This document shows positions 1 to 64,000 of a DNA stretch of 64,000 nucleotides, in pieces. Every line of letters begins with the position of its first letter. Position 1 is the first letter of the stretch. Location of the stretch: positions 806,001-870,000 of the forward strand of contig BPKJ01000001.1 of assembly GCA_026005075.1 (NCBI GenBank), written 5' to 3'. Below the pieces are notes generated by a model. The model was not told the origin of the DNA. It saw nothing but the letters and a program-made list of their open reading frames with translations, and did not search any database. The stretch comes from Lysobacteraceae bacterium. Lineage in GTDB: Bacteria > Pseudomonadota > Gammaproteobacteria > Xanthomonadales > Xanthomonadaceae. The translations under genes and the position numbers were made by a program.

Positions 1-1729
1 ACGAGGTCTCAAGGGCGTGGAAATAGACCTGCTCGGCGATGCGCGTGGACAGTTCCAGGGCCTGCTCGCTGTCGAACGGAAGGCGCAGTCGGAAGAACAC
101 GTCCTGCAAGCCCATCATGCCGAGTCCGATGGGGCGCCAGCGCAGGTTGCCGCGCCGCGCCCGCTCGATGGGGTAGTGGTTGAGGTCGATGACGCGGTCC
201 AGCTGGCGCACCGCGATGCGGACCGTCTCCGCAAGCTTGTCGAAGTCGAAGCCCTGCTCGTCGAGGTGCCGGGCCAGGTTGATCGAGCCGAGGTTGCAGA
301 CCGCGACCTCCTCGGCGGAGGTGACCTCGAGGATCTCCGTGCACAGGTTGGACAGGTGGACCGTGTGCCCCGCGCGCAGCGCCTGGTTGCAGGTGCGGTT
401 GGAGGTGTCCTTGAAGCACATCCAGCCGTTCCCGGTCTCGCCAAGGGTCTTCATCATCCGCGCGTACAGGCTGCGCGCCGGCAGGGTCCTGCGCGCCCGC
501 CCCGCCCGCTCGGCCTGCACGTAGGCGGTCTCGAAGGCCTCGCCCCACAGGTCCACCAGCTCGGGCACCTCGGCGGGATCGAACAGCGACCACTCCGCGC
601 CTTCCTCGACCCGGCGCATGAACAGGTCGGGGATCCAGTTGGCGAGATTCAGGTGGTGGGTGCGCCGACCTTCGTCGCCGGTGTTGTCGCGCAGCTCCAG
701 GAACTCCTCGATGTCGGCGTGCCACGGCTCGAGGTAGACGCAGGCCGCACCCTTGCGGCGACCGCCCTGGTTGACGGCCGCAACCGAGGCATCGAGGGTC
801 TTCAGGAAGGGGACGATGCCGTTGGAACGGCCGTTGGTGCCACGGATCAGGCTGCCGCGGCTGCGCACGCGGCTGTAAGACTGACCGATGCCGCCCGAGA
901 ACTTGGAGAGACGGGCGACGTCGGCATAGCCCTGGTAGATCGCATCGAGCGTGTCCTGCGGCGAATCGAGCAGGAAGCACGAGGAGAGCTGCTCGTGCCG
1001 GGTCCCGGCGTTGAACAGGGTGGGCGAGCTGGGCAGGTACTCGAGGCGCGAGAGGCGCTCGTACAGCTCCAGCGCCTCGGCTGCCGACTCGGTGAGCGCG
1101 ACCGCGATGCGCAGGAAGAACTGCTGCGGCGTCTCGATCACCGTGCGCCGCACGGGGTGGCGCAGCAGGTAGCGATCGTGAAGCGTGCGCAGGCCGAAAT
1201 ACTCCAGCTCCCGGGTCCTGAGCGGATCGACGGCGTCGTTGAACTTGCGTGCATGCGCCTCGGTCGCGCGCAGAAGGCGCTCGCCGACCAGTCCGAGCCG
1301 GTGGGCCAGCTCGACCGACTGCGAGAAGGAATGCACGCCCTCGGCCTGCACTTCCTTGTCGATCACCCCGGCCAGCAGCCGCGCGGCGAGCTGACCGTAC
1401 TGGGGCTCGTCGGCCACCAGGCTGGCGGCGGTGCGTATCGCCAGCTCGTCGAGTTCACGGGTGGTGCAGCCGTCGTAGACCCCGGCGACGGTGCGGATGG
1501 CGACCTGCATCGGGTCGACCTCGTCGAGGTCGTCGCAATGCCTTGCGATGGCCCGCACGATCTTGCCCAGGTCGACCCTTTCCCGCGCGCCGTTGCGCTT
1601 GGTCACCTGCATGGGTCGGGTGCCATGCGGCGGGGTCAGGGTGAAGGCCGGCTGGCTGGCCCGCGCCGTCTGCGGCGCGGCCGCGTCGGGCGACACGGTG
1701 TCGGGACGGGTGATGGTGGTTTCGGTCAT
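1..1729 (-). CDS. nrdA: Class I ribonucleoside-diphosphate reductase alpha subunit, C-terminal part outside window
   Basis: Reverse-strand translation from ATG at 1729: MTETTITRPDTVSPD...KRNGARERVDLGKIVRAIARHCDD (ATP-cone-like) ...SSCFLLDSPQDTLDAIYQGYADVGRLSKFSGGIG...NQGGRRKGAACVYLEPWHADIEEFLELRDNTGDEGRRTHHLNLANWIPDLF. Runs off the left edge, so absent from the ORF track. Confidence 0.93.
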   Translation of the reverse strand, partial: MTETTITRPDTVSPDAAAPQTARASQPAFTLTPPHGTRPMQVTKRNGARERVDLGKIVRAIARHCDDLDEVDPMQVAIRTVAGVYDGCTTRELDELAIRTAASLVADEPQYGQLAARLLAGVIDKEVQAEGVHSFSQSVELAHRLGLVGERLLRATEAHARKFNDAVDPLRTRELEYFGLRTLHDRYLLRHPVRRTVIETPQQFFLRIAVALTESAAEALELYERLSRLEYLPSSPTLFNAGTRHEQLSSCFLLDSPQDTLDAIYQGYADVARLSKFSGGIGQSYSRVRSRGSLIRGTNGRSNGIVPFLKTLDASVAAVNQGGRRKGAACVYLEPWHADIEEFLELRDNTGDEGRRTHHLNLANWIPDLFMRRVEEGAEWSLFDPAEVPELVDLWGEAFETAYVQAERAGRARRTLPARSLYARMMKTLGETGNGWMCFKDTSNRTCNQALRAGHTVHLSNLCTEILEVTSAEEVAVCNLGSINLARHLDEQGFDFDKLAETVRIAVRQLDRVIDLNHYPIERARRGNLRWRPIGLGMMGLQDVFFRLRLPFDSEQALELSTRIAEQVYFHALETS

Positions 1730-1989
1730 GCTCGGCTCCCCGTTCGGTCGATGAAACAGGCAGCCGGGACGGATCCTCTCCGTCGCCGCCCTGCCTGCGC
1801 TCCCGCGAGCGCCGCGCGACCGGAAGGGAGTCGGACGGGGCCACCTCGGTGGCCGCTGCATGACGGGCCCGGCCCCCTCGCCGGGCAGAAGACCGCGACG
1901 GCAGGGACGGAGCCGCCGGGCAGGTTCGTCCACGCCCTCCCGCGAGGCGCGACAGCGACACCCTGTCGGCGGCGGACCGGCAGGGCGGT

Positions 1990-2150
1990 CCAGGCAGGTC
2001 TTCGGGCTCGAGGACATGCGTGCCGCAGCACGCGCCTACTGCGTCGGCTTCCCGGGCGAAGGCCCAGTGCCTTGATCGACGGGTCGTTTCCTCACACCGC
2101 TGCGGGGCAGCTCCGGATTCGCACCGGATTCCCTTTTAACACCATACCTT
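1990..2150 (-). ncRNA. Cobalamin (AdoCbl-type) riboswitch in nrdA leader
   Basis: Reverse strand: GGTGTTAAAAGGGAATCCGGTGCGAATCCGGAGCTGCCCCGCAGCGGTGTGAG...GGCACTGGGCC...CCGGGAAGCC...GAGCCCGAAGACCTGCCTG. This contains the B12-box core (GCTGCCCCGCARCGGT), CACTG, GGGAAG and the terminal GAAGACCTGCC in correct order. Confidence 0.93.
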
Positions 2151-2244
2151 GTGGCAGGTGACCGGGACGACCACAAGATACTGTGGTTGGGGTCAAAGCT
2201 GCAAGCAGCGCAGCGAGGTCCTCCGCCGCGTTGGCCTAGTTGGC

Positions 2245-4725
2245 CTAGCCCGACCGCGAGCGCGCGCGATGGGTCGGCGGCGCCGTCCAGGGATCCTCGG
2301 GCCAGGGATGCTTCGGGTAGCGCCCCTTCATTTCCCGGCGCACCTCCGGATAGGTGCGCTCCCAGAAGCCCTTGAGGTCGCGGGTGACCTGCAGCGGCCG
2401 CCCGGCGGGCGAGAGCAGATGCAGGGTCAGGGGTATGCGGCCGTCGGCGATGCGCGGCGTGTCGGCGAGCCCGAACAGTTCCTGCAGCTTGACCGCGAGC
2501 ACCGGCTCGCCGCCCTCCGGGTAGTCGACCGGGCGCTGCATGCCCGAGGGGACCTGGATGCGCACCGGGGCCAGCCGTTCGATGCTCCGCAAGGCCGCGC
2601 CGTCAACCCGCGCATGCAGGGCCGCCTCGAGCTCGCCCGGGACCAGGGCATCGAGGCGGGTCTTGCCCGCCAGGGCCGGCCCCAGCCAGTCCTCGAGCGA
2701 TTGCAGGAGGGCCGCGTCGGAGAGGTCGGGCAGGCCGAGTTCCGGGCAGTGCCGGCGGAGCAGGTCGACACGGGCGCGCCAGCGCGTGAGCGCCTCGGTC
2801 CACGGCAGGCAGCCCAGCCCAAGCTGGCGGACCGCGCCGAGCAGGGCCTCGGTGCAGAGCGCAGGATCGGGGGCGGGCAGCGGACGCTGCTCGAGCACGA
2901 TGCGGTCGAAGCGACGCTCGCGCACCGCCACGAGGGCGCGCCGGGTCGAGTCCCAGAACGCGCGGTCGGCTTCGAGGAAGCGTTCCCCGAACTCGCGCTC
3001 GAGATCGGCCTCCGCCACCGGGCAGGCGCGCAGGATGCGCGCGTCGATCGGCTGGTCGGCAAGTTCCGACACCACCAGCCACGGCTCCCCGGCGAGCACG
3101 CCGTCCTCGGGCAGGCTGGCACTGCGACCGTTGGCCAGTACGTAGCGGCGGGGATCGCGCGGATGCTGACGTGCGATGCGGTCGGGGAAGGCGTGGGCGA
3201 GGAGAATGCCCAGCTCGTGGGCGCTCGCCGTCGACGGCGGCGGTCCCAGCCCGAGCCGGCGCCGCCACTGCGCCGCCTGGCGCTCGATCGCCTGCAGGCT
3301 CGAGGCAGGAGCGGTGGTGACGGCCTGTCCGGCACGCCACGCCGCCAGCGCCTGCCAGCGGCCGGTCCAGTCCTCGCGCCGCTCGCGCAGCGGGTCCCGT
3401 GCCTCGATCAGTGCCACCAGGTCGCAGGCCAGCGCGCCGCGCTCCGGCCCCGCGGCAGCCAGCATGGCGCCGAGCCGGGGCTCGGTGCCGAGTTCGAGCA
3501 TGCGCCGCCCCAGCGCGGTGATGCGGCCCTCGCGCAGTGCGCCGAGGCGCTCCAGCAGCTCGCGTCCGGCGGCGAGCGCCCCGGGCGGCGGCGGGTCGGG
3601 AAAGCGCAACGCGCTGCTGCCCCAGGCCGCCAGTTCCAGCGCAAGGCCGGACAGCTCGGCCTGCGCGATCTCCGGGCGCCGCTGCGGCTCCAGCCGCTGC
3701 GACTCCGGCCAAAGCCGGTAGCACCAGCCCGCGGCCACCCGCCCGGCACGGCCGGCGCGCTGGTCGGCCGAGGCCTGGCTGATGCGCACCGTCGCCAGCC
3801 GCGAAAAGCCGCTCTGCGGGTCGTAGCGCGGCTCGCGGGCAAGCCCGCTGTCGATGACCACGCGGACCCCGGGCAGGGTGACCGAACTCTCGGCCACGTT
3901 GGTGGCCAGCACGACCCGGCGCACTCCGCTCGGATCGGGCCGCAGCACCTCGACCTGGCGTTCGGTCGGAAGGTCTCCGTGCAGGACCATCAAGACCGCC
4001 CCGGCCTCGGCGACCGGCCCGGCCAACGCCCTTGCCGCCTGTTCGATCTCCCGGCGACCGGGCAGGAACACCAGCACGTCCCCGGGATGGCTCGCCAAGG
4101 CCACGGTGAGGCAGCGCCGGAGCTGGCCGGCGAGCGGCTCGTCGCGAAGGGCCGGGAAGTGGCCGACCGACACCGGGTGGCTGCGCCCTTCCGAGCGCAG
4201 CCTCAGCGCGTCGAGCCAGCCGGCCAGCCGCTCCCCGTCCAGGGTGGCCGACATCAGCACGATGCGCAGGTCCGGCCGCAGCTGCCCCTGCACGTCGAGG
4301 GCCAGCGCGAGCGCGAGGTCGGCCGACAGGTGGCGCTCGTGGAACTCGTCGAAGATCAGGGCGGCCACCCCCTCAAGGGCGGGATCGCGCTGGATCATGC
4401 GCGCGAGGATGCCCTCGGTCACCACCTCGACCCGCGTCTGCGGCCCGATCCGCGATTCGAAGCGGATCCGGTAGCCGACGGTCCGGCCAACCTCCTCGCC
4501 CAGCGACTCGGCCATGAAGGCCGCCGCCGCCCGGGCCGCGACCCGGCGCGGCTCGAGCATGAGGATGCGCCCGTCCCCGCGCCAGCCTGCATCGAGCAGG
4601 GCGAGCGGCACCCGGGTGGTCTTGCCGGCCCCGGGCGGGGCCTCGAGCACCAGCCGCGTGCCCGCCTCCAGCGTCCTGTGCAAGGCGGGCAGCAATGCCT
4701 CGACCGGCAGCACCGGCATCCCCAT
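2245..4725 (-). CDS. hrpB: ATP-dependent helicase HrpB
   Basis: MGMPVLPVEALLPALHRTLEAGTRLVLEAPPGAGKTTRVPLALL...LIFDEFHERHLSADLALALALDVQ...LMSATLDGERLA; DEAH-type helicase with HrpB-like organisation. Start trimmed from ORF 2245..4845. Confidence 0.93.
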   Translation of the reverse strand: MGMPVLPVEALLPALHRTLEAGTRLVLEAPPGAGKTTRVPLALLDAGWRGDGRILMLEPRRVAARAAAAFMAESLGEEVGRTVGYRIRFESRIGPQTRVEVVTEGILARMIQRDPALEGVAALIFDEFHERHLSADLALALALDVQGQLRPDLRIVLMSATLDGERLAGWLDALRLRSEGRSHPVSVGHFPALRDEPLAGQLRRCLTVALASHPGDVLVFLPGRREIEQAARALAGPVAEAGAVLMVLHGDLPTERQVEVLRPDPSGVRRVVLATNVAESSVTLPGVRVVIDSGLAREPRYDPQSGFSRLATVRISQASADQRAGRAGRVAAGWCYRLWPESQRLEPQRRPEIAQAELSGLALELAAWGSSALRFPDPPPPGALAAGRELLERLGALREGRITALGRRMLELGTEPRLGAMLAAAGPERGALACDLVALIEARDPLRERREDWTGRWQALAAWRAGQAVTTAPASSLQAIERQAAQWRRRLGLGPPPSTASAHELGILLAHAFPDRIARQHPRDPRRYVLANGRSASLPEDGVLAGEPWLVVSELADQPIDARILRACPVAEADLEREFGERFLEADRAFWDSTRRALVAVRERRFDRIVLEQRPLPAPDPALCTEALLGAVRQLGLGCLPWTEALTRWRARVDLLRRHCPELGLPDLSDAALLQSLEDWLGPALAGKTRLDALVPGELEAALHARVDGAALRSIERLAPVRIQVPSGMQRPVDYPEGGEPVLAVKLQELFGLADTPRIADGRIPLTLHLLSPAGRPLQVTRDLKGFWERTYPEVRREMKGRYPKHPWPEDPWTAPPTHRARSRSG

Positions 4726-4741
4726 CGCTGCCCGCTCCCGC

Positions 4742-5845
4742 TCAGCCGCGGAGGGCGTAGACCGCCTGCTCGGACATGCGGTGCCACGCCGCGGCGCGCT
4801 GCTGGAACGAAGCGTAAGAGGTCCACACCCTGGCGGCGAAGGCATCGCGCCGGGTGATCTCGCCGATGACCTCGTCGGTGGCCGCGCGCAGGGCGGCGAG
4901 GACCGCCTCGGGAAGCGTCCGGAACTCGACCCCGTGTTCCTCCACCAGCTGCTCGAGGGCCTGCTGGTTGCGGGCGGTGTACTCGGCCAGCATCCCGTCG
5001 TTCACCGCCGCGCAGCAGGCCTCGACGATCGCCTTGAGGTCCTCGGGCAGGGCGTCGAAGGCGGCCTTGTTGACGATGCACTCGAGGGTTGGGCCGGGCT
5101 CCTGCCAGCCGGGCATGTAGCAGTAGCGCGCGACCCGATGCAGACCGAAGGCGAGGTCGTTGTAGGGCCCGACCCACTCCGCGGCGTCGATGGTCCCGCT
5201 CTGCAAGGCCTGGAACAACTCGCCGCCGGGCAGGTTGACCGGCGTCGCGCCCAGCCTGGCCATGACCTCGCCCCCCAGCCCCGGGATGCGCATCTTCAGG
5301 CCCTTGAGGTCCTCGACCGCACGGATCTCCCGGTTGAACCAGCCCGCCGCCTGCACCCCGGTGTTGCCGGCCGGAAACGGCACGAGGTTGAAGGGCGCGT
5401 ACAGCTCGCGCCAGAGCTCGAGCCCGCCGCCATGGTAGAGCCAGCCGTTCATCTCCTGGGCGTTCATCCCGAAGGGGATGGTGCAGAAGAACGGCGCCGC
5501 CTCGGCCTTGCCCTTCCAGTAGTAGCTTGCGCCATGGCCCATCTCGGCCGTGCCGCGGCTGACCGCATCGAAGGTCTCGAAGGCGGGCACCAGCTCACCG
5601 GCTGCCAGCACCTTGACCTGGATCCGGCCGCCGCTGGCCCGGGTGATGGACTCGGCCAGCCGCGCGGCACCCGAGCCGAGGCCGGGAAAGTTGGCCGGCC
5701 AGGTGGTCACCATCTTCCAGTGCCGGACCGGCTCGGCGCTACCGCCGCCGGCGGCCGGATCCGCGTGCCTATCGCCCGCACATCCGGCCAGTCCCGCGCC
5801 CAGCGCGGCCAGCCCTCCGGCGCGCAACCATTCACGTCGCTGCAT
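4742..5845 (-). CDS. TRAP transporter substrate-binding protein (DctP family), lipoprotein/Tat-like signal
   Basis: MQRREWLRAGGLAALGAGLAGCAGDRHAD...WKMVTTWPANFPGLGSGAARLAESITRASGGRIQVKVLAAGELVPAFETFDAVSRGTAEMGHGASYYW...; TRAP SBP pattern. Confidence 0.88.
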   Translation of the reverse strand: MQRREWLRAGGLAALGAGLAGCAGDRHADPAAGGGSAEPVRHWKMVTTWPANFPGLGSGAARLAESITRASGGRIQVKVLAAGELVPAFETFDAVSRGTAEMGHGASYYWKGKAEAAPFFCTIPFGMNAQEMNGWLYHGGGLELWRELYAPFNLVPFPAGNTGVQAAGWFNREIRAVEDLKGLKMRIPGLGGEVMARLGATPVNLPGGELFQALQSGTIDAAEWVGPYNDLAFGLHRVARYCYMPGWQEPGPTLECIVNKAAFDALPEDLKAIVEACCAAVNDGMLAEYTARNQQALEQLVEEHGVEFRTLPEAVLAALRAATDEVIGEITRRDAFAARVWTSYASFQQRAAAWHRMSEQAVYALRG

Positions 5846-5931
5846 GCTCCGTCCCTCCTTCACGGAAGGCGGGAGTGTAGCCCTGCCCGGCGCGGGCGCC
5901 CAAGCGCCCGACCGATCCGGCACTCAATCGC

Positions 5932-6960
5932 TCAGTCGAGGTTGAAGTCGATGCGCTGGATGACCCATTGCGCTTCCTTGCCGGTGCTGAACTTCCAGCG
6001 CGAGACCGCGGCGAGGGTCTCGCGGTCGAACACGCCCTCGGGTTCGGACTCGATCACCTCGACCTGACCCACGCTGCCGTCGGGCTGGACCAGCATCCGC
6101 ACCCGCACGTAGCCCTCGATGCGCCGGCGGAAGGCCAGCCGCGGGTAGCGGGGCTGGACCGCCTCGAGCAGCTTCGGCGGCTCGGCCGCCGCGGGCGCGG
6201 ACTCCGCTGCCGGACGCGGCGATGCCGGCTGGCTCGCCAGCGGCGTGGCCGGTTCGGCGGCCGCTGGCTGCGGCTGCGCCGGCGGTGGCGGCGGAGGAGT
6301 CTGTGCCACCGGCGGTGGCGCCGCGGGCTCGGGCGGAGTTTGGGTCGGCGGCGGCGCGGCGGGCTCGGCCGCCACCGGCGCCGGGGCCGCCGGCCGCGCC
6401 GGCTCGGGCTGCTGCGGCCGCGCCGGCGCCGGGGCATTGGCTTCGGCAAGCTGGCGCTTGAGCCGCAGCAGCCCGGGACTGTCGTCGCGGAACCGTGCGA
6501 GCAGGGCGATCAGGCGCTCGACCTCGCCGCGACGGCCCTCGGCAAGGGCGCGCTCGGCAAACACCAGACCGTAGGGATAGAGGTCCGCCAGCACCGCCCG
6601 TGCCTGGGCTTCGGGGCCGACCTGGGCGACGCTGTCCATCAGCTTGCGCCGCTGGCCGGAGGCCGCCCCACCACCTGCCTGCGCCGCCTCGATCACCTTC
6701 AGGTACAGCTCGAACGCGTTGTCGCCCTCGGGATCGAACAGGCGATCCTCGGCCGCGGCCTTGTCGGCACGCTCCAGCAGCTCACGCGGATCCTCGGGCG
6801 CGGCCTGCGCAGCGTCCTCGGCCGGAACGGCCGACTCGGATGCCGGCGCGGGGGCAGCGGTGGACGCGGGCGCCTGTGCCGGCGGCTCCTCGCTGCCGCA
6901 ACCGGCCAACATGCCGGCCACAGCCAGCAGACCCGGAATGGCAAACCGCGAAACGTTCAT
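5932..6960 (-). CDS. Lipoprotein with Pro/Ala-rich linker and C-terminal TonB domain
   Basis: MNVSRFAIPGLLAVAGMLAGCGSEEPPAQ (lipobox LAGC), long Pro-rich segment, C-term LLEAVQPRYPRLAFRRRIEGYVRVRMLVQPDGSVGQVEVIESEPEGVFDRETLAAVSRWKF (TonB_C). Confidence 0.85.
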   Translation of the reverse strand: MNVSRFAIPGLLAVAGMLAGCGSEEPPAQAPASTAAPAPASESAVPAEDAAQAAPEDPRELLERADKAAAEDRLFDPEGDNAFELYLKVIEAAQAGGGAASGQRRKLMDSVAQVGPEAQARAVLADLYPYGLVFAERALAEGRRGEVERLIALLARFRDDSPGLLRLKRQLAEANAPAPARPQQPEPARPAAPAPVAAEPAAPPPTQTPPEPAAPPPVAQTPPPPPPAQPQPAAAEPATPLASQPASPRPAAESAPAAAEPPKLLEAVQPRYPRLAFRRRIEGYVRVRMLVQPDGSVGQVEVIESEPEGVFDRETLAAVSRWKFSTGKEAQWVIQRIDFNLD

Positions 6961-7173
6961 GCGTGCTCCTGCTGATTCGGTCTGGGCAAGGATGGGAACC
7001 TATAAGATGCCCTATTCATCACCGATTGGGTTTCCTTTGCAACCACCCGCTTGCCAGGGGCCTTGTCCGCCCGGCGCTGAACCGCCGGCCGGCGGCAGGC
7101 ATCCGCGGTCCTTCCGGCTGCGTAGGAGTGCTAGCATCGGCCGCAGGTCGCGGCCAGGTTCGTGAGGTCGGTC

Positions 7174-9126
7174 ATGAAAGCACAGCTCGGGCACTACCAG
7201 ATCATCGAGGAGCTCGGACGCGGCGGCATGGGCGTGGTCTACAAGGGCTACGAGCCCGCGCTCAACCGCTATGTCGCGATCAAGGAGCTCTCGCCCTCGC
7301 TGGCCCACGATCCGAATCTGGTCGAGCGCTTCCTGCGCGAAGCCCGGTCGATGGCGCAGCTGACCGACCCGCACATCATCCAGGTCTATTTCATCGGCAC
7401 CGATGCCGAGACCGGGCAGCCGTTCTTCGCCATGGAGTTCGTCGAGGGCGAGTCGCTCTCCAGCCTGCTCAAGCGCGAGGGAACGCTGAGTGTGGAGAAT
7501 GCGCTCAAGCTCATGCACCAGGCGGCGCTGGGCCTTGCCACCGCGCACGACAAGGGCGTGATCCACCGCGACATCAAGCCCGGCAACCTGATGATCACGC
7601 CGCGCGGTCAGCTCAAGATCGCCGACTTCGGCATCGCGCTGGCCACCCAGGACCTGTCGCGCAAGCTGACCTCCACCGGCGAGTTCGTCGGCACGCCGGG
7701 CTACCTCTCGCCCGAGGTCTGCCTCGGCAAGCCGGTCGATGCGCGTTCCGACATCTTCGCGCTCGGGATCGTGCTCTACGAGATGCTGGCCGGCCGCCTG
7801 CCCTTCACCGACGAGTCGCCGCTCGGCCTGATGCTTTCGGTGGTGAAGGCGGAGATCCCGGACATCCGCAGCCTCAACGAGCAGGTCGACGCGCAGACGG
7901 CGGACATTCTCGGCAGGATGCTGGCCAAGGATCCGGAACAGCGCTTCCAGGACTGCCACGCGTTGGCCGCGGCACTCGAGCAGCATCCGCTGGTGGCCAA
8001 GGGCGGTACGGTGCGGCTGGCCACGGCCGCGGGTGGAGCGACCGTCGCCGGAGCCGCGACGCCGGGCTCGCAGGCGCCACGCGCGCCCACGCCCCCGCCT
8101 GTGGTGCGCGCCGAGAGCGCATCCTCCGCGGCCTCGCCACCGCCTCCCCCCACCGAGGGAGAGGCCCCGACCGCGAAGGGTCAGGCGCCGCGCCGGCCCT
8201 CGGTCCTCGACCGGCCCCAGCCTGCCCGACGAAGCTCGGCACCGCTGTGGCTGGCCGCCGCGGTGCTGGTGCTGCTGGTCTCGGCGGCGGTCGCCTTCCG
8301 CGGTGCGATCGGGGAGTTCCTGCTGCGCTCGGACGACCCGGCCGTGGCCGCCGCTCCGAGCGCCACCGAAGCCCGTGGCACCGAAGCCGGGTCGGTCGCC
8401 GCCGAGCCGACCCCCGCCTCCTCCACGGGGCCGACGGCCGCCACGCAGGCCGACGAGCGGGTCCTCGAATCCGCATCCGACGCGCCGCCGGCTGCCGCCG
8501 CCCCGACCGCTTCCGGGCAGCCGGAGGAGGCCGCGCCGGTGGCCGATGCGAGCGATGCTCGCGACCGTACGCAGGCGCCGTCCGAGCCTGTCGACGCGGC
8601 CGCGGCGGCTTCGTCCTCGCGCCCGGCGCGACCGGCAAGGGAGAAGGTGCTCGCACGTGTCGAACCACCCCGGCCCGCCGAGAAGCCTGCGCCGCCGCGG
8701 GTGGCCGTGGTCGCGCTGGGCGATCGCGCGCTGGCCGACACCGCCAAGCAGCGCATCGAGGAGCGGCTGCTGGCCGAAGGCTTCGATGTGCTCGATACCG
8801 ACCTGGTCGCGGGCCTCGAGGGGCGTGACCTGCCGGGAATCCTGCGCGCCCTGCGCCGCGAGGCGACCATGCTGGTGGTGGTGCGTGCCGAACCGATCGG
8901 CTCACAACAGCTCAGCGCCTACGGCCAGTATTTCACCCTCTACTCGGCCAACCTCAACGTGCGCAGCTACCTCATCGGCGAGGGGCGCCCGCTCGGCGCC
9001 GGATTCCGAGAGAAGGTGGACTTCACGGTGCACAACGTCAACGAGAACACCCGCGAGGTGCTCGCCCCGCATCTGAGCCAGCTGGTGCGCGAGCTGGCGC
9101 CGCATCGCCGCCGCGCGGCCGGCTGA
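7174..9126 (+). CDS. Transmembrane Ser/Thr protein kinase (PknB-like) with extracytoplasmic C-terminal domain
   Basis: MKAQLGHYQIIEELGRGGMGVVYKGYEPALNRYVAIKEL...VIHRDIKPGNLMI...IADFGIA...GTPGYLSPE; TM segment LWLAAAVLVLLVSAAVAF, then a low-complexity and globular C-terminus. Confidence 0.93.
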   Translation: MKAQLGHYQIIEELGRGGMGVVYKGYEPALNRYVAIKELSPSLAHDPNLVERFLREARSMAQLTDPHIIQVYFIGTDAETGQPFFAMEFVEGESLSSLLKREGTLSVENALKLMHQAALGLATAHDKGVIHRDIKPGNLMITPRGQLKIADFGIALATQDLSRKLTSTGEFVGTPGYLSPEVCLGKPVDARSDIFALGIVLYEMLAGRLPFTDESPLGLMLSVVKAEIPDIRSLNEQVDAQTADILGRMLAKDPEQRFQDCHALAAALEQHPLVAKGGTVRLATAAGGATVAGAATPGSQAPRAPTPPPVVRAESASSAASPPPPPTEGEAPTAKGQAPRRPSVLDRPQPARRSSAPLWLAAAVLVLLVSAAVAFRGAIGEFLLRSDDPAVAAAPSATEARGTEAGSVAAEPTPASSTGPTAATQADERVLESASDAPPAAAAPTASGQPEEAAPVADASDARDRTQAPSEPVDAAAAASSSRPARPAREKVLARVEPPRPAEKPAPPRVAVVALGDRALADTAKQRIEERLLAEGFDVLDTDLVAGLEGRDLPGILRALRREATMLVVVRAEPIGSQQLSAYGQYFTLYSANLNVRSYLIGEGRPLGAGFREKVDFTVHNVNENTREVLAPHLSQLVRELAPHRRRAAG

Positions 9127-9143
9127 GCCCGCGTCCCGAGGGT

Positions 9144-9173
9144 GCCGCCTGTCCGTCGCCCCGGGCAGGCGGC
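9144..9173 (+). terminator. Hairpin between kinase and MFS gene (possible attenuator/terminator)
   Basis: GCCGCCTG-N14-CAGGCGGC inverted repeat just after the kinase stop; no strong T tract. Confidence 0.4.
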
Positions 9174-9186
9174 CGGTCTTGCCTGC

Positions 9187-10317
9187 ATGAGCGATCCGCG
9201 CTGGCGCCTGTCCGGTTTCTACTTCTGGTACTACGCGGCGGTGGGCGCGCTCTCGCCCTACTTCGGGCGTTGGGTGGTCGAATCCGGCCACGGCGCGCTT
9301 GCCGCAAGCCAGGTGATGAGCCTGTGGTACGCGACCCGGGTACTGGCGCCATGGCTGTGGTCCTGGGCCTGCGCGCGCGCAGCGCGGCCGCTCGCCTGGC
9401 TGCGCTTCGGGGCCTGGGCCTGCGCCGGCAGCTTCTGCGGCTTCCTGGTCTTCGACACGCTGCCCGGCATCCTGCTGACGATGGCCGTGTTCAGCTTCTT
9501 CGCCAACGCCATCCTGCCGCAGTTCGAGGCGCTGGCGCTGGACCGGCTGGAGCATCGGCGCGAGCGCTATGCCCGGGTCCGGGTCTGGGGTTCGGTCGGC
9601 TTCGTGCTCGTCGCCGCCGGCTACGGCCCCTTGCTGGACCACTGGGGCGGTGCGTGGCTCCCCGCACTGATGCTGCCCTTGCTCGTGCTGCTCGGACTGA
9701 GCAGCCAGATCGTGGGCGAGGGCAGGGCGGCGCCACCGCTGCCATCGGCGCCGCTGGGCCTGCGCGAAGTGCTGGTGCGCGCGCCGGCACGGCGGTTTCT
9801 CTGCGTCGCCTTCCTGATGCAGGCCGGATTCGGGCCGTTCTACGTGTTCTACACGCTGCACCTCGCCCGCCACGGTCATGACGGGCAGACCATCGGTCTG
9901 CTCTGGGCCGCCGGCGTGGTCGCGGAGATCGTGATGTTCCTCGGCATGAGCCGGGTGTTCGGGCGCTGGTCGGCGCAGGCAGTGATCGCCCTCAGTGTCG
10001 CCGCGACCGCGCTGCGCTGGGCGGTGGTCGCCCTCTGGCCGGGTCAGCTCGTGGTGATGCTCGCGGCCCAGCTGGTGCACGCCCTCAGCTTCGGGGCCTT
10101 TCACGCGGCAAGCATGCAGCGGGTCGGGCAGTTCTTTCCCGGCCAGCTCGGCCATGCGGGGCAGAGCCTGCTCTACGGCTTCAGTTCCGGGCTGGGCGGG
10201 GTGGTCGGGGCGCTGCTGGCCGGGGTGGCCTTCGAGGCCGGCGGCGGCTTCGCCGCCTTCGGACTGGCGGCCCTGCTGTGCCTGCTAGCGCTGCTGCCGG
10301 CGCGCAGCCCCGACTGA
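9187..10317 (+). CDS. MFS transporter (phenylpropionate-type/MFS_1-like)
   Basis: MSDPRWRLSGFYFWYYAAVGALSPYFGRWVVESGHGALAASQVMSLWYATRVLAPWLWSW...; 12-TM-like, resembles the HcaT/PPP-family MFS proteins. Confidence 0.85.
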   Translation: MSDPRWRLSGFYFWYYAAVGALSPYFGRWVVESGHGALAASQVMSLWYATRVLAPWLWSWACARAARPLAWLRFGAWACAGSFCGFLVFDTLPGILLTMAVFSFFANAILPQFEALALDRLEHRRERYARVRVWGSVGFVLVAAGYGPLLDHWGGAWLPALMLPLLVLLGLSSQIVGEGRAAPPLPSAPLGLREVLVRAPARRFLCVAFLMQAGFGPFYVFYTLHLARHGHDGQTIGLLWAAGVVAEIVMFLGMSRVFGRWSAQAVIALSVAATALRWAVVALWPGQLVVMLAAQLVHALSFGAFHAASMQRVGQFFPGQLGHAGQSLLYGFSSGLGGVVGALLAGVAFEAGGGFAAFGLAALLCLLALLPARSPD

Positions 10318-10346
10318 GCCCACGCCACCGCCCAGCGCGTGCCACA

Positions 10347-12270
10347 ATGACCCATGGTTCGATCGCACTGCCCTCCATGAGCCCCGCTGACACCGCTCCG
10401 CCGGCCCATGCGCCCGTGCTGCTGGCACCGATCCTCGCGCTGGCCCGCGACGATGCGGCCTTCGCGGCCCGGCTACGCAACGCGCTGGGCATCACCGATC
10501 TGGAGCTTGCCGCACGGGCCGGTCTGGAGCCGGAGCGGCGGGCGCTGCTGCTCGACACCACCTTGCAGCATCTCGGCGGCGAGGGCGCCGGAGTGCGCCT
10601 TGCCTGGGGCATGCCGTTCCAGGCCCTCGGCCAGGTCGGGCTGTTCCTGGTCGGCGCCCCCGAGCTGCGTGAGCTGCTCACCGACCTCCACCGCTACTGG
10701 CCGCTGATGCAGCTGGGTGAGCGCCGCCTGCAGATCGGGATTGGCGAGGCCACCGTACGGATCGGGTTCGCGGAGGAGCCGACCGCAGGGCTCGCCCCGG
10801 GGCAGCGCCTGGCCGAGGAACTCGCCGTGGGCGTGCTGCTGCGGCTGCTGCGCGAGGTCATCGGCCCAGGAGCGCTGCAGCCGCAGCTGCTGGCGCCTAT
10901 CGGTGGCGCCTCGTTCGGCGAGTGGCAGCGGCTGTTCGAGATCGAGCCCACGGCCTGCGACCGGCTGGGCCTGGCGCTTCCCGTCGCGGCGCTGGATCGG
11001 CCGCTGCGCGGCGCCTCGCCGGCGCTTCGCGCAGCCCTCAGGGCGCAGCTCGAGGCGCAGCTCGCGCTGCGCCACGCCGGCGACAGCCCTGCGCAACGGG
11101 TGGTGCAGGCGCTGTCCCGACACCCGGCGCCCGCGACGGTGAACCTTCGAGGACATCGCCTCGGCGCTCGGCGTCTCGCCGGTGGTGCTGGGCAATCAGC
11201 TGCGCCTCGCACAATCCGACTTCGAGGCCCTGCGCGACAGCCTGCTCCGCGAGCGGGTCCTGCACGAGCTGGTCGCCGGGGAGGCCTCGCTCGATCGCCT
11301 CGCGGCCGGTATCGGGCTTCAGGATACGGCCGAGCTGGATCGGCGATGCCGGCGATGGTTCGACGTCGAGGCGGCGAGGTTGCGCGCCGAGGCGCTGGCC
11401 TGCGGCTTCGATGCCCGCCGCGGCGGGGCATGGCAGATCGAGCAGCTGCCGCCGGCACCGCAGACCTGCCGCGCGCTGATGGCCCTGCGCTACATGGAGG
11501 AGGCCAACCTCGACAAGGTCGTCGAGGTGGTCGAGACCGATCCCGTGCTCTCGGCCCGTGTCCTCGGGCTTGCCGGCAGCGCCTACTACGGAGCGCGCAA
11601 GGTCCGTGACCTGAAGGATGCGATCGGGCGGGTGCTCGGCTTCGACGAGCTGATTCGGGTTGCCACCGTGCTCGTCGCCCGGCAGGCGCTGGCGCCGCAG
11701 GACTGTCCGGGCTTCGACCTGCTCGCGCTGTGGACGCGCTCGCTGGCCAGCGGCCACGCCCTGGCGGAACTGCTCGCCAACACGCCTGCGGGCCGCGACG
11801 GCGAGCTTTTGCGGCTCCTGGGCCTGTTCCACGAGCTGGGCCTGCAAGCCCTGGCTCACCGCGCCGGGCCACGGCTCGCGACGCTGCTGCGCGAGCTGGA
11901 TCCGAGCCTCGACGAGGCTTCGCTGCGCCAGGAGGAACTGCGCCGGCTCGGCACCACCCGCCACCTCACCGGTGCCTTGCTGCTGGCACGCTGGGGCCTG
12001 CCGGCGGAGATGGTGCGCGCGCTGCGTCAGCTCGACCAGCTGCTCGCCGACCCCACGGCGCCGGTGCCTTCCGCGGTGATGGCGCTCGCCGTCCTCAGCC
12101 GGCTGTTCCGCCTGCGCCACGCCGGGCTGGCCATCGAGCACGAGCTCCTCGCGCTGAGCGGCCTTCTGGAGCGGCTTGGCGCGGCCTGCGCACCGGACGC
12201 GCTCGCCGCGCGCCTGGATGCCATCCTCGAGGCCCGCCAGCAGCAGGCCGAGGCGCTCCTCCTCGCCTGA
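10347..12270 (+). CDS. AraC-type ligand-binding/degenerate HTH domain fused to HDOD domain; reading frame interrupted near 11147
   Basis: Part 1 (frame of ORF 10278..11609): MTHGSIALPSMSPAD...LRELLTDLHRYWPLMQLGERRLQIGIGEATVRIGF. After a frame change, FEDIASALGVSPVVLGNQLRLAQSDFEALRDSLLRERVLHEL...LDRRCRRWF, then HDOD PQTCRALMALRYMEEANLDKVVEVVETDPVLSARVLGLAGSAYYG (ORF 11182..12270). Confidence 0.75.
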
Positions 12271-12336
12271 GCCGGAGGGCGTTGCGTGCGGGGTCGTGAC
12301 CGCTAGACTTGGCCTTTCAGCCTAGCGGAACCGCCC

Positions 12337-13395
12337 ATGACCATCGAAGCCTCCGAACTTGCGCATCTCTACCCCCTCGACAGCCTGCGCGAGGAGACCC
12401 GGGCCCAGCTTGCCGCCGAGGCGGCGGTGAGCGAATACGTGCAGGGCGAGGTGCTGTTCCGCACCGGCGATGTCGACGAGGACACCTTCTACCTGCTCGA
12501 CGGCGAGGTCGAGGGCCGCTATGCGGACGGCCGCGTCCGGCGCTTCGACGCCCACTCGCTGCAGGGTCGCTACCCGCTGGGGGACGCGCAGCCGCGCCGC
12601 TTCAGCGCGGTCGTGGCCACGCCGAGCGCCCGCGTGCTGCGTCTCGAGCGCCGCTACACGGAGAAGGTGATCGCCTGGGACCAGCTCTCGCGCAGCGAGA
12701 ACTTCCGCCACTTCGATCCCAGCCCCGAGGGCAACCGCTGGGTGTTCCGGCTGCTGCAGAGTCGGGCTTTCCACAAGCTGCCGACCGGCAACATCGAGCG
12801 CATGTTCCAGAGTTTCGAGGAGATTGCGGTGCGCGCCGGCCAGGAAGTGATCCGCGAGGGCGAGGCCGGCGACTATTTCTACGTGATCAAGGAAGGCGCC
12901 GCCTCGGTTAGCAAGCGGCTGGACGGGGTCGAGACCGTGGTGGCCTACCTCGTGCGGGGCGACTGTTTCGGCGAGGACGCCCTGCTCTCCAACACGCCGC
13001 GCAACGCCACGGTGCGCATGATGCAGGACGGTCGCCTGATGCGGCTTGGCCGGCAGGCCTTCGAAACCGTGCTCAAGCCGCCGGTGGTGGACTGGCTGGC
13101 GCCGGGGCAGGCTGCCGTGCTCGCCCGGCAGGGGGCGGTCGTGGTCGATGTGCGGCTGCCGGCCGAGCATGCGCAACGTTCGATCAAGGGGTCGATCAAC
13201 ATCCCGCTGGCGGTGCTCCGCGAGGAGGCCGCCGAGCGCTACGACCGGCGGCAGAAGTTCATCGTCTACTGCAATACCGGCGAGCGCAGCGCCGCGGCCG
13301 CGTTCATCCTCACCCGGCTCGGCTACACGGACGTCTACGCGCTCCAGGGTGGACTGGCCGGCATGCTCCGGCAGCAGGAGCGGGCCGGAGGCTGA
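12337..13395 (+). CDS. Cyclic nucleotide-binding domain (probably two) plus C-terminal rhodanese domain protein
   Basis: ...VRAGQEVIREGEAGDYFYVIKEGAASVSKRLDGVETVVAYLVRGDCFGEDALLSNTPRNATVRMMQDGRLMRLGRQAF... (cNMP) and VVVDVRLPAEHAQRSIKGSINIPLAVLREEAAERYDRRQKFIVYCNTGERSAAAAFILTRLGYTDVYALQGGL (rhodanese, active-site Cys). Confidence 0.92.
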   Translation: MTIEASELAHLYPLDSLREETRAQLAAEAAVSEYVQGEVLFRTGDVDEDTFYLLDGEVEGRYADGRVRRFDAHSLQGRYPLGDAQPRRFSAVVATPSARVLRLERRYTEKVIAWDQLSRSENFRHFDPSPEGNRWVFRLLQSRAFHKLPTGNIERMFQSFEEIAVRAGQEVIREGEAGDYFYVIKEGAASVSKRLDGVETVVAYLVRGDCFGEDALLSNTPRNATVRMMQDGRLMRLGRQAFETVLKPPVVDWLAPGQAAVLARQGAVVVDVRLPAEHAQRSIKGSINIPLAVLREEAAERYDRRQKFIVYCNTGERSAAAAFILTRLGYTDVYALQGGLAGMLRQQERAGG

Positions 13396-13402
13396 GGCGG
13401 CG

Positions 13403-14110
13403 CTAAGCGCCCTTGCCGTAGAGGGTCTCGGCGCGCTGGAACAGCACCCAGCTGGTGGCGATGTACTTGTCGCCACCACGCGGACGGTTGCCACGGTGGG
13501 TGTGGGTGAACGCCGCGGGCGCGATCAGCAAGGCCCCGGTCTGGGGTCGGATCCGTCGCTGCTGGTAGAGAAACTCGGTCTCGCCTTCCTCGAAGCCCTC
13601 GTTGAGGTAGACGGTCCAGAGCAGATGGCGGTGCAGGTGCTCGCAGCCGGCATCGCGCGGATACAGCTCGCAATGCCAGTAGGGGTAACCGCCGAGGTCG
13701 GCGCGGTAGTGCTGGAGGTTGATGGCGCCGGGGCGGAGGCAGGCCTGGATCAGGCGACCGAGCTGCTCGTCGTCCATGGCCGCGATGTCGTTCTCGTCGA
13801 CCCTTCTCGAGCGGTCGCTCGCCGGATCGCGCAGCTCCAGCATCAGCGGTGCGATCAGCACGTGCGGGTAGCGGCGCACGTAGCACTTCAGGCATTGGAA
13901 CACCGCCGCGTTGAGCAGCGCTTCGGCATCCCTCCAGTCCTCGCGCCCGCTGAGGGTGAGGTCCTCGCTGCGCTTGAGTTCCGTGAGCAGGCCACCGCCG
14001 ATACGCCCCGGTGCCCGGCCCGCGTCGGCGTCGAACCTCTGGACCAACGCGGCACAGGTCGCGCGGTCCAGCGCTCCGGGATAGACCTCGATGAAATCGC
14101 GCTCGCTCAC
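13403..14110 (-). CDS. 2OG-Fe(II) oxygenase family protein
   Basis: ...[81 protein letters not shown]; prolyl-4-hydroxylase-like jelly-roll motifs. Confidence 0.8.
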
Positions 14111-15126
14111 GTCCGTGCCGCGTCGTGCTCGAGATGCATGCGGGTGACACGCTCGATCTCGTTGCGCGAGCCGAGGAACACGGGAACCCGCTGATGCAGC
14201 GCCAACGGTCTGCGTTCCAGCAGCCGCTGGCGTCCGTCGGTGGCGGCGCCGCCGGCCTGCTCGACGAGGAAGGCCATCGGATTGGCCTCGTAGAGCAGGC
14301 GGAGCTTGCCGCCCTTGTCCCGGGTCTTGGCGTCGAGCGGGTAGAAGAACACACCGCCGCGGGTCATGATGCGATGGACATCGGCCACCATCGATGCGAC
14401 CCAGCGCATGTTGAAGTCACGCCCGCGAGGGCCGGCCTTGCCCTCCAGCAGCTCCTGGATGTAGCGCTGCATGGGAGGCTCCCAGTGGCGCTGGTTCGAC
14501 ATGTTGATGGCGAACTCGGAGGTGTCCTCGGGGATGCGAAGGTCCCTGCGGGTGAGCACGAAGCTGCCGATCTCGCGGTCCAGGGTGAACTGGTGGACGC
14601 CCGATCCGGTGGTCAGCACCAGCAGGGTGCTGGGTCCGTAGACGGTGTAGCCTGCCGCGACCTGCTCGGTGCCGGGCTGGAGGAAATGCTCCGCGACCGG
14701 CTCGGTCACGCCTTCGGGACAGCGCAGTACCGAGAAAATCGTTCCCACCGAGATGTTCACATCGATGTTCGAACTGCCGTCCAGCGGGTCGAACACGAGG
14801 AGGTAGTTGCCCTTGGGATAACGATGCGGGATGAGGTGCGGCTCGTCCATCTCCTCCGAGGCCAGGGCCGCGAGGTGGCCGCCCCACTCGTTGGCCTCGA
14901 GCAGGATCTCGTTGGAGAGCACGTCCAGTTTCTTCTGGGCCTCGCCCTGCACGTTGATGGCGCCGGCGTCACCGAGCACACCGCCGAGCGCACCGCGGCC
15001 GATGGCCAGCGAGATGTGCTTGCAGGCGCGCGCCACGACCTCGATCAGCAGGCGAAGGTCGGGGGTGATCTGGCGCCTGGAACGCTGTTCCTCGATCAGG
15101 AAGCGGGTCAGGGAGATGGATGTCAT
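14107..15126 (-). CDS. fbp: Fructose-1,6-bisphosphatase class I
   Basis: [49 protein letters not shown]...[34 protein letters not shown]...[30 protein letters not shown]. Confidence 0.96.
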
Positions 15127-15219
15127 GGCAGCGCCCTTCTGGAAAGGTCTTGCTCCGGACTGGGAAGCGCGATCCGGCCCGGCCTGCCCGCGGCAGGACC
15201 GGCAGGATGGCGCAAAGAC

Positions 15220-15243
15220 AACGGCCGCCCAAGGGCGGCCGTT
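15220..15243 (-). terminator. Perfect hairpin downstream of exbD (intrinsic terminator-like)
   Basis: AACGGCCGCCC-AA-GGGCGGCCGTT, 11-bp perfect stem, on minus strand followed by GTCTTTGCG; lies between the exbD stop and fbp start. Confidence 0.7.
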
Positions 15244-15265
15244 AGGGTTTCCGACGTTGCAGTGC

Positions 15266-15676
15266 TCAAAGGGTCTCGACGAATCCGATCTTCTCGAGGC
15301 CGGCGTTCTTGGCCATGCTCAGAACCTCGGTAAGCACCTGGTACTGCGCCTCGCCGGCGGTCTCGAGTTCGATCAGGGGCTGCGGATCCCGCGAGGCTTC
15401 CAGGAGCATGGAGGCCTGGACCGCGGCCTTGGGCATCGGCTGGTTGTCCCAGAACAGCCCCCCGTTCTGCTCGATGCGGATCCGGATCGGCGGGGGCGGG
15501 TCCTTGAGCTGTTCGGGCTGGTTCTTGCTGCGCTGGGGCAGATCGACCTGAATCTCGTGCGAGGCCATCGGCGCGGTGACCATGAAGATGATGAGGAGCA
15601 CGAGGAGGACGTCCACCAGCGGGGTGACGTTCATGTCCGACATGCTGCCGCTGCTCTGGCCGGTGCTGAATGCCAT
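15266..15676 (-). CDS. exbD: ExbD-family biopolymer transport protein
   Basis: [48 protein letters not shown]. Confidence 0.93.
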
Positions 15677-15688
15677 GGGCGGAGTCTC

Positions 15689-16099
15689 CTAGTGTTCCGG
15701 GGTGGTCACGAAGGCGATCTTGGCGATGCCCACGTCCTTGGCCGTCTTCACGACCTCGGCGATGACCTTGTACTTGGTGGTGCGGTCGGCGCGGATGTTG
15801 ACCTGGGGCTGCGGTTGCTTCTGGGCTTCCACGGCCAGTCGCGACTCGAGGATCGAGCGTAGCACCGGGTCATCGTTCCAGTAGATGTCGCCGTTCTCCT
15901 TGATCGCAAGGGTGATCGGGACGCCCTGGGGTTCGACCTTCTTCTCGATGGTGGCCTCGGGCAGCTTGACCTGCACCTTGTGGGCCATCAGCGGCGCGGT
16001 GATCATGAAGATGATCAGCAGCACCAGCATCACGTCGACGAGCGGCGTGACGTTGATCTCCGCCATCACGCCGCCGCTGTTGCCGGAACTGAATGCCAT
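15689..16099 (-). CDS. exbD: ExbD-family biopolymer transport protein (second copy)
   Basis: [49 protein letters not shown]. Confidence 0.93.
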   Translation of the reverse strand: MAFSSGNSGGVMAEINVTPLVDVMLVLLIIFMITAPLMAHKVQVKLPEATIEKKVEPQGVPITLAIKENGDIYWNDDPVLRSILESRLAVEAQKQPQPQVNIRADRTTKYKVIAEVVKTAKDVGIAKIAFVTTPEH

Positions 16100-16127
16100 G
16101 GCGTCCTGACTCCTCGCTGGGGACGGC

Positions 16128-16928
16128 TCAGCGCTTGCCTGCCGCTTCGCCGACGCGCGAGCCGGTGGCGAAGAAGTCGTGCAGGTCGTGCGCGAAGGCG
16201 TCGAAGGCCGCGTTGGTGTTGCGGTTCATCTTCGCGAAGAAGTTGTACGCGAACACCGCGGGAATGGCGGTGAACAGACCGATCGCGGTCATGATCAGCG
16301 CCTCGCCGACCGGGCCGGCCACGGCGTCGATCGAGGCCTGTCCGGTGGCGCCGATCTTGATCAGGGCGTGGTAGATGCCCCACACGGTACCGAGCAGACC
16401 GACGAAGGGCGCGGTGGCGCCGACGGTGGCCAGCCAGGTCATGCCGGTCTCGAGCTTGGCGCTCTCCCGGGTGACCGCCTGACGCAGTGCGCGATCGATG
16501 AACTCCGAGCGGTTCAGGGCCTCGACCAGACGGGAACCGTCATGCCGCTGATGGTGCGCGGCGGCCTGGGCGGCGTCCAGCGCGATCTTGGAGAACGGCT
16601 CGCTCGCCGGCTGCTCCTCCATGAAGCGGATCGCGTCCTGCGCGTTGGTGGTCTCCCAGAAGGTGCGGATCACGTTTTCCGCACGTGCGCGCAGCATCAT
16701 GTTCTTGAGGATGTTGACGACGGTGTAGAACCACGAACCCACCGACATGATGATGAGGATGATGAACACCGACCAGTTCACATAATCCATGTGATGGATC
16801 ATGTTCTGGAAGCCGAACTGGTTGAAGGCGGCGGCGTCGGAATTGCCCGCAAGGCCAGCCGGCATCCCGGTGTTCATCGGCTCCAGCGGGGTGGGGGCCG
16901 GCATGGTGGAAGCAGAATCTTGCAGCAT
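16128..16928 (-). CDS. exbB: MotA/TolQ/ExbB proton channel family protein
   Basis: ...VNWSVFIILIIMSVGSWFYTVVNILKNMMLRARAENVIRTFWETT...LETGMTWLATVGATAPFVGLLGTVWGIYHALIKIGATGQASIDAVAGPVGEALIMTAIGLFTAIPAVFAYNFF. Confidence 0.94.
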   Translation of the reverse strand: MLQDSASTMPAPTPLEPMNTGMPAGLAGNSDAAAFNQFGFQNMIHHMDYVNWSVFIILIIMSVGSWFYTVVNILKNMMLRARAENVIRTFWETTNAQDAIRFMEEQPASEPFSKIALDAAQAAAHHQRHDGSRLVEALNRSEFIDRALRQAVTRESAKLETGMTWLATVGATAPFVGLLGTVWGIYHALIKIGATGQASIDAVAGPVGEALIMTAIGLFTAIPAVFAYNFFAKMNRNTNAAFDAFAHDLHDFFATGSRVGEAAGKR

Positions 16929-16943
16929 AACGCTTACCCTTTT

Positions 16944-17612
16944 TTAGGCGTCGGAGAGTTTGAAGGAAATCGGAACCAGTACCCAGCCCTGAACCGGCTG
17001 TCCATTGCGAAGCCCCGGATTGAACACCCAGGTCTGTACGGCCTCGATCGCGGCTCGATCCAGCAGCCGCGAGCGGCTGGACTTCTCGATCTCGATCTGC
17101 ACCGGCTTGCCGTCGACGCCCACCAGCACGCGGAGGATGACCTCTCCCTCCTCGCGCCGGCGGATCGCCTGCGGTGGATAGCGCGGCGGCCGAATCTTGC
17201 GGTAGGTCTGATCCTCGGACGGACCGTAGTCGGCCGGCGGCGCTGGGGGCGCCGGTGGGGCCGGCGGCGGCGCCGGGATCGACATCGGAGTCGGATCGTC
17301 GAGCACCACCGGCGGCGGCTCCTCCTGCGGCGGCGGCGGCAGCGGCTTGGGCTTCTCGATCTGCTTGGGCGGCGGCCGCTTGGGCGGCTCCGGCGGCGGT
17401 GGTGGAGGCGGCGGCGGCGGCGGCGGCGGCTCGATGAAGGTGACCTCGACGATCTCCTCCTTCTCGTCGGCCTTCTTCTGCGCTGCCACCGGCATGAGCA
17501 GCAGCACGAACAGCCAGGCATGCAGGGCGATGGCCGCGGACAATCCGGCGATGCGCAGCCAGCTGAGGCCCTGCGCCTGCTGGTCGTCGTTCTTGGTGTT
17601 GAAGTCGGTCAT
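16944..17612 (-). CDS. tonB: TonB energy transducer
   Basis: N-terminal TM (GLSAAIALHAWLFVLLLMPVA), poly-Pro linker, C-term KIRPPRYPPQAIRRREEGEVILRVLVGVDGKPVQIEIEKSSRSRLLDRAAIEAVQTWVFNPG. Confidence 0.93.
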   Translation of the reverse strand: MTDFNTKNDDQQAQGLSWLRIAGLSAAIALHAWLFVLLLMPVAAQKKADEKEEIVEVTFIEPPPPPPPPPPPPPEPPKRPPPKQIEKPKPLPPPPQEEPPPVVLDDPTPMSIPAPPPAPPAPPAPPADYGPSEDQTYRKIRPPRYPPQAIRRREEGEVILRVLVGVDGKPVQIEIEKSSRSRLLDRAAIEAVQTWVFNPGLRNGQPVQGWVLVPISFKLSDA

Positions 17613-17719
17613 GCGTGGCCGCTAATCAAGGTTGCATCCGGGAATGGGGCCCGCGGTGCGTGCACGCGCTTCCGCGGACCACAGCTTATACCAACAGGAA
17701 AGGGGATGGCCCGGCCTGC

Positions 17720-18982
17720 TCAGCGGATGCCGATGCTGCGCAGCCAGGTCTTGGCGTTCGACTCGGTCTCCGGGTACTTGGCCGCCTCCTTGTAGGCGGC
17801 GATGGCGCCGTTGCGGTTGCCCATCTCGAGCTCCGCACCACCGATCACGATGTAGGCGTCGCCCGGACGGCGCACGCCCTTGCTGAGCGCCTGCTGCGCC
17901 GCCTGCTTGGCCTCGGCCCAGCGCTCGGCCTGATAGAGCACGCGCGCCAGGTTGAGCTGGACCTCGCCGTCGGTGGCGAAGGTGGCCGCCTTGCGGTAGG
18001 CCTCGATCGCACCGGGCATGTCGTCGGCGAAATAGTGGGCCTCGGCCAGCGTGCGGTAGACCTCCATGCTCGGCTTGAGGATGCCCTTGGCCAGGCCTTC
18101 CTCGATCACCGCGATGGCCTTGGCCTCCTGCTCGGCGAAGTGGTAGAGCTGGTAGAGCTGGCGGTAATCCCGCTCCTCGTCCAGCAGTCCACGCGCCTTG
18201 GCGTCCTCGAGCAGGGCCATGGCCTTGTCGTTCATGTCGGCGTTGATATAGATGGACGCAAGGTTGCGGACCAGGGTCTTGTCGTTCGGGTTCTTGGCCA
18301 GCAGCTGCTGGGCCAGTTCCCCGGCCTTGTCGTACTGCTCGGTCTCCGCATAGGAGGCCATCAACAACTGGATCCACGAACTCTGCGGCTCAGGGGTGGC
18401 GGCCACCGCGCGGGAGAGCGCCTCGATCGCCTCCGGGTAGCGCTCCAGCCGGTAGAGCACGTTGCCGCGCACCGCCAGCGCCTCGGGCTTCTCGCTGCGC
18501 GTTTCGGCAAAGAACCGATCCAGCCACTTCAGGGCTTCGTCGTACTCTTCCTCGGCCATGTGCAGCTGGGCGATCTGGTACATGACCTGGTAGTGGGAGT
18601 CGTTCGGCAGGCCGTTGATCTCCAGCGCCTTCTCGAAATACTCGATGGCCTTCGGGTAATCGTCCCGGTCGATGTACGAAACGGCAATGATCTGTGCCGC
18701 CAGCGACTTCTCGTACGGGGTGGCGATGTCGGCATCGAGGACGACGCGCGCGGCCTTCTCGGTGGCCTCGGGGTCGTCCTCCTGCGACAGCTCGTACATC
18801 TTCTTGACCTTGGCCTGCATCCGCCGCGACTGCTTGGGCTCGGGATCGGGACGGGTCGCCATCGGGTAGGCCGGCTCCGGCTTGGCCTCCTTCTTGTCGC
18901 GGCGCGCAGCCTCGGCCGGCGCGGCAAAGCTGGCCAGCAGCAGGATCAGCACGGCAGTCTTGAGCAGCGTTGCCAGTCTCAT
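17720..18982 (-). CDS. TPR-repeat periplasmic protein associated with TonB locus
   Basis: Signal peptide MRLATLLKTAVLILLLASFAAPAEAA; repeated TPR units (DYPKAIEYFEKALEINGLPNDSHYQVMYQIAQLHMAEEEYDEALKWLDRF). Confidence 0.85.
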   Translation of the reverse strand: MRLATLLKTAVLILLLASFAAPAEAARRDKKEAKPEPAYPMATRPDPEPKQSRRMQAKVKKMYELSQEDDPEATEKAARVVLDADIATPYEKSLAAQIIAVSYIDRDDYPKAIEYFEKALEINGLPNDSHYQVMYQIAQLHMAEEEYDEALKWLDRFFAETRSEKPEALAVRGNVLYRLERYPEAIEALSRAVAATPEPQSSWIQLLMASYAETEQYDKAGELAQQLLAKNPNDKTLVRNLASIYINADMNDKAMALLEDAKARGLLDEERDYRQLYQLYHFAEQEAKAIAVIEEGLAKGILKPSMEVYRTLAEAHYFADDMPGAIEAYRKAATFATDGEVQLNLARVLYQAERWAEAKQAAQQALSKGVRRPGDAYIVIGGAELEMGNRNGAIAAYKEAAKYPETESNAKTWLRSIGIR

Positions 18983-19081
18983 CGTTCGTCCTCGATGCAG
19001 GTCTTGGGCGCGCGGGCGGTTCGCGCGGCGGCAGAACTCGCAACACTAGCCCGGATTAGTGCAAACACTCAAGCCCCGGAA

Positions 19082-19097
19082 TGTGACTTCCGGCACA
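19082..19097. promoter_or_regulatory. CRP/Clp-like binding palindrome upstream of TPR/TonB locus
   Basis: AATGTGACTTCCGGCACATC; TGTGA-N6-GCACA versus consensus TGTGA-N6-TCACA (9/10), about 100 nt upstream of the 18982 start codon. Confidence 0.5.
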
Positions 19098-19165
19098 TCC
19101 CCGGCTCATGGTGCCTTGGCAAGCGCCGGGCGGGCGGCTTTTCCGCCTTCAGGTTAGGCCATCGT

Positions 19166-20128
19166 TCAGGTTGTCGGGAAGTGCTCGCGCGCGAACGCGA
19201 CCCGTTCGGCCGGATCGGCACTGAGCCTGCCCTCGGCCTCGAGGGCCTGCACCTTGCGCAGCCGATGCAGCAGGCCGCTGCCGTTGGCGATCTGGATCGC
19301 GAGTCCCGGGCGGGCATTGAGTTCGAGAATCAGCGGTCCACGGTGGCGATCGAGAACGAAGTCGACACCGACGTAGCCCAGTTGCGAGAGCTCGTAGCAG
19401 CGCGCCGCCATCTGCAGGAGCTCGTCCCAGCGCGGGATCTCGATGCCGACGATGCTGTGCTCGGTGTCCGGGTGGTCGCGGATGATCTCGGTGCCCCATA
19501 CGCCGCGCCGGGTGAGGCCGGTGGGAATGTCGATCCCGACCCCGATCGCGCCCTGGTGGAGGTTGGCCTTGCCGTCGGAGAGGCGGGTCGGCAGCCGGAT
19601 CATCGCCATCACCGGATAGCCAAGGAAGACGATGATGCGGATGTCCGGCACGCCCTTGTAGGACACCTGGTCGAAAACCGGATCGAACTGCACGCAGTAC
19701 TCGATCAGCAGGTGATCGGGGTGGCCGCCTAGGGAAAACAGGCCGGAGAGCCCGTTGGAGAGGTGGTGCTCGAATTCCTCCGCAGTCATCAGATGGCCGT
19801 TGGAGCGCCGGTAACGGTCGCCGCGACGGCCGGTGATCACGAGGATGCCGTCGCCGCCGGAGCCGTGCGCCGGCTTGACCACGAACTGCTCGTGGCAACG
19901 CAGCTTCTCGTGCAGTTCGGCGAGCTGGTGCTCCTCGCTGACCACGGCGTACAGGTCCGGTACCGGCAGGCCCGCCTCCAGCGCCAGCCGCTTGGTCACC
20001 AGCTTGTCGTCCACACGTGGATAGAACCGACGCTGGTTGTAGGCGAGCACGAACTCCGCGTTGCGGCAGCCGATGCCCATCAGGCCGATGCGCCGCAGGC
20101 GGCGGGCGATCTCGAACGGAGTCAGCAT
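19166..20128 (-). CDS. Alpha-L-glutamate ligase-like (RimK-related ATP-grasp) protein
   Basis: ...FVVKPAHGSGGDGILVITGRRGDRYRRSNG...GVWGTEIIRDHPDTEHSIVGIEIPRWDELLQMAARCYELSQLGYVGVDFVLDRHRGPLILELNARPGLAIQIANGSGLLHR. Confidence 0.9.
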   Translation of the reverse strand: MLTPFEIARRLRRIGLMGIGCRNAEFVLAYNQRRFYPRVDDKLVTKRLALEAGLPVPDLYAVVSEEHQLAELHEKLRCHEQFVVKPAHGSGGDGILVITGRRGDRYRRSNGHLMTAEEFEHHLSNGLSGLFSLGGHPDHLLIEYCVQFDPVFDQVSYKGVPDIRIIVFLGYPVMAMIRLPTRLSDGKANLHQGAIGVGIDIPTGLTRRGVWGTEIIRDHPDTEHSIVGIEIPRWDELLQMAARCYELSQLGYVGVDFVLDRHRGPLILELNARPGLAIQIANGSGLLHRLRKVQALEAEGRLSADPAERVAFAREHFPTT

Positions 20129-20131
20129 GGC

Positions 20132-21664
20132 TCAGCCCGGCCCCGCCTCGCGTGCGAGCGCACGGAAGCGGAACAGCTCGGTCAGCCGGTAGCCCGAGTA
20201 GCGGCCGAGCAGCAGGGTGATCCCCAGGAGCACGAGGAGCAGCTCCGGGAACACGAAGATCAGATGTTCGAGCAGGTCCCAGGTCATGACCAGGGCGGCG
20301 AGCGCCGCGACCAGGAGCGTGCCCAGCGCCTCGCGGACCGCGGCGCCGCCACCGCGCTCCTCCCAGGTCACCGACATGCGCTCGATGGTCATGGCCATGA
20401 TGACCATCGGGAAGAGGGCGATGGAGAGACCGACCTCGATGTCGAGGCGGTTGGAGATCACCGAGACCGCCGCCATCAGCAGCACCACCACGGTGAGCAC
20501 CGCGGTCAGCCTCGGCACCAGGAGCAGGCGCAGCCGCTCGAGGTAGAAACGCACCAGCAGACCGGTGCCGACGACACTGATGAACAGGATCACGCCGGCA
20601 ATGACGCCGGTGTCGCGGAAGGCCAGCGCCACCAGCACCGGCATGAAGGTGCCGTAGGTCTTGATGCCGACCAGGTTGCGCAGCAGCAGCATGATGAAGG
20701 CGCCGACCGGAACCAGGAGCAGGACCTGATAGACCTGCTGCGTCTGCAGGGGTAGCGAGAGCAGCGAGTAGCGGACCAGGTTCTCGTTCTGGACCTCGAG
20801 CCGACGCTCGGCCATGGCCAGGGCATCGGCGAGGTTGTGGCTGACCGTGAAGCTGATCTTGGCATTCGGGTTGTCGTCCACGACCAGCAGCGGGGCAGGA
20901 CTGGCGCTCCAGAGGAACAGGTTGGGCGGCCAGCCGTCTGCGGCGGTGGCGAGGTCGATGGTGATCCACTCGCTGCCATTGTGGACCTGCAGCCATGGGC
21001 GCATCTCGGCCTCGCCGCTGCCCTCGCCGAGCAGAAAACCGTGCAGGATGCGGGCCGGGATGTTGCGCCAGGCGAGGAGTTCGGCGAGAAGCTGGGCGCG
21101 GCCCTCGGCGGTGGGCCGGCTGTCCAGCAGCAGGGAGACCTCCTGGCTGGGCGTCTCGACGTAGAAGCGCCGCACCAGCTCCTGGGCGAAGGTCGCGATG
21201 TCGGCGGAGCGCTCACGGACCTGGTTCAGCACGGTCTGCGCCGCGCTGGAGAACGGCTCCTCCAGCACCGGCGGATCGCCCGGCTTCGGACGACCACCGA
21301 GCATCATGCTCTCGGTGTTGCGCACCACCGTGGCCCGGTAGTAGAGCACCTGCTTGCCGCGGGCGCGACGGATGGCCCACTGCACTTCGCGGTGGCCGCC
21401 GCGGCTCTCCTCCAGGCGCGAGTAGTTGTTGGCGACGAAGCGCTCGTCGAGGATCGAGAATCCCGGCGGATCCGACGGAAGCTGCAGCGTGACCGTGTTG
21501 GGAAGGCGCCTTGGCTGGTACTCGATGCGCGCCTGGATGGTCCACACGTCCACCTCGGTGACCGGCTGCAAGGGAAAGTTCAGCACCTTCCACTTGTAGA
21601 CCACGGCCCCGATGCCGGTCAGCACCAGGGCGAGCGCGAGCAGGTAGAGATGCGTCTTCTTCAT
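20132..21664 (-). CDS. Inactive-transglutaminase-like protein fused to 7 TM helices
   Basis: MKKTHLYLLALALVLTGIGAVVYKWKVLNFPLQPVTEVDVWTIQARIEYQ...FYVETPSQEVSLLLDSRPTAEGRAQLLAELLAWRNIPARILHGFLLGE... followed by multiple TMs; gene pair with ATP-grasp. Confidence 0.88.
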   Translation of the reverse strand: MKKTHLYLLALALVLTGIGAVVYKWKVLNFPLQPVTEVDVWTIQARIEYQPRRLPNTVTLQLPSDPPGFSILDERFVANNYSRLEESRGGHREVQWAIRRARGKQVLYYRATVVRNTESMMLGGRPKPGDPPVLEEPFSSAAQTVLNQVRERSADIATFAQELVRRFYVETPSQEVSLLLDSRPTAEGRAQLLAELLAWRNIPARILHGFLLGEGSGEAEMRPWLQVHNGSEWITIDLATAADGWPPNLFLWSASPAPLLVVDDNPNAKISFTVSHNLADALAMAERRLEVQNENLVRYSLLSLPLQTQQVYQVLLLVPVGAFIMLLLRNLVGIKTYGTFMPVLVALAFRDTGVIAGVILFISVVGTGLLVRFYLERLRLLLVPRLTAVLTVVVLLMAAVSVISNRLDIEVGLSIALFPMVIMAMTIERMSVTWEERGGGAAVREALGTLLVAALAALVMTWDLLEHLIFVFPELLLVLLGITLLLGRYSGYRLTELFRFRALAREAGPG

Positions 21665-21784
21665 GGGTCTCCCGTGTGCCGCGGCTCCCCCGCAAGGCTC
21701 GGTGAGCGCGCACCGAGGGCGCAGTATACCGACGCGCACGCAGACCCCGGTACGGGGCCAACCCGTGCGTCGTCGGGGTGAAAC

Positions 21785-24265
<2,481 letters not shown>

Positions 24266-25354
24266 TTATAGCGGTCCGCGCAAGCGGCCCTGTTCCACGT
24301 GGAACACGGAAGCGCCCGACCCTGCGAGCCGCCGCACCGCGCCGGCATCGGCCGTGGCCAGGAAGCATTGCGCACCTGCCGCCGCAAGGTGATCGACCAG
24401 GCGCCGCTGGTGCTCGCCGTCCAGCTCCGCGAGGGCGTCGTCGAGCGCCAGCACCGGGGGCTCCCCGCTCGCGGCGGTGTAATGCGCGACCTGAGCCAGG
24501 GCCATGGCCATCGCGGCGAGCTTGGCCTGCCCTCGCGAGTACATCTCCCTGCTGGACAGCGTGGGAAAGACCAGGCTCCAGCCCGCCCGGTGCGGCCCCA
24601 GCGTCGTGTGGCCGAGCCGCCGATCGCGCTCGAGACCTGCCCGCAGCGCCTCGGCAAGGTCCCCGGCTTCGTCCGGATAGCCAGGTCGGTACAGCAGCCG
24701 CGGCTGCCCAAGACCTGGAAGCAGCCAACCGCACATCACCACGAGATGCGGGAGCAGCGCCTCGACATAGGCACGGCGGTAGCGATCCAGCGCCTCGCCA
24801 TGGCGAACCAGCTCGGCCCGCCACGCCGGCTCCAGCCGCTCCTGCCCGCCTTCACGGAGCAAGGCGTTGCGTTGCCGGAGCGCGCGCACGTAACGTCGCC
24901 ACACGTCGTGGAAATCCTGTTCCACGTGGAACAAGCCCCAGTCCAGGAAGCGCCGCCGCACTTCCGCCGGGCCCGCGATCAACTGGCCGCTGTCAGCCGG
25001 AACCACGACCACAGGAAACCGCCTGGCCAGCGACCCGAGCCCGGCCACTTCCTTTCCATCCAGACGCGCCTCGAAACCCCCACCGCGCGGCCGACGCAGC
25101 CCAAGCCGGTGCTGCGTTCCGGCCCCGGTCTCGAGTTCGGCAAACACCGTCAGCGCCTCGGCGCCGCGCTGCACGCAGGCATCGACCCCGCCGGCGCGGA
25201 AACTACGCCCGCTGGCGAGCAGGCACAGGCCCTCCAGCACGCTGCTCTTGCCGCTGCCGTTCGGACCGCTCAGCCAGTGGATGCCCGGCCCGACCTTCAG
25301 CTCGAGCCGGTCGATGCAGCGCAGGTGCTCGATCGTCAGGCGCCGGAGGCGCAA
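24266..25354 (-). CDS. recF: DNA replication/repair protein RecF
   Basis: MRLRRLTIEHLRCIDRLELKVGPGIHWLSGPNGSGKSSVLEGLCLLASGRSFRAGG...FLDWGLFHVEQDFHDVWRRYVRALRQRNALLR. Confidence 0.97.
   Translation of the reverse strand: MRLRRLTIEHLRCIDRLELKVGPGIHWLSGPNGSGKSSVLEGLCLLASGRSFRAGGVDACVQRGAEALTVFAELETGAGTQHRLGLRRPRGGGFEARLDGKEVAGLGSLARRFPVVVVPADSGQLIAGPAEVRRRFLDWGLFHVEQDFHDVWRRYVRALRQRNALLREGGQERLEPAWRAELVRHGEALDRYRRAYVEALLPHLVVMCGWLLPGLGQPRLLYRPGYPDEAGDLAEALRAGLERDRRLGHTTLGPHRAGWSLVFPTLSSREMYSRGQAKLAAMAMALAQVAHYTAASGEPPVLALDDALAELDGEHQRRLVDHLAAAGAQCFLATADAGAVRRLAGSGASVFHVEQGRLRGPL
24291..24306. promoter_or_regulatory. parS: parS-like centromere site 1 (within recF 3' end)
   Basis: TGTTCCACGTGGAACA, perfect 16-bp palindrome matching the chromosomal ParB-binding parS family (TGTTNCACGTGNAACA). 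Confidence 0.88.
24918..24933. promoter_or_regulatory. parS: parS-like centromere site 2 (within recF)
   Basis: Second identical TGTTCCACGTGGAACA palindrome, 627 bp from the first. Confidence 0.88.
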
Positions 25355-25364
25355 GGTCGACCCA

Positions 25365-26471
25365 TCACAGACGCATCGGCATCACGACGTGCCGGCAGGC
25401 CTCGCTGTCGACCTCCCGGATCAGCGCCGAGGAGTTTCCGTCGCGCAGTTGCAGCACGACCTTCTCGCCGCGCAGCGCCGAGATCGCGTCCAGCAGGTAG
25501 GTGACGTTGAACCCGACCGCGAGATCCTGCACCGCCGCCTCGGCCTCGACCTCCTCCGCCGCCTCTTCCTGCTCCGGGTTGTGGGATGTGATCTTCAGCA
25601 GCCCGGGGCGAACCTCGATCTTCACCCCGCGGAACTTCTCGTTGGTCAGGATCGAGGCCCGCTGCAGGCCCGCCCGCAGCGCCTCCCGCTCCACGGTCAC
25701 CAGCTTGTCCGCGCCGATCGGGATGACCGCCTCGTAGTCCGGGAAACGACCGTCGATGAGCTTGCTGGTGAAGACCACGTCGTTGCGGCGGATGCGCACG
25801 TGGGAGCGGGCGATCTCCAGTTCGATGTCGCCGTCGCCGCCCTCGAGCAGACGCTGCAGTTCGAGCACGCCCTTCCTGGGCACGATCAGCTGCCTCCGCG
25901 ACTGCACGCCCGCGGCCTCCTCCAGCGGCGCCTCGCACAGCGCCAGCCGGTGCCCGTCGGTGGCCACACAGCGCAGCCGGGCAGGGGCGAGGTCCAGCAG
26001 CAGCCCATTGAGGTAGAAGCGCACGTCCTGCTGCGCCATCGCAAAGGCCGTGCGCTCGATCAGCTCCTTCAGCGTCGCCTCCGGCAGGCGCACGGTTTCC
26101 AGCACCTCGAGCTGGTCGGCGGCGGGGTAGTCCTGCGCCGGCAGGGTGGCCAAGGTGAAGCGGCTGCGCCCGGCGGAGACCACGACCTTGTCCTGCTGTT
26201 GCCGCACCGTGACCTCGCAGCCGTCGGGCAGGGCGCGCACGATGTCGAACCACTTGCGGGCCGGAATGGTGGTCTCCCCGGGTTCACCCTGCTCCAGGCG
26301 GGTCTGCGCGACCATCTCCACCTCGAGGTCGCTGCCGGTGACGGACAAACGATCTTCCTCCACCACGACCAGCAGGTTGGCCAGCACCGGCATGGTCTGC
26401 CGGCGCTCGACCACGTTGACGGCCTGCTGGAGGGGCTTGAGCAGGGCTTCGCGCTGAAGTGTGAATCGCAT
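25365..26471 (-). CDS. dnaN: DNA polymerase III beta sliding clamp
   Basis: MRFTLQREALLKPLQQAVNVVERRQTMPVLANLLVVVEEDRLSVTGSDLEVEMVAQ...VVMPMRL. Confidence 0.97.
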   Translation of the reverse strand: MRFTLQREALLKPLQQAVNVVERRQTMPVLANLLVVVEEDRLSVTGSDLEVEMVAQTRLEQGEPGETTIPARKWFDIVRALPDGCEVTVRQQQDKVVVSAGRSRFTLATLPAQDYPAADQLEVLETVRLPEATLKELIERTAFAMAQQDVRFYLNGLLLDLAPARLRCVATDGHRLALCEAPLEEAAGVQSRRQLIVPRKGVLELQRLLEGGDGDIELEIARSHVRIRRNDVVFTSKLIDGRFPDYEAVIPIGADKLVTVEREALRAGLQRASILTNEKFRGVKIEVRPGLLKITSHNPEQEEAAEEVEAEAAVQDLAVGFNVTYLLDAISALRGEKVVLQLRDGNSSALIREVDSEACRHVVMPMRL

Positions 26472-26479
26472 GCTGGGTC

Positions 26480-26700
26480 CCTCGAACGGTAGGGCGGTGG
26501 ACTAAGGCTTCTTCTTTCTTTCAGAACAGGAGCGGTGGTAGCAGGTGCACGATGGTAGGTGGATGAGGTGGAAAAGTCATTGTTTTGTCCGGAATTTTCC
26601 GCCATGACCGGCTGTGGGCCCGGGCGCGGATCCCTGTGGGCGGCCTGTGGATGAAAGCCCGGGCGACGGATCGCTCCCAGCTTGTCCACAGCTTGCCTTG
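26480..26700. other. oriC: Candidate replication origin (oriC) in dnaA-dnaN intergenic region
   Basis: DnaA-box-like TGTGGATGA (26646) and TTGTCCACA (26682), each 1 mismatch from TTATCCACA, beside the T-rich CTTCTTCTTTCTTTCAG and AAAAGTCATTGTTTTGTCCGGAATTTTCC segments, in otherwise GC-rich DNA, flanked by dnaA and dnaN. Confidence 0.65.
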
Positions 26701-26703
26701 AGC

Positions 26704-28023
26704 CTATTCGGTCAGTCGCCGGATCAGCTTGTCCCAGTCCTCGCGCATCTTGCCATCGCTCTCCAGCAGCCCGCGCACCACCTTGCAGGCGTGGAGCACG
26801 GTAGTGTGGTCCCGCCCGCCGAACTCGTTGCCGATCTCCGGCAGGCTGTGCTCGGTCAACTCCCGCGCCAGCGCCATGGCCACCTGGCGGGCACGGGCCA
26901 GTGACTGGGTACGCCGCTTGCCGAGCAGATCGGCGACCCGGACCTGGTAGTAGTCGCCCACCGTGCGCACGATGTTGCCGATGGAGATGGCCTGCTGCTG
27001 GGCGTGGAGCAGGTCGCGCAGGGTCTCCAGCGCAAAGGCCTCGGTGATCGGCCGCTGCATGAAGTTGGCCCGGGCGGCGAGCGTGTTCAGCGCGCCTTCG
27101 AGATCGCGCACGTTCGAGCGCATGCGCTTGGCGATCAGCATCGCCACCGCGTCGGGCAGGGCGATGCCCCGGCTCTGCGCCTTGGCCAGCAGGATCGCGG
27201 CGCGGGTCTCGAAGTCGGGCGGCTCGATGGCCACCGAAAGGCCCCAGCCGAGGCGGGACTTGAGCCTCGGCTCGAGGTTCTCCACCTCGCGCGGGTAGCG
27301 GTCGCAGGTGAGGATGATCTGCTGCTTGCCGTCGAACAGGGCGTTGAAGGTGTGGAAGAACTCCTCCTGCGTCGTGTTCTTGCCGGCAAAGAACTGGATG
27401 TCGTCGAGCAGCAGCGCATCGATCTGCCGGAAGCGCTGCTTGAAGCTCTCCATGCTGCGCTGCTGCAGGGCCTTGACCATCTCGTTGGTGAACTGTTCCG
27501 AGCGCATGTACAGCACGCGCATGCCGGGGTTGGCCGCACGCATGGCGTTGCCGGCGGCATGCATCAGGTGGGTCTTGCCCAGCCCGGTGCCGCCGTAGAG
27601 CAGCAGGGGGTTGTAGGCCCGGCCGGGATTGGCGGCGACCTGCATCGCCGCGGCTCGACCCAGCTGGTTGGACTTGCCCTCGACGAAGTTGTCGAACTGG
27701 TAGCTCGGATCGAGGCTGCTGGCGAAGCTGTCCTCCGCCTCCCGGCGGGCCCGGCGCGCCGCCGGGCGGGGCGGGGCGGGATCGTTCACCCCGACCTCGA
27801 CCCGCACCTCGCGCCCGGGCCGGTCGTCGAGGTGGTGGATCAGCTCGGTGATGCGCGGCAGGAAGCGCTCGCGCACGCTCTCGACGACGAACGCATTGGG
27901 GGCCAGCAGGACCATGGCCTGCGCCTCGTCCCGAACCTGCAGCGGGCGCAGCCAGGTATTCAGCTCGCGGGCGCCGAACTCCTGTTCGAGGCGTTCCAGG
28001 ACTTGCGGCCAGCAGGAGGACAT
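26704..28023 (-). CDS. dnaA: Chromosomal replication initiator protein DnaA
   Basis: [30 protein letters not shown]...[24 protein letters not shown]...[26 protein letters not shown]...[17 protein letters not shown]. Start trimmed from ORF 26704..28293. Confidence 0.98.
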
Positions 28024-28174
28024 CGGCAGAGGGTTCCGGACTCGGCAAGGCGACGTGGAACCGGGCAGTCTACGCGCGAGCTCGCGGCCCTGCCAAGCCG
28101 CCGGGCCTTGCCAGGCGCGCCTTCGGCAGGTACCATGCACGCCCTTTTTTCCAAACCCTTTCCAAGGTGCAGCC

Positions 28175-28309
28175 ATGAAGCGCACTTTCCAGCCCAGCAA
28201 CCTCAAGCGTGCACGCACCCACGGGTTCCGCGCCCGGATGGCGACGGCCGACGGCCGCAAGATCATCAACGCCCGTCGCGCCAAGGGTCGCAAGCGCCTG
28301 ACGCCGTGA
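28175..28309 (+). CDS. rpmH: 50S ribosomal protein L34
   Basis: [44 protein letters not shown] (44 aa). Confidence 0.99.
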
Positions 28310-28346
28310 GCCGATGGCCGGTCGCGCGGGGCGCGACGGCCTCGCG

Positions 28347-28781
28347 ATGACGGGGCGCGGCTTCCCCGCCGACGCCCGTCTGCGCAAGGGCGCCGACTTC
28401 GAAAGCTGTTTCGCGGCCCGGCAGCGCCTGTCGGGCCGTTTTTTCCTGTTCCACTGGAAGCCCAACGGGCTCACCCACGCCCGCCTGGGGCTTGCCGTCT
28501 CGCGCCGCGTCGACCGCCGGGCGGTGGTGCGCAACCGCGTCAAGCGGCAGGTGCGCGAATGCTTCCGCCTGTGTTCTGCCCGACTGCCCGCGGTGGACCT
28601 GGTGGCCAGCGCCCGCCCCGGAGCCGCCAAGGCGGAGCGCGGCGCGCTGCGTGAGGACCTGCTGGCCCTGCTGCGCAAGCTGGCCGCGTTGCCGCTGCCG
28701 GCGGCGCAGGGCACAATGCGCGCCGATCCCGGCGCCGACGGCGCCAAGGCCTCCGATCCCCCGACCGCGCCCACGCACTGA
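28347..28781 (+). CDS. rnpA: Ribonuclease P protein component
   Basis: [77 protein letters not shown] motif. Start could be upstream (28314). Confidence 0.95.
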
Positions 28782-28834
28782 GCGATGGCGAACGCGCGCC
28801 GCGGCAGCGCGGCCGCCCCAGCCGAATCGAGACC

Positions 28835-30487
28835 ATGAACCAAGTACGCACCTTCCTGCTCTTCGCCTGGCTGCTGGTCGGCTTCCTGTTGTGGGAGGCC
28901 TGGCAGCGCGATTACGCGACGCCGATGCCGCCGCCGCAGGAGGGGTCCGCGGCCATCGACCCCGAGGCGGCGACCGTGCCGCCCGAGGCCCTGCTTCCCG
29001 AGGCCGTGCCCGGCAAGGAAGCGGGACAGGAGCAGGAAGCAGGCGGAAGCGGCCGCATCGTGCGCCTGGAGAACGATGTCCTGCGTCTGGAGATCGACAC
29101 CCGCGGCGGTGCGGTCGTCGGCGCCGAGCTCCTTGCCTATCCCGAGACCACCGCCGCGGACGCGCCGCCGGTGCGTCTGCTCGATCGCGGCACGCGTTAT
29201 TTCGTGGCCCAGGCCGGCTGGGTCAGCCCCGACGCCGAGGCGCCCACCCATCAGGTCCTGTTCGAGGCCGAGCAGGACGCCTATGCCATGGCACCCGGCG
29301 CGGAGGCGGTGGAGGCCCGCCTGGTGTGGAAAGGCAGCTCGGGCCTCGTTCTCGAGCGCACCCTGCGCCTTGCCCGCGGCGCCTACGTGATCGAGGTCCG
29401 CGACCGCCTCCGCAACGATGGCGCCGAGCCCTGGCGCGGCAGCCCCTACCAGCAGCTGCTGCGCGAACCGCCACCGCCGCCGTCCAGCAGCCTGACCAAC
29501 CCCGAGGCCTACAGCTTCGTCGGCGCCGCCTGGTACAGCGAGAGCGAGCACTTCAACAAGATCCAGTTCGCCGACTTCGATCCGCAGGCGCCGCTCGACG
29601 TCAAGGCCCGCAAGGCCTGGATCGCCATGCTGCAGCATTACTTCTTCGCGGCATGGATCCCGCCCGCGGAGCAGACCACCCGGCTGTCCACCGGCGTGGT
29701 CGGCAAGCGCTACCTGATCCGCAGCCTCGCCCCCGCCATCACCCTCGAACCGGGCCGCGAAGAAACCGTCAGCAACCGCCTCTACGTCGGCCCCAAGCTG
29801 CAGGACCAGCTCGCCCAACTCGCCCCCGGGCTGGAGCGGGTGATCGACTACGGCATCTTCACCGTCATCGCCGAGCCGCTGTTCTGGCTGCTGTCGATGT
29901 TCCACGCCCTGACCGGCAACTGGGGCTGGGCCATCATCCTCCTCGTCATCCTGATCAAGGCCCTGTTCTTCAAGCTCAGCGAGGCCCAGTACCGGAGCTT
30001 CGCGAAGATGCGCCAGGTGCAGCCGCGGATCGAGGCGCTCAAGGAGCGCTACGGGGACGACCGCGAGAAGTTCAACCTCGCGATGATGGAGCTGTACAAG
30101 AAGGAGAAGATCAACCCGATGGGCGGCTGCCTGCCCATCCTCGTGCAGATCCCGGTCTTCATCTCGCTCTACTGGGTGCTGCTGGAGTCGGTCGAACTGC
30201 GGCATGCACCGTGGGTCGGCTGGATCCAGAACCTCACCGCGCCGGACCCCTACTTCATCCTGCCGGTGCTCAACCTGGCCACCATGTGGCTGACCCAGAA
30301 GCTGTCCCCGGCGCCGGGCATGGATCCCCTGCAGAAGAAGATGATGCAGGCCATGCCGCTGGTGTTCGGCGTGCTGTTCGCCTTCTTCCCTGCGGGCCTC
30401 GTGCTGTACTGGACCGTCAACGGCGCGCTCGGCCTGCTGCAGCAGTGGATCATCACCCGGCGCCACGGCACGCCCGCCCGCGGCTGA
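28835..30487 (+). CDS. yidC: Membrane protein insertase YidC
   Basis: MNQVRTFLLFAWLLVGFLLWEAWQRDYA...GNWGWAIILLVILIKALFFKLSEAQYRSFAKMRQVQPRIEALKERYGDDREKFNLAMMELYKKEKINPMGGCLPILVQIPVFISLYWVLL. Confidence 0.98.
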   Translation: MNQVRTFLLFAWLLVGFLLWEAWQRDYATPMPPPQEGSAAIDPEAATVPPEALLPEAVPGKEAGQEQEAGGSGRIVRLENDVLRLEIDTRGGAVVGAELLAYPETTAADAPPVRLLDRGTRYFVAQAGWVSPDAEAPTHQVLFEAEQDAYAMAPGAEAVEARLVWKGSSGLVLERTLRLARGAYVIEVRDRLRNDGAEPWRGSPYQQLLREPPPPPSSSLTNPEAYSFVGAAWYSESEHFNKIQFADFDPQAPLDVKARKAWIAMLQHYFFAAWIPPAEQTTRLSTGVVGKRYLIRSLAPAITLEPGREETVSNRLYVGPKLQDQLAQLAPGLERVIDYGIFTVIAEPLFWLLSMFHALTGNWGWAIILLVILIKALFFKLSEAQYRSFAKMRQVQPRIEALKERYGDDREKFNLAMMELYKKEKINPMGGCLPILVQIPVFISLYWVLLESVELRHAPWVGWIQNLTAPDPYFILPVLNLATMWLTQKLSPAPGMDPLQKKMMQAMPLVFGVLFAFFPAGLVLYWTVNGALGLLQQWIITRRHGTPARG

Positions 30488-30506
30488 TCGAGCGCAAGGC
30501 GGTGGC

Positions 30507-31850
30507 ATGAGCCGCGGCGACACCATTGCGGCCATCGCCACCGGCCGGGTTCCGGCCGGCGTGGGCATCGTGCGCATTTCCGGCCCGGAGGCCCCCGCCA
30601 TCGCCGCCACCCTGCTCGGGCGTCGCCCCCGCCCGCGGCACGCCCACCTGCTCCGGCTCGTCGATGCCGAGGGCGGTCTGATCGATCAGGGGCTCCTGCT
30701 CGCCTTCCCGGCGCCGCACTCGTTCACCGGCGAGGACGTGGTCGAGCTGCAGCTGCACGGCAGCCCGGTGGTGCTGGACCTCGCGCTGGCGCGGGTCTGC
30801 GCCCTTGGCGCCCGCCACGCAAGACCCGGCGAGTTCACCGAACGCGCCTTTCTCAACGGCAAGATCGACCTCGCCCAGGCCGAGGCGGTGGCCGACCTGA
30901 TCGCGGCCGGCTCCGAGGCCCAGGCACGTGCCGCGGCGCGCTCGTTGCAGGGCGTGTTCTCGCGCAAGGTGGAAGCGCTGGTCGAGGGCCTGACCCGCCT
31001 CCGCGTCCACGTCGAGGCAGCGATCGACTTTCCCGAGGAGGAGATCGACCACCTCGCCGATCCCGTGCTGCGCCAGGCCCTGGACGGCCTCGATGCCGAG
31101 CTCGCCGCGCTGCTCGCGGAAAGCCGCCGCGGAGCCCGTCTGAACCGCGGCCAGCAGGTGCTGATCCTCGGGCCACCCAACGCGGGCAAGAGTTCCCTGC
31201 TCAATCTCCTTGCCGGCTGCGAGCGGGCCATCGTCACCCCCACCCCGGGCACCACCCGCGACCTGCTGCACCAGGACATCCACCTCGACGGCCTGACCCT
31301 GACCCTGGTCGACACCGCCGGGCTGCGCGCCGAAAGCACCGACGCGATCGAACTCGAAGGCATGCGCCGCGCCCGCGCCCAGCGCGATCTCGCCGACCTG
31401 CTGCTGCTGGTGATCCCCGACGGCGACGAGACGGCCCTGGCGGAACTGCTGGCCGAGCTGGACCCCGGGCGGCCGGTCCTCGTGGTCCACAACAAGATCG
31501 ATCTCAGCGGCGGCCGCGCCGGCCTGCGCCACCGCGAGGGAAAGCGTTGGCACCTCGGCCTGTGCGCGCGCAGCGGCGACGGTCTGGACGCGCTGCGCCA
31601 GGCGCTGGCCGAGCAGCTCCTTGGCGGTGCCGAGCCGGCGGCCTTCACCGCTCGCGAGCGCCATGTCCAGGCCCTGCAACGTGCCGGCGACTGCCTGCAG
31701 CGCGCCAGCAGCCTGCTCGCCGCCGGGCAGGGCGAACTGCTGGCCGAGGAACTGCGCCACGCCCAGACCGCACTGGGCGAGATCACCGGCGCCGTCGACG
31801 CCGACACCCTGCTCGGGCGGATCTTCTCCGCCTTCTGCATCGGCAAGTAG
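30507..31850 (+). CDS. mnmE: tRNA modification GTPase MnmE
   Basis: MSRGDTIAAIATGRVPAGVGIVRISGPEAPAIAA...PPNAGKSSLLNLLAGCERAIVTPTPGTTRDLLHQ...LLGRIFSAFCIGK. Confidence 0.98.
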   Translation: MSRGDTIAAIATGRVPAGVGIVRISGPEAPAIAATLLGRRPRPRHAHLLRLVDAEGGLIDQGLLLAFPAPHSFTGEDVVELQLHGSPVVLDLALARVCALGARHARPGEFTERAFLNGKIDLAQAEAVADLIAAGSEAQARAAARSLQGVFSRKVEALVEGLTRLRVHVEAAIDFPEEEIDHLADPVLRQALDGLDAELAALLAESRRGARLNRGQQVLILGPPNAGKSSLLNLLAGCERAIVTPTPGTTRDLLHQDIHLDGLTLTLVDTAGLRAESTDAIELEGMRRARAQRDLADLLLLVIPDGDETALAELLAELDPGRPVLVVHNKIDLSGGRAGLRHREGKRWHLGLCARSGDGLDALRQALAEQLLGGAEPAAFTARERHVQALQRAGDCLQRASSLLAAGQGELLAEELRHAQTALGEITGAVDADTLLGRIFSAFCIGK

Positions 31851-32400
31851 TGGCCTCTGCCGCAACCGCCGCTCGCGCCGCGGGCCGGGGCCGCACAGCA
31901 TGCCGAACCTGCAATCCGCCTCGGCTCGGTGGCAGGCCGCGGCCGGCGAGGGCGGCCGGCCTACCACGCGCCCGACAAGCCCCATGGGCCTGAAGCAACC
32001 GGCCCGGCTTGGGCCGGGCGGGTGCGGCATGGCGCGCCGAGCTCCGGATGCGCCTGGGCAGCAGGGCCGGACCACGCGGTGACGGGGAATCCCGGGGCAG
32101 CAGGATCGCCGGCCACGGGGCGGGTTTGCAAAACATCGCAAGCTTGCAGACCTGCGCGAGGGGCGCGGCTTCACTACACTTTTCGACGGGGGCAGTTCGA
32201 GGCGCTGGAGTTCGGGGTGTTGCCCGCCAGCGCCGGCATCCCGGGGGCAAGCCGAGTGGAGATCTGGGCGACGCGCGCGGCGCGCCGTCCTGCCGCGGGT
32301 GTTGCCGGCCGTGATCCTGCGACCCCAGAACGCGGGTCGCGCGGAAACGCGGCGACGCGCGGCGCAACCCAACCCAGTTCAATCAGGAAGCAACCACCGA

Positions 32401-33368
32401 TGATCAAGACCCTTTCCTTCAGTCTTCTGGCGCTTGCCACGAGCGCGGCCCTGGCCGGCGAGGTGGCGATCCTGCCCGACGACGAGGCGGCCCTTCTGGC
32501 GGCGGAGGCCAAGGCGGCCGCAGGCATGGCGCCGAAGGAGATCAACCAGTCCTGCGGCCTGGTGGCGCCGCTGCCGACCACGCCCAGCGGTCCGACCTGG
32601 TCGGCCGAGGTGAACGACGTGTTCTTCGGCATGCAGAACGCCAAGTTCCGGATGACCGCCTGGCGCAAGGCCTGTCCGGACGGCGATCACCAGCTGATGC
32701 TGACCATCGAGCCCGGTCCGGGTGGGACCAACCTGCCGGATCTGTTCACGGTCCAGCAGAACGGGCGCAACTACAACACCTTCCTGGTCCGCGATGCCGC
32801 GGGCGCCCATGCGCCGCCGGGCATCACCAGCAAGGCGACCTACCTGCTGCGCTTCCTTGGCGACCAGTCCGCGACCTTCGACGACGATGCGGCGCTGACC
32901 ATCACCTACCTTGGGCTGAGCACCAGCGGCCGGGCGCGGATCGAGGTGCCGCCGGCGCCGAGCTCCACCACCCCGCCGCCGGAGCCCAGCGTGGCGCTGA
33001 GCGATCTGCTGGACGGTGCCTGGTTCAACCCCGGCCATACCTCGCAGGGGCTGCTTCTGGACGTGGCCCGCCAGGACGGGGTGGTCTCCGGGGCCTGGTT
33101 CACCGCGGATCCGCAGACCGGCGTGCGCGAGTGGTTCACCTTCCTGGGTCCGATCGAGGGTTCGGCGGCGCAGGTGGAGATCTACCGGACCGACGGGGTG
33201 CGGTTCCTGCAGAACGCGCCGACGACCGACGTCGTGGTGGGACAGGGCACGATCCGCTTCACGTCCTGCACCGAGGCGAGCTTCGAGTTCAGCCTGCAGA
33301 CGCCGAGTGCCACCGGCACCATCGCCCTGTCCAAGCTCACCCGAGCGGACGCTTCCTGCGGGCAGTGA
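32401..33368 (+). CDS. Secreted hypothetical protein with C-terminal 'GAWFNPGHTSQGLLLDV' domain
   Basis: MIKTLSFSLLALATSAALAGEVAILPDDEAALLAAEAKAAAGMAPKEINQSCG...LSDLLDGAWFNPGHTSQGLLLDVARQDGVVSGAWFTADPQTGVREWFTFLGP; signal peptide. Start trimmed from ORF 31929..33368. Confidence 0.7.
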
Positions 33369-33369
33369 G

Positions 33370-34020
33370 ATGAGCCTGGTCCTGGTGCTGTGCTTCGTGG
33401 GGGTGTCGCTGGCGCAAACCGCCGTGCTCACCGCCATCCGGCCCCAGGCGAGGCAGGTGCTGCGGCGGCTTCGGTCGCCGCGGCTCCTGCTGCGGGCGGG
33501 GTGCCTGCTCGCTGGCGTGTTGGCCGTGGCGCTGCCTCTGTTCAGCCTGGGCGGCATCTGGTCCTGGAGCTGGCTATCCCTGCTGGGGGCGGACGGCGGC
33601 AGCCTGCTGTTAGGGACGGCCCGTGCGGATGAAGCGCAGGACCATCCCATCTTTGCCGTGGCGCCCTACCTGTTTCCGCTTCTTGCCGCGGCCGCGATGC
33701 CGGTGATCTGCCTGGACGAGGAGCGACTATTCCGCCGCGGCGTGGACAGGTCGGGGCCGTTGGGGATTGCGGTGCGCTCCGTCCTGTTCGGCGTGGCGCA
33801 CATCGTGGTGGGAGCGCCGCTGGCCGCGCAGCTCGCCCTGGCCGGGCTCGGCGTCGCGTTCGCGCACGAGTACCGTCGGGCGGCGCGGGCTGGCGAGGAT
33901 CCGCTGCTGGCCTCGGCCACGCTGCATTGCGCCTACAACTATGCCGTGATCGCCACCGTGGCCGGCGTGGCGGCGTGGGCGCAGATTGCCTCCAAGTTGG
34001 GCAACGCCGCGGCCGGCTGA
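33370..34020 (+). CDS. CPBP (CAAX/Abi, Rce1-like) intramembrane protease family protein
   Basis: Motif 1 CLDEERLFRRG (EExxxR), motif 2 FGVAH (FxxxH), motif 3 HCAYN (HxxxN) in a multi-TM protein. Confidence 0.8.
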   Translation: MSLVLVLCFVGVSLAQTAVLTAIRPQARQVLRRLRSPRLLLRAGCLLAGVLAVALPLFSLGGIWSWSWLSLLGADGGSLLLGTARADEAQDHPIFAVAPYLFPLLAAAAMPVICLDEERLFRRGVDRSGPLGIAVRSVLFGVAHIVVGAPLAAQLALAGLGVAFAHEYRRAARAGEDPLLASATLHCAYNYAVIATVAGVAAWAQIASKLGNAAAG

Positions 34021-34062
34021 TACTGAGAACCACAAGGCTTCATCGAGGAGAGGAGAACGACC

Positions 34063-35079
34063 ATGCGGGTAGCGAGCAGGCTCATGGCCATGCTGGTGCT
34101 TCTGCCGGCGCTGGCGCAGGCGGGGGTGCTGGATCGGCTGGTGCTCAACAAGGACAAGCAACTGCAGATGGAGCGGGAGGCGGCGGCGGCGCGGGCGCGG
34201 ATCAATGCCGTCGCCTGGCCGTTGCTGACCCACCCGAACCTGCTTGCGCAGTGCGAGGGGGGTCGGCCGGCCTACGGCTTCCGGCACCGTGGGACCGAGG
34301 GGTACGAGCTGGAGCGCAAGCAGGATCAGGATCTCGAGGCCATGGGCTGGGTGCCGCGCCAGGTCCTCGAGGTCTATCCGGGCTCGCCAGCGGAGGCGGC
34401 GGGGCTTCAAGTCGGCGACGTGATCGTGGGCTTCGACGGTCGCCGGATCCGCAAGAACAGCTACAAGGGCGACAATCGGATCACCGAGCTGCTCGCGGAG
34501 GCGCGCGAGGAGGGCCGTGCCATCGAGCTCGAGGTGGAGCGTTCGGGTGCCAGGCAGGTGCTGCGCATCGAGCCGGTCAGGGTCTGCGATTTCGAGGCCA
34601 TCCTGGGCGGCACGGCGGGGATCGCCGGTGCGCACGACCTGCCGCGCAAGCTGCGTGCCCGGGCGATCATGGTGGACATCGGTCTGTACCGTCTGGTGGC
34701 GGAGGACGAGGCGCTGCTGCAGGCGGTGATTGTCCACGAGCTGGCGCATCAGTTCCTGGACCATTACAAGGTGCGAGGCATGGCGGGCACGGCGGCGCGT
34801 GTCACCGGCACGGCGATGGAGTATGCGGGCATGGGCGGTACGCCAGGTCTGCTGCTCAAGCTGGGCACGCGCGTTGCGTTCAAGGCCGGCGAGGAGCGTG
34901 AGGCCGACCTCAAGGCGCTGGAGCTGATGCGGTCCCTGGATCTGAACCCGGAGGTCTACGTGGCCTTCGTGCACCGCCTTGCCGAGGCCAGGCCGGATCT
35001 GGTGGCCAGCGGGGTGGGCGCGCATCCGGTGAACGAGGAGCGGCTTGCCGCGCTGCGTGCGGGGGGAGGCCAGGGATGA
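34063..35079 (+). CDS. M48-family metalloprotease with PDZ domain
   Basis: Signal peptide; PDZ YPGSPAEAAGLQVGDVIVGFDGRRIRKNS; zinc motif VIVHELAHQFLDHY; EREADLKALELM third ligand; strong RBS AGGAGAGGAG. Confidence 0.9.
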   Translation: MRVASRLMAMLVLLPALAQAGVLDRLVLNKDKQLQMEREAAAARARINAVAWPLLTHPNLLAQCEGGRPAYGFRHRGTEGYELERKQDQDLEAMGWVPRQVLEVYPGSPAEAAGLQVGDVIVGFDGRRIRKNSYKGDNRITELLAEAREEGRAIELEVERSGARQVLRIEPVRVCDFEAILGGTAGIAGAHDLPRKLRARAIMVDIGLYRLVAEDEALLQAVIVHELAHQFLDHYKVRGMAGTAARVTGTAMEYAGMGGTPGLLLKLGTRVAFKAGEEREADLKALELMRSLDLNPEVYVAFVHRLAEARPDLVASGVGAHPVNEERLAALRAGGGQG

Positions 35080-35240
35080 GCGACGGCATCGCCGTGCTCG
35101 AGGAGCTGCGCGATGGGCGCTTCCAGGGCCATCCCCTGCACTGGTACTCGACCAAGCCCAGCATCGCCGAGCAGATGGGCCTGACCCGCCTCGCGCTGCG
35201 CGTGCTGGAAAGCCTCTCGACGCCGAGGATCGAGGGATGA
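35076..35240 (+). CDS. Hypothetical 54-aa protein, start overlaps M48 stop
   Basis: MSDGIAVLEELRDGRFQGHPLHWYSTKPSIAEQMGLTRLALRVLESLSTPRIEG; ATGA overlaps both upstream and downstream. Confidence 0.6.
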   Translation: MSDGIAVLEELRDGRFQGHPLHWYSTKPSIAEQMGLTRLALRVLESLSTPRIEG

Positions 35241-35662
35241 CCCGCAAGCGTCGCGTGCATGTGCCCGCGGCGGAGCTGGCCCGTCTTGGCTATTGCGAGA
35301 CCAAGCTGGTCCTGGACCGCAGGCATGGCCAGCGGACCACCCGGGCGCAACGGGAGGCCCAGCTTCGGGGCGATCGCGAGCACACCCAGTACGCGGCCCT
35401 GGTCGAGCGGCACCACAACCTGCCCGACCGGAGGTGCTTCATTGCGAGCTGCGTGTACGGACCGGACGACCCGCGTACCGAGGCGCTCCGGGCGTGGCGG
35501 GACCAGGTCGCGTCGAAAATCTGGTTAGGGCGTCTTGCGGTGGCGTTCTACTATCGCCTCAGCCCCGGCGTGGTGGCTCGGATCGAGCACCGGCCGTGGC
35601 TGCGGTCAGTCGTCAGAGGCATGACCGATCTGGTTCGACGAGCAATGAGGGTGGGGCCATGA
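35237..35662 (+). CDS. CFI-box-CTERM-like protein
   Basis: MTRKRRVHVPAAELARLGYCETKLVLDRRHGQRTTRAQREAQLRGDREHTQYA + CFIASCVYGPDDPRTEALRAWRDQVASKIWLGRLAVAFYYRLSPGVVARIEHRPWLRSVVRGMTDLVRR; C-terminus matches the remembered CFIATAAYG...LRRFRD...GR..V..YY..SP pattern. Confidence 0.75.
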   Translation: MTRKRRVHVPAAELARLGYCETKLVLDRRHGQRTTRAQREAQLRGDREHTQYAALVERHHNLPDRRCFIASCVYGPDDPRTEALRAWRDQVASKIWLGRLAVAFYYRLSPGVVARIEHRPWLRSVVRGMTDLVRRAMRVGP

Positions 35663-36270
35663 GCTACAGCCCAAAGGTGTTGAGCATTCCGATTCGGGAC
35701 ATGCCCACCGCATTCATTCTGTCCTACATGGACGTGCTGCGCTTCGAGGCGCCAGGCCTGGAGGAGGTCTTCCATGACCGCCGTCTGCTGCGTGGCAGGC
35801 CCTCGGTCGACTCCATGGGCAGCCTGCTGCATGCCATCGCCATCCGCATGGGCTGGATCCGGCGTGAGTTTCGCCGCATGGGCAACGAGGCCCTGGCCAC
35901 GCAGGACGACATCGACGCCATCCGCGAGGACATCACCCAATATGCCAGCCGGCCGCGGGAGGCGGCGCTGGTCGGGTACCTGGCGGCCTACGCGGAGATG
36001 GCGGGGATGGTGGCGGTCGCCAAGCAGTGCGGGCATGGGCTCCTTGGCCAGCTGCAGCGGGTGCGCGATCTGGCCGACAAGCGCTATAAGGGCGTCATCG
36101 GGCATCACGCCCAGACCGTGCAGGCGCTCCTGGCGGGAACCCCCGAGCTGGCCCGCCGCGGGTTTCCGCTGGCGACCCGCGTGGCCCTGGACCCCGATGA
36201 CCCGGATCGGGAGCCTGAGCTGCTCCTGAGCTACCGAACCTCCAGGCTGGAGGCTCCGGTATGGCCCTGA
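35659..36270 (+). CDS. Hypothetical protein (203 aa), no recognised domain
   Basis: MSYSPKVLSIPIRDMPTAFILSYMDVLRFEAPGLEEVFHDRRLLRGRPSVDSMGSLLHAIAIRMGW...; ATGA overlap with previous gene. Confidence 0.7.
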   Translation: MSYSPKVLSIPIRDMPTAFILSYMDVLRFEAPGLEEVFHDRRLLRGRPSVDSMGSLLHAIAIRMGWIRREFRRMGNEALATQDDIDAIREDITQYASRPREAALVGYLAAYAEMAGMVAVAKQCGHGLLGQLQRVRDLADKRYKGVIGHHAQTVQALLAGTPELARRGFPLATRVALDPDDPDREPELLLSYRTSRLEAPVWP

Positions 36271-36389
36271 GCGCCCTGGGGGCGCTCGTCATCCTGGGCC
36301 TGCTCCTGTGCTTGGTCTACTACTTCGCGTGGGAGATCACGCGGCCCTTGCGCAGGGCGCGCTACGACCTGCTGGTGCGCGCCTCCTAG
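36261..36389 (+). CDS. Hypothetical 42-aa single-TM peptide
   Basis: MALSALGALVILGLLLCLVYYFAWEITRPLRRARYDLLVRAS; start overlaps upstream stop by 10 nt; below the ORF-track length cut-off. Confidence 0.5.
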   Translation: MALSALGALVILGLLLCLVYYFAWEITRPLRRARYDLLVRAS

Positions 36390-36434
36390 GCGTCTGCCTC
36401 AGGGCCGCTGGGCTGGCGCCCGGCATGGCAAGGG

Positions 36435-37605
36435 TCAGGCCGAGATGGCGAGGCGCTCCTGGTGGTAGAGGCGGGCGGCGAGGGCCCAGAGCAGGGCGCA
36501 CAAGGCGAGCGCGCTGCCGAGATAGGTCGCCCACTCCAGCATCAGGACCGTCTCGCCGCGGACCAGGCGGATGATGAGCTGGTTCTGGGCAAGGAAGGGC
36601 ACGGCGAACTGCCAGAGCTGGTCCTTGATCGGGTGGACGACGAGCACGATGGTCGGCAGCAGCGGCAGCAGCATCAGCACGCTCATGTAGCTCTGTGCCT
36701 CCTTCACCGACTTGGCGCTGGCCGAGATCAGGGTGAGCAGGCAGGTGCCGAGGAGCACCATGGGGGTCAAAACCACCAGCACGCCAAGGGCGGCGAGGAG
36801 GTCGAGTTCACCGCCCAGCTTGCCGCCGCCGTAGGCGAAGGCGAGCTTGAGCGCGACCACCAGCAGCAGCAGGCTGAGCAGCCCGAACAGGGTCGAGGCG
36901 AGGATCTTGCCGCTCATGATCGCCTCGCGGGAGGCGGGGGTGGCGAGCAGCGGCTCGATGGACTGCCGCTCGCGTTCGCCGGCGGTGGCGTCGATCACGA
37001 TCGGGGCGCCGCCGAGGAAGGCGCTGAGGATCAGCAGGTAGGGCAGCATGAGGGCGAGCGTTTGCCCGCTTCGTGCTTCCGGGGTGGCGAGATCGCGCTG
37101 GGTGACCAGCACCGCCTCGTCGAGTTCGGTGTCGATGCCGCGTGCGAGCAGGCGCAGCTTGCCGGCGGTGGCCGAGTACGCGCGCAGCGCCCGGCGCACC
37201 CGCTCGAGGGGGATCGAGGTGTCGCGCCGGGTGGAATCGAACACCAGTTCGACCTCGGCCGGCTCGCTGCGCCGCCACTGCTCGGCAAAGCCCTCGGGAA
37301 TGCGCAGGGCGACGTCGTGGTCCTGAGCGCGGATGGCGGCGTCGAGATCCTCCGGCGGCGGCAGGACCTCGATGTTGAAGGAGGCGAGGTAGCGGACCAG
37401 GTTGGGCGCATGTTCCGCGCCCGCCACCGGCAGCTCGAGCGTGCTCTCCATCTGCGTGGTGACGCGCTTTTCGGCCAGTCGGCCGACACCGAGCAGCAGG
37501 ACCGGGACGAGGATCGGGCCCATCAGCAGAGCCGAGCATCACCGTCTTGCGGTCGCGGAAGAGGTCGGTCAGCTCCTTCTGAACCACCGCGATCAGGGTC
37601 TTCAT
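36435..37605 (-). CDS. natB: ABC-2 type permease (NatB-like); frame break near 37525
   Basis: N-term MKTLIAVVQKELTDLFRDRKTVMLGS in ORF 36808..37605; remainder MGPILVPVLLLGVGRLAEKRVTTQMES...GAPIVIDATAGERERQSIEPLLATPASREAIMSGK in ORF 36435..37523. Confidence 0.82.
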
Positions 37606-38348
37606 GCGAACAGGCCCTCCTCCGAGCCGATGGCCTTGACGAACGCGTCCTCGAGGTTGTCCTCGCCGGTGCTGGCGCGAATCTCGTCCGCGGTGCCCTG
37701 GGCGACGACCTCGCCCCTGGCGACGATGACGATGCGGTCACACAGGGCCGCCACCTCCTGCATGATGTGGCTGGAGAAGATCACGCAGCGGCCCTCGCCA
37801 CGAAGCCGGCGCAGGAACTCGCGCATCGCCCGCGTCGTCATCACGTCGAGGCCGTTGGTGGGCTCGTCGAGGATCACGTTGCGCGGGTCGTGCACCAGCG
37901 CACGGGCGATCGCGGTCTTGGTGCGCTGGCCTTGCGAGAAGCCTTCACAGCGGCGGTCGATGACATCGTGCATGCCCAGCGCCTCGGCCAGCGCCTCGAT
38001 GCGCTGCGCGATCCGCGCCTCGTCCATGCCGTGCAGACGACCGAAGTAGGCGATGTTCTCGCGCGCGGTCAGGCGTTTGTAGACGCCGCGGGCGTCCGGC
38101 AGCACGCCGAGGCGGCGCCGCACCTGTTCGGGCTGCCGACGCGCATCGAGGCCGTCGACCTCGATCTCGCCCTGGTCGGGACGCATCAGCGTGTAGAGCA
38201 TGCGCAGGGTGGTGGTCTTGCCGGCGCCGTTGGGACCGAGCAGACCGGTGATCTCGCCGTCGCGGGCCTCGAAGCCGACGCCGCGCACGGCGTGGACGGT
38301 GCCGCTACGGGTCTTGAACGACTTGTGCAGGTTGTTCACGCGGATCAT
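37602..38348 (-). CDS. natA: ABC transporter ATP-binding protein (NatA-like)
   Basis: MIRVNNLHKSFKTRSGTVHAVRGVGFEARDGEITGLLGPNGAGKTTTLRMLYTLMRPDQGEIEVDG...GFSQGQRTKTAIARALVHDPRNVILDEPTNGLDVMTTRAMREFL. Confidence 0.92.
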   Translation of the reverse strand: MIRVNNLHKSFKTRSGTVHAVRGVGFEARDGEITGLLGPNGAGKTTTLRMLYTLMRPDQGEIEVDGLDARRQPEQVRRRLGVLPDARGVYKRLTARENIAYFGRLHGMDEARIAQRIEALAEALGMHDVIDRRCEGFSQGQRTKTAIARALVHDPRNVILDEPTNGLDVMTTRAMREFLRRLRGEGRCVIFSSHIMQEVAALCDRIVIVARGEVVAQGTADEIRASTGEDNLEDAFVKAIGSEEGLFA

Positions 38349-38350
38349 GG

Positions 38351-39851
38351 TCAGGGCTCCCATCCGTAAGGCCCCGCGAAGGGGGGCAAGGCCGCGAGGC
38401 GGTCGAGGCAGGCCACGTCCAGGGCGGAAGGCTCCGGCTTTTCGAGGAATCGCGCCAGCAGCTTGGGCATGCAGCCGAGCCCGATCACGTTGTGACCCTG
38501 GCCCGGGAGCACCAGATGCCGGGCGTTGGGGAGCGCGGCGGCCACCTCCTCGCCGTAGCGCGGCGGGGTGACCGGATCGAGTTCGCCAGAGAGCAGCAGC
38601 ACCGGCATCTCGCCGCGGAGCGGCTCGCGGAAGTCGGCAGGACGCCGGCCGCGCGGCCAGACCGCGCACTGCGCGCGGGTGAACTCGATCAGCACGTTGC
38701 CGAGCACGCTGTCGGTCTGGCCCGGATCGGGGCGCAGCTCGTCCGCGTCCTCGGTGCAGGTCACCGACAGCTGCATGCCGTGGTAGATCTGCTCCGACAG
38801 GCCGGTTGCGAGCAGCTCGGCCTGCGCCAGCATGGCCTCGAAGCGGCCCTGGGCGGCCTCGTGCAGCAGGAACGGGAGCAGGCTGGCGGTCTGCGGAGAG
38901 TAGGCGTACAGCCGCAGCAGCATGGCCAGATGCCCGAAGCCGGGCGTTCCTCCTTCCACTCGCCGGAGCGCGCGGCGCGGAAGCGGACCGGCGCGGCGGT
39001 GCCCGCGCGCAGCGTGGCGGCGACGGCGTCGAGCTGCGCGCGCGGATCGCCGAGCTGCTGCGCGCAGCCGGGGTCCTTGCGGCAACGCTCGAAGTGGGCG
39101 TCGAGCGCGGCCTCGAGGTTGGCGGCGTGCTCGTTGCCCAGGACCAGGGTGTTCGGCACCACCGAATCCAGCACCACCGCACGGGTCGACTCGGGGTGGC
39201 GCTTGCGAACTGCTGGGCGACCCGGGTGCCGTAGGAGATGCCGACGAGGTTGATCCTGGACACGCCGAGCGCCCGGCGCACCTCCTCGAGGTCCTCGACG
39301 TGCTGGAGGGTGCCGTACTGGGTGAGGTCGGCTTCCGCGGCCAGCGCCTCCGCGCAGCGTCTTGCGAAGTCGCGCGCGGTGTCGAGGTCCTCGCGGTCGG
39401 GCTCGGTGAAGGCAGGACGGCCCTGCGCGTCGCGACACAGCAGCGGCCGCGAACCGCCGGTGCCGCGGGCATCGACGAGGATCACGTGCCGCGAGCGCCG
39501 CACGTCGGCGAAGGCGGCATGGACCAGCGGGTAGCTTTCGCTGGCCGCCTGCCCCGGCCCGCCGGCGAGCATGAACACGGGGTCCGGCGCGGCCTGCCCG
39601 TCGACCGGGATCCAGGCCACGTGCAGGCGGATCCGACGCCCCTCGGGCCGCTCGCGGTTCTCGGCCACCTCGAGGCTTGCGCACTGGGCCTCGACCGCGA
39701 GCGACCGCCCCGGTGCCTTGAGGGTGCAGGGCGTGAAGGCGAGGCTGCCGAAGCTGCGCGTGGCCGGCGGTTCGCCGGCCAGCGCTGCGCCGGCGAGGAG
39801 CAGGGCGACGAGGGGCAAGGTTCGGCAGGCACTCATGGGCAGGGCATCCAT
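38351..39851 (-). CDS. Secreted alpha/beta hydrolase (TAP-like) with two frame breaks
   Basis: Three minus frames join: ...DPVFMLAGGPGQAASESYPLVHAAFADVRRSRHVILVDARGTGGSRPL...INLVGISYGTRVAQQFA | KRHPESTRAVVLDSVVPNTLVLGNEHAANLEAALDAHFERC | TPGFGHLAMLLRLYAYSPQTASLLPFLLHEAAQG...MPVLLLSGELDPVTPPRYGEEVAAALPNARHLVLPGQGHNVI. Confidence 0.8.
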
Positions 39852-39909
39852 TGCTGCGCGTGGGGACGGGGTCCCGGACGGGCCGGGCTGCGAGCTGTGA
39901 CCGCCATGG

Positions 39910-40660
39910 CTAGCGCGAGCTGACGTACTTCTCGCGGCGGATGTGCGGCACCGGAAGGCCGGCCGTCTTCAGCACCTCGAAGGCCGCATCGACCATGGCC
40001 GGGTTGCCGCACAGGTAGGCGATGTCACGCGCGGGGTCGGGGAGCAGGTCGGGCAGGCTCTGCTGCACGTAGCCCTGGCGGTCGTCGGGGCCGGGTTGCT
40101 CGGGCAGCCGCCGCGAGAAGCAGGGCAGGAAGCGGAACCACGGGTGCGCGGCGGCAAAGGCCCGGAACTCCTCGCCGTAGAGCAGCTCTTCGGGGCTGCG
40201 TGCGCCGAACAGGAGCACGGCCTCGATGCCGCGTTCGGCGTGCAGCGCGCGCAGCTGCGGCAGCATCGAGCGGTAAGGGGTGACCCCGGTGCCGGTCGCC
40301 ACCAGCAGGTAGCGGGCGTTGCGGTCCTGGGGCATCAGGCAGAACCTGCCGAACGGCCCCGAGGCCTCGACCTGGTCGCCCTCGCGCCAGGCGCGAGAAC
40401 AGGTGGGTGGCCGCCCCGCCCGGCACGTAGGACACCGCCATCTCGATCGGCGTGGCCGGATCCGGCGGGCCGGCATGGACGGTGGCGATCGAGTAGCTGC
40501 GCTTGGTGGGCGTGCCGTCGGGATAGCGGAAGTGGATCTGCACGAACTGGCCGGGCTGGTAGGCGACCGTGCCGCCGTCGTCGCGGCAGAAGACGAGGTG
40601 GCGCACGCTGGGCGCGAGCATGCGGCTCGAGACGAGCCGCAGGGGGAAGTGTTCGGGCAC
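39910..40660 (-). CDS. fpr: Ferredoxin--NADP+ reductase; frame break near 40395
   Basis: MPEHFPLRLVSSRMLAPSVRHLVFCRDDGGTVAYQPGQFVQIHFRYPDGTPTKRSYSIATVHA... then AWREGDQVEASGPFGRFCLMPQDRNARYLLVATGTGVTPYRSMLPQLRAL...IAYLCGNPAMVDAAFEVLKTAGLPVPHIRREKYVSSR. Confidence 0.85.
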
Positions 40661-40761
40661 GTTGGACTCGCTGACGACGGAACCCGCCTATACTAGCCGC
40701 CCCGCCGCGCGCCTGCCCGGCGGGACCACCGTCCTGTGCCCCGATCGACCGGCCCATTGTC

Positions 40762-41703
40762 ATGAACGACGCCCCGGCACTGCGCCTGCGCGGCTTGAGA
40801 AAGGTCTACGCCAACGGGGTCGAGGCCCTGAAGGGCGTCGACCTCGAGGTCGCGCCCGGCGATTTCTTCGCCCTGCTCGGGCCCAACGGGGCCGGCAAGT
40901 CGACGCTCATCGGCATCGTGAGCTCGCTGGTCAACGCCAGTTCCGGCGAGGTTTCGGTGTTCGGCATCGACCTCCATCGGCAGCGCTCGCTGGCCATGCG
41001 CCAGATCGGCCTGGTGCCGCAGGAGATCAACTTCAACATGTTCGAGAAGCCGCTGGACATCTGCGTGAACTACGCCGGCTTCTACGGCATTCCGCGCCGC
41101 GAGGCCGAGGTCCGGGCCGAGCAGGAACTGCGCGCCGCCCAGCTCTGGGACAAGGCCGAGGTGATGAGCCGCACCCTGTCGGGCGGCATGAAGCGGCGGC
41201 TGATGATCGCCCGGGCGATGATGACCCGGCCGCGGCTGCTGATCCTCGACGAGCCCACCGCCGGCGTGGACATCGAGATCCGCCGCGGCATGTGGAAGAC
41301 CCTGCGCGAGGTCAACGCCGCCGGCACCACGGTGATCCTGACCACGCACTACCTCGAGGAGGCCGAGAACCTGTGCCGGAACCTCGCCATCATCGACCAC
41401 GGCCGGATCATCGAGCAGGGGCCGATGAAGTCGGTGCTGGCCAAGCTCGACGTCGAGGGCTTCCTCCTCGACATCGACGGCGAGCTCCCGGCGCGCCTGC
41501 CCGAGATCGAGGGCGCACGGCTGCAGGCGGCCGACGCGCACAGCCTCGAGCTGGAGATGCCGCGCGAGATGGACCTCAACCGGATCTTCGAAGCCCTCGG
41601 CCGGGCGGGCATCCGGGTCCGCTCCATGCGCACGCGCAGCAACCGGCTCGAGGAGCTGTTCGTGCGCCTGACCGGCCCCGGCGCGCCCCCCGCGCAGTCC
41701 TGA
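40762..41703 (+). CDS. ABC transporter ATP-binding protein (YadG-like)
   Basis: MNDAPALRLRGLRKVYANGVEALKGVDLEVAPGDFFALLGPNGAGKSTLIGIVSSLVNASSGEVSVFGID...LSGGMKRRLMIARAMMTRPRLLILDEPTAGVDIEIRRGMW. Confidence 0.93.
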   Translation: MNDAPALRLRGLRKVYANGVEALKGVDLEVAPGDFFALLGPNGAGKSTLIGIVSSLVNASSGEVSVFGIDLHRQRSLAMRQIGLVPQEINFNMFEKPLDICVNYAGFYGIPRREAEVRAEQELRAAQLWDKAEVMSRTLSGGMKRRLMIARAMMTRPRLLILDEPTAGVDIEIRRGMWKTLREVNAAGTTVILTTHYLEEAENLCRNLAIIDHGRIIEQGPMKSVLAKLDVEGFLLDIDGELPARLPEIEGARLQAADAHSLELEMPREMDLNRIFEALGRAGIRVRSMRTRSNRLEELFVRLTGPGAPPAQS

Positions 41704-41720
41704 CCCCGAAACGGCCCGCC

Positions 41721-42488
41721 ATGCATCCGAACCTCGTCGCCTACCGGACCATCGTGCGCAGGGAAGTGCACCGCATCCTGCGCATCTGGGGACAGACACT
41801 GGTGCCACCGGCGATCACCATGACCCTCTACTTCCTGATCTTCGGCAGCCTGATCGGGCGGCGGATCGGCGACATGGGCGGCTTCGACTACATGGACTTC
41901 ATCGTCCCGGGTCTGGTGATGATGAGCGTGATCCAGAACGCCTACGGCAACATCTCCTCGAGCTTCTTCGGCGCCAAGTTCGGCCGTCACGTCGAGGAGC
42001 TGCTGGTCAGCCCGATGCCGAACGCCATCATCCTCGCCGGCTACGTCACCGGGGCGCTGGTGCGCGGACTGCTGGTGGGCCTCATCGTCCTCGGCATCGC
42101 CATGCTGTTCACCCACGTGCGCATCCCGCACCCGTTCGTCACCCTGAGCACGGTGCTGCTCGCGGCGACCGTGTTCTCCCTCGCCGGCTTCGTCAATGCG
42201 GTCTACGCCCGCAAGTTCGACGACATCGCCATCGTCCCGACCTTCGTCCTCACCCCGCTGACCTACCTCGGCGGCGTGTTCTACTCGGTCAGCCTGCTGC
42301 CGGAGTTCTGGGAGCGGGTCAGCTGGTTCAACCCGGTCCTGCACATGGTCAATGCGTTCCGCTACGGTCTGCTCGGGGTCAGCGACGTGCCGCTGTGGAC
42401 GGCCTACGCGGTGATGCTGGGGTTGACCGTGGCGCTCGCGGCCTTGTCGCTGTGGCTGCTCGAACGCGGCGTCGGGCTGCGCAGCTGA
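41721..42488 (+). CDS. ABC-2 transporter permease (YadH-like)
   Basis: MHPNLVAYRTIVRREVHRILRIWGQTLVPPAITMTLYFLIFGSLIGRRIGDMGGFDYMDFIVPGLVMMSVIQNAYGNISSSFFGAKFGRHVEELLVSPM. Confidence 0.93.
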   Translation: MHPNLVAYRTIVRREVHRILRIWGQTLVPPAITMTLYFLIFGSLIGRRIGDMGGFDYMDFIVPGLVMMSVIQNAYGNISSSFFGAKFGRHVEELLVSPMPNAIILAGYVTGALVRGLLVGLIVLGIAMLFTHVRIPHPFVTLSTVLLAATVFSLAGFVNAVYARKFDDIAIVPTFVLTPLTYLGGVFYSVSLLPEFWERVSWFNPVLHMVNAFRYGLLGVSDVPLWTAYAVMLGLTVALAALSLWLLERGVGLRS

Positions 42489-42569
42489 ACGGGCACGGTT
42501 TACGCGGGGTTTAGCCCGGCCGGTCGGGGCTGGCATAAGCTGGACCGGAACCCATGGCGGAGCCGGGTC

Positions 42570-43847
42570 ATGCGCCGAGTCCTTCCCCTCCTCGCAAGCC
42601 TGCTGCTGGTGGCCTGCGCCAGCAGCCCGTCCTACCGCTACTACGGCCAGCGCGACGTGGTCTGGGAGACGCCGACGGCCAGCACCGCGGGCGGAACCTA
42701 CGTATCCGCATCCGCGGCCTCGGTGCCGGGCTGGCCGGATTGGTACGACCACCCCACGTACTACTCGATCTTCTGGTCCTTCCACCGCGGTTTCATCGAT
42801 CCGCTGTGGTACCCGGATTTCTACTACGGCGTGACCTGGTTCCCGCGCGACTACTTCGCGGTGCGCTTCGGCCGCTGGCACGGCCCTGGCGGGTACCTGC
42901 CCGGGTGGTATCCCTATCTTGCCTATTCGCCCTACCGCTGGGCCTGGATCGACCACTACTACGCCTGGTATCCGTGGTACCTGGGCTATCCGCACTACCG
43001 CCGCTACTACCCGCCGCGCTACGGCAACGTGCGCAACGAGACCGAGCGCCTGTCGCGCTACAGCGCGGCCTTCCGCGGGGCCGACCCATGGCTGGCGCCG
43101 TCGCCGTACCGCGACTACCAGCGCGCCGCACGCAACCAGGCCGCGGTCGAGGCCCGGCGCCAGGCCTTGCGCGGTGCCAGCTACGGGCCGGATGGCGGCC
43201 GCGCTCGTATCGATCCGGGCACCGTGGCGCGTACCCGAGCCGCCACCGGCGCCCTGCCCACGCGCACACCGCAGAACGCGCCGGGCCCGCGCATCGACCC
43301 CGGGGTGAGCGGCTTCCGTGCCCCGGCGGCGGCTGAGGGCCGGCAGGCCCTGCCGCCGCGCAGCGCACCGGTCAGCGCCCGGCAGTGGGTCGACCAGGGC
43401 GTGCCCTACCCGGCGCGGCGCCCGGTCGAGCCAGCGCGGCGTGCGGTGTATGCCGATCCCGAGCCATCGGCACCGAGCCGCTCGCGCATCGTCACGGTGC
43501 CCGCGCCACGGCCGGCAGCGGCCACGCGGGAATGGCCGCCTGGCGCGGCGGCGGTGGACGAGGGCGGACGTCGCGGCGAGGTCTACCGCCCCAGCCCGTC
43601 GCCGCGGTTCGAGGCGCCGCGGGCCGAGCCCTACCGACAGGGCTCATCGATGCCAAGGCCGAGCGAGCCACCGGCGCGGATCTGGGCGCCGCGCGAGGCG
43701 AGCCCGGCGCCGCGCCCCGAGACGCCGGCCGCGGCCTGGTCGCGGCCCCGCGCCGAGCCGGCCGAACGGCCGGGGCGGGCGGCGCTGCCGGAACCCCGTG
43801 AGCGTCCCCGCCGCGAGCCGATGCCGGAACTCGAGCCGCCGAGGTAG
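42570..43847 (+). CDS. Putative lipoprotein, aromatic-rich N-half and Pro/Arg-rich C-half
   Basis: MRRVLPLLASLLLVACASSPSYRYYGQRDVVWE...YYSIFWSFHRGFIDPLWYPDFYYGVTWFPRDYFAVRFGRWHGPGGYLPGWYPYLAYSPYRWAWIDHYYAWYPWYLGYPHYRRYYPPRYGN... Confidence 0.75.
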   Translation: MRRVLPLLASLLLVACASSPSYRYYGQRDVVWETPTASTAGGTYVSASAASVPGWPDWYDHPTYYSIFWSFHRGFIDPLWYPDFYYGVTWFPRDYFAVRFGRWHGPGGYLPGWYPYLAYSPYRWAWIDHYYAWYPWYLGYPHYRRYYPPRYGNVRNETERLSRYSAAFRGADPWLAPSPYRDYQRAARNQAAVEARRQALRGASYGPDGGRARIDPGTVARTRAATGALPTRTPQNAPGPRIDPGVSGFRAPAAAEGRQALPPRSAPVSARQWVDQGVPYPARRPVEPARRAVYADPEPSAPSRSRIVTVPAPRPAAATREWPPGAAAVDEGGRRGEVYRPSPSPRFEAPRAEPYRQGSSMPRPSEPPARIWAPREASPAPRPETPAAAWSRPRAEPAERPGRAALPEPRERPRREPMPELEPPR

Positions 43848-43976
43848 CCTGCGGCGCCATGGCGGTGGCGATGCGGCGACGCCGATCGCCGGGACAGGCA
43901 AGCAAGCAGGCGTTTGCGGCATCCTGTGCGACGACCGTGCGCAGGGGAGCCTGCGCACACGCGGAGCAGATCCGAG

Positions 43977-45861
43977 ATGAACGAGCACACCTTCGACGTG
44001 ATCGTGGTCGGCGGCGGCCATGCCGGCACCGAGGCCGCGCTGGCCAGCGCCCGCGCCGGTGCGCGCACGCTGCTGCTGACCCACAACATCGAGACCATCG
44101 GCGCGATGAGCTGCAATCCCGCCATCGGCGGCATCGGCAAGGGGCACCTCGTGCGTGAGATCGATGCCCTCGGCGGGGTCATGGCGCGGGCCGCGGACCG
44201 GGCCGGGATCCAGTGGCGTCGCCTCAACGCCAGCAAGGGGCCAGCGGTGCGGGCCACGCGCTGCCAGGCCGACCGGGCCCTGTACCGGGCGGCGATCCGT
44301 CATGCGATCGAGCATCAGCCCGGGCTGACCGTGTTCCAGGCCGCGGTGGACGACCTGTGCATCGAGCAGGATGCCGTGCGCGGCGTGCGCACCCAGCTCG
44401 GGCTGCGTTTCGACGCGCCCTGCGTGGTGCTGACCGCGGGCACCTTCCTGGCCGGCAAGGTGCACGTGGGCGCGACCACCTTCGCCGCGGGCAGGGCCGG
44501 CGATCCGCCGGCGACGACCCTTGCCATGCGCCTGCGCGAGGGACCGTTCCGGGTCGAACGGCTGAAGACCGGCACCCCGCCCAGGATCGACGGCCGCAGC
44601 CTCGACTTCAGCCAGATGGAGGAACAGCCGGGCGACGATCCCCCTCCGGTGTTCTCGTTCCTCGGCTCGCCCGCGGACCATCCGCGGCAGGTCAGTTGCT
44701 GGATCACCCATACCACCGAGCGCACCCACGCGATCATCCGCGCCGCGCTCGACCGCTCGCCCCTGTACACCGGCCAGATCGAGGGCATCGGGCCGCGCTA
44801 CTGCCCCTCGATCGAGGACAAGGTGGTGCGTTTCGCCGACAAGCCCAGCCATCAGGTGTTCGTCGAGCCCGAGGGGCTGGACGTGGTCGAGATCTACCCC
44901 AACGGGATCTCCACCTCGCTGCCCTTCGACGTGCAGCTGGAGATGGTGCGCAGCATCCGCGGCTTCGAGCGCGCCCACATCACCCGGCCCGGCTACGCCA
45001 TCGAGTACGACTTCTTCGATCCGCGCGGCCTGCGGCCGACGCTGGAGACCCGCGCGGTGGCCGGGCTGTTCTTCGCCGGCCAGATCAACGGCACCACGGG
45101 CTACGAGGAGGCCGCGGCGCAGGGCCTGATCGCCGGGCTCAACGCCGCGCGCAGGGCGCTCGGACAGGAGGGCTGGAGTCCGCGCCGCGACCAGGCCTAC
45201 ATCGGGGTCCTGATCGACGATCTGATCACCCACGGCACGCGCGAGCCCTACCGCATGTTCACGTCCCGTGCCGAGTACCGCCTGCAACTGCGCGAGGACA
45301 ATGCCGACGCGAGGCTGACCCCGATCGGGCGCGAGCTGGGCCTGGTGGACGACCGCCGCTGGGCCCGCTTCGAGGCCAAGCAGGCCCGGGTCGCCGCCGA
45401 GACCGCGCGGCTCGGCGGCGATCTGGCTCGGTCCCGGCAACGCCCTGGGCCGCGCGCTGGCCGCCACCCACGGCATCCAGCTCAGCCGCGAGGTCAGCGC
45501 GCTCGACCTGCTCCGGCGGCCGCCTTTGGACTACGCGGCCCTGATGCAGGTCGAGGGGCTGGGGCCGGGGCTGGACGATGCCGAGGCGGTGGAGCAGATC
45601 GAGGTCGCCACCCGCTACGCCGGCTACCTGCAGCGCCAGCAGGAGGAGATCGAGCGCCAGCGCCGCAACGAGACGACGCCGATCCCCGAGGACTTCGACT
45701 TCTCCAGCGTGCGCGGCCTGTCCGCGGAGGTCCTGCAGCGCTGGCAGCAGGCTCGCCCGCAGACCGTGGGGCAGGCGATGCGCATTCCCGGCGTGACGCC
45801 GGCCGCGGTCTCGCTGCTGCTGGTCCACCTCAAGCGTCGGCAGGAGCGCACTGCCGCCTGA
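43977..45861 (+). CDS. mnmG: tRNA uridine-5-carboxymethylaminomethyl modification enzyme MnmG; frame break near 45420
   Basis: [67 protein letters not shown]... continuing after frame change in the reading of ORF 45526..45861 ([44 protein letters not shown]...[59 protein letters not shown]). Confidence 0.95.
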
Positions 45862-45935
45862 ACGGTGAGCGCTTCGCGCCGCCGCGGGCCGCCGCGGCAT
45901 GCGTACACTGACGGCTTTCAGCCCGGCGCTGCTCG

Positions 45936-46538
45936 ATGAGCGAAGAGTACGACCGCCATTTCCGCGAGCTGCTGGCGCGGCGCCGGCGCCTGCGCAAGCT
46001 GCTCAAGCCCCTGCCGCGGCGTGCCAACGTGCGCCGCTACCCGGTGATCAAGTGGTTTGCGCGGCAGGCGGTGGCACGGCCGTACCTGTGGTCGTTCCGG
46101 CGCGAGAACGTCCTGCCTGCGCTCTACGTGGGCAGCGTGATCTCGCTGCTGCCCCTGTACGGGGTCCAGCTCCTGGTCGCCTTCGGGGCGGCGATCCTGT
46201 TCCGTGCCAACCTCACCCTCACCGTCGCCCTGCAGTTCATCACCAACCCGTTCACGCTGGTGCCGATCTACGGCTTCACCGCATGGGTCGGCAAGAGCCT
46301 GATGGAGTTCCTCGGCGTGGGCGGCCACCTGCCGGCGCCCGCGTTCTATGCCAATGCGCTGGTGGTCGGCGGGGTCGTGGTCGGCCTTGCGGTGGCGCTG
46401 CTGTGCGACATCGCCTGGCGGGTCCTCGCCTGGGAGGCGCGGCAGTTTCGCAACCGGCTCGCCGCGCATCGCATCCGCCGTGATCTGCTGCTGGCTGCCG
46501 AGCGGGAGCGGGCCGCCTCGGAGGGCACGCAACGCTAG
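45936..46538 (+). CDS. DUF2062 domain-containing membrane protein
   Basis: ...RENVLPALYVGSVISLLPLYGVQLLVAFGAAILFRANLTLTVALQFITNPFTLVPIYGFTAWVGKSLMEFLG. Confidence 0.85.
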   Translation: MSEEYDRHFRELLARRRRLRKLLKPLPRRANVRRYPVIKWFARQAVARPYLWSFRRENVLPALYVGSVISLLPLYGVQLLVAFGAAILFRANLTLTVALQFITNPFTLVPIYGFTAWVGKSLMEFLGVGGHLPAPAFYANALVVGGVVVGLAVALLCDIAWRVLAWEARQFRNRLAAHRIRRDLLLAAERERAASEGTQR

Positions 46539-46634
46539 GGCGGCCCGGCCGCCCGCCGATGGAATCTTGCCGGGCATGTTCTACACTGCGCGTTTTCGCG
46601 CGCCCGCCGCGCTCTCTTCCCTTGCAGGTCCGCC

Positions 46635-49600
46635 GTGAGCACCCTCCTGCTGCCCGAATTGCCCGAACCGGACCCGAGACGGTCCGCCATCACCGCCGCC
46701 TGGATGCGCGAGGAGCGCGAACAGGTCAAGGCCCTGCTGGACGAGCTTGGCGCCGACCCGGACGAGATCGCCCGGATCGAACGCACCGCGGCCGATCTGG
46801 TGGCAAGGACCCGTCGCCGGGCTCGCGACCAGGGGGCCATCGAGGCCTTCATGCACCAGTACGACCTGTCCTCGGAGGAGGGCGTGCTGCTGATGTGCGT
46901 GGCCGAGGCCCTGCTGCGGATCCCGGACGAGGAGACCGCCGACCGGCTGATCCGCGACAAGCTCGGCGAGGCCGACTGGAAGAGGCACCTTGGCCGCAGC
47001 GAGTCGCTGTTCGTCAATGCCTCGACCTGGGGGCTGATGCTGACCGGCCGCCTGGTCGCTCTCTCCGAGGAGACCCGGCGCGACTTCACCGGCGCGCTGC
47101 GGCGCCTGGTCGGGCGCGCGGGCGAACCCGTGATCCGCCTTGCGGTGCGCCAGGCGATGCGCATCATGGGGCACCAGTTCGTCATGGGCCGGCGCATCGA
47201 GGATGCGCTGCGCCGCTCGCGCAAGGGCCGCAACGCGCAGTACCGCTACAGCTTCGACATGCTCGGCGAGGCGGCCCTGACCGCCCGCGACGCGGTGCGC
47301 TACTTCGAGGCCTACCGCAAGGCGATCGGCGCGATCGGCGCCAGCGGTCCTGGCGGCAGTTTCGTGGGCCAGGACGTGTTCGCGGCACCGAGCATCTCGG
47401 TCAAGCTCAGCGCCCTCCACCCGCGCTACGAGGTCGGCAAGCGCGCCCGGGTGCTGGCCGAGCTGACACCGCGGGTGCTGGAGCTCGCCCGCGCGGCACG
47501 CGAAGTCGGGATCGGCTTCACCGTGGACGCCGAGGAGTCCGAGCGGCTCGAACTCAGCCTCGAGGTGATCGCGGCGGTGTTTCGCGATCCTTCGCTCGGT
47601 GGCTGGGAGGGTTTCGGGCTGGCCGTGCAGGCCTACCAGAAGCGCGCGCCGCAGGTGCTGGAATACCTCGCCTCGCTGGCCCGCGAGGCGGGGCGCAGGA
47701 TGCCGGTGCGGCTGGTCAAGGGCGCGTACTGGGACAGCGAGATCAAGAAGTCCCAGGTCGAGGGCCACGCGGGCTATCCGGTCTACACCCGCAAGGCCAA
47801 CACCGACCTGGCCTACCTCGCCTGTGCGCGGCGCATGCTCGCCGCCGGCGACGCGTTCTATCCGATGTTCGCCACCCACAACGCGCACACCATCGCCGCC
47901 ATCCACCACATGGCGGCGGGACGGGCCTTCGAGTTCCAGCGGCTGCACGGCATGGGCGAGGACCTCTATGCCGAGGTCGTGCCTGCCGACCGGCTGGGCG
48001 TGCCCTGCCGTGTCTACGCGCCGGTGGGCAGCCACGAGGACCTGCTGCCCTATCTGGTGCGGCGGCTGCTGGAGAACGGCGCCAACACCAGTTTCGTCAA
48101 CAAGATCACCGATCCGGCCGTCCGTCCGGAAACGCTGGTCACCGATCCGCGGCGCACGGTGGCAGGCTTCGAGTCCATCTCCCATCCCAAGATCCCGCTG
48201 CCGGTCGCCCTGTATGGCGACGGAAGGAAGAACTCCATGGGCATCCATCTGGCCAACGAGAATGAGCTGCGCCGGCTTGGCGAGGCGATGAACCGCGCGG
48301 TCCGGTCGTGGACCGCGCACCCGCTGCTCGCGGGCGGCGAGACCGGCAACGGCGAGACGGTGGACGTGCGCTATCCGGCCGACCGCCGCCGGCAGGTCGG
48401 AACCTACCGCAAGGCCAATGCCGCCGACGTCGATCGCGCCCTCGCCGCGGCGGTGGCCGCGCAGCCCGCGTGGGACCGGCTGCCGGTGGCCTCGCGCGCG
48501 GCGATCCTCGAGCACGCGGCCGACCTGCTCGAGGCGCGGATGCCGGAGTTCATGGCACTTTGCACCCTCGAGGCCGGCAAGACCATCGCCGACGGCGTGG
48601 CCGAGGTGCGCGAGGCCGTCGACTTCCTGCGCTACTACGCCCAGCAGGCGCGTCGCCTGTTCGGGCAGCCGGAGAAGCTGCCCGGTCCGACCGGCGAGAG
48701 CAACCAACTCAGCCTGCACGGCCGCGGGGTCTTCGTCTGCATCAGCCCGTGGAACTTCCCGCTGGCCATCTTCACCGGCCAGGTCGCCGCGGCGCTGGTG
48801 GCCGGCAACAGCGTGGTCGCCAAGCCGGCCGAGCAGACCAGCCTGACCGGCTTTGCCGCCACGGCGCTGTTGCACGAGGCCGGGGTGCCGCGCGAAGTGC
48901 TGCAGTTCCTGCCCGGGGACGGCGCGGAGGTTGGCGCGGCGCTGACCCGCGATCCTCGGGTCGCCGGCGTGGCCTTCACCGGCTCGACCGAGACCGCGCG
49001 CGCGATCAACCGCGCGCTGGCCGCCCGGGACGCGGCGATCGGCGTGCTGATCGCCGAGACCGGGGGCCAGAACGCCCTGATCGCGGACTCCTCGGCCCTG
49101 CCCGAGCAGCTGGTCAAGGACGTGATCAGTTCCGCCTTCGGTTCCGCCGGACAGCGCTGCTCGGCGGCACGGGTCCTGTTCATCCAGCAGGACATCGCCG
49201 ACAAGGTGCTGGACATGCTGGCCGGGGCCATGGACGAGCTCAAGGTCGGCGATCCGGGGCTGCTGTCCACCGACGTCGGGCCGGTCATCGATGCCGAGGC
49301 GCTGGCAACGCTGGAGGCGCACGCCGCGCGGATGGACGCGGAAGCCCGCCTGATCCGCGCGGCCCGGCTCGACCCGTCCTGCGCGCACGGCACCTTCTTC
49401 GCGCCACGGGCCTACGAGATCGACCGCCTGTCACGGCTGAGCCGCGAGGTGTTCGGCCCGATCCTGCACGTGATCCGCTACCGGGCCGAGGAGCTGGATG
49501 CGGTGATCGATGCCATCAACGCCACCGGCTACGGCCTCACCCTTGGCATCCATTCACGCATCGACAGGACGGTGGAGACGATCGCCAGCCGGGTCCGGGT

Positions 49601-49796
49601 CGGCAACTGCTACGTGAACCGCAACCAGATCGGCGCGGTGGTCGGGGTGCAGCCCTTCGGCGGCGAGGGGCTCTCGGGCACCGGTCCCAAGGCGGGAGGG
49701 CCGCACTACCTGCTGCGCTTCGCCACCGAGCGGACCCTGACCATCAACACCACCGCCGCCGGCGGCAATGCCTCGCTGCTGACCCTTGGCGACTGA
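46635..49796 (+). CDS. putA: Bifunctional proline dehydrogenase / L-glutamate gamma-semialdehyde dehydrogenase PutA
   Basis: PRODH: MPVRLVKGAYWDSEIKKSQVEGHAGYPVYTRKANTDLAYLACARRML; ALDH: LHGRGVFVCISPWNFPLAIFTGQVAAALVAGNSVVAKPAEQTSLTG...GVAFTGSTETARAINRAL...SAFGSAGQRCSAARVLF. 1053 aa. Confidence 0.97.
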   Translation: MSTLLLPELPEPDPRRSAITAAWMREEREQVKALLDELGADPDEIARIERTAADLVARTRRRARDQGAIEAFMHQYDLSSEEGVLLMCVAEALLRIPDEETADRLIRDKLGEADWKRHLGRSESLFVNASTWGLMLTGRLVALSEETRRDFTGALRRLVGRAGEPVIRLAVRQAMRIMGHQFVMGRRIEDALRRSRKGRNAQYRYSFDMLGEAALTARDAVRYFEAYRKAIGAIGASGPGGSFVGQDVFAAPSISVKLSALHPRYEVGKRARVLAELTPRVLELARAAREVGIGFTVDAEESERLELSLEVIAAVFRDPSLGGWEGFGLAVQAYQKRAPQVLEYLASLAREAGRRMPVRLVKGAYWDSEIKKSQVEGHAGYPVYTRKANTDLAYLACARRMLAAGDAFYPMFATHNAHTIAAIHHMAAGRAFEFQRLHGMGEDLYAEVVPADRLGVPCRVYAPVGSHEDLLPYLVRRLLENGANTSFVNKITDPAVRPETLVTDPRRTVAGFESISHPKIPLPVALYGDGRKNSMGIHLANENELRRLGEAMNRAVRSWTAHPLLAGGETGNGETVDVRYPADRRRQVGTYRKANAADVDRALAAAVAAQPAWDRLPVASRAAILEHAADLLEARMPEFMALCTLEAGKTIADGVAEVREAVDFLRYYAQQARRLFGQPEKLPGPTGESNQLSLHGRGVFVCISPWNFPLAIFTGQVAAALVAGNSVVAKPAEQTSLTGFAATALLHEAGVPREVLQFLPGDGAEVGAALTRDPRVAGVAFTGSTETARAINRALAARDAAIGVLIAETGGQNALIADSSALPEQLVKDVISSAFGSAGQRCSAARVLFIQQDIADKVLDMLAGAMDELKVGDPGLLSTDVGPVIDAEALATLEAHAARMDAEARLIRAARLDPSCAHGTFFAPRAYEIDRLSRLSREVFGPILHVIRYRAEELDAVIDAINATGYGLTLGIHSRIDRTVETIASRVRVGNCYVNRNQIGAVVGVQPFGGEGLSGTGPKAGGPHYLLRFATERTLTINTTAAGGNASLLTLGD

Positions 49797-49865
49797 CCCC
49801 TTCTCGGCGCGGCGACGGCCCGGCATGCTTGCAGGGGTCCAGCGAGTGAGCAGGTAGCCGCGATC

Positions 49866-51035
49866 ATGGAAGTCAGGCAGGCGGGCCGGCAGCCGTTGCG
49901 GGTGCTGGTGGTGGAGGACGACGAGCAGATGGCGAGCCTGCTCGAACTGGTCGTGCAGATGGCCGCCCCCGGTGCCGAGGTCGAGCGCTGTGCCGACGTG
50001 GGCGATGCGGAGGAGCGCTTCTCGCCTTCCCGCCACGGTCTGGTGATCTGCGACTGGAACCTGCCCGGGCGGCCCGGGATCGCGCTGCTGCGGACGGTCC
50101 GGGCGGTCGAGCCGAGGGTGCCGGTGTTGATGGTCACCGGCCGGACCGACCGGGCGAGCGTGATCACCGCCCGCGCGCAGGGCGTGGACGAGTTCATCGC
50201 CAAGCCGTTCAAGCCGGAACAGCTGGTCGAGCGGCTCCGCCGCTACCTGCCCGCCGCCGCTACGGACCCAGCGGCGGGGCAACCGGCCGAAGCCGACGCA
50301 GCGGACCTTGCGGCCTGGCTCGAGGCGCTCGATGATGCGGCCCTGGAGGCGCCCCTGGCGGCGCGGGTCGGAGGGCTGGTCACCCAGGCCATCGAGGACG
50401 AGCCGCCCGACCTCGAGGTGCTCGCCGAGACCTGGTCCCAGCAGCCGGCCCTGTGTGGTCGCCTGCTGGCGCTGGCCAACAGCAGCGCCTTCAATCCGCA
50501 CGGGCGGCTGTGCGGCAGCCTGCTCGAGGCGCTGCAGCGGCTGGGCTGGCGGACCAGCCTCAACGTGGCCTGCCTGCTGGCCCTGCGCCAAGGCACGAAG
50601 CTCGAGGATGAACGCCTCTCCCGGCGCCTCGAGGCCGAACTGGATCTTTGCGAACGGGTGGCCGAGCGTGTCGGGGAGCTGGCCCGCGAGGCGGGGGTCG
50701 ACCCTGCGCCCCTCGAGGGCGCGGCGCTGATGCACCGGCTTGGCGAGCTGTGCACCTTGCTGCACATCGCCCTGTGGGAAGAGCAGACCGGACGGCGCGC
50801 CGAGGACGCACAGATCGATGCCGCCGTCCGGCGCTTTTCACGCGACTTCGCGCACCGGCTCAAGACCGTCTGGCGCTACCCGCAGCCCTTGCGCGCCCTG
50901 ATCGCCGCGATCTACGCCCTCGCGCCGGGAACTTCCCGGCGGGAGTTGCTGCTGCTGCGGCTTGCCGGGGGCAGCGTGCACGGCGACCTCGATGCCGAGC
51001 AGGAGGCGCGCTTGCGGCGGCTGGTGTTCGACTGA
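49866..51035 (+). CDS. Response regulator receiver domain fused to HDOD domain
   Basis: LRVLVVEDDEQMASLLELVVQMAAPGAEVERCADVGDAEERFSPSRHGLVICDWNLPGRPGIALLRTVRAVEPRVPVLMVTGRTDRASVITARAQGVDEFIAKPFKPEQL + LAETWSQQPALCGRLLALANSSAFNP...LLEALQRLGWRTSLNVACLLAL. Confidence 0.87.
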   Translation: MEVRQAGRQPLRVLVVEDDEQMASLLELVVQMAAPGAEVERCADVGDAEERFSPSRHGLVICDWNLPGRPGIALLRTVRAVEPRVPVLMVTGRTDRASVITARAQGVDEFIAKPFKPEQLVERLRRYLPAAATDPAAGQPAEADAADLAAWLEALDDAALEAPLAARVGGLVTQAIEDEPPDLEVLAETWSQQPALCGRLLALANSSAFNPHGRLCGSLLEALQRLGWRTSLNVACLLALRQGTKLEDERLSRRLEAELDLCERVAERVGELAREAGVDPAPLEGAALMHRLGELCTLLHIALWEEQTGRRAEDAQIDAAVRRFSRDFAHRLKTVWRYPQPLRALIAAIYALAPGTSRRELLLLRLAGGSVHGDLDAEQEARLRRLVFD

Positions 51036-51138
51036 ACGCGGCCTCCGGCACCCGCGGCTTTGCCGTCCCACGCGCCGCGGCTATACTTGCCCGCCCAAGA
51101 CCGCCGGCGTGCCGGCGTGAGCCCGTACCAGGTGCCCC

Positions 51139-51654
51139 GTGCGCAACTACGATCTCGAATTCCTCAAGCACTTCTCCATGGTCATCGGCTTCCTCGTGCT
51201 GGTGACCCTCGGCCTGATCGGTACCGCCACCTGGCTGCATGGCGCAAGGCCGGTCGAGGAGGATCCGGCGCGGGTGGCGCAGATCGCGGCCCGGCTGGAG
51301 CCGGCGGGAGCGGTCTACGCGGGTGAGACCGGTGCCGCAGCGCTGGCCGCGGCCCAGGAGGCGGCGCGTGCGGCGGCGGCCAGCCAGGTTGCCTATGGCG
51401 GCAGCACCGACGGTGCGATGATCTTCGCCAACCTTTGCGGGGCTTGCCATCAGTCCGGTGCCGGCGGGGCGCCCAAGCTGGAGAAGGCCGCCTGGAGCGC
51501 GCGCATCGCCCAGGGCGAGGAGACCCTGATCCGGCATGCGATCGAAGGCTTCCAGGGTGCGGCGGGGATCATGCCGCCGCGCGGGGGCAACCCGGCGCTG
51601 AGCGACGAACAGGTCGCGGCCACCGTCCGCTGGATGCTCGAAAACCTGAAGTGA
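51139..51654 (+). CDS. Cytochrome c5-family c-type cytochrome (membrane-anchored)
   Basis: N-term TM HFSMVIGFLVLVTLGLIGTATWLHG; single haem motif MIFANLCGACHQSGAGGAPKL; GIMPPRGGNPALSDEQVAATVRWM. Confidence 0.92.
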   Translation: MRNYDLEFLKHFSMVIGFLVLVTLGLIGTATWLHGARPVEEDPARVAQIAARLEPAGAVYAGETGAAALAAAQEAARAAAASQVAYGGSTDGAMIFANLCGACHQSGAGGAPKLEKAAWSARIAQGEETLIRHAIEGFQGAAGIMPPRGGNPALSDEQVAATVRWMLENLK

Positions 51655-51671
51655 GGCCGGTGTTGCGAGCG

Positions 51672-53496
51672 ATGGCCAACGCCGCCCGCCGGGCGGCGTT
51701 TTCGTATCCGCTGGCCCTCGTGCTGCTGGGTTGCCAGCCGGCCGGGACCGCGGTCGACGAGGCCGTGCCCGAGCCCGGGCCGCCGCGCAGCATCGGCGAC
51801 GTCCAGGGCAGCGGGCCGCGCAGCCCGCACGAGGGCCGGGTGGTGACCGTGCAGGGGGTGGTGACGGGCAACTTCGTCCAGGGCCTCGGCGGCTTCTTCA
51901 TGCAGGACCCCAGCGGCGCCGAGGACGGCAACCCGGCCACCAGCGACGGGCTGTTCGTGGTCTGGGATCGCAACGCAAGGCCGCGTGTCCGGCGTGGAGA
52001 GCGCGTGCAGGTGCGGGGCAAGGTGGTCGAGCTGGGGCAGGGTGCGAAGACCCTCACCGCCCTCGCCGAGGCGAAGCTGGAGGTCCTGGGCCGGGCCGCC
52101 GTCGCCGCCACGGTGCTCGACCGGCCGCCGGCGCGCGCCGCGGACTGGGAGGCGCTGGAGGGGATGTGGCTACGCCTCCCCGGTCCGCTGGTGATCAGCG
52201 GCAACCGCGAGCTGCTCCGTTTCGGGGTCCTGCAGCTCGCCTTCGGTGAGCGGCTGCGCGCGCCCACCGACGTCGCCACCCCCGGCGCCAAGGCGGAGGC
52301 GGTCCTCGAGGACAACCGGCGCCGGGGACTGGTGCTGGACGACGGGCGGGATGCCGTGTTCCCCGGCTCGTTCCGGTTTCTCGGCGAGCCGCCCAGCGAT
52401 GCGCAGCCGGTGCGTGCCGGCTCCCGGGTCTGGGGCATCGAGGGCATCCTCGATCACCGGCATGGCGAATGGCGGCTGCAGTCGACCGAGCGCATCGGCC
52501 GCATCGAGGCGCTGCCCCGGCCGGCGCCGCCGGTGCTTCCGCAAGGCCTGCGCCTGGCCAGCATCAACCTGCTGAACCTGTTCAACGGCAACGGCCGTGG
52601 CCGCGGCTTTCCGACCGCGCGGGGCGCGAGCAGCCTGCAGGAGTACCGGCGCCAGCGCGGACAAGCACGTCGCCGTGCTCGTCGGCCCTGCAGCCGGACA
52701 TCGTCGCGTTCTCGGAGGTCGAGAACGACGACGACGGCCCGAACACGGCGCTGGCCGACCTCCTCCACGCCCTCAATCAAGGCGCTTGGGGGAAGACGGG
52801 GACTACCAGGCGGTGGCGGGAACCGGCGGCAACCAGCCGATCCGGGTGGCGCTGGCCTGGCGGAGCCGCCGGGTGCAGCCGGAGGGGCCCGCGGTGGAGC
52901 TTCTCGAAGGGCCGTTCCGCAGCGGTCACCGCCCGCCGCTGGCGCGGACCTTCGTCGATCTGGCCAGCGGGCGCAGGCTGACGGTGGTGGCCAACCACCT
53001 CAAGTCCAAGGGCGATTGCCCCGAGGAGGCCGACAGTCCCGATCGGGACCGCGGCGATGGCCAGGGATGCTGGAATGCCAGCCGGGTGGAGGCGGTGCGG
53101 GCGCTGGATCTCTGGCTCAAGTCCGACCCGACCGGCGCCGGCACGGCCCACCGCATCCTGCTCGGGGATTTCAACAGCTACACCCGCGAGGATCCGCTGC
53201 GGCTCCTGCGCTCGTTGGGCTGGCGTGACGCGGTTCCGGTCCGGGATGCCTCGCACCGCCATCACAGCTTCGTCTACCGCGGCCTTGCCGGTGCCCTCGA
53301 TCATGCCCTGCTGAGTCCGGGCCTGGTCGCCACGGTGCTCGCCGCGCAGTCGTGGGCGATCAACAGCGACGAGAGCGAGTGGTTCGACTACAACCTCGAA
53401 CGGCGACCGCCCACCGTCTACCGGCCGCTGCCCTTCGCGGCGTCCGACCACGACCCCCTGATCGTGGTGCTGGACCTGCGCCGCGCCGCCCAGTAG
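51672..53496 (+). CDS. Secreted endonuclease/exonuclease/phosphatase (ExeM-like) nuclease; two frame breaks
   Basis: Lipobox LVLLGCQ; OB-like VVTGNFVQGLGGFFMQDPSGAEDGNPATSDGLFV; RLASINLLNLFNGNG; PDIVAFSEVENDDDGPN in another frame; then RLTVVANHLKSKGD...ILLGDFNSYTREDPLRLL...SDHDPLIVVLDL. Confidence 0.87.
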
Positions 53497-53539
53497 CGCA
53501 GGCGCACCATCCGCTCGCGTCGATTATCATCGCCAGCTC

Positions 53540-54244
53540 ATGACCACCGATCCGACCCCCACCCGCCAGCAGGACGCCGCGCTCCCCGAGGGCACCGGGC
53601 AGGTGCTGCTGCGCGGCGCCGCAGGCGCGATCGAGGTCGCCGTCGACCATCCCGACCCGGAAGCGGCCCGCGCGGGCGTGGCGGTGATCTGCCACCCGCA
53701 TCCGCTGCATGGCGGCACCATGCACAACAAGGTCGTCACCATGATCGAGCGCTCCCTGCGCGAGCTTGGCTTGACCACGGTGCGCTTCAATTTCCGCGGC
53801 GTCGGGCGCAGCGAGGGCGAACACGACAACGGGCGCGGCGAGACCCTCGATCTGCTCACCGTCGCGGAGTGGGCGATGCAGCAGCGTCCGGGGCATGCGC
53901 TCTGGCTGGCCGGGTTCAGCTTCGGCGCCTACGTGGCCCTGCTCGGTGCCCGCCACCTTCCGGTCCAGCAGATGATCCTCGTCGCCCCGCCGGCGGGGCG
54001 CTGGGATTTCTCGGCCGTGCTGCCTCCGACCTGTCCCTGGCTGGTGATCATGGGCGAGGACGATGACGTCGTGGACCCGCAGCAGGTCTGGGACTGGATC
54101 GAGGGCATGCCGGAGGCCGAGCGCCCCACCCTGATCCGCATGCCCGAAACCGGGCACTTCTTCCACCGCAGGCTGATGGACCTGCGCGGGGCGATCAAGA
54201 ACGGCGTCCGCAACCAGCTGCCGCCGCCTCTCGACCCGCGGTGA
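53540..54244 (+). CDS. Alpha/beta hydrolase
   Basis: VAVICHPHPLHGGTMHNKVVTMIERSLRELGLTTVRFNFRGVGRSEGEHDNGRGETLDLLTVAEWAMQQRPGHALWLAGFSFGAYVALLGA. Confidence 0.9.
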   Translation: MTTDPTPTRQQDAALPEGTGQVLLRGAAGAIEVAVDHPDPEAARAGVAVICHPHPLHGGTMHNKVVTMIERSLRELGLTTVRFNFRGVGRSEGEHDNGRGETLDLLTVAEWAMQQRPGHALWLAGFSFGAYVALLGARHLPVQQMILVAPPAGRWDFSAVLPPTCPWLVIMGEDDDVVDPQQVWDWIEGMPEAERPTLIRMPETGHFFHRRLMDLRGAIKNGVRNQLPPPLDPR

Positions 54245-55353
54245 GCCGGGCGCCCGACCGCCGCGACATCCCGCCTGGAAGGGCGTGGGCCGAAGGGGTG
54301 CGCGCCGGGCGCTGGCAGGACGACCCGGCCCAGCGCGAGGCCCTGCGCGAGCTCGACCGCATCCATCTCGCCTTGCACCCGCATCTGGGCAACCGGCCGT
54401 GGGACCGGATCCGACGTTGGTTGCGGCCGCCGCCGCTGCCGCGCGGGCTCTACCTCTGGGGTGGCGTTGGTCGCGGCAAGACCTTCCTGATGGACCTGTT
54501 CTTCGAGCACCTTCCGGGGCAGGCCAAGCGGCGCCTGCATTTCCACCGCTTCATGGCCGAGGTCCACGGCCGGCTGCGCGTGCTCGGCGAGGTCCGCGAC
54601 CCGCTGGCGCGGGTGGCGGCGGACCTGGCGGGCCAGTGCCGGGTGCTGTGCCTCGACGAGTTCTTCGTCAGCGACATCGGCGATGCCATGATCCTCGGCC
54701 GGCTGCTCGAGCGGCTGTTCGCCGAGGGCGTGGTGCTGGTGACGACCTCCAACACCGTGCCCGACCAGCTGTACCGTGACGGCCTGCAGCGGGCGCGCTT
54801 CCTGCCCGCCATCGACCTGCTCCATCGCCACTGCGTGGTCCACTGCATGGACCGTGGCGTCGATTACCGGCTGCGTGCCCTGACCCGGGCCCCGGTCTTT
54901 CTGTGCCCACTGAACGGGGCGACCGAGGCCGCGCTGCAGCGCTGCTACGAGGCGCTGACCTGCGACACCGTCCACGAACCCGGAGAGCTGGTCGTCAACG
55001 GACGGAGCATCCCCACCGTGGATCACTGCGAAGGCGTGGCCTGGTTCGAGTTCCGCGCCTTGTGCGAGGGGCCACGGTCGGTGGCCGACTACATCGAGAT
55101 CGCCCGCGACTACCACACCGTGCTGCTCGCGCACGTGCCGGTGCTCGACGCGCGCCGCGAAAACGAGGCGCGTCGCTTCATCCATCTCGTCGACGCGCTC
55201 TACGACCACAAGGTCAACCTGATCCTCAGCGCCGAGGTGCCCCTCGATGCGCTGTATCGGGGCGAGCGTCTGGGCCCCGAGTTCGAGCGCACGCGCAGCC
55301 GTCTGATCGAGATGCAGACCGAGGACTACCTCGCAAGGCCGCATCGCTCCTGA
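54241..55353 (+). CDS. zapE: Cell division ATPase ZapE (AFG1-like)
   Basis: LPRGLYLWGGVGRGKTFLMDLFFEHLPGQAKRRLHFHRFMAEVHGRL...VLCLDEFFVSDIGDAMILGRLLERLFAEGVVLVTTSNTVPDQLYRDGLQRARFLPAI. Confidence 0.95.
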   Translation: MSRAPDRRDIPPGRAWAEGVRAGRWQDDPAQREALRELDRIHLALHPHLGNRPWDRIRRWLRPPPLPRGLYLWGGVGRGKTFLMDLFFEHLPGQAKRRLHFHRFMAEVHGRLRVLGEVRDPLARVAADLAGQCRVLCLDEFFVSDIGDAMILGRLLERLFAEGVVLVTTSNTVPDQLYRDGLQRARFLPAIDLLHRHCVVHCMDRGVDYRLRALTRAPVFLCPLNGATEAALQRCYEALTCDTVHEPGELVVNGRSIPTVDHCEGVAWFEFRALCEGPRSVADYIEIARDYHTVLLAHVPVLDARRENEARRFIHLVDALYDHKVNLILSAEVPLDALYRGERLGPEFERTRSRLIEMQTEDYLARPHRS

Positions 55354-55371
55354 GCGGCCCGCAACCAGGAC

Positions 55372-56961
55372 CTAGGCGGCCTCGGCCTCGCGCGTCTCCG
55401 GCAAGGGGGTGCGGATCAGGTGGTCGAAGGCCGAGAGGGCCGCCTTCGATCCCTCGCCCATGGCGATGACGATCTGCTTGTACGGCACCGTGGTGGCGTC
55501 GCCGGCGGCGAACACGCCGGGCACCGAGGTCTGGCCACGCGCGTCGACCACGATCTCGCCGTGGCGGTTCCGCTCCACGGTGCCTTCCAGCCACTCGGTG
55601 CTGGGCAGCAGGCCGATCTGCACGAACACCCCGTCGAGCTCGATGTGCTGCTCCTCGCCGCTTGCGCGGTCGCGCCAGCGAAGGCCCGTCACCTTGCTGC
55701 CGTCGCCGAGGATCTCGGTGGTCTGCGCCTGGACCAGCACCTTGACGTTGGGCAGGGAGCGCAGGCGCCGTTGCAGCACCTCGTCGGCGCGCAGCCGCGC
55801 GTCGAACTCGATCAGGGTGACGTGGGCGACGATGCCGGCAAGGTCGATGGCGGCCTCGACGCCCGAGTTCCCGCCACCGATCACCGCCACCCGCTTGCCG
55901 CGGAACAGCGGTCCGTCGCAGTGCGGGCAGTAGGCGACGCCACGCGTCCGGTAGCGGTCCTCGCCCGGGACATTGAGCTGCCGCCAGCGCGCGCCGGTGG
56001 CGAGGATGACGCTGCGTGCCCGCAGGCGCGCACCGTTTTCCAGCTCCACCCGGTGCAGGCCGTCGTCGCTGCGCCCGGCCGGGAGCAGGGCGCGTGCGCG
56101 CTGCGCGGTGATGATGTCGACCTCGTGGGCACGCACGTGGGCCTCCAGCGCCGCGGCCAGCTGCGGGCCCTCGGTGTGCGGCACGGAAATGAAGTTCTCG
56201 ATGCCGGCGGTATCCAGCACCTGGCCGCCGAAACGTTCGGCCACGAGACCGGTGCGGATGCCCTTGCGGGCGGCATAGATCGCGGCGCTGGCGCCGGCCG
56301 GGCCGCCGCCGACGATGAGGACGTCATACGGAGCCTTGGCCTCGAGCTGGCCGGCAAGACGCTCGGTCGAGCCGGTGTCGAGCTTGGCGAGGATCTCCTC
56401 CAGCGTCATCCGTCCCGAGGCGAAGAAGGCGCCGTTGAGGAACACGGTGGGCACCGCCATCACGCCGCGTGCCTCGGCCTCCTCCGGGAACGCGGCACCG
56501 TCGATGCCGACGTGACGGACGGCGGGATTCAGCGCCGCCATCGCGTTCAGGGCCTGGACCACGTCCGGGCAGCTCTGGCAGGACTGCGAGAAAAAGGTCT
56601 CGAAGTGCAAGCGGCCGCCGAGCCCGCGGACCTGCTCGGCCAGCTCGGGTTCGATCTTCGGCGGGTGTCCGCCGACCTGCAGCAGCGCCAGCACCAGCGA
56701 GTTGAACTCGTGGCCCATGGGCAGCCCGGCGAAGCTCACAGCCACGTCCTCGCCGACACGGCGGATCTCGAAGGAAGGCCGTCGCTCGGCGGTGCCGTCC
56801 TTGCGGTAGCCGATCATGGACGAAAGCCCGGCAATCTGGGCGAGAAGACGGTCCATCTCGTCCGCCAGCGCCGAGTCGTCGAGGCTGGCCACCAGATCGA
56901 TCGGGGTGCGGATCTTGTCGAGGTAGCCGCGGAGCGCGTCGAGCAGTCGGGGTTCGAGCAT
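55372..56961 (-). CDS. ahpF: Alkyl hydroperoxide reductase subunit F
   Basis: [27 protein letters not shown]...[34 protein letters not shown]...[46 protein letters not shown]...[33 protein letters not shown]. Confidence 0.96.
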
Positions 56962-57022
56962 GGCAGTCTCCAGGAATGAGGGGACAGGCGGGGCCGGGGA
57001 AGGCCCGGCCCCGCGCGTGCGG

Positions 57023-57586
57023 TCAGATCTTGCCGACCAGCTCCAGCGACGGCGCGATGGTCTTGGCGCCCTCGTTCCACTTGGCCGGGCAGACCTCGCC
57101 GGGGTGGCTGGCCACGTACTGGGCTGCCTTGAGCTTGCGCAGCGTCTCGCGCATGTCACGCGCGATGGCGTTGTCGTGGATCTCCACCGTCTTGATCACG
57201 CCTTCGGGGTTGATCACGAAGGTGCCGCGCAGGGCGAGGCCTTCCTCGTCGATGTGCACGTCGAAGGCACGGGTCAGCTGGTGGGTCGGGTCACCGACCA
57301 GCGGGAACTTGGCCTTGCCGACGGCGGGGGAGGTCTCGTGCCACACCTTGTGCGAGAAATGGGTGTCGGTGGTGACCACGTAGATCTCCGCCCCGAGCTT
57401 CTTGAACTCGTCGTAGTGCTCGGCCGCGTCCTCGACCTCGGTCGGGCAGTTGAAGGTGAAGGCCGCCGGCATGAACACCAGCACCGACCAATGGCCGCGG
57501 AGGGTCTCGTCGGTCACCTCGATGAACTTGCCGTTGTGGAAGGCCTGCGCCTTGAACTGCGGGATGGTCTTGTTGATCAGCGACAT
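57023..57586 (-). CDS. ahpC: Peroxiredoxin, alkyl hydroperoxide reductase subunit C
   Basis: [83 protein letters not shown]. Confidence 0.97.
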
Positions 57587-57647
57587 GCTTGACTCCTTGT
57601 GCTTGGTGGATGGGACACGGGCAGCCTAGCCGAGGACGTCATGCGCA

Positions 57648-57688
57648 TCAAATCGATTGATTTGACCATCACGATAGATAGCATCTAT
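57648..57688. promoter_or_regulatory. OxyR-type (LysR family) binding region upstream of ahpC
   Basis: ATAGATAGCATCTAT at 57674-57688 matches the OxyR half-unit ATAGNTNNNANCTAT; adjacent perfect inverted repeat TCAAATC-GATT-GATTTGA at 57648-57665; about 60-100 nt upstream of the ahpC start (57586). Confidence 0.7.
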
Positions 57689-57761
57689 GGGTGACGGGCC
57701 CCCGGCCGATCGCCGCCGCCGGCTCAAGCTGGGGGCGGTGCCGGGGAACGCAAGCAGGGGC

Positions 57762-57796
57762 CGGAAAACGACGACGCCCCGCGGTGCGGGGCGTCG
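57762..57796 (-). terminator. Intrinsic terminator downstream of rpoD
   Basis: Minus strand CGACGCCCCGC-ACC-GCGGGGCGTCG followed by TCGTTTTCC; 11-bp perfect stem just after the rpoD stop (57823). Confidence 0.8.
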
Positions 57797-57822
57797 CACA
57801 GGACGGCGGATCGCCGCGGGGT

Positions 57823-59688
<1,866 letters not shown>

Positions 59689-59764
59689 GAAGGAATCCGC
59701 GGGGTGAGGTGACGGGAACGCTCCAGTTTACCACAAGCACCTGAATCCCTCCATGTCAAGGGGG

Positions 59765-60202
59765 TCAGGTCTGCAGCCAGAACGTGACCGGGCCGTCGTT
59801 GACCAGGCTCACCTGCATATGGGCGCGAAAACGCCCGGTTTCCACCCGCGGATGGCGCGCACGGCAGGCCGCGACGAGGGCGTTGAACCCGGCTTCAGCT
59901 TCGTCCGGTGGCGCCGCGCCGGAGAAGCTGGGGCGGAGGCCGGAGCGGGTGTCGGCGGCGAGGGTGAACTGGCTGACCAGCAGCAGGCCGCCGCCGGTAT
60001 CACGCAGGGCCCGGTTCATCCGGCCGCGGTCGTCCTCGAACACCCGGTAGGCGAGGAGGCGATCGGCCATCCGCTCGATGCGCGCGGCATCGTCGCCGCG
60101 CTCGACGGCAACCAGGGCCAGAAGACCGTGGCCGATCGCGCCCACCACCGCGCCGTCGACCCGCACCGCCGCTTCGTTGACCCGCTGGATCAGGGCGATC
60201 AT
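59765..60202 (-). CDS. dtd: D-aminoacyl-tRNA deacylase
   Basis: [93 protein letters not shown]. Confidence 0.97.
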
Positions 60203-60286
60203 CCTGCCGCTCCACGATGGATGGAAAGGCAGGATGATGCCGTGTCGCTGCGGCGGGGAGAACGGCGCAGGCTAGACTCGCGTCCC

Positions 60287-61228
60287 ATGTCCGCACTGAA
60301 TGCCATGGGCCTGGGTCTGGCCCGACTCGGCCTGGCCGCGCTTGGCGGCCTGCCGCTACCCCTCCTGCACCGCCTCGCCGCGGGGCTCGCCGGCTGGAGC
60401 CGGAGGGTCGGCTCGCGCGAGGCGCGGGTGGCGCGAGTCAACCTCGCGGTGTGCTTTCCCGAACTGGACGAGGACGCCCGCGAACGGCGGTTGCGCGAGG
60501 TGTTGTGGCACACCGCCTGCACCGTGCTGGAGTGCGCGCGGATCTGGACGCGACCGCCGGTGCGCAGCCTCGACTGGGTGGTCGAGGTCGAGGGCATGGA
60601 GCACCTCGAGGCGGCGCGCGCCGGCGGGCGCGGGGTGATCGTGGCCGCGCCCCACCTGGGCAACTGGGAGCTGTTCGGGCATTTCCTCGCCGCCTGCGGT
60701 CCCCTGACCATCGTCTACCGCCGCCCGCAATGGGCGCCCGCCGAGTCCATCCTGCTGCAGGGCCGGGGGGGTGCCGGGGTCGAGCAGCTGCCGGCACAGC
60801 CCTCCAGCGTCCGCGGCATGCTGCGGGCGCTGGCGCAGGGACGGCTGCTGGGCATCCTTCCCGACCAGCAGCCCAAGCTCGGGGAGGGCGTGTTCGCACC
60901 CTTCCTCGGCCGACCGGCCCTGACCATGACCCTGCTGTCGCGGCTGGCGGCGCGATCGGGGGCGGCGGTGGTGTTCGGCTTTGCCCGCCGGCTCCCGGCC
61001 AGCCGGGGTTTCGCCGTGCACTTCCTGCCGGCGCCCGACGGCATCGACGCGGACGATCCCGTGCTCGCCGCCGCCGCGCTCAACGCCGGCATCGAGGCCT
61101 GCCTGGCGCGGGCGCCCGCGCAGTATCAGTGGACCTACAAGCGGTTCTCGCGCCCGCCTCCGGGTCTGACCAACCCCTACCTCCCGCCGCGCCCCCCGCC
61201 TGCGCCGCCTCCCGACCCGGGATCGTGA
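60287..61228 (+). CDS. Lysophospholipid/lipid A biosynthesis acyltransferase (LpxL/HtrB family)
   Basis: ...GRGVIVAAPHLGNWELFGHFLAACGPLTIVYRRPQWAPAESILLQGRGGAGVEQLPAQPSSVRGMLRALAQGRLLGILPDQQPKLGEGVFAPFLGRPALTMTLLSRLA...QYQWTYKRFSRPP. Confidence 0.92.
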   Translation: MSALNAMGLGLARLGLAALGGLPLPLLHRLAAGLAGWSRRVGSREARVARVNLAVCFPELDEDARERRLREVLWHTACTVLECARIWTRPPVRSLDWVVEVEGMEHLEAARAGGRGVIVAAPHLGNWELFGHFLAACGPLTIVYRRPQWAPAESILLQGRGGAGVEQLPAQPSSVRGMLRALAQGRLLGILPDQQPKLGEGVFAPFLGRPALTMTLLSRLAARSGAAVVFGFARRLPASRGFAVHFLPAPDGIDADDPVLAAAALNAGIEACLARAPAQYQWTYKRFSRPPPGLTNPYLPPRPPPAPPPDPGS

Positions 61229-61253
61229 CCGCGGCGGCAGGACCGCGGCTCCC

Positions 61254-62720
61254 TCACTCGCGCCAGAAACTGGGCGTGAACAGGACGAGCACGGAGAACA
61301 CCTCGAGGCGCCCGAGCAGCATGCCCAGGGTGCCCAGCCATACCGCGGCGTCGTTGACCGAGGCAAAGTTGGCCGCGACCTCGCCGAGACCGGGTCCGAG
61401 GTTGGTGATCGTGGCCACGGTGGCGCCGAAACTGGTGAGGATGTCGAGCCCGGTGGCGTTCATGGCCACCACCATCGCGATGAAGCAGAACATCCACAGC
61501 GCGATGAAACCCGAGACCGAGAGCACCACGCTCTCCGAGACCGGCTTGCCGCCCATCTTCACCAGGAACCGGCCGTGCGGGTGGACCAGCTGCTTGACCT
61601 CGCGGTAGCCCTGGCGCAGGAGCATCACCACGCGTGCCACCTTGAGCCCGGACGTGGTCGAGCCCGCGCAGCCGCCGATGATGGCCAGCCCGACCAGGAG
61701 CAGCGGTGCAGGATGGGCCCAGTGATCGAAGCCTACGGTGCCGAAACCGGTGGTGGTGAGGTTGGAGACCACCTGGAAGGTGGCATGGCGCAGGGCGTCG
61801 TGCAGGCTTTCGTAGTCGTGTCCGAAGAAGAGCAGCAATCCGGTCGGGACACTGAACACCACGACGATGCGCAGGAAGGCCCTCAGCTCGGAATCGGCGA
61901 AGTAGACCCCGCTGCTTGCCCGTCGCCAGGCAAGGAAATGAAGGCCGAAGTTGATCCCGCCGACGATCATGAAGACCACGGCAATCCACTCCAGCAAGGC
62001 ACTGTCGAAAGCCCCGAAGCTGGCGTCGTAGGTCGAGAAACCGGCCGTGGCGATGGTGGCCATGGCGTGGCAGACGGCGTCGAACAGGTTCATGCCGCCG
62101 GCCCAGTAGGCGAGGGCGCAGAGCAGGTTGATGCCGATGTACACGCCCCACAGGGCCTTGGCGGTGTCGGCGATCCGTGGGGTCAGCTTGGCATCGCGGG
62201 TCAGCCCCCCGCTCTCCGCACGGAACAGCTGCGTGCCGCCGATCTTCAGCATCGGCAGGATCGCGACCGAGAGGATCACCACACCCATCCCGCCCACGAA
62301 GTGCAGGAAGGCGCGGTAGAACAGCACCGAGCGTGGCAGATGGTCGAGGCCGACGATGATCGTGGCGCCGGTCGTGGTCAGCCCGGAGGTGGCCTCGAAC
62401 ATGGCCGCCGTGAAGCTGAGGTAGGGCGGCGCGTACATGAAGGGCAGCGAGGAGACCAGGCCGGCCAGCAGCCAGGTCAGGGTCACCACGAGAAAGCCGT
62501 CACGCAGGCGCAGCTCGTAGACGACCTCGCGGAACGGCCACCAGATCAGCGCTCCGAGCGTTGCGGTGAGGGCAAAGCTGCCGAGGAACACGCGCGCGGT
62601 GTCCTCGCCGTAGGCCAGGGCCAGCAGTGCCGGCGGCAGCTTGGAGAACGACGACAGCCCGATGATGATGCCCAGCACCCGTAGCATCGCCTGCAGTCGC
62701 AGTGGCAGGTGCACGGCCAT
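61254..62720 (-). CDS. trkH: Trk-type potassium uptake protein TrkH
   Basis: MAVHLPLRLQAMLRVLGIIIGLSSFSKLPPALLALAYGEDTARVFLGSFALTATLG...FMYAPPYLSFTAAMFEATSGLTTTGATII...FYRAFLHFVGGMGVVILSVAILPML. Confidence 0.96.
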   Translation of the reverse strand: MAVHLPLRLQAMLRVLGIIIGLSSFSKLPPALLALAYGEDTARVFLGSFALTATLGALIWWPFREVVYELRLRDGFLVVTLTWLLAGLVSSLPFMYAPPYLSFTAAMFEATSGLTTTGATIIVGLDHLPRSVLFYRAFLHFVGGMGVVILSVAILPMLKIGGTQLFRAESGGLTRDAKLTPRIADTAKALWGVYIGINLLCALAYWAGGMNLFDAVCHAMATIATAGFSTYDASFGAFDSALLEWIAVVFMIVGGINFGLHFLAWRRASSGVYFADSELRAFLRIVVVFSVPTGLLLFFGHDYESLHDALRHATFQVVSNLTTTGFGTVGFDHWAHPAPLLLVGLAIIGGCAGSTTSGLKVARVVMLLRQGYREVKQLVHPHGRFLVKMGGKPVSESVVLSVSGFIALWMFCFIAMVVAMNATGLDILTSFGATVATITNLGPGLGEVAANFASVNDAAVWLGTLGMLLGRLEVFSVLVLFTPSFWRE

Positions 62721-62722
62721 GC

Positions 62723-64000
62723 TCAGATCCAGGTCGCGTCGGTACGGAACAGCGCCTGCACCTTGGGCAGCTGCTGCTTGTCGACGAGGAACACGATGAT
62801 GTGATCGTTGGGCTCGATGACCACGTCGTGGTGGGCGATGAGCAGCTTGTCGCCGCGGACGATGCCGCCGATGGTGGCGGCTTCGGGAAGCTGCAGCTCG
62901 TCGAGCGCACGGCCGATCACCCGGGAGGTCCTGCGGTCGCCCACGGCCACCGCCTCGATGGCCTCGGCCATGCCCCGGCGCAGGGAGTGGACGCGGACGA
63001 GGTTGCCTTCGCGGATGCTGGTCAGCAGCGCACCGAGGGTGACCTGCTGTGGGCTGACCGCGATGTCGATGGTGCCGCCCTCGACCAGTTCGGCATAGGC
63101 CGGCCGGTTGATGAGCGCGATCACCCGCTGGCAGCCGAGCCGCTTGGCGAGCATGGCCGAGAGGATGTTGGCCTCGTCGTCGTTGGTGACGGCGCAGTAG
63201 ACGTCGGTGGTGTCGATGTTCTCCTCGCGGAGGAGGGCCTCGTCGGCGCAGTCGCCCATCAGCACGATCGAGTTGAGGAGATCCTCGGCGATGCGCTTGG
63301 AACGCTCCTTGTCACGCTCCAGGACCTTGACCGAGAACTGCTTCTCCAGCGCCTTGGCGAGGTTGCGGCCGATGTTGCCGCCGCCTGCGATGAACACGCG
63401 CCGGACCGGCCGCTCCGCGCGCCTGAGCTCGCTCATGACGGTGCGGATGTCGGCACGGTCGGCGAGGAAGAACACCTCGTCACCGGCCTCGATGCGGGTG
63501 CTGGCCTCGGGGATGATCGGCCGCCCCTCGCGAAAGATCGCCGCGACCCGGGCATCGACCGATTCGGGCAGGTGCGAGCGCAGGTCACGGATCTCGTGGC
63601 CGACCAGCGCACCGCCGGGCACCGCGCGCACCGCGACCAGCTGCGCCCGGCCCTCGGCGAAGTCGAGGACCTGCAGCGCTCCGGGATACTCGATCAGTCG
63701 CTGGATGTGGCGGCAGACCAGCCCTTCCGGACTGATCGGAACGTCCACCGCGGCGCGGGTCTTGGCCATCAGCTCGGGATGCTGCAGGTACTCGGCCTCG
63801 CGCAGACGGGCGATCTTGGTCGGCGTCTTGTAGACGATGTCGGCCATCTCGCAGGCGATCAGGTTGACCTCGTCGCTGGAGGTCAGGGCGATGATCAGCT
63901 CGGCATCCTCGGCCCCGGCGTGACCGAGCACGCTGGGCAGCGAGGCGTGCCCGTGGACGGTGCGGATGTCGAGCCGCTCGGACAGCTCCTTGAGCTTGGC
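62723..64000 (-). CDS. trkA: Trk system potassium transporter TrkA, N-terminus outside window
   Basis: ...RRVFIAGGGNIGRNLAKALEKQFSVKVLERDKERSKRIAEDLLNSIVLMGDCADEALLREENIDTTDVYCAVTNDDEANILSAMLAKRLGCQRVIALINRPAYAELVE; reading continues to the window edge (AKLKELSERLDIRTVHGHASLPSVLGHAGAEDAELIIALT). Confidence 0.95.
   Translation of the reverse strand, partial: AKLKELSERLDIRTVHGHASLPSVLGHAGAEDAELIIALTSSDEVNLIACEMADIVYKTPTKIARLREAEYLQHPELMAKTRAAVDVPISPEGLVCRHIQRLIEYPGALQVLDFAEGRAQLVAVRAVPGGALVGHEIRDLRSHLPESVDARVAAIFREGRPIIPEASTRIEAGDEVFFLADRADIRTVMSELRRAERPVRRVFIAGGGNIGRNLAKALEKQFSVKVLERDKERSKRIAEDLLNSIVLMGDCADEALLREENIDTTDVYCAVTNDDEANILSAMLAKRLGCQRVIALINRPAYAELVEGGTIDIAVSPQQVTLGALLTSIREGNLVRVHSLRRGMAEAIEAVAVGDRRTSRVIGRALDELQLPEAATIGGIVRGDKLLIAHHDVVIEPNDHIIVFLVDKQQLPKVQALFRTDATWI

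Follow-up and report, generated by a model that had tools for sequence, protein, structure and literature searches.

What kind of unit is the tightly packed run of seven genes that lies downstream of mnmE in the window (the whole 64,000-nt stretch of DNA that was analysed), and do its two proteases and its small proteins belong to one system? The first-pass annotation of the locus had taken the run for a functionally linked set in which the proteases were paired with small orphan proteins. The answer that we favor, with good confidence, is that the cassette is largely a decayed and rearranged chromosomal copy of a conjugative-plasmid module, inserted where gene content varies in the mnmE-natB interval, and that the intact module encodes a proposed two-chain nuclease of the Cas4/EXO5 type.

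The gene run and its chromosomal surroundings

All seven ORFs were found on the plus strand where the first-pass annotation had placed them, except that the first gene, which encodes a secreted protein with a signal peptide (32400..33368), starts at 32400 and not at 32401; the 1-nt gap between it and the gene for a CPBP (Rce1-like) intramembrane protease (33370..34020) was confirmed. There follow the genes for a secreted PDZ-M48 metalloprotease (34063..35079), a 54-aa protein, p54 (35076..35240), a protein composed of an N-domain and a CFI box (35237..35662), a 203-aa protein predicted to be helical, orf203 (35659..36270), and a 42-aa membrane peptide, tm42 (36261..36389). The stop/start overlaps of these last five genes also held at each junction, with a 4-nt ATGA overlap at M48/p54, p54/CFI and CFI/orf203 and a 10-nt overlap at orf203/tm42. 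For every one of the seven ORFs the true frame had the top codon score of six (0.61 for p54, 0.49 for tm42), and Shine-Dalgarno-like sequences precede both small ORFs. Family searches returned nothing convincing for the secreted protein, p54, orf203 or tm42, and PADLOC models gave no anti-phage defence match for any of the seven proteins. Rfam and tRNA searches at the locus were without a match, no convincing border repeats were seen there, and no promoter-like site was found.

The placement of the run between mnmE, which ends at 31850, and mnmG holds only loosely. The cassette is followed by a convergent gene for a natB-like ABC permease (36435-37523, minus strand), whereas mnmG, which has an apparent frameshift, lies ~7.6 kb past the cassette at ~43976-45861. 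Apparent frameshifts were observed at 37523-37605, 38351-39851 and ~45450 of the window, in the natB-like permease gene, an alpha/beta-hydrolase-like gene and mnmG; these appear to be assembly base errors or pseudogenes.

The yidC-mnmE ... natB-natA frame is conserved in sister genomes, where the mnmE-natB gap contained one secreted beta-helix-like gene (G177), a histidine kinase and an RCC1-like gene (G209) or a TonB-like gene (G126). Since these genes are unrelated to the cassette, the gap is a variable spot. No second cassette was found in 150 other order-level genomes, queried with orf203, M48 and the CFI model, or in 298 other family-level genomes, queried with the joined p54-CFI-orf203 sequence, and the expected conserved co-occurrence of the seven genes was thus not borne out.

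Counterparts of the cassette genes on conjugative plasmids

Four of the seven cassette genes align with a module of conjugative plasmids. On plasmids of Rhodanobacter, Dyella and Xanthomonas the gene order is mobI, S49 peptidase, CFI, a 199-223-aa helical protein and a PD-(D/E)XK nuclease with an N-terminal membrane segment, and on the Dyella plasmids a CPBP-type protein is encoded downstream of the module nuclease. Other plasmids carry M48, one or two small genes, CFI and a Cas4-like gene, adjoining traG/traH. We take the intact module to comprise a peptidase (S49 or M48), the CFI-box protein, sometimes the helical protein, and a Cas4-like PD-(D/E)XK nuclease that is membrane-anchored in most cases. 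The linkage that had been proposed for the cassette therefore stands in part: the grouping of a peptidase with a CFI-box protein recurs, with a CPBP-type protein in Dyella, but it does so on plasmids and not as a seven-gene system. Relatives of the CFI protein that share its N-domain were found in three genomes of the same family, and matches to it in 75 plasmid records. A collection scan with a set of closely related CFI sequences gave 22 loci. On Lysobacterales plasmids the S49 peptidase gene adjoins mobI (L053, L054, L060, L061, L062), and related S49 proteins occurred in 2969 plasmid records. A Piscinibacter plasmid has an unannotated nuclease ORF (L058:6425-6976) directly 3' of its CFI gene.

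The 54-aa ORF aligned with the last 51-54 residues of the plasmid S49 peptidases, with an identical end and an identical ATGA overlap into CFI. It scored 70-78 against five plasmid S49 proteins (controls: mean 20, sd 3.9), and tblastn gave an E of ~1e-6. This is strong evidence that p54 corresponds to the C terminus of an S49 peptidase of the plasmid type. It is like the S49 (SppA-like) peptidase of MobI-type plasmids in this tail, in its position before CFI and in the overlap, but it is without the catalytic part (~275 aa), which none of the six reading frames in 31700-36700 encodes; p54 is therefore not a peptidase.

At the other end of the run, tm42 occupies the nuclease slot of the plasmid modules. 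Compared with 242 hydrophobic controls (mean 22, maximum 36), it scored 37 with the Dyella nuclease head and 36 with the Xanthomonas head, and its similarity to several further heads was weak, even to one that is a near relative of the best head. Slot and alignment score provide moderate evidence that tm42 is probably the truncated N-terminal membrane head of a Cas4-like nuclease, an identity that is probable and not proven because the other heads fail to beat the hydrophobic controls. The nuclease core (~150 aa) was likewise missing from every frame of that interval, 31700-36700. This bears on an assembly artefact, in which base errors or misjoins would have split longer genes into the small ORFs. 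Although the apparent frameshifts in natB, the nearby hydrolase gene and mnmG lend it some plausibility, we consider it very unlikely: single-base errors cannot remove the missing S49 and nuclease parts from six frames, and the genome contained no plasmid-type nuclease, MobI or ParM and no further copy of a plasmid-type module.

In the reading that we favor, the peptidase has been reduced to its 54-aa tail and the nuclease, probably, to its 42-aa membrane head, with the CFI-box protein and the CPBP protease as survivors and the PDZ-M48 protease in the peptidase slot. Of the three small proteins first regarded as orphans, those of 54 and 42 aa are then best read as stumps, and orf203 is still an orphan. 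The same two ORFs could instead have been captured from a plasmid and kept as functional minimal proteins that act in the envelope alongside CFI, orf203 and both proteases, as a streamlined domesticated operon. The intact overlaps, the complete protease motifs and the coding-like codon usage and Shine-Dalgarno-like sequences of p54 and tm42 all fit such an operon; however, good codon usage is compatible with retained genes and with young remnants alike, no second genome has the cassette, and both ORFs resemble termini of larger proteins whose catalytic parts are missing. We judge domestication to be unlikely, though it deserves some weight.

The proteases themselves differ in their relation to the plasmid module. 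By profile the CPBP protein is borderline (PF02517, 20.7-22.5 bits; cut-off 22.4), yet its motifs are complete, with EExxxR (EERLFR), FxxxH (FGVAH) and HxxxN (HCAYN) all present in the translation. It matched the Dyella plasmid protein (L054:7908-8537) with a shuffle z of 20 and a protein of a further locus (L081) with an E of 2.6e-5. The M48 protein has HELAH (HEXXH) and a PDZ domain (PF01435, 30 bits; PF17820, 40 bits) and is like the secreted PDZ-M48 metalloproteases of Gammaproteobacteria in domain order and in HEXXH. Those relatives, unlike the window protein, are mostly lipoproteins and, where checked, do not adjoin CFI genes. They are chromosomal, occurring in 12 further genomes among 274 of the class, and the neighborhoods that were checked were without module genes; a scan of GTDB contigs with M48 gave no match. 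We conclude that M48 and CFI have separate origins, and the PDZ-M48 gene may have been placed in the peptidase slot by rearrangement.

The 203-aa protein takes the position that the 199-223-aa helical protein holds in the plasmid modules and shows no significant sequence similarity to it (z 0.7-2.4). Searches with these helical counterparts gave no link to orf203, and no plasmid or viral relative of orf203 was found. Two candidates were discarded: an order-level match that was weak, single and antisense to a persulfide dioxygenase-like ORF, and a family-level match inside a peptidase-like ORF. A structure model of orf203 was of low confidence and unusable. For the secreted protein (32400..33368) no plasmid counterpart and no similarity to the module proteins was found, and it probably lies outside the plasmid-derived module.

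The first-pass annotation had pointed out that CPBP and M48 are the two families behind CAAX-type proteolysis in eukaryotes and had suggested a hitherto undescribed system for peptide processing, envelope quality control or toxin immunity. Two complete sets of protease motifs within one tight run are what gives this suggestion its appeal. We nevertheless regard it as extremely improbable, as the set is unconserved, M48 and CFI are of separate origin, no defence family was matched and the tiny ORFs are accounted for as truncation remnants. Paired CAAX-type proteolysis fares no better, since on the closest plasmids the counterpart in the protease slot is an S49 peptidase. A prenylated CAAX substrate is not evident among the seven proteins.

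Nuclease-like motifs in the CFI-box protein and its plasmid neighbor

The window CFI-box protein is a clear member of NF041770 (63.6 bits; curated cut-off 40), but it differs from the usual form, in which the box ends larger proteins, by its special N-domain. Across the class the CFI box mostly terminates larger proteins (L116-L143), and in a class survey of 369 genomes full-length copies of the form with this N-domain occurred in just two, the window genome and G767. A Cys-Glu pair and a GxxxH motif are invariant in the N-domain across relatives; in the window protein these are C20, E21 and G45xxxH49. The N-domain appears to resemble the N-terminal Fe-S/His segment of EXO5/Dna2/Cas4. Single N-domains gave weak Pfam matches, and three of the five families matched were Dna2, Cas4 and Exo5. 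The N-domain profile alone had no significant match in the PDB, and a structure model reached a pTM of 0.40, with an empty fold search against the PDB.

In Cas4 and AddB, one N-terminal and three C-terminal cysteines bind an Fe-S cluster (PMC3466216). Of the Cas4/PDDEXK_1 models, the plasmid Cas4-like nucleases matched only the part that starts at about position 30-110. The module nuclease has D, (D/E)xK and a C-terminal C-x2-C-x5-C and is without a conserved N-terminal cysteine. The exact C-x2-C-x5-C triad was present in 27 of 29 CFI-nuclease pairs, a set that includes several near-identical plasmids and, because most loci entered the survey through their resemblance to CFI, does not give an unbiased rate of co-occurrence. 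Loci from Pseudomonas and IncC plasmids, which were found via the nuclease, served as an independent check. With a profile built from joined CFI-nuclease pairs, the PDB search matched EXO5 with an E of 1.6e-5 and an alignment that crosses the junction, compared with 0.0065 for the nuclease part alone; none of 300 column permutations of the N-part reached the true joined-profile score. In a Pfam scan of the joined sequences the matches stopped short of the N-domain, and the link between N-domain and EXO5 is to be read as statistical rather than structural.

On five Pseudomonas megaplasmids a stand-alone N-domain that lacks the CFI box is encoded divergently from the gene for a nuclease with the triad (L103:5634-5852, L144:2116-2334, L145:2147-2368, L146:2116-2328 and, unannotated, L148 ~2107-2427). 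On pQBR55, which has a triad-bearing nuclease, no N-domain was found within 2.5 kb. Three IncC Cas4-like proteins (L102:5050-5571, L149:2417-2938, L150:2417-2938) end in CSCGG; they have lost the triad, and no N-domain partner was found for them. The best other nuclease match of the window genome was a CRISPR-type Cas4-Cas1 fusion on another contig (L113, C3:364253-364597), with four cysteines on one chain in the usual layout.

The intact plasmid pair has the same elements as Cas4, AddB and EXO5 in the same order, namely an N-terminal Cys and GxxxH, D, (D/E)xK and three C-terminal cysteines, but in the pair they are divided between two genes, and the full Cas4/EXO5 set is seen only when both proteins are taken together. 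With its motifs on two genes, the pair is better described as working like Cas4/EXO5 than as a standard member. The CFI-box N-domain would donate a histidine to the active site and a fourth cysteine to the Fe-S cluster, and the nuclease chain would bring D, (D/E)xK and C-x2-C-x5-C, so that one nuclease is made from two polypeptides. We think it reasonably likely that conjugative plasmids of many Proteobacteria encode such a two-polypeptide, often membrane-tethered, Cas4/EXO5-type Fe-S nuclease, to which a CFI-box protein or a stand-alone N-domain supplies the Fe-S Cys and active-site His in trans, for DNA processing in transfer or establishment. The division of the motifs and the joined match to EXO5 are observations, and the physical assembly of the two chains, Fe-S binding, nuclease activity and a role in plasmid transfer or establishment are predictions. 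Unlike Cas4 and EXO5, the window locus has no nuclease core; as a relic of the module it would keep the CFI half intact with the nuclease half missing, and presumably yields no working nuclease.

Conjugative plasmids of Burkholderiales have been reported before to carry a large Cas4 clade, in a paper that gives four cysteines in all cases and does not speak of a split (PMC5704561). The nuclease side is therefore not new. The partition over two genes appears to be, and our literature search found no description of a split or two-subunit Cas4 and nothing on the CFI-box.

Significance for plasmid nucleases

For the locus itself, a false lead is removed, as the cassette is read mainly as a plasmid relic and not as a new protease system. 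The N-terminal domain of the CFI-box protein, a protein otherwise undescribed, gains a concrete and testable role. If the two-chain proposal is true, an Fe-S nuclease whose cluster and active site are common to two chains would be unusual, the range of Cas4-type nucleases on conjugative plasmids would be extended, and the missing N-terminal cysteine of the plasmid Cas4-like proteins would be explained.
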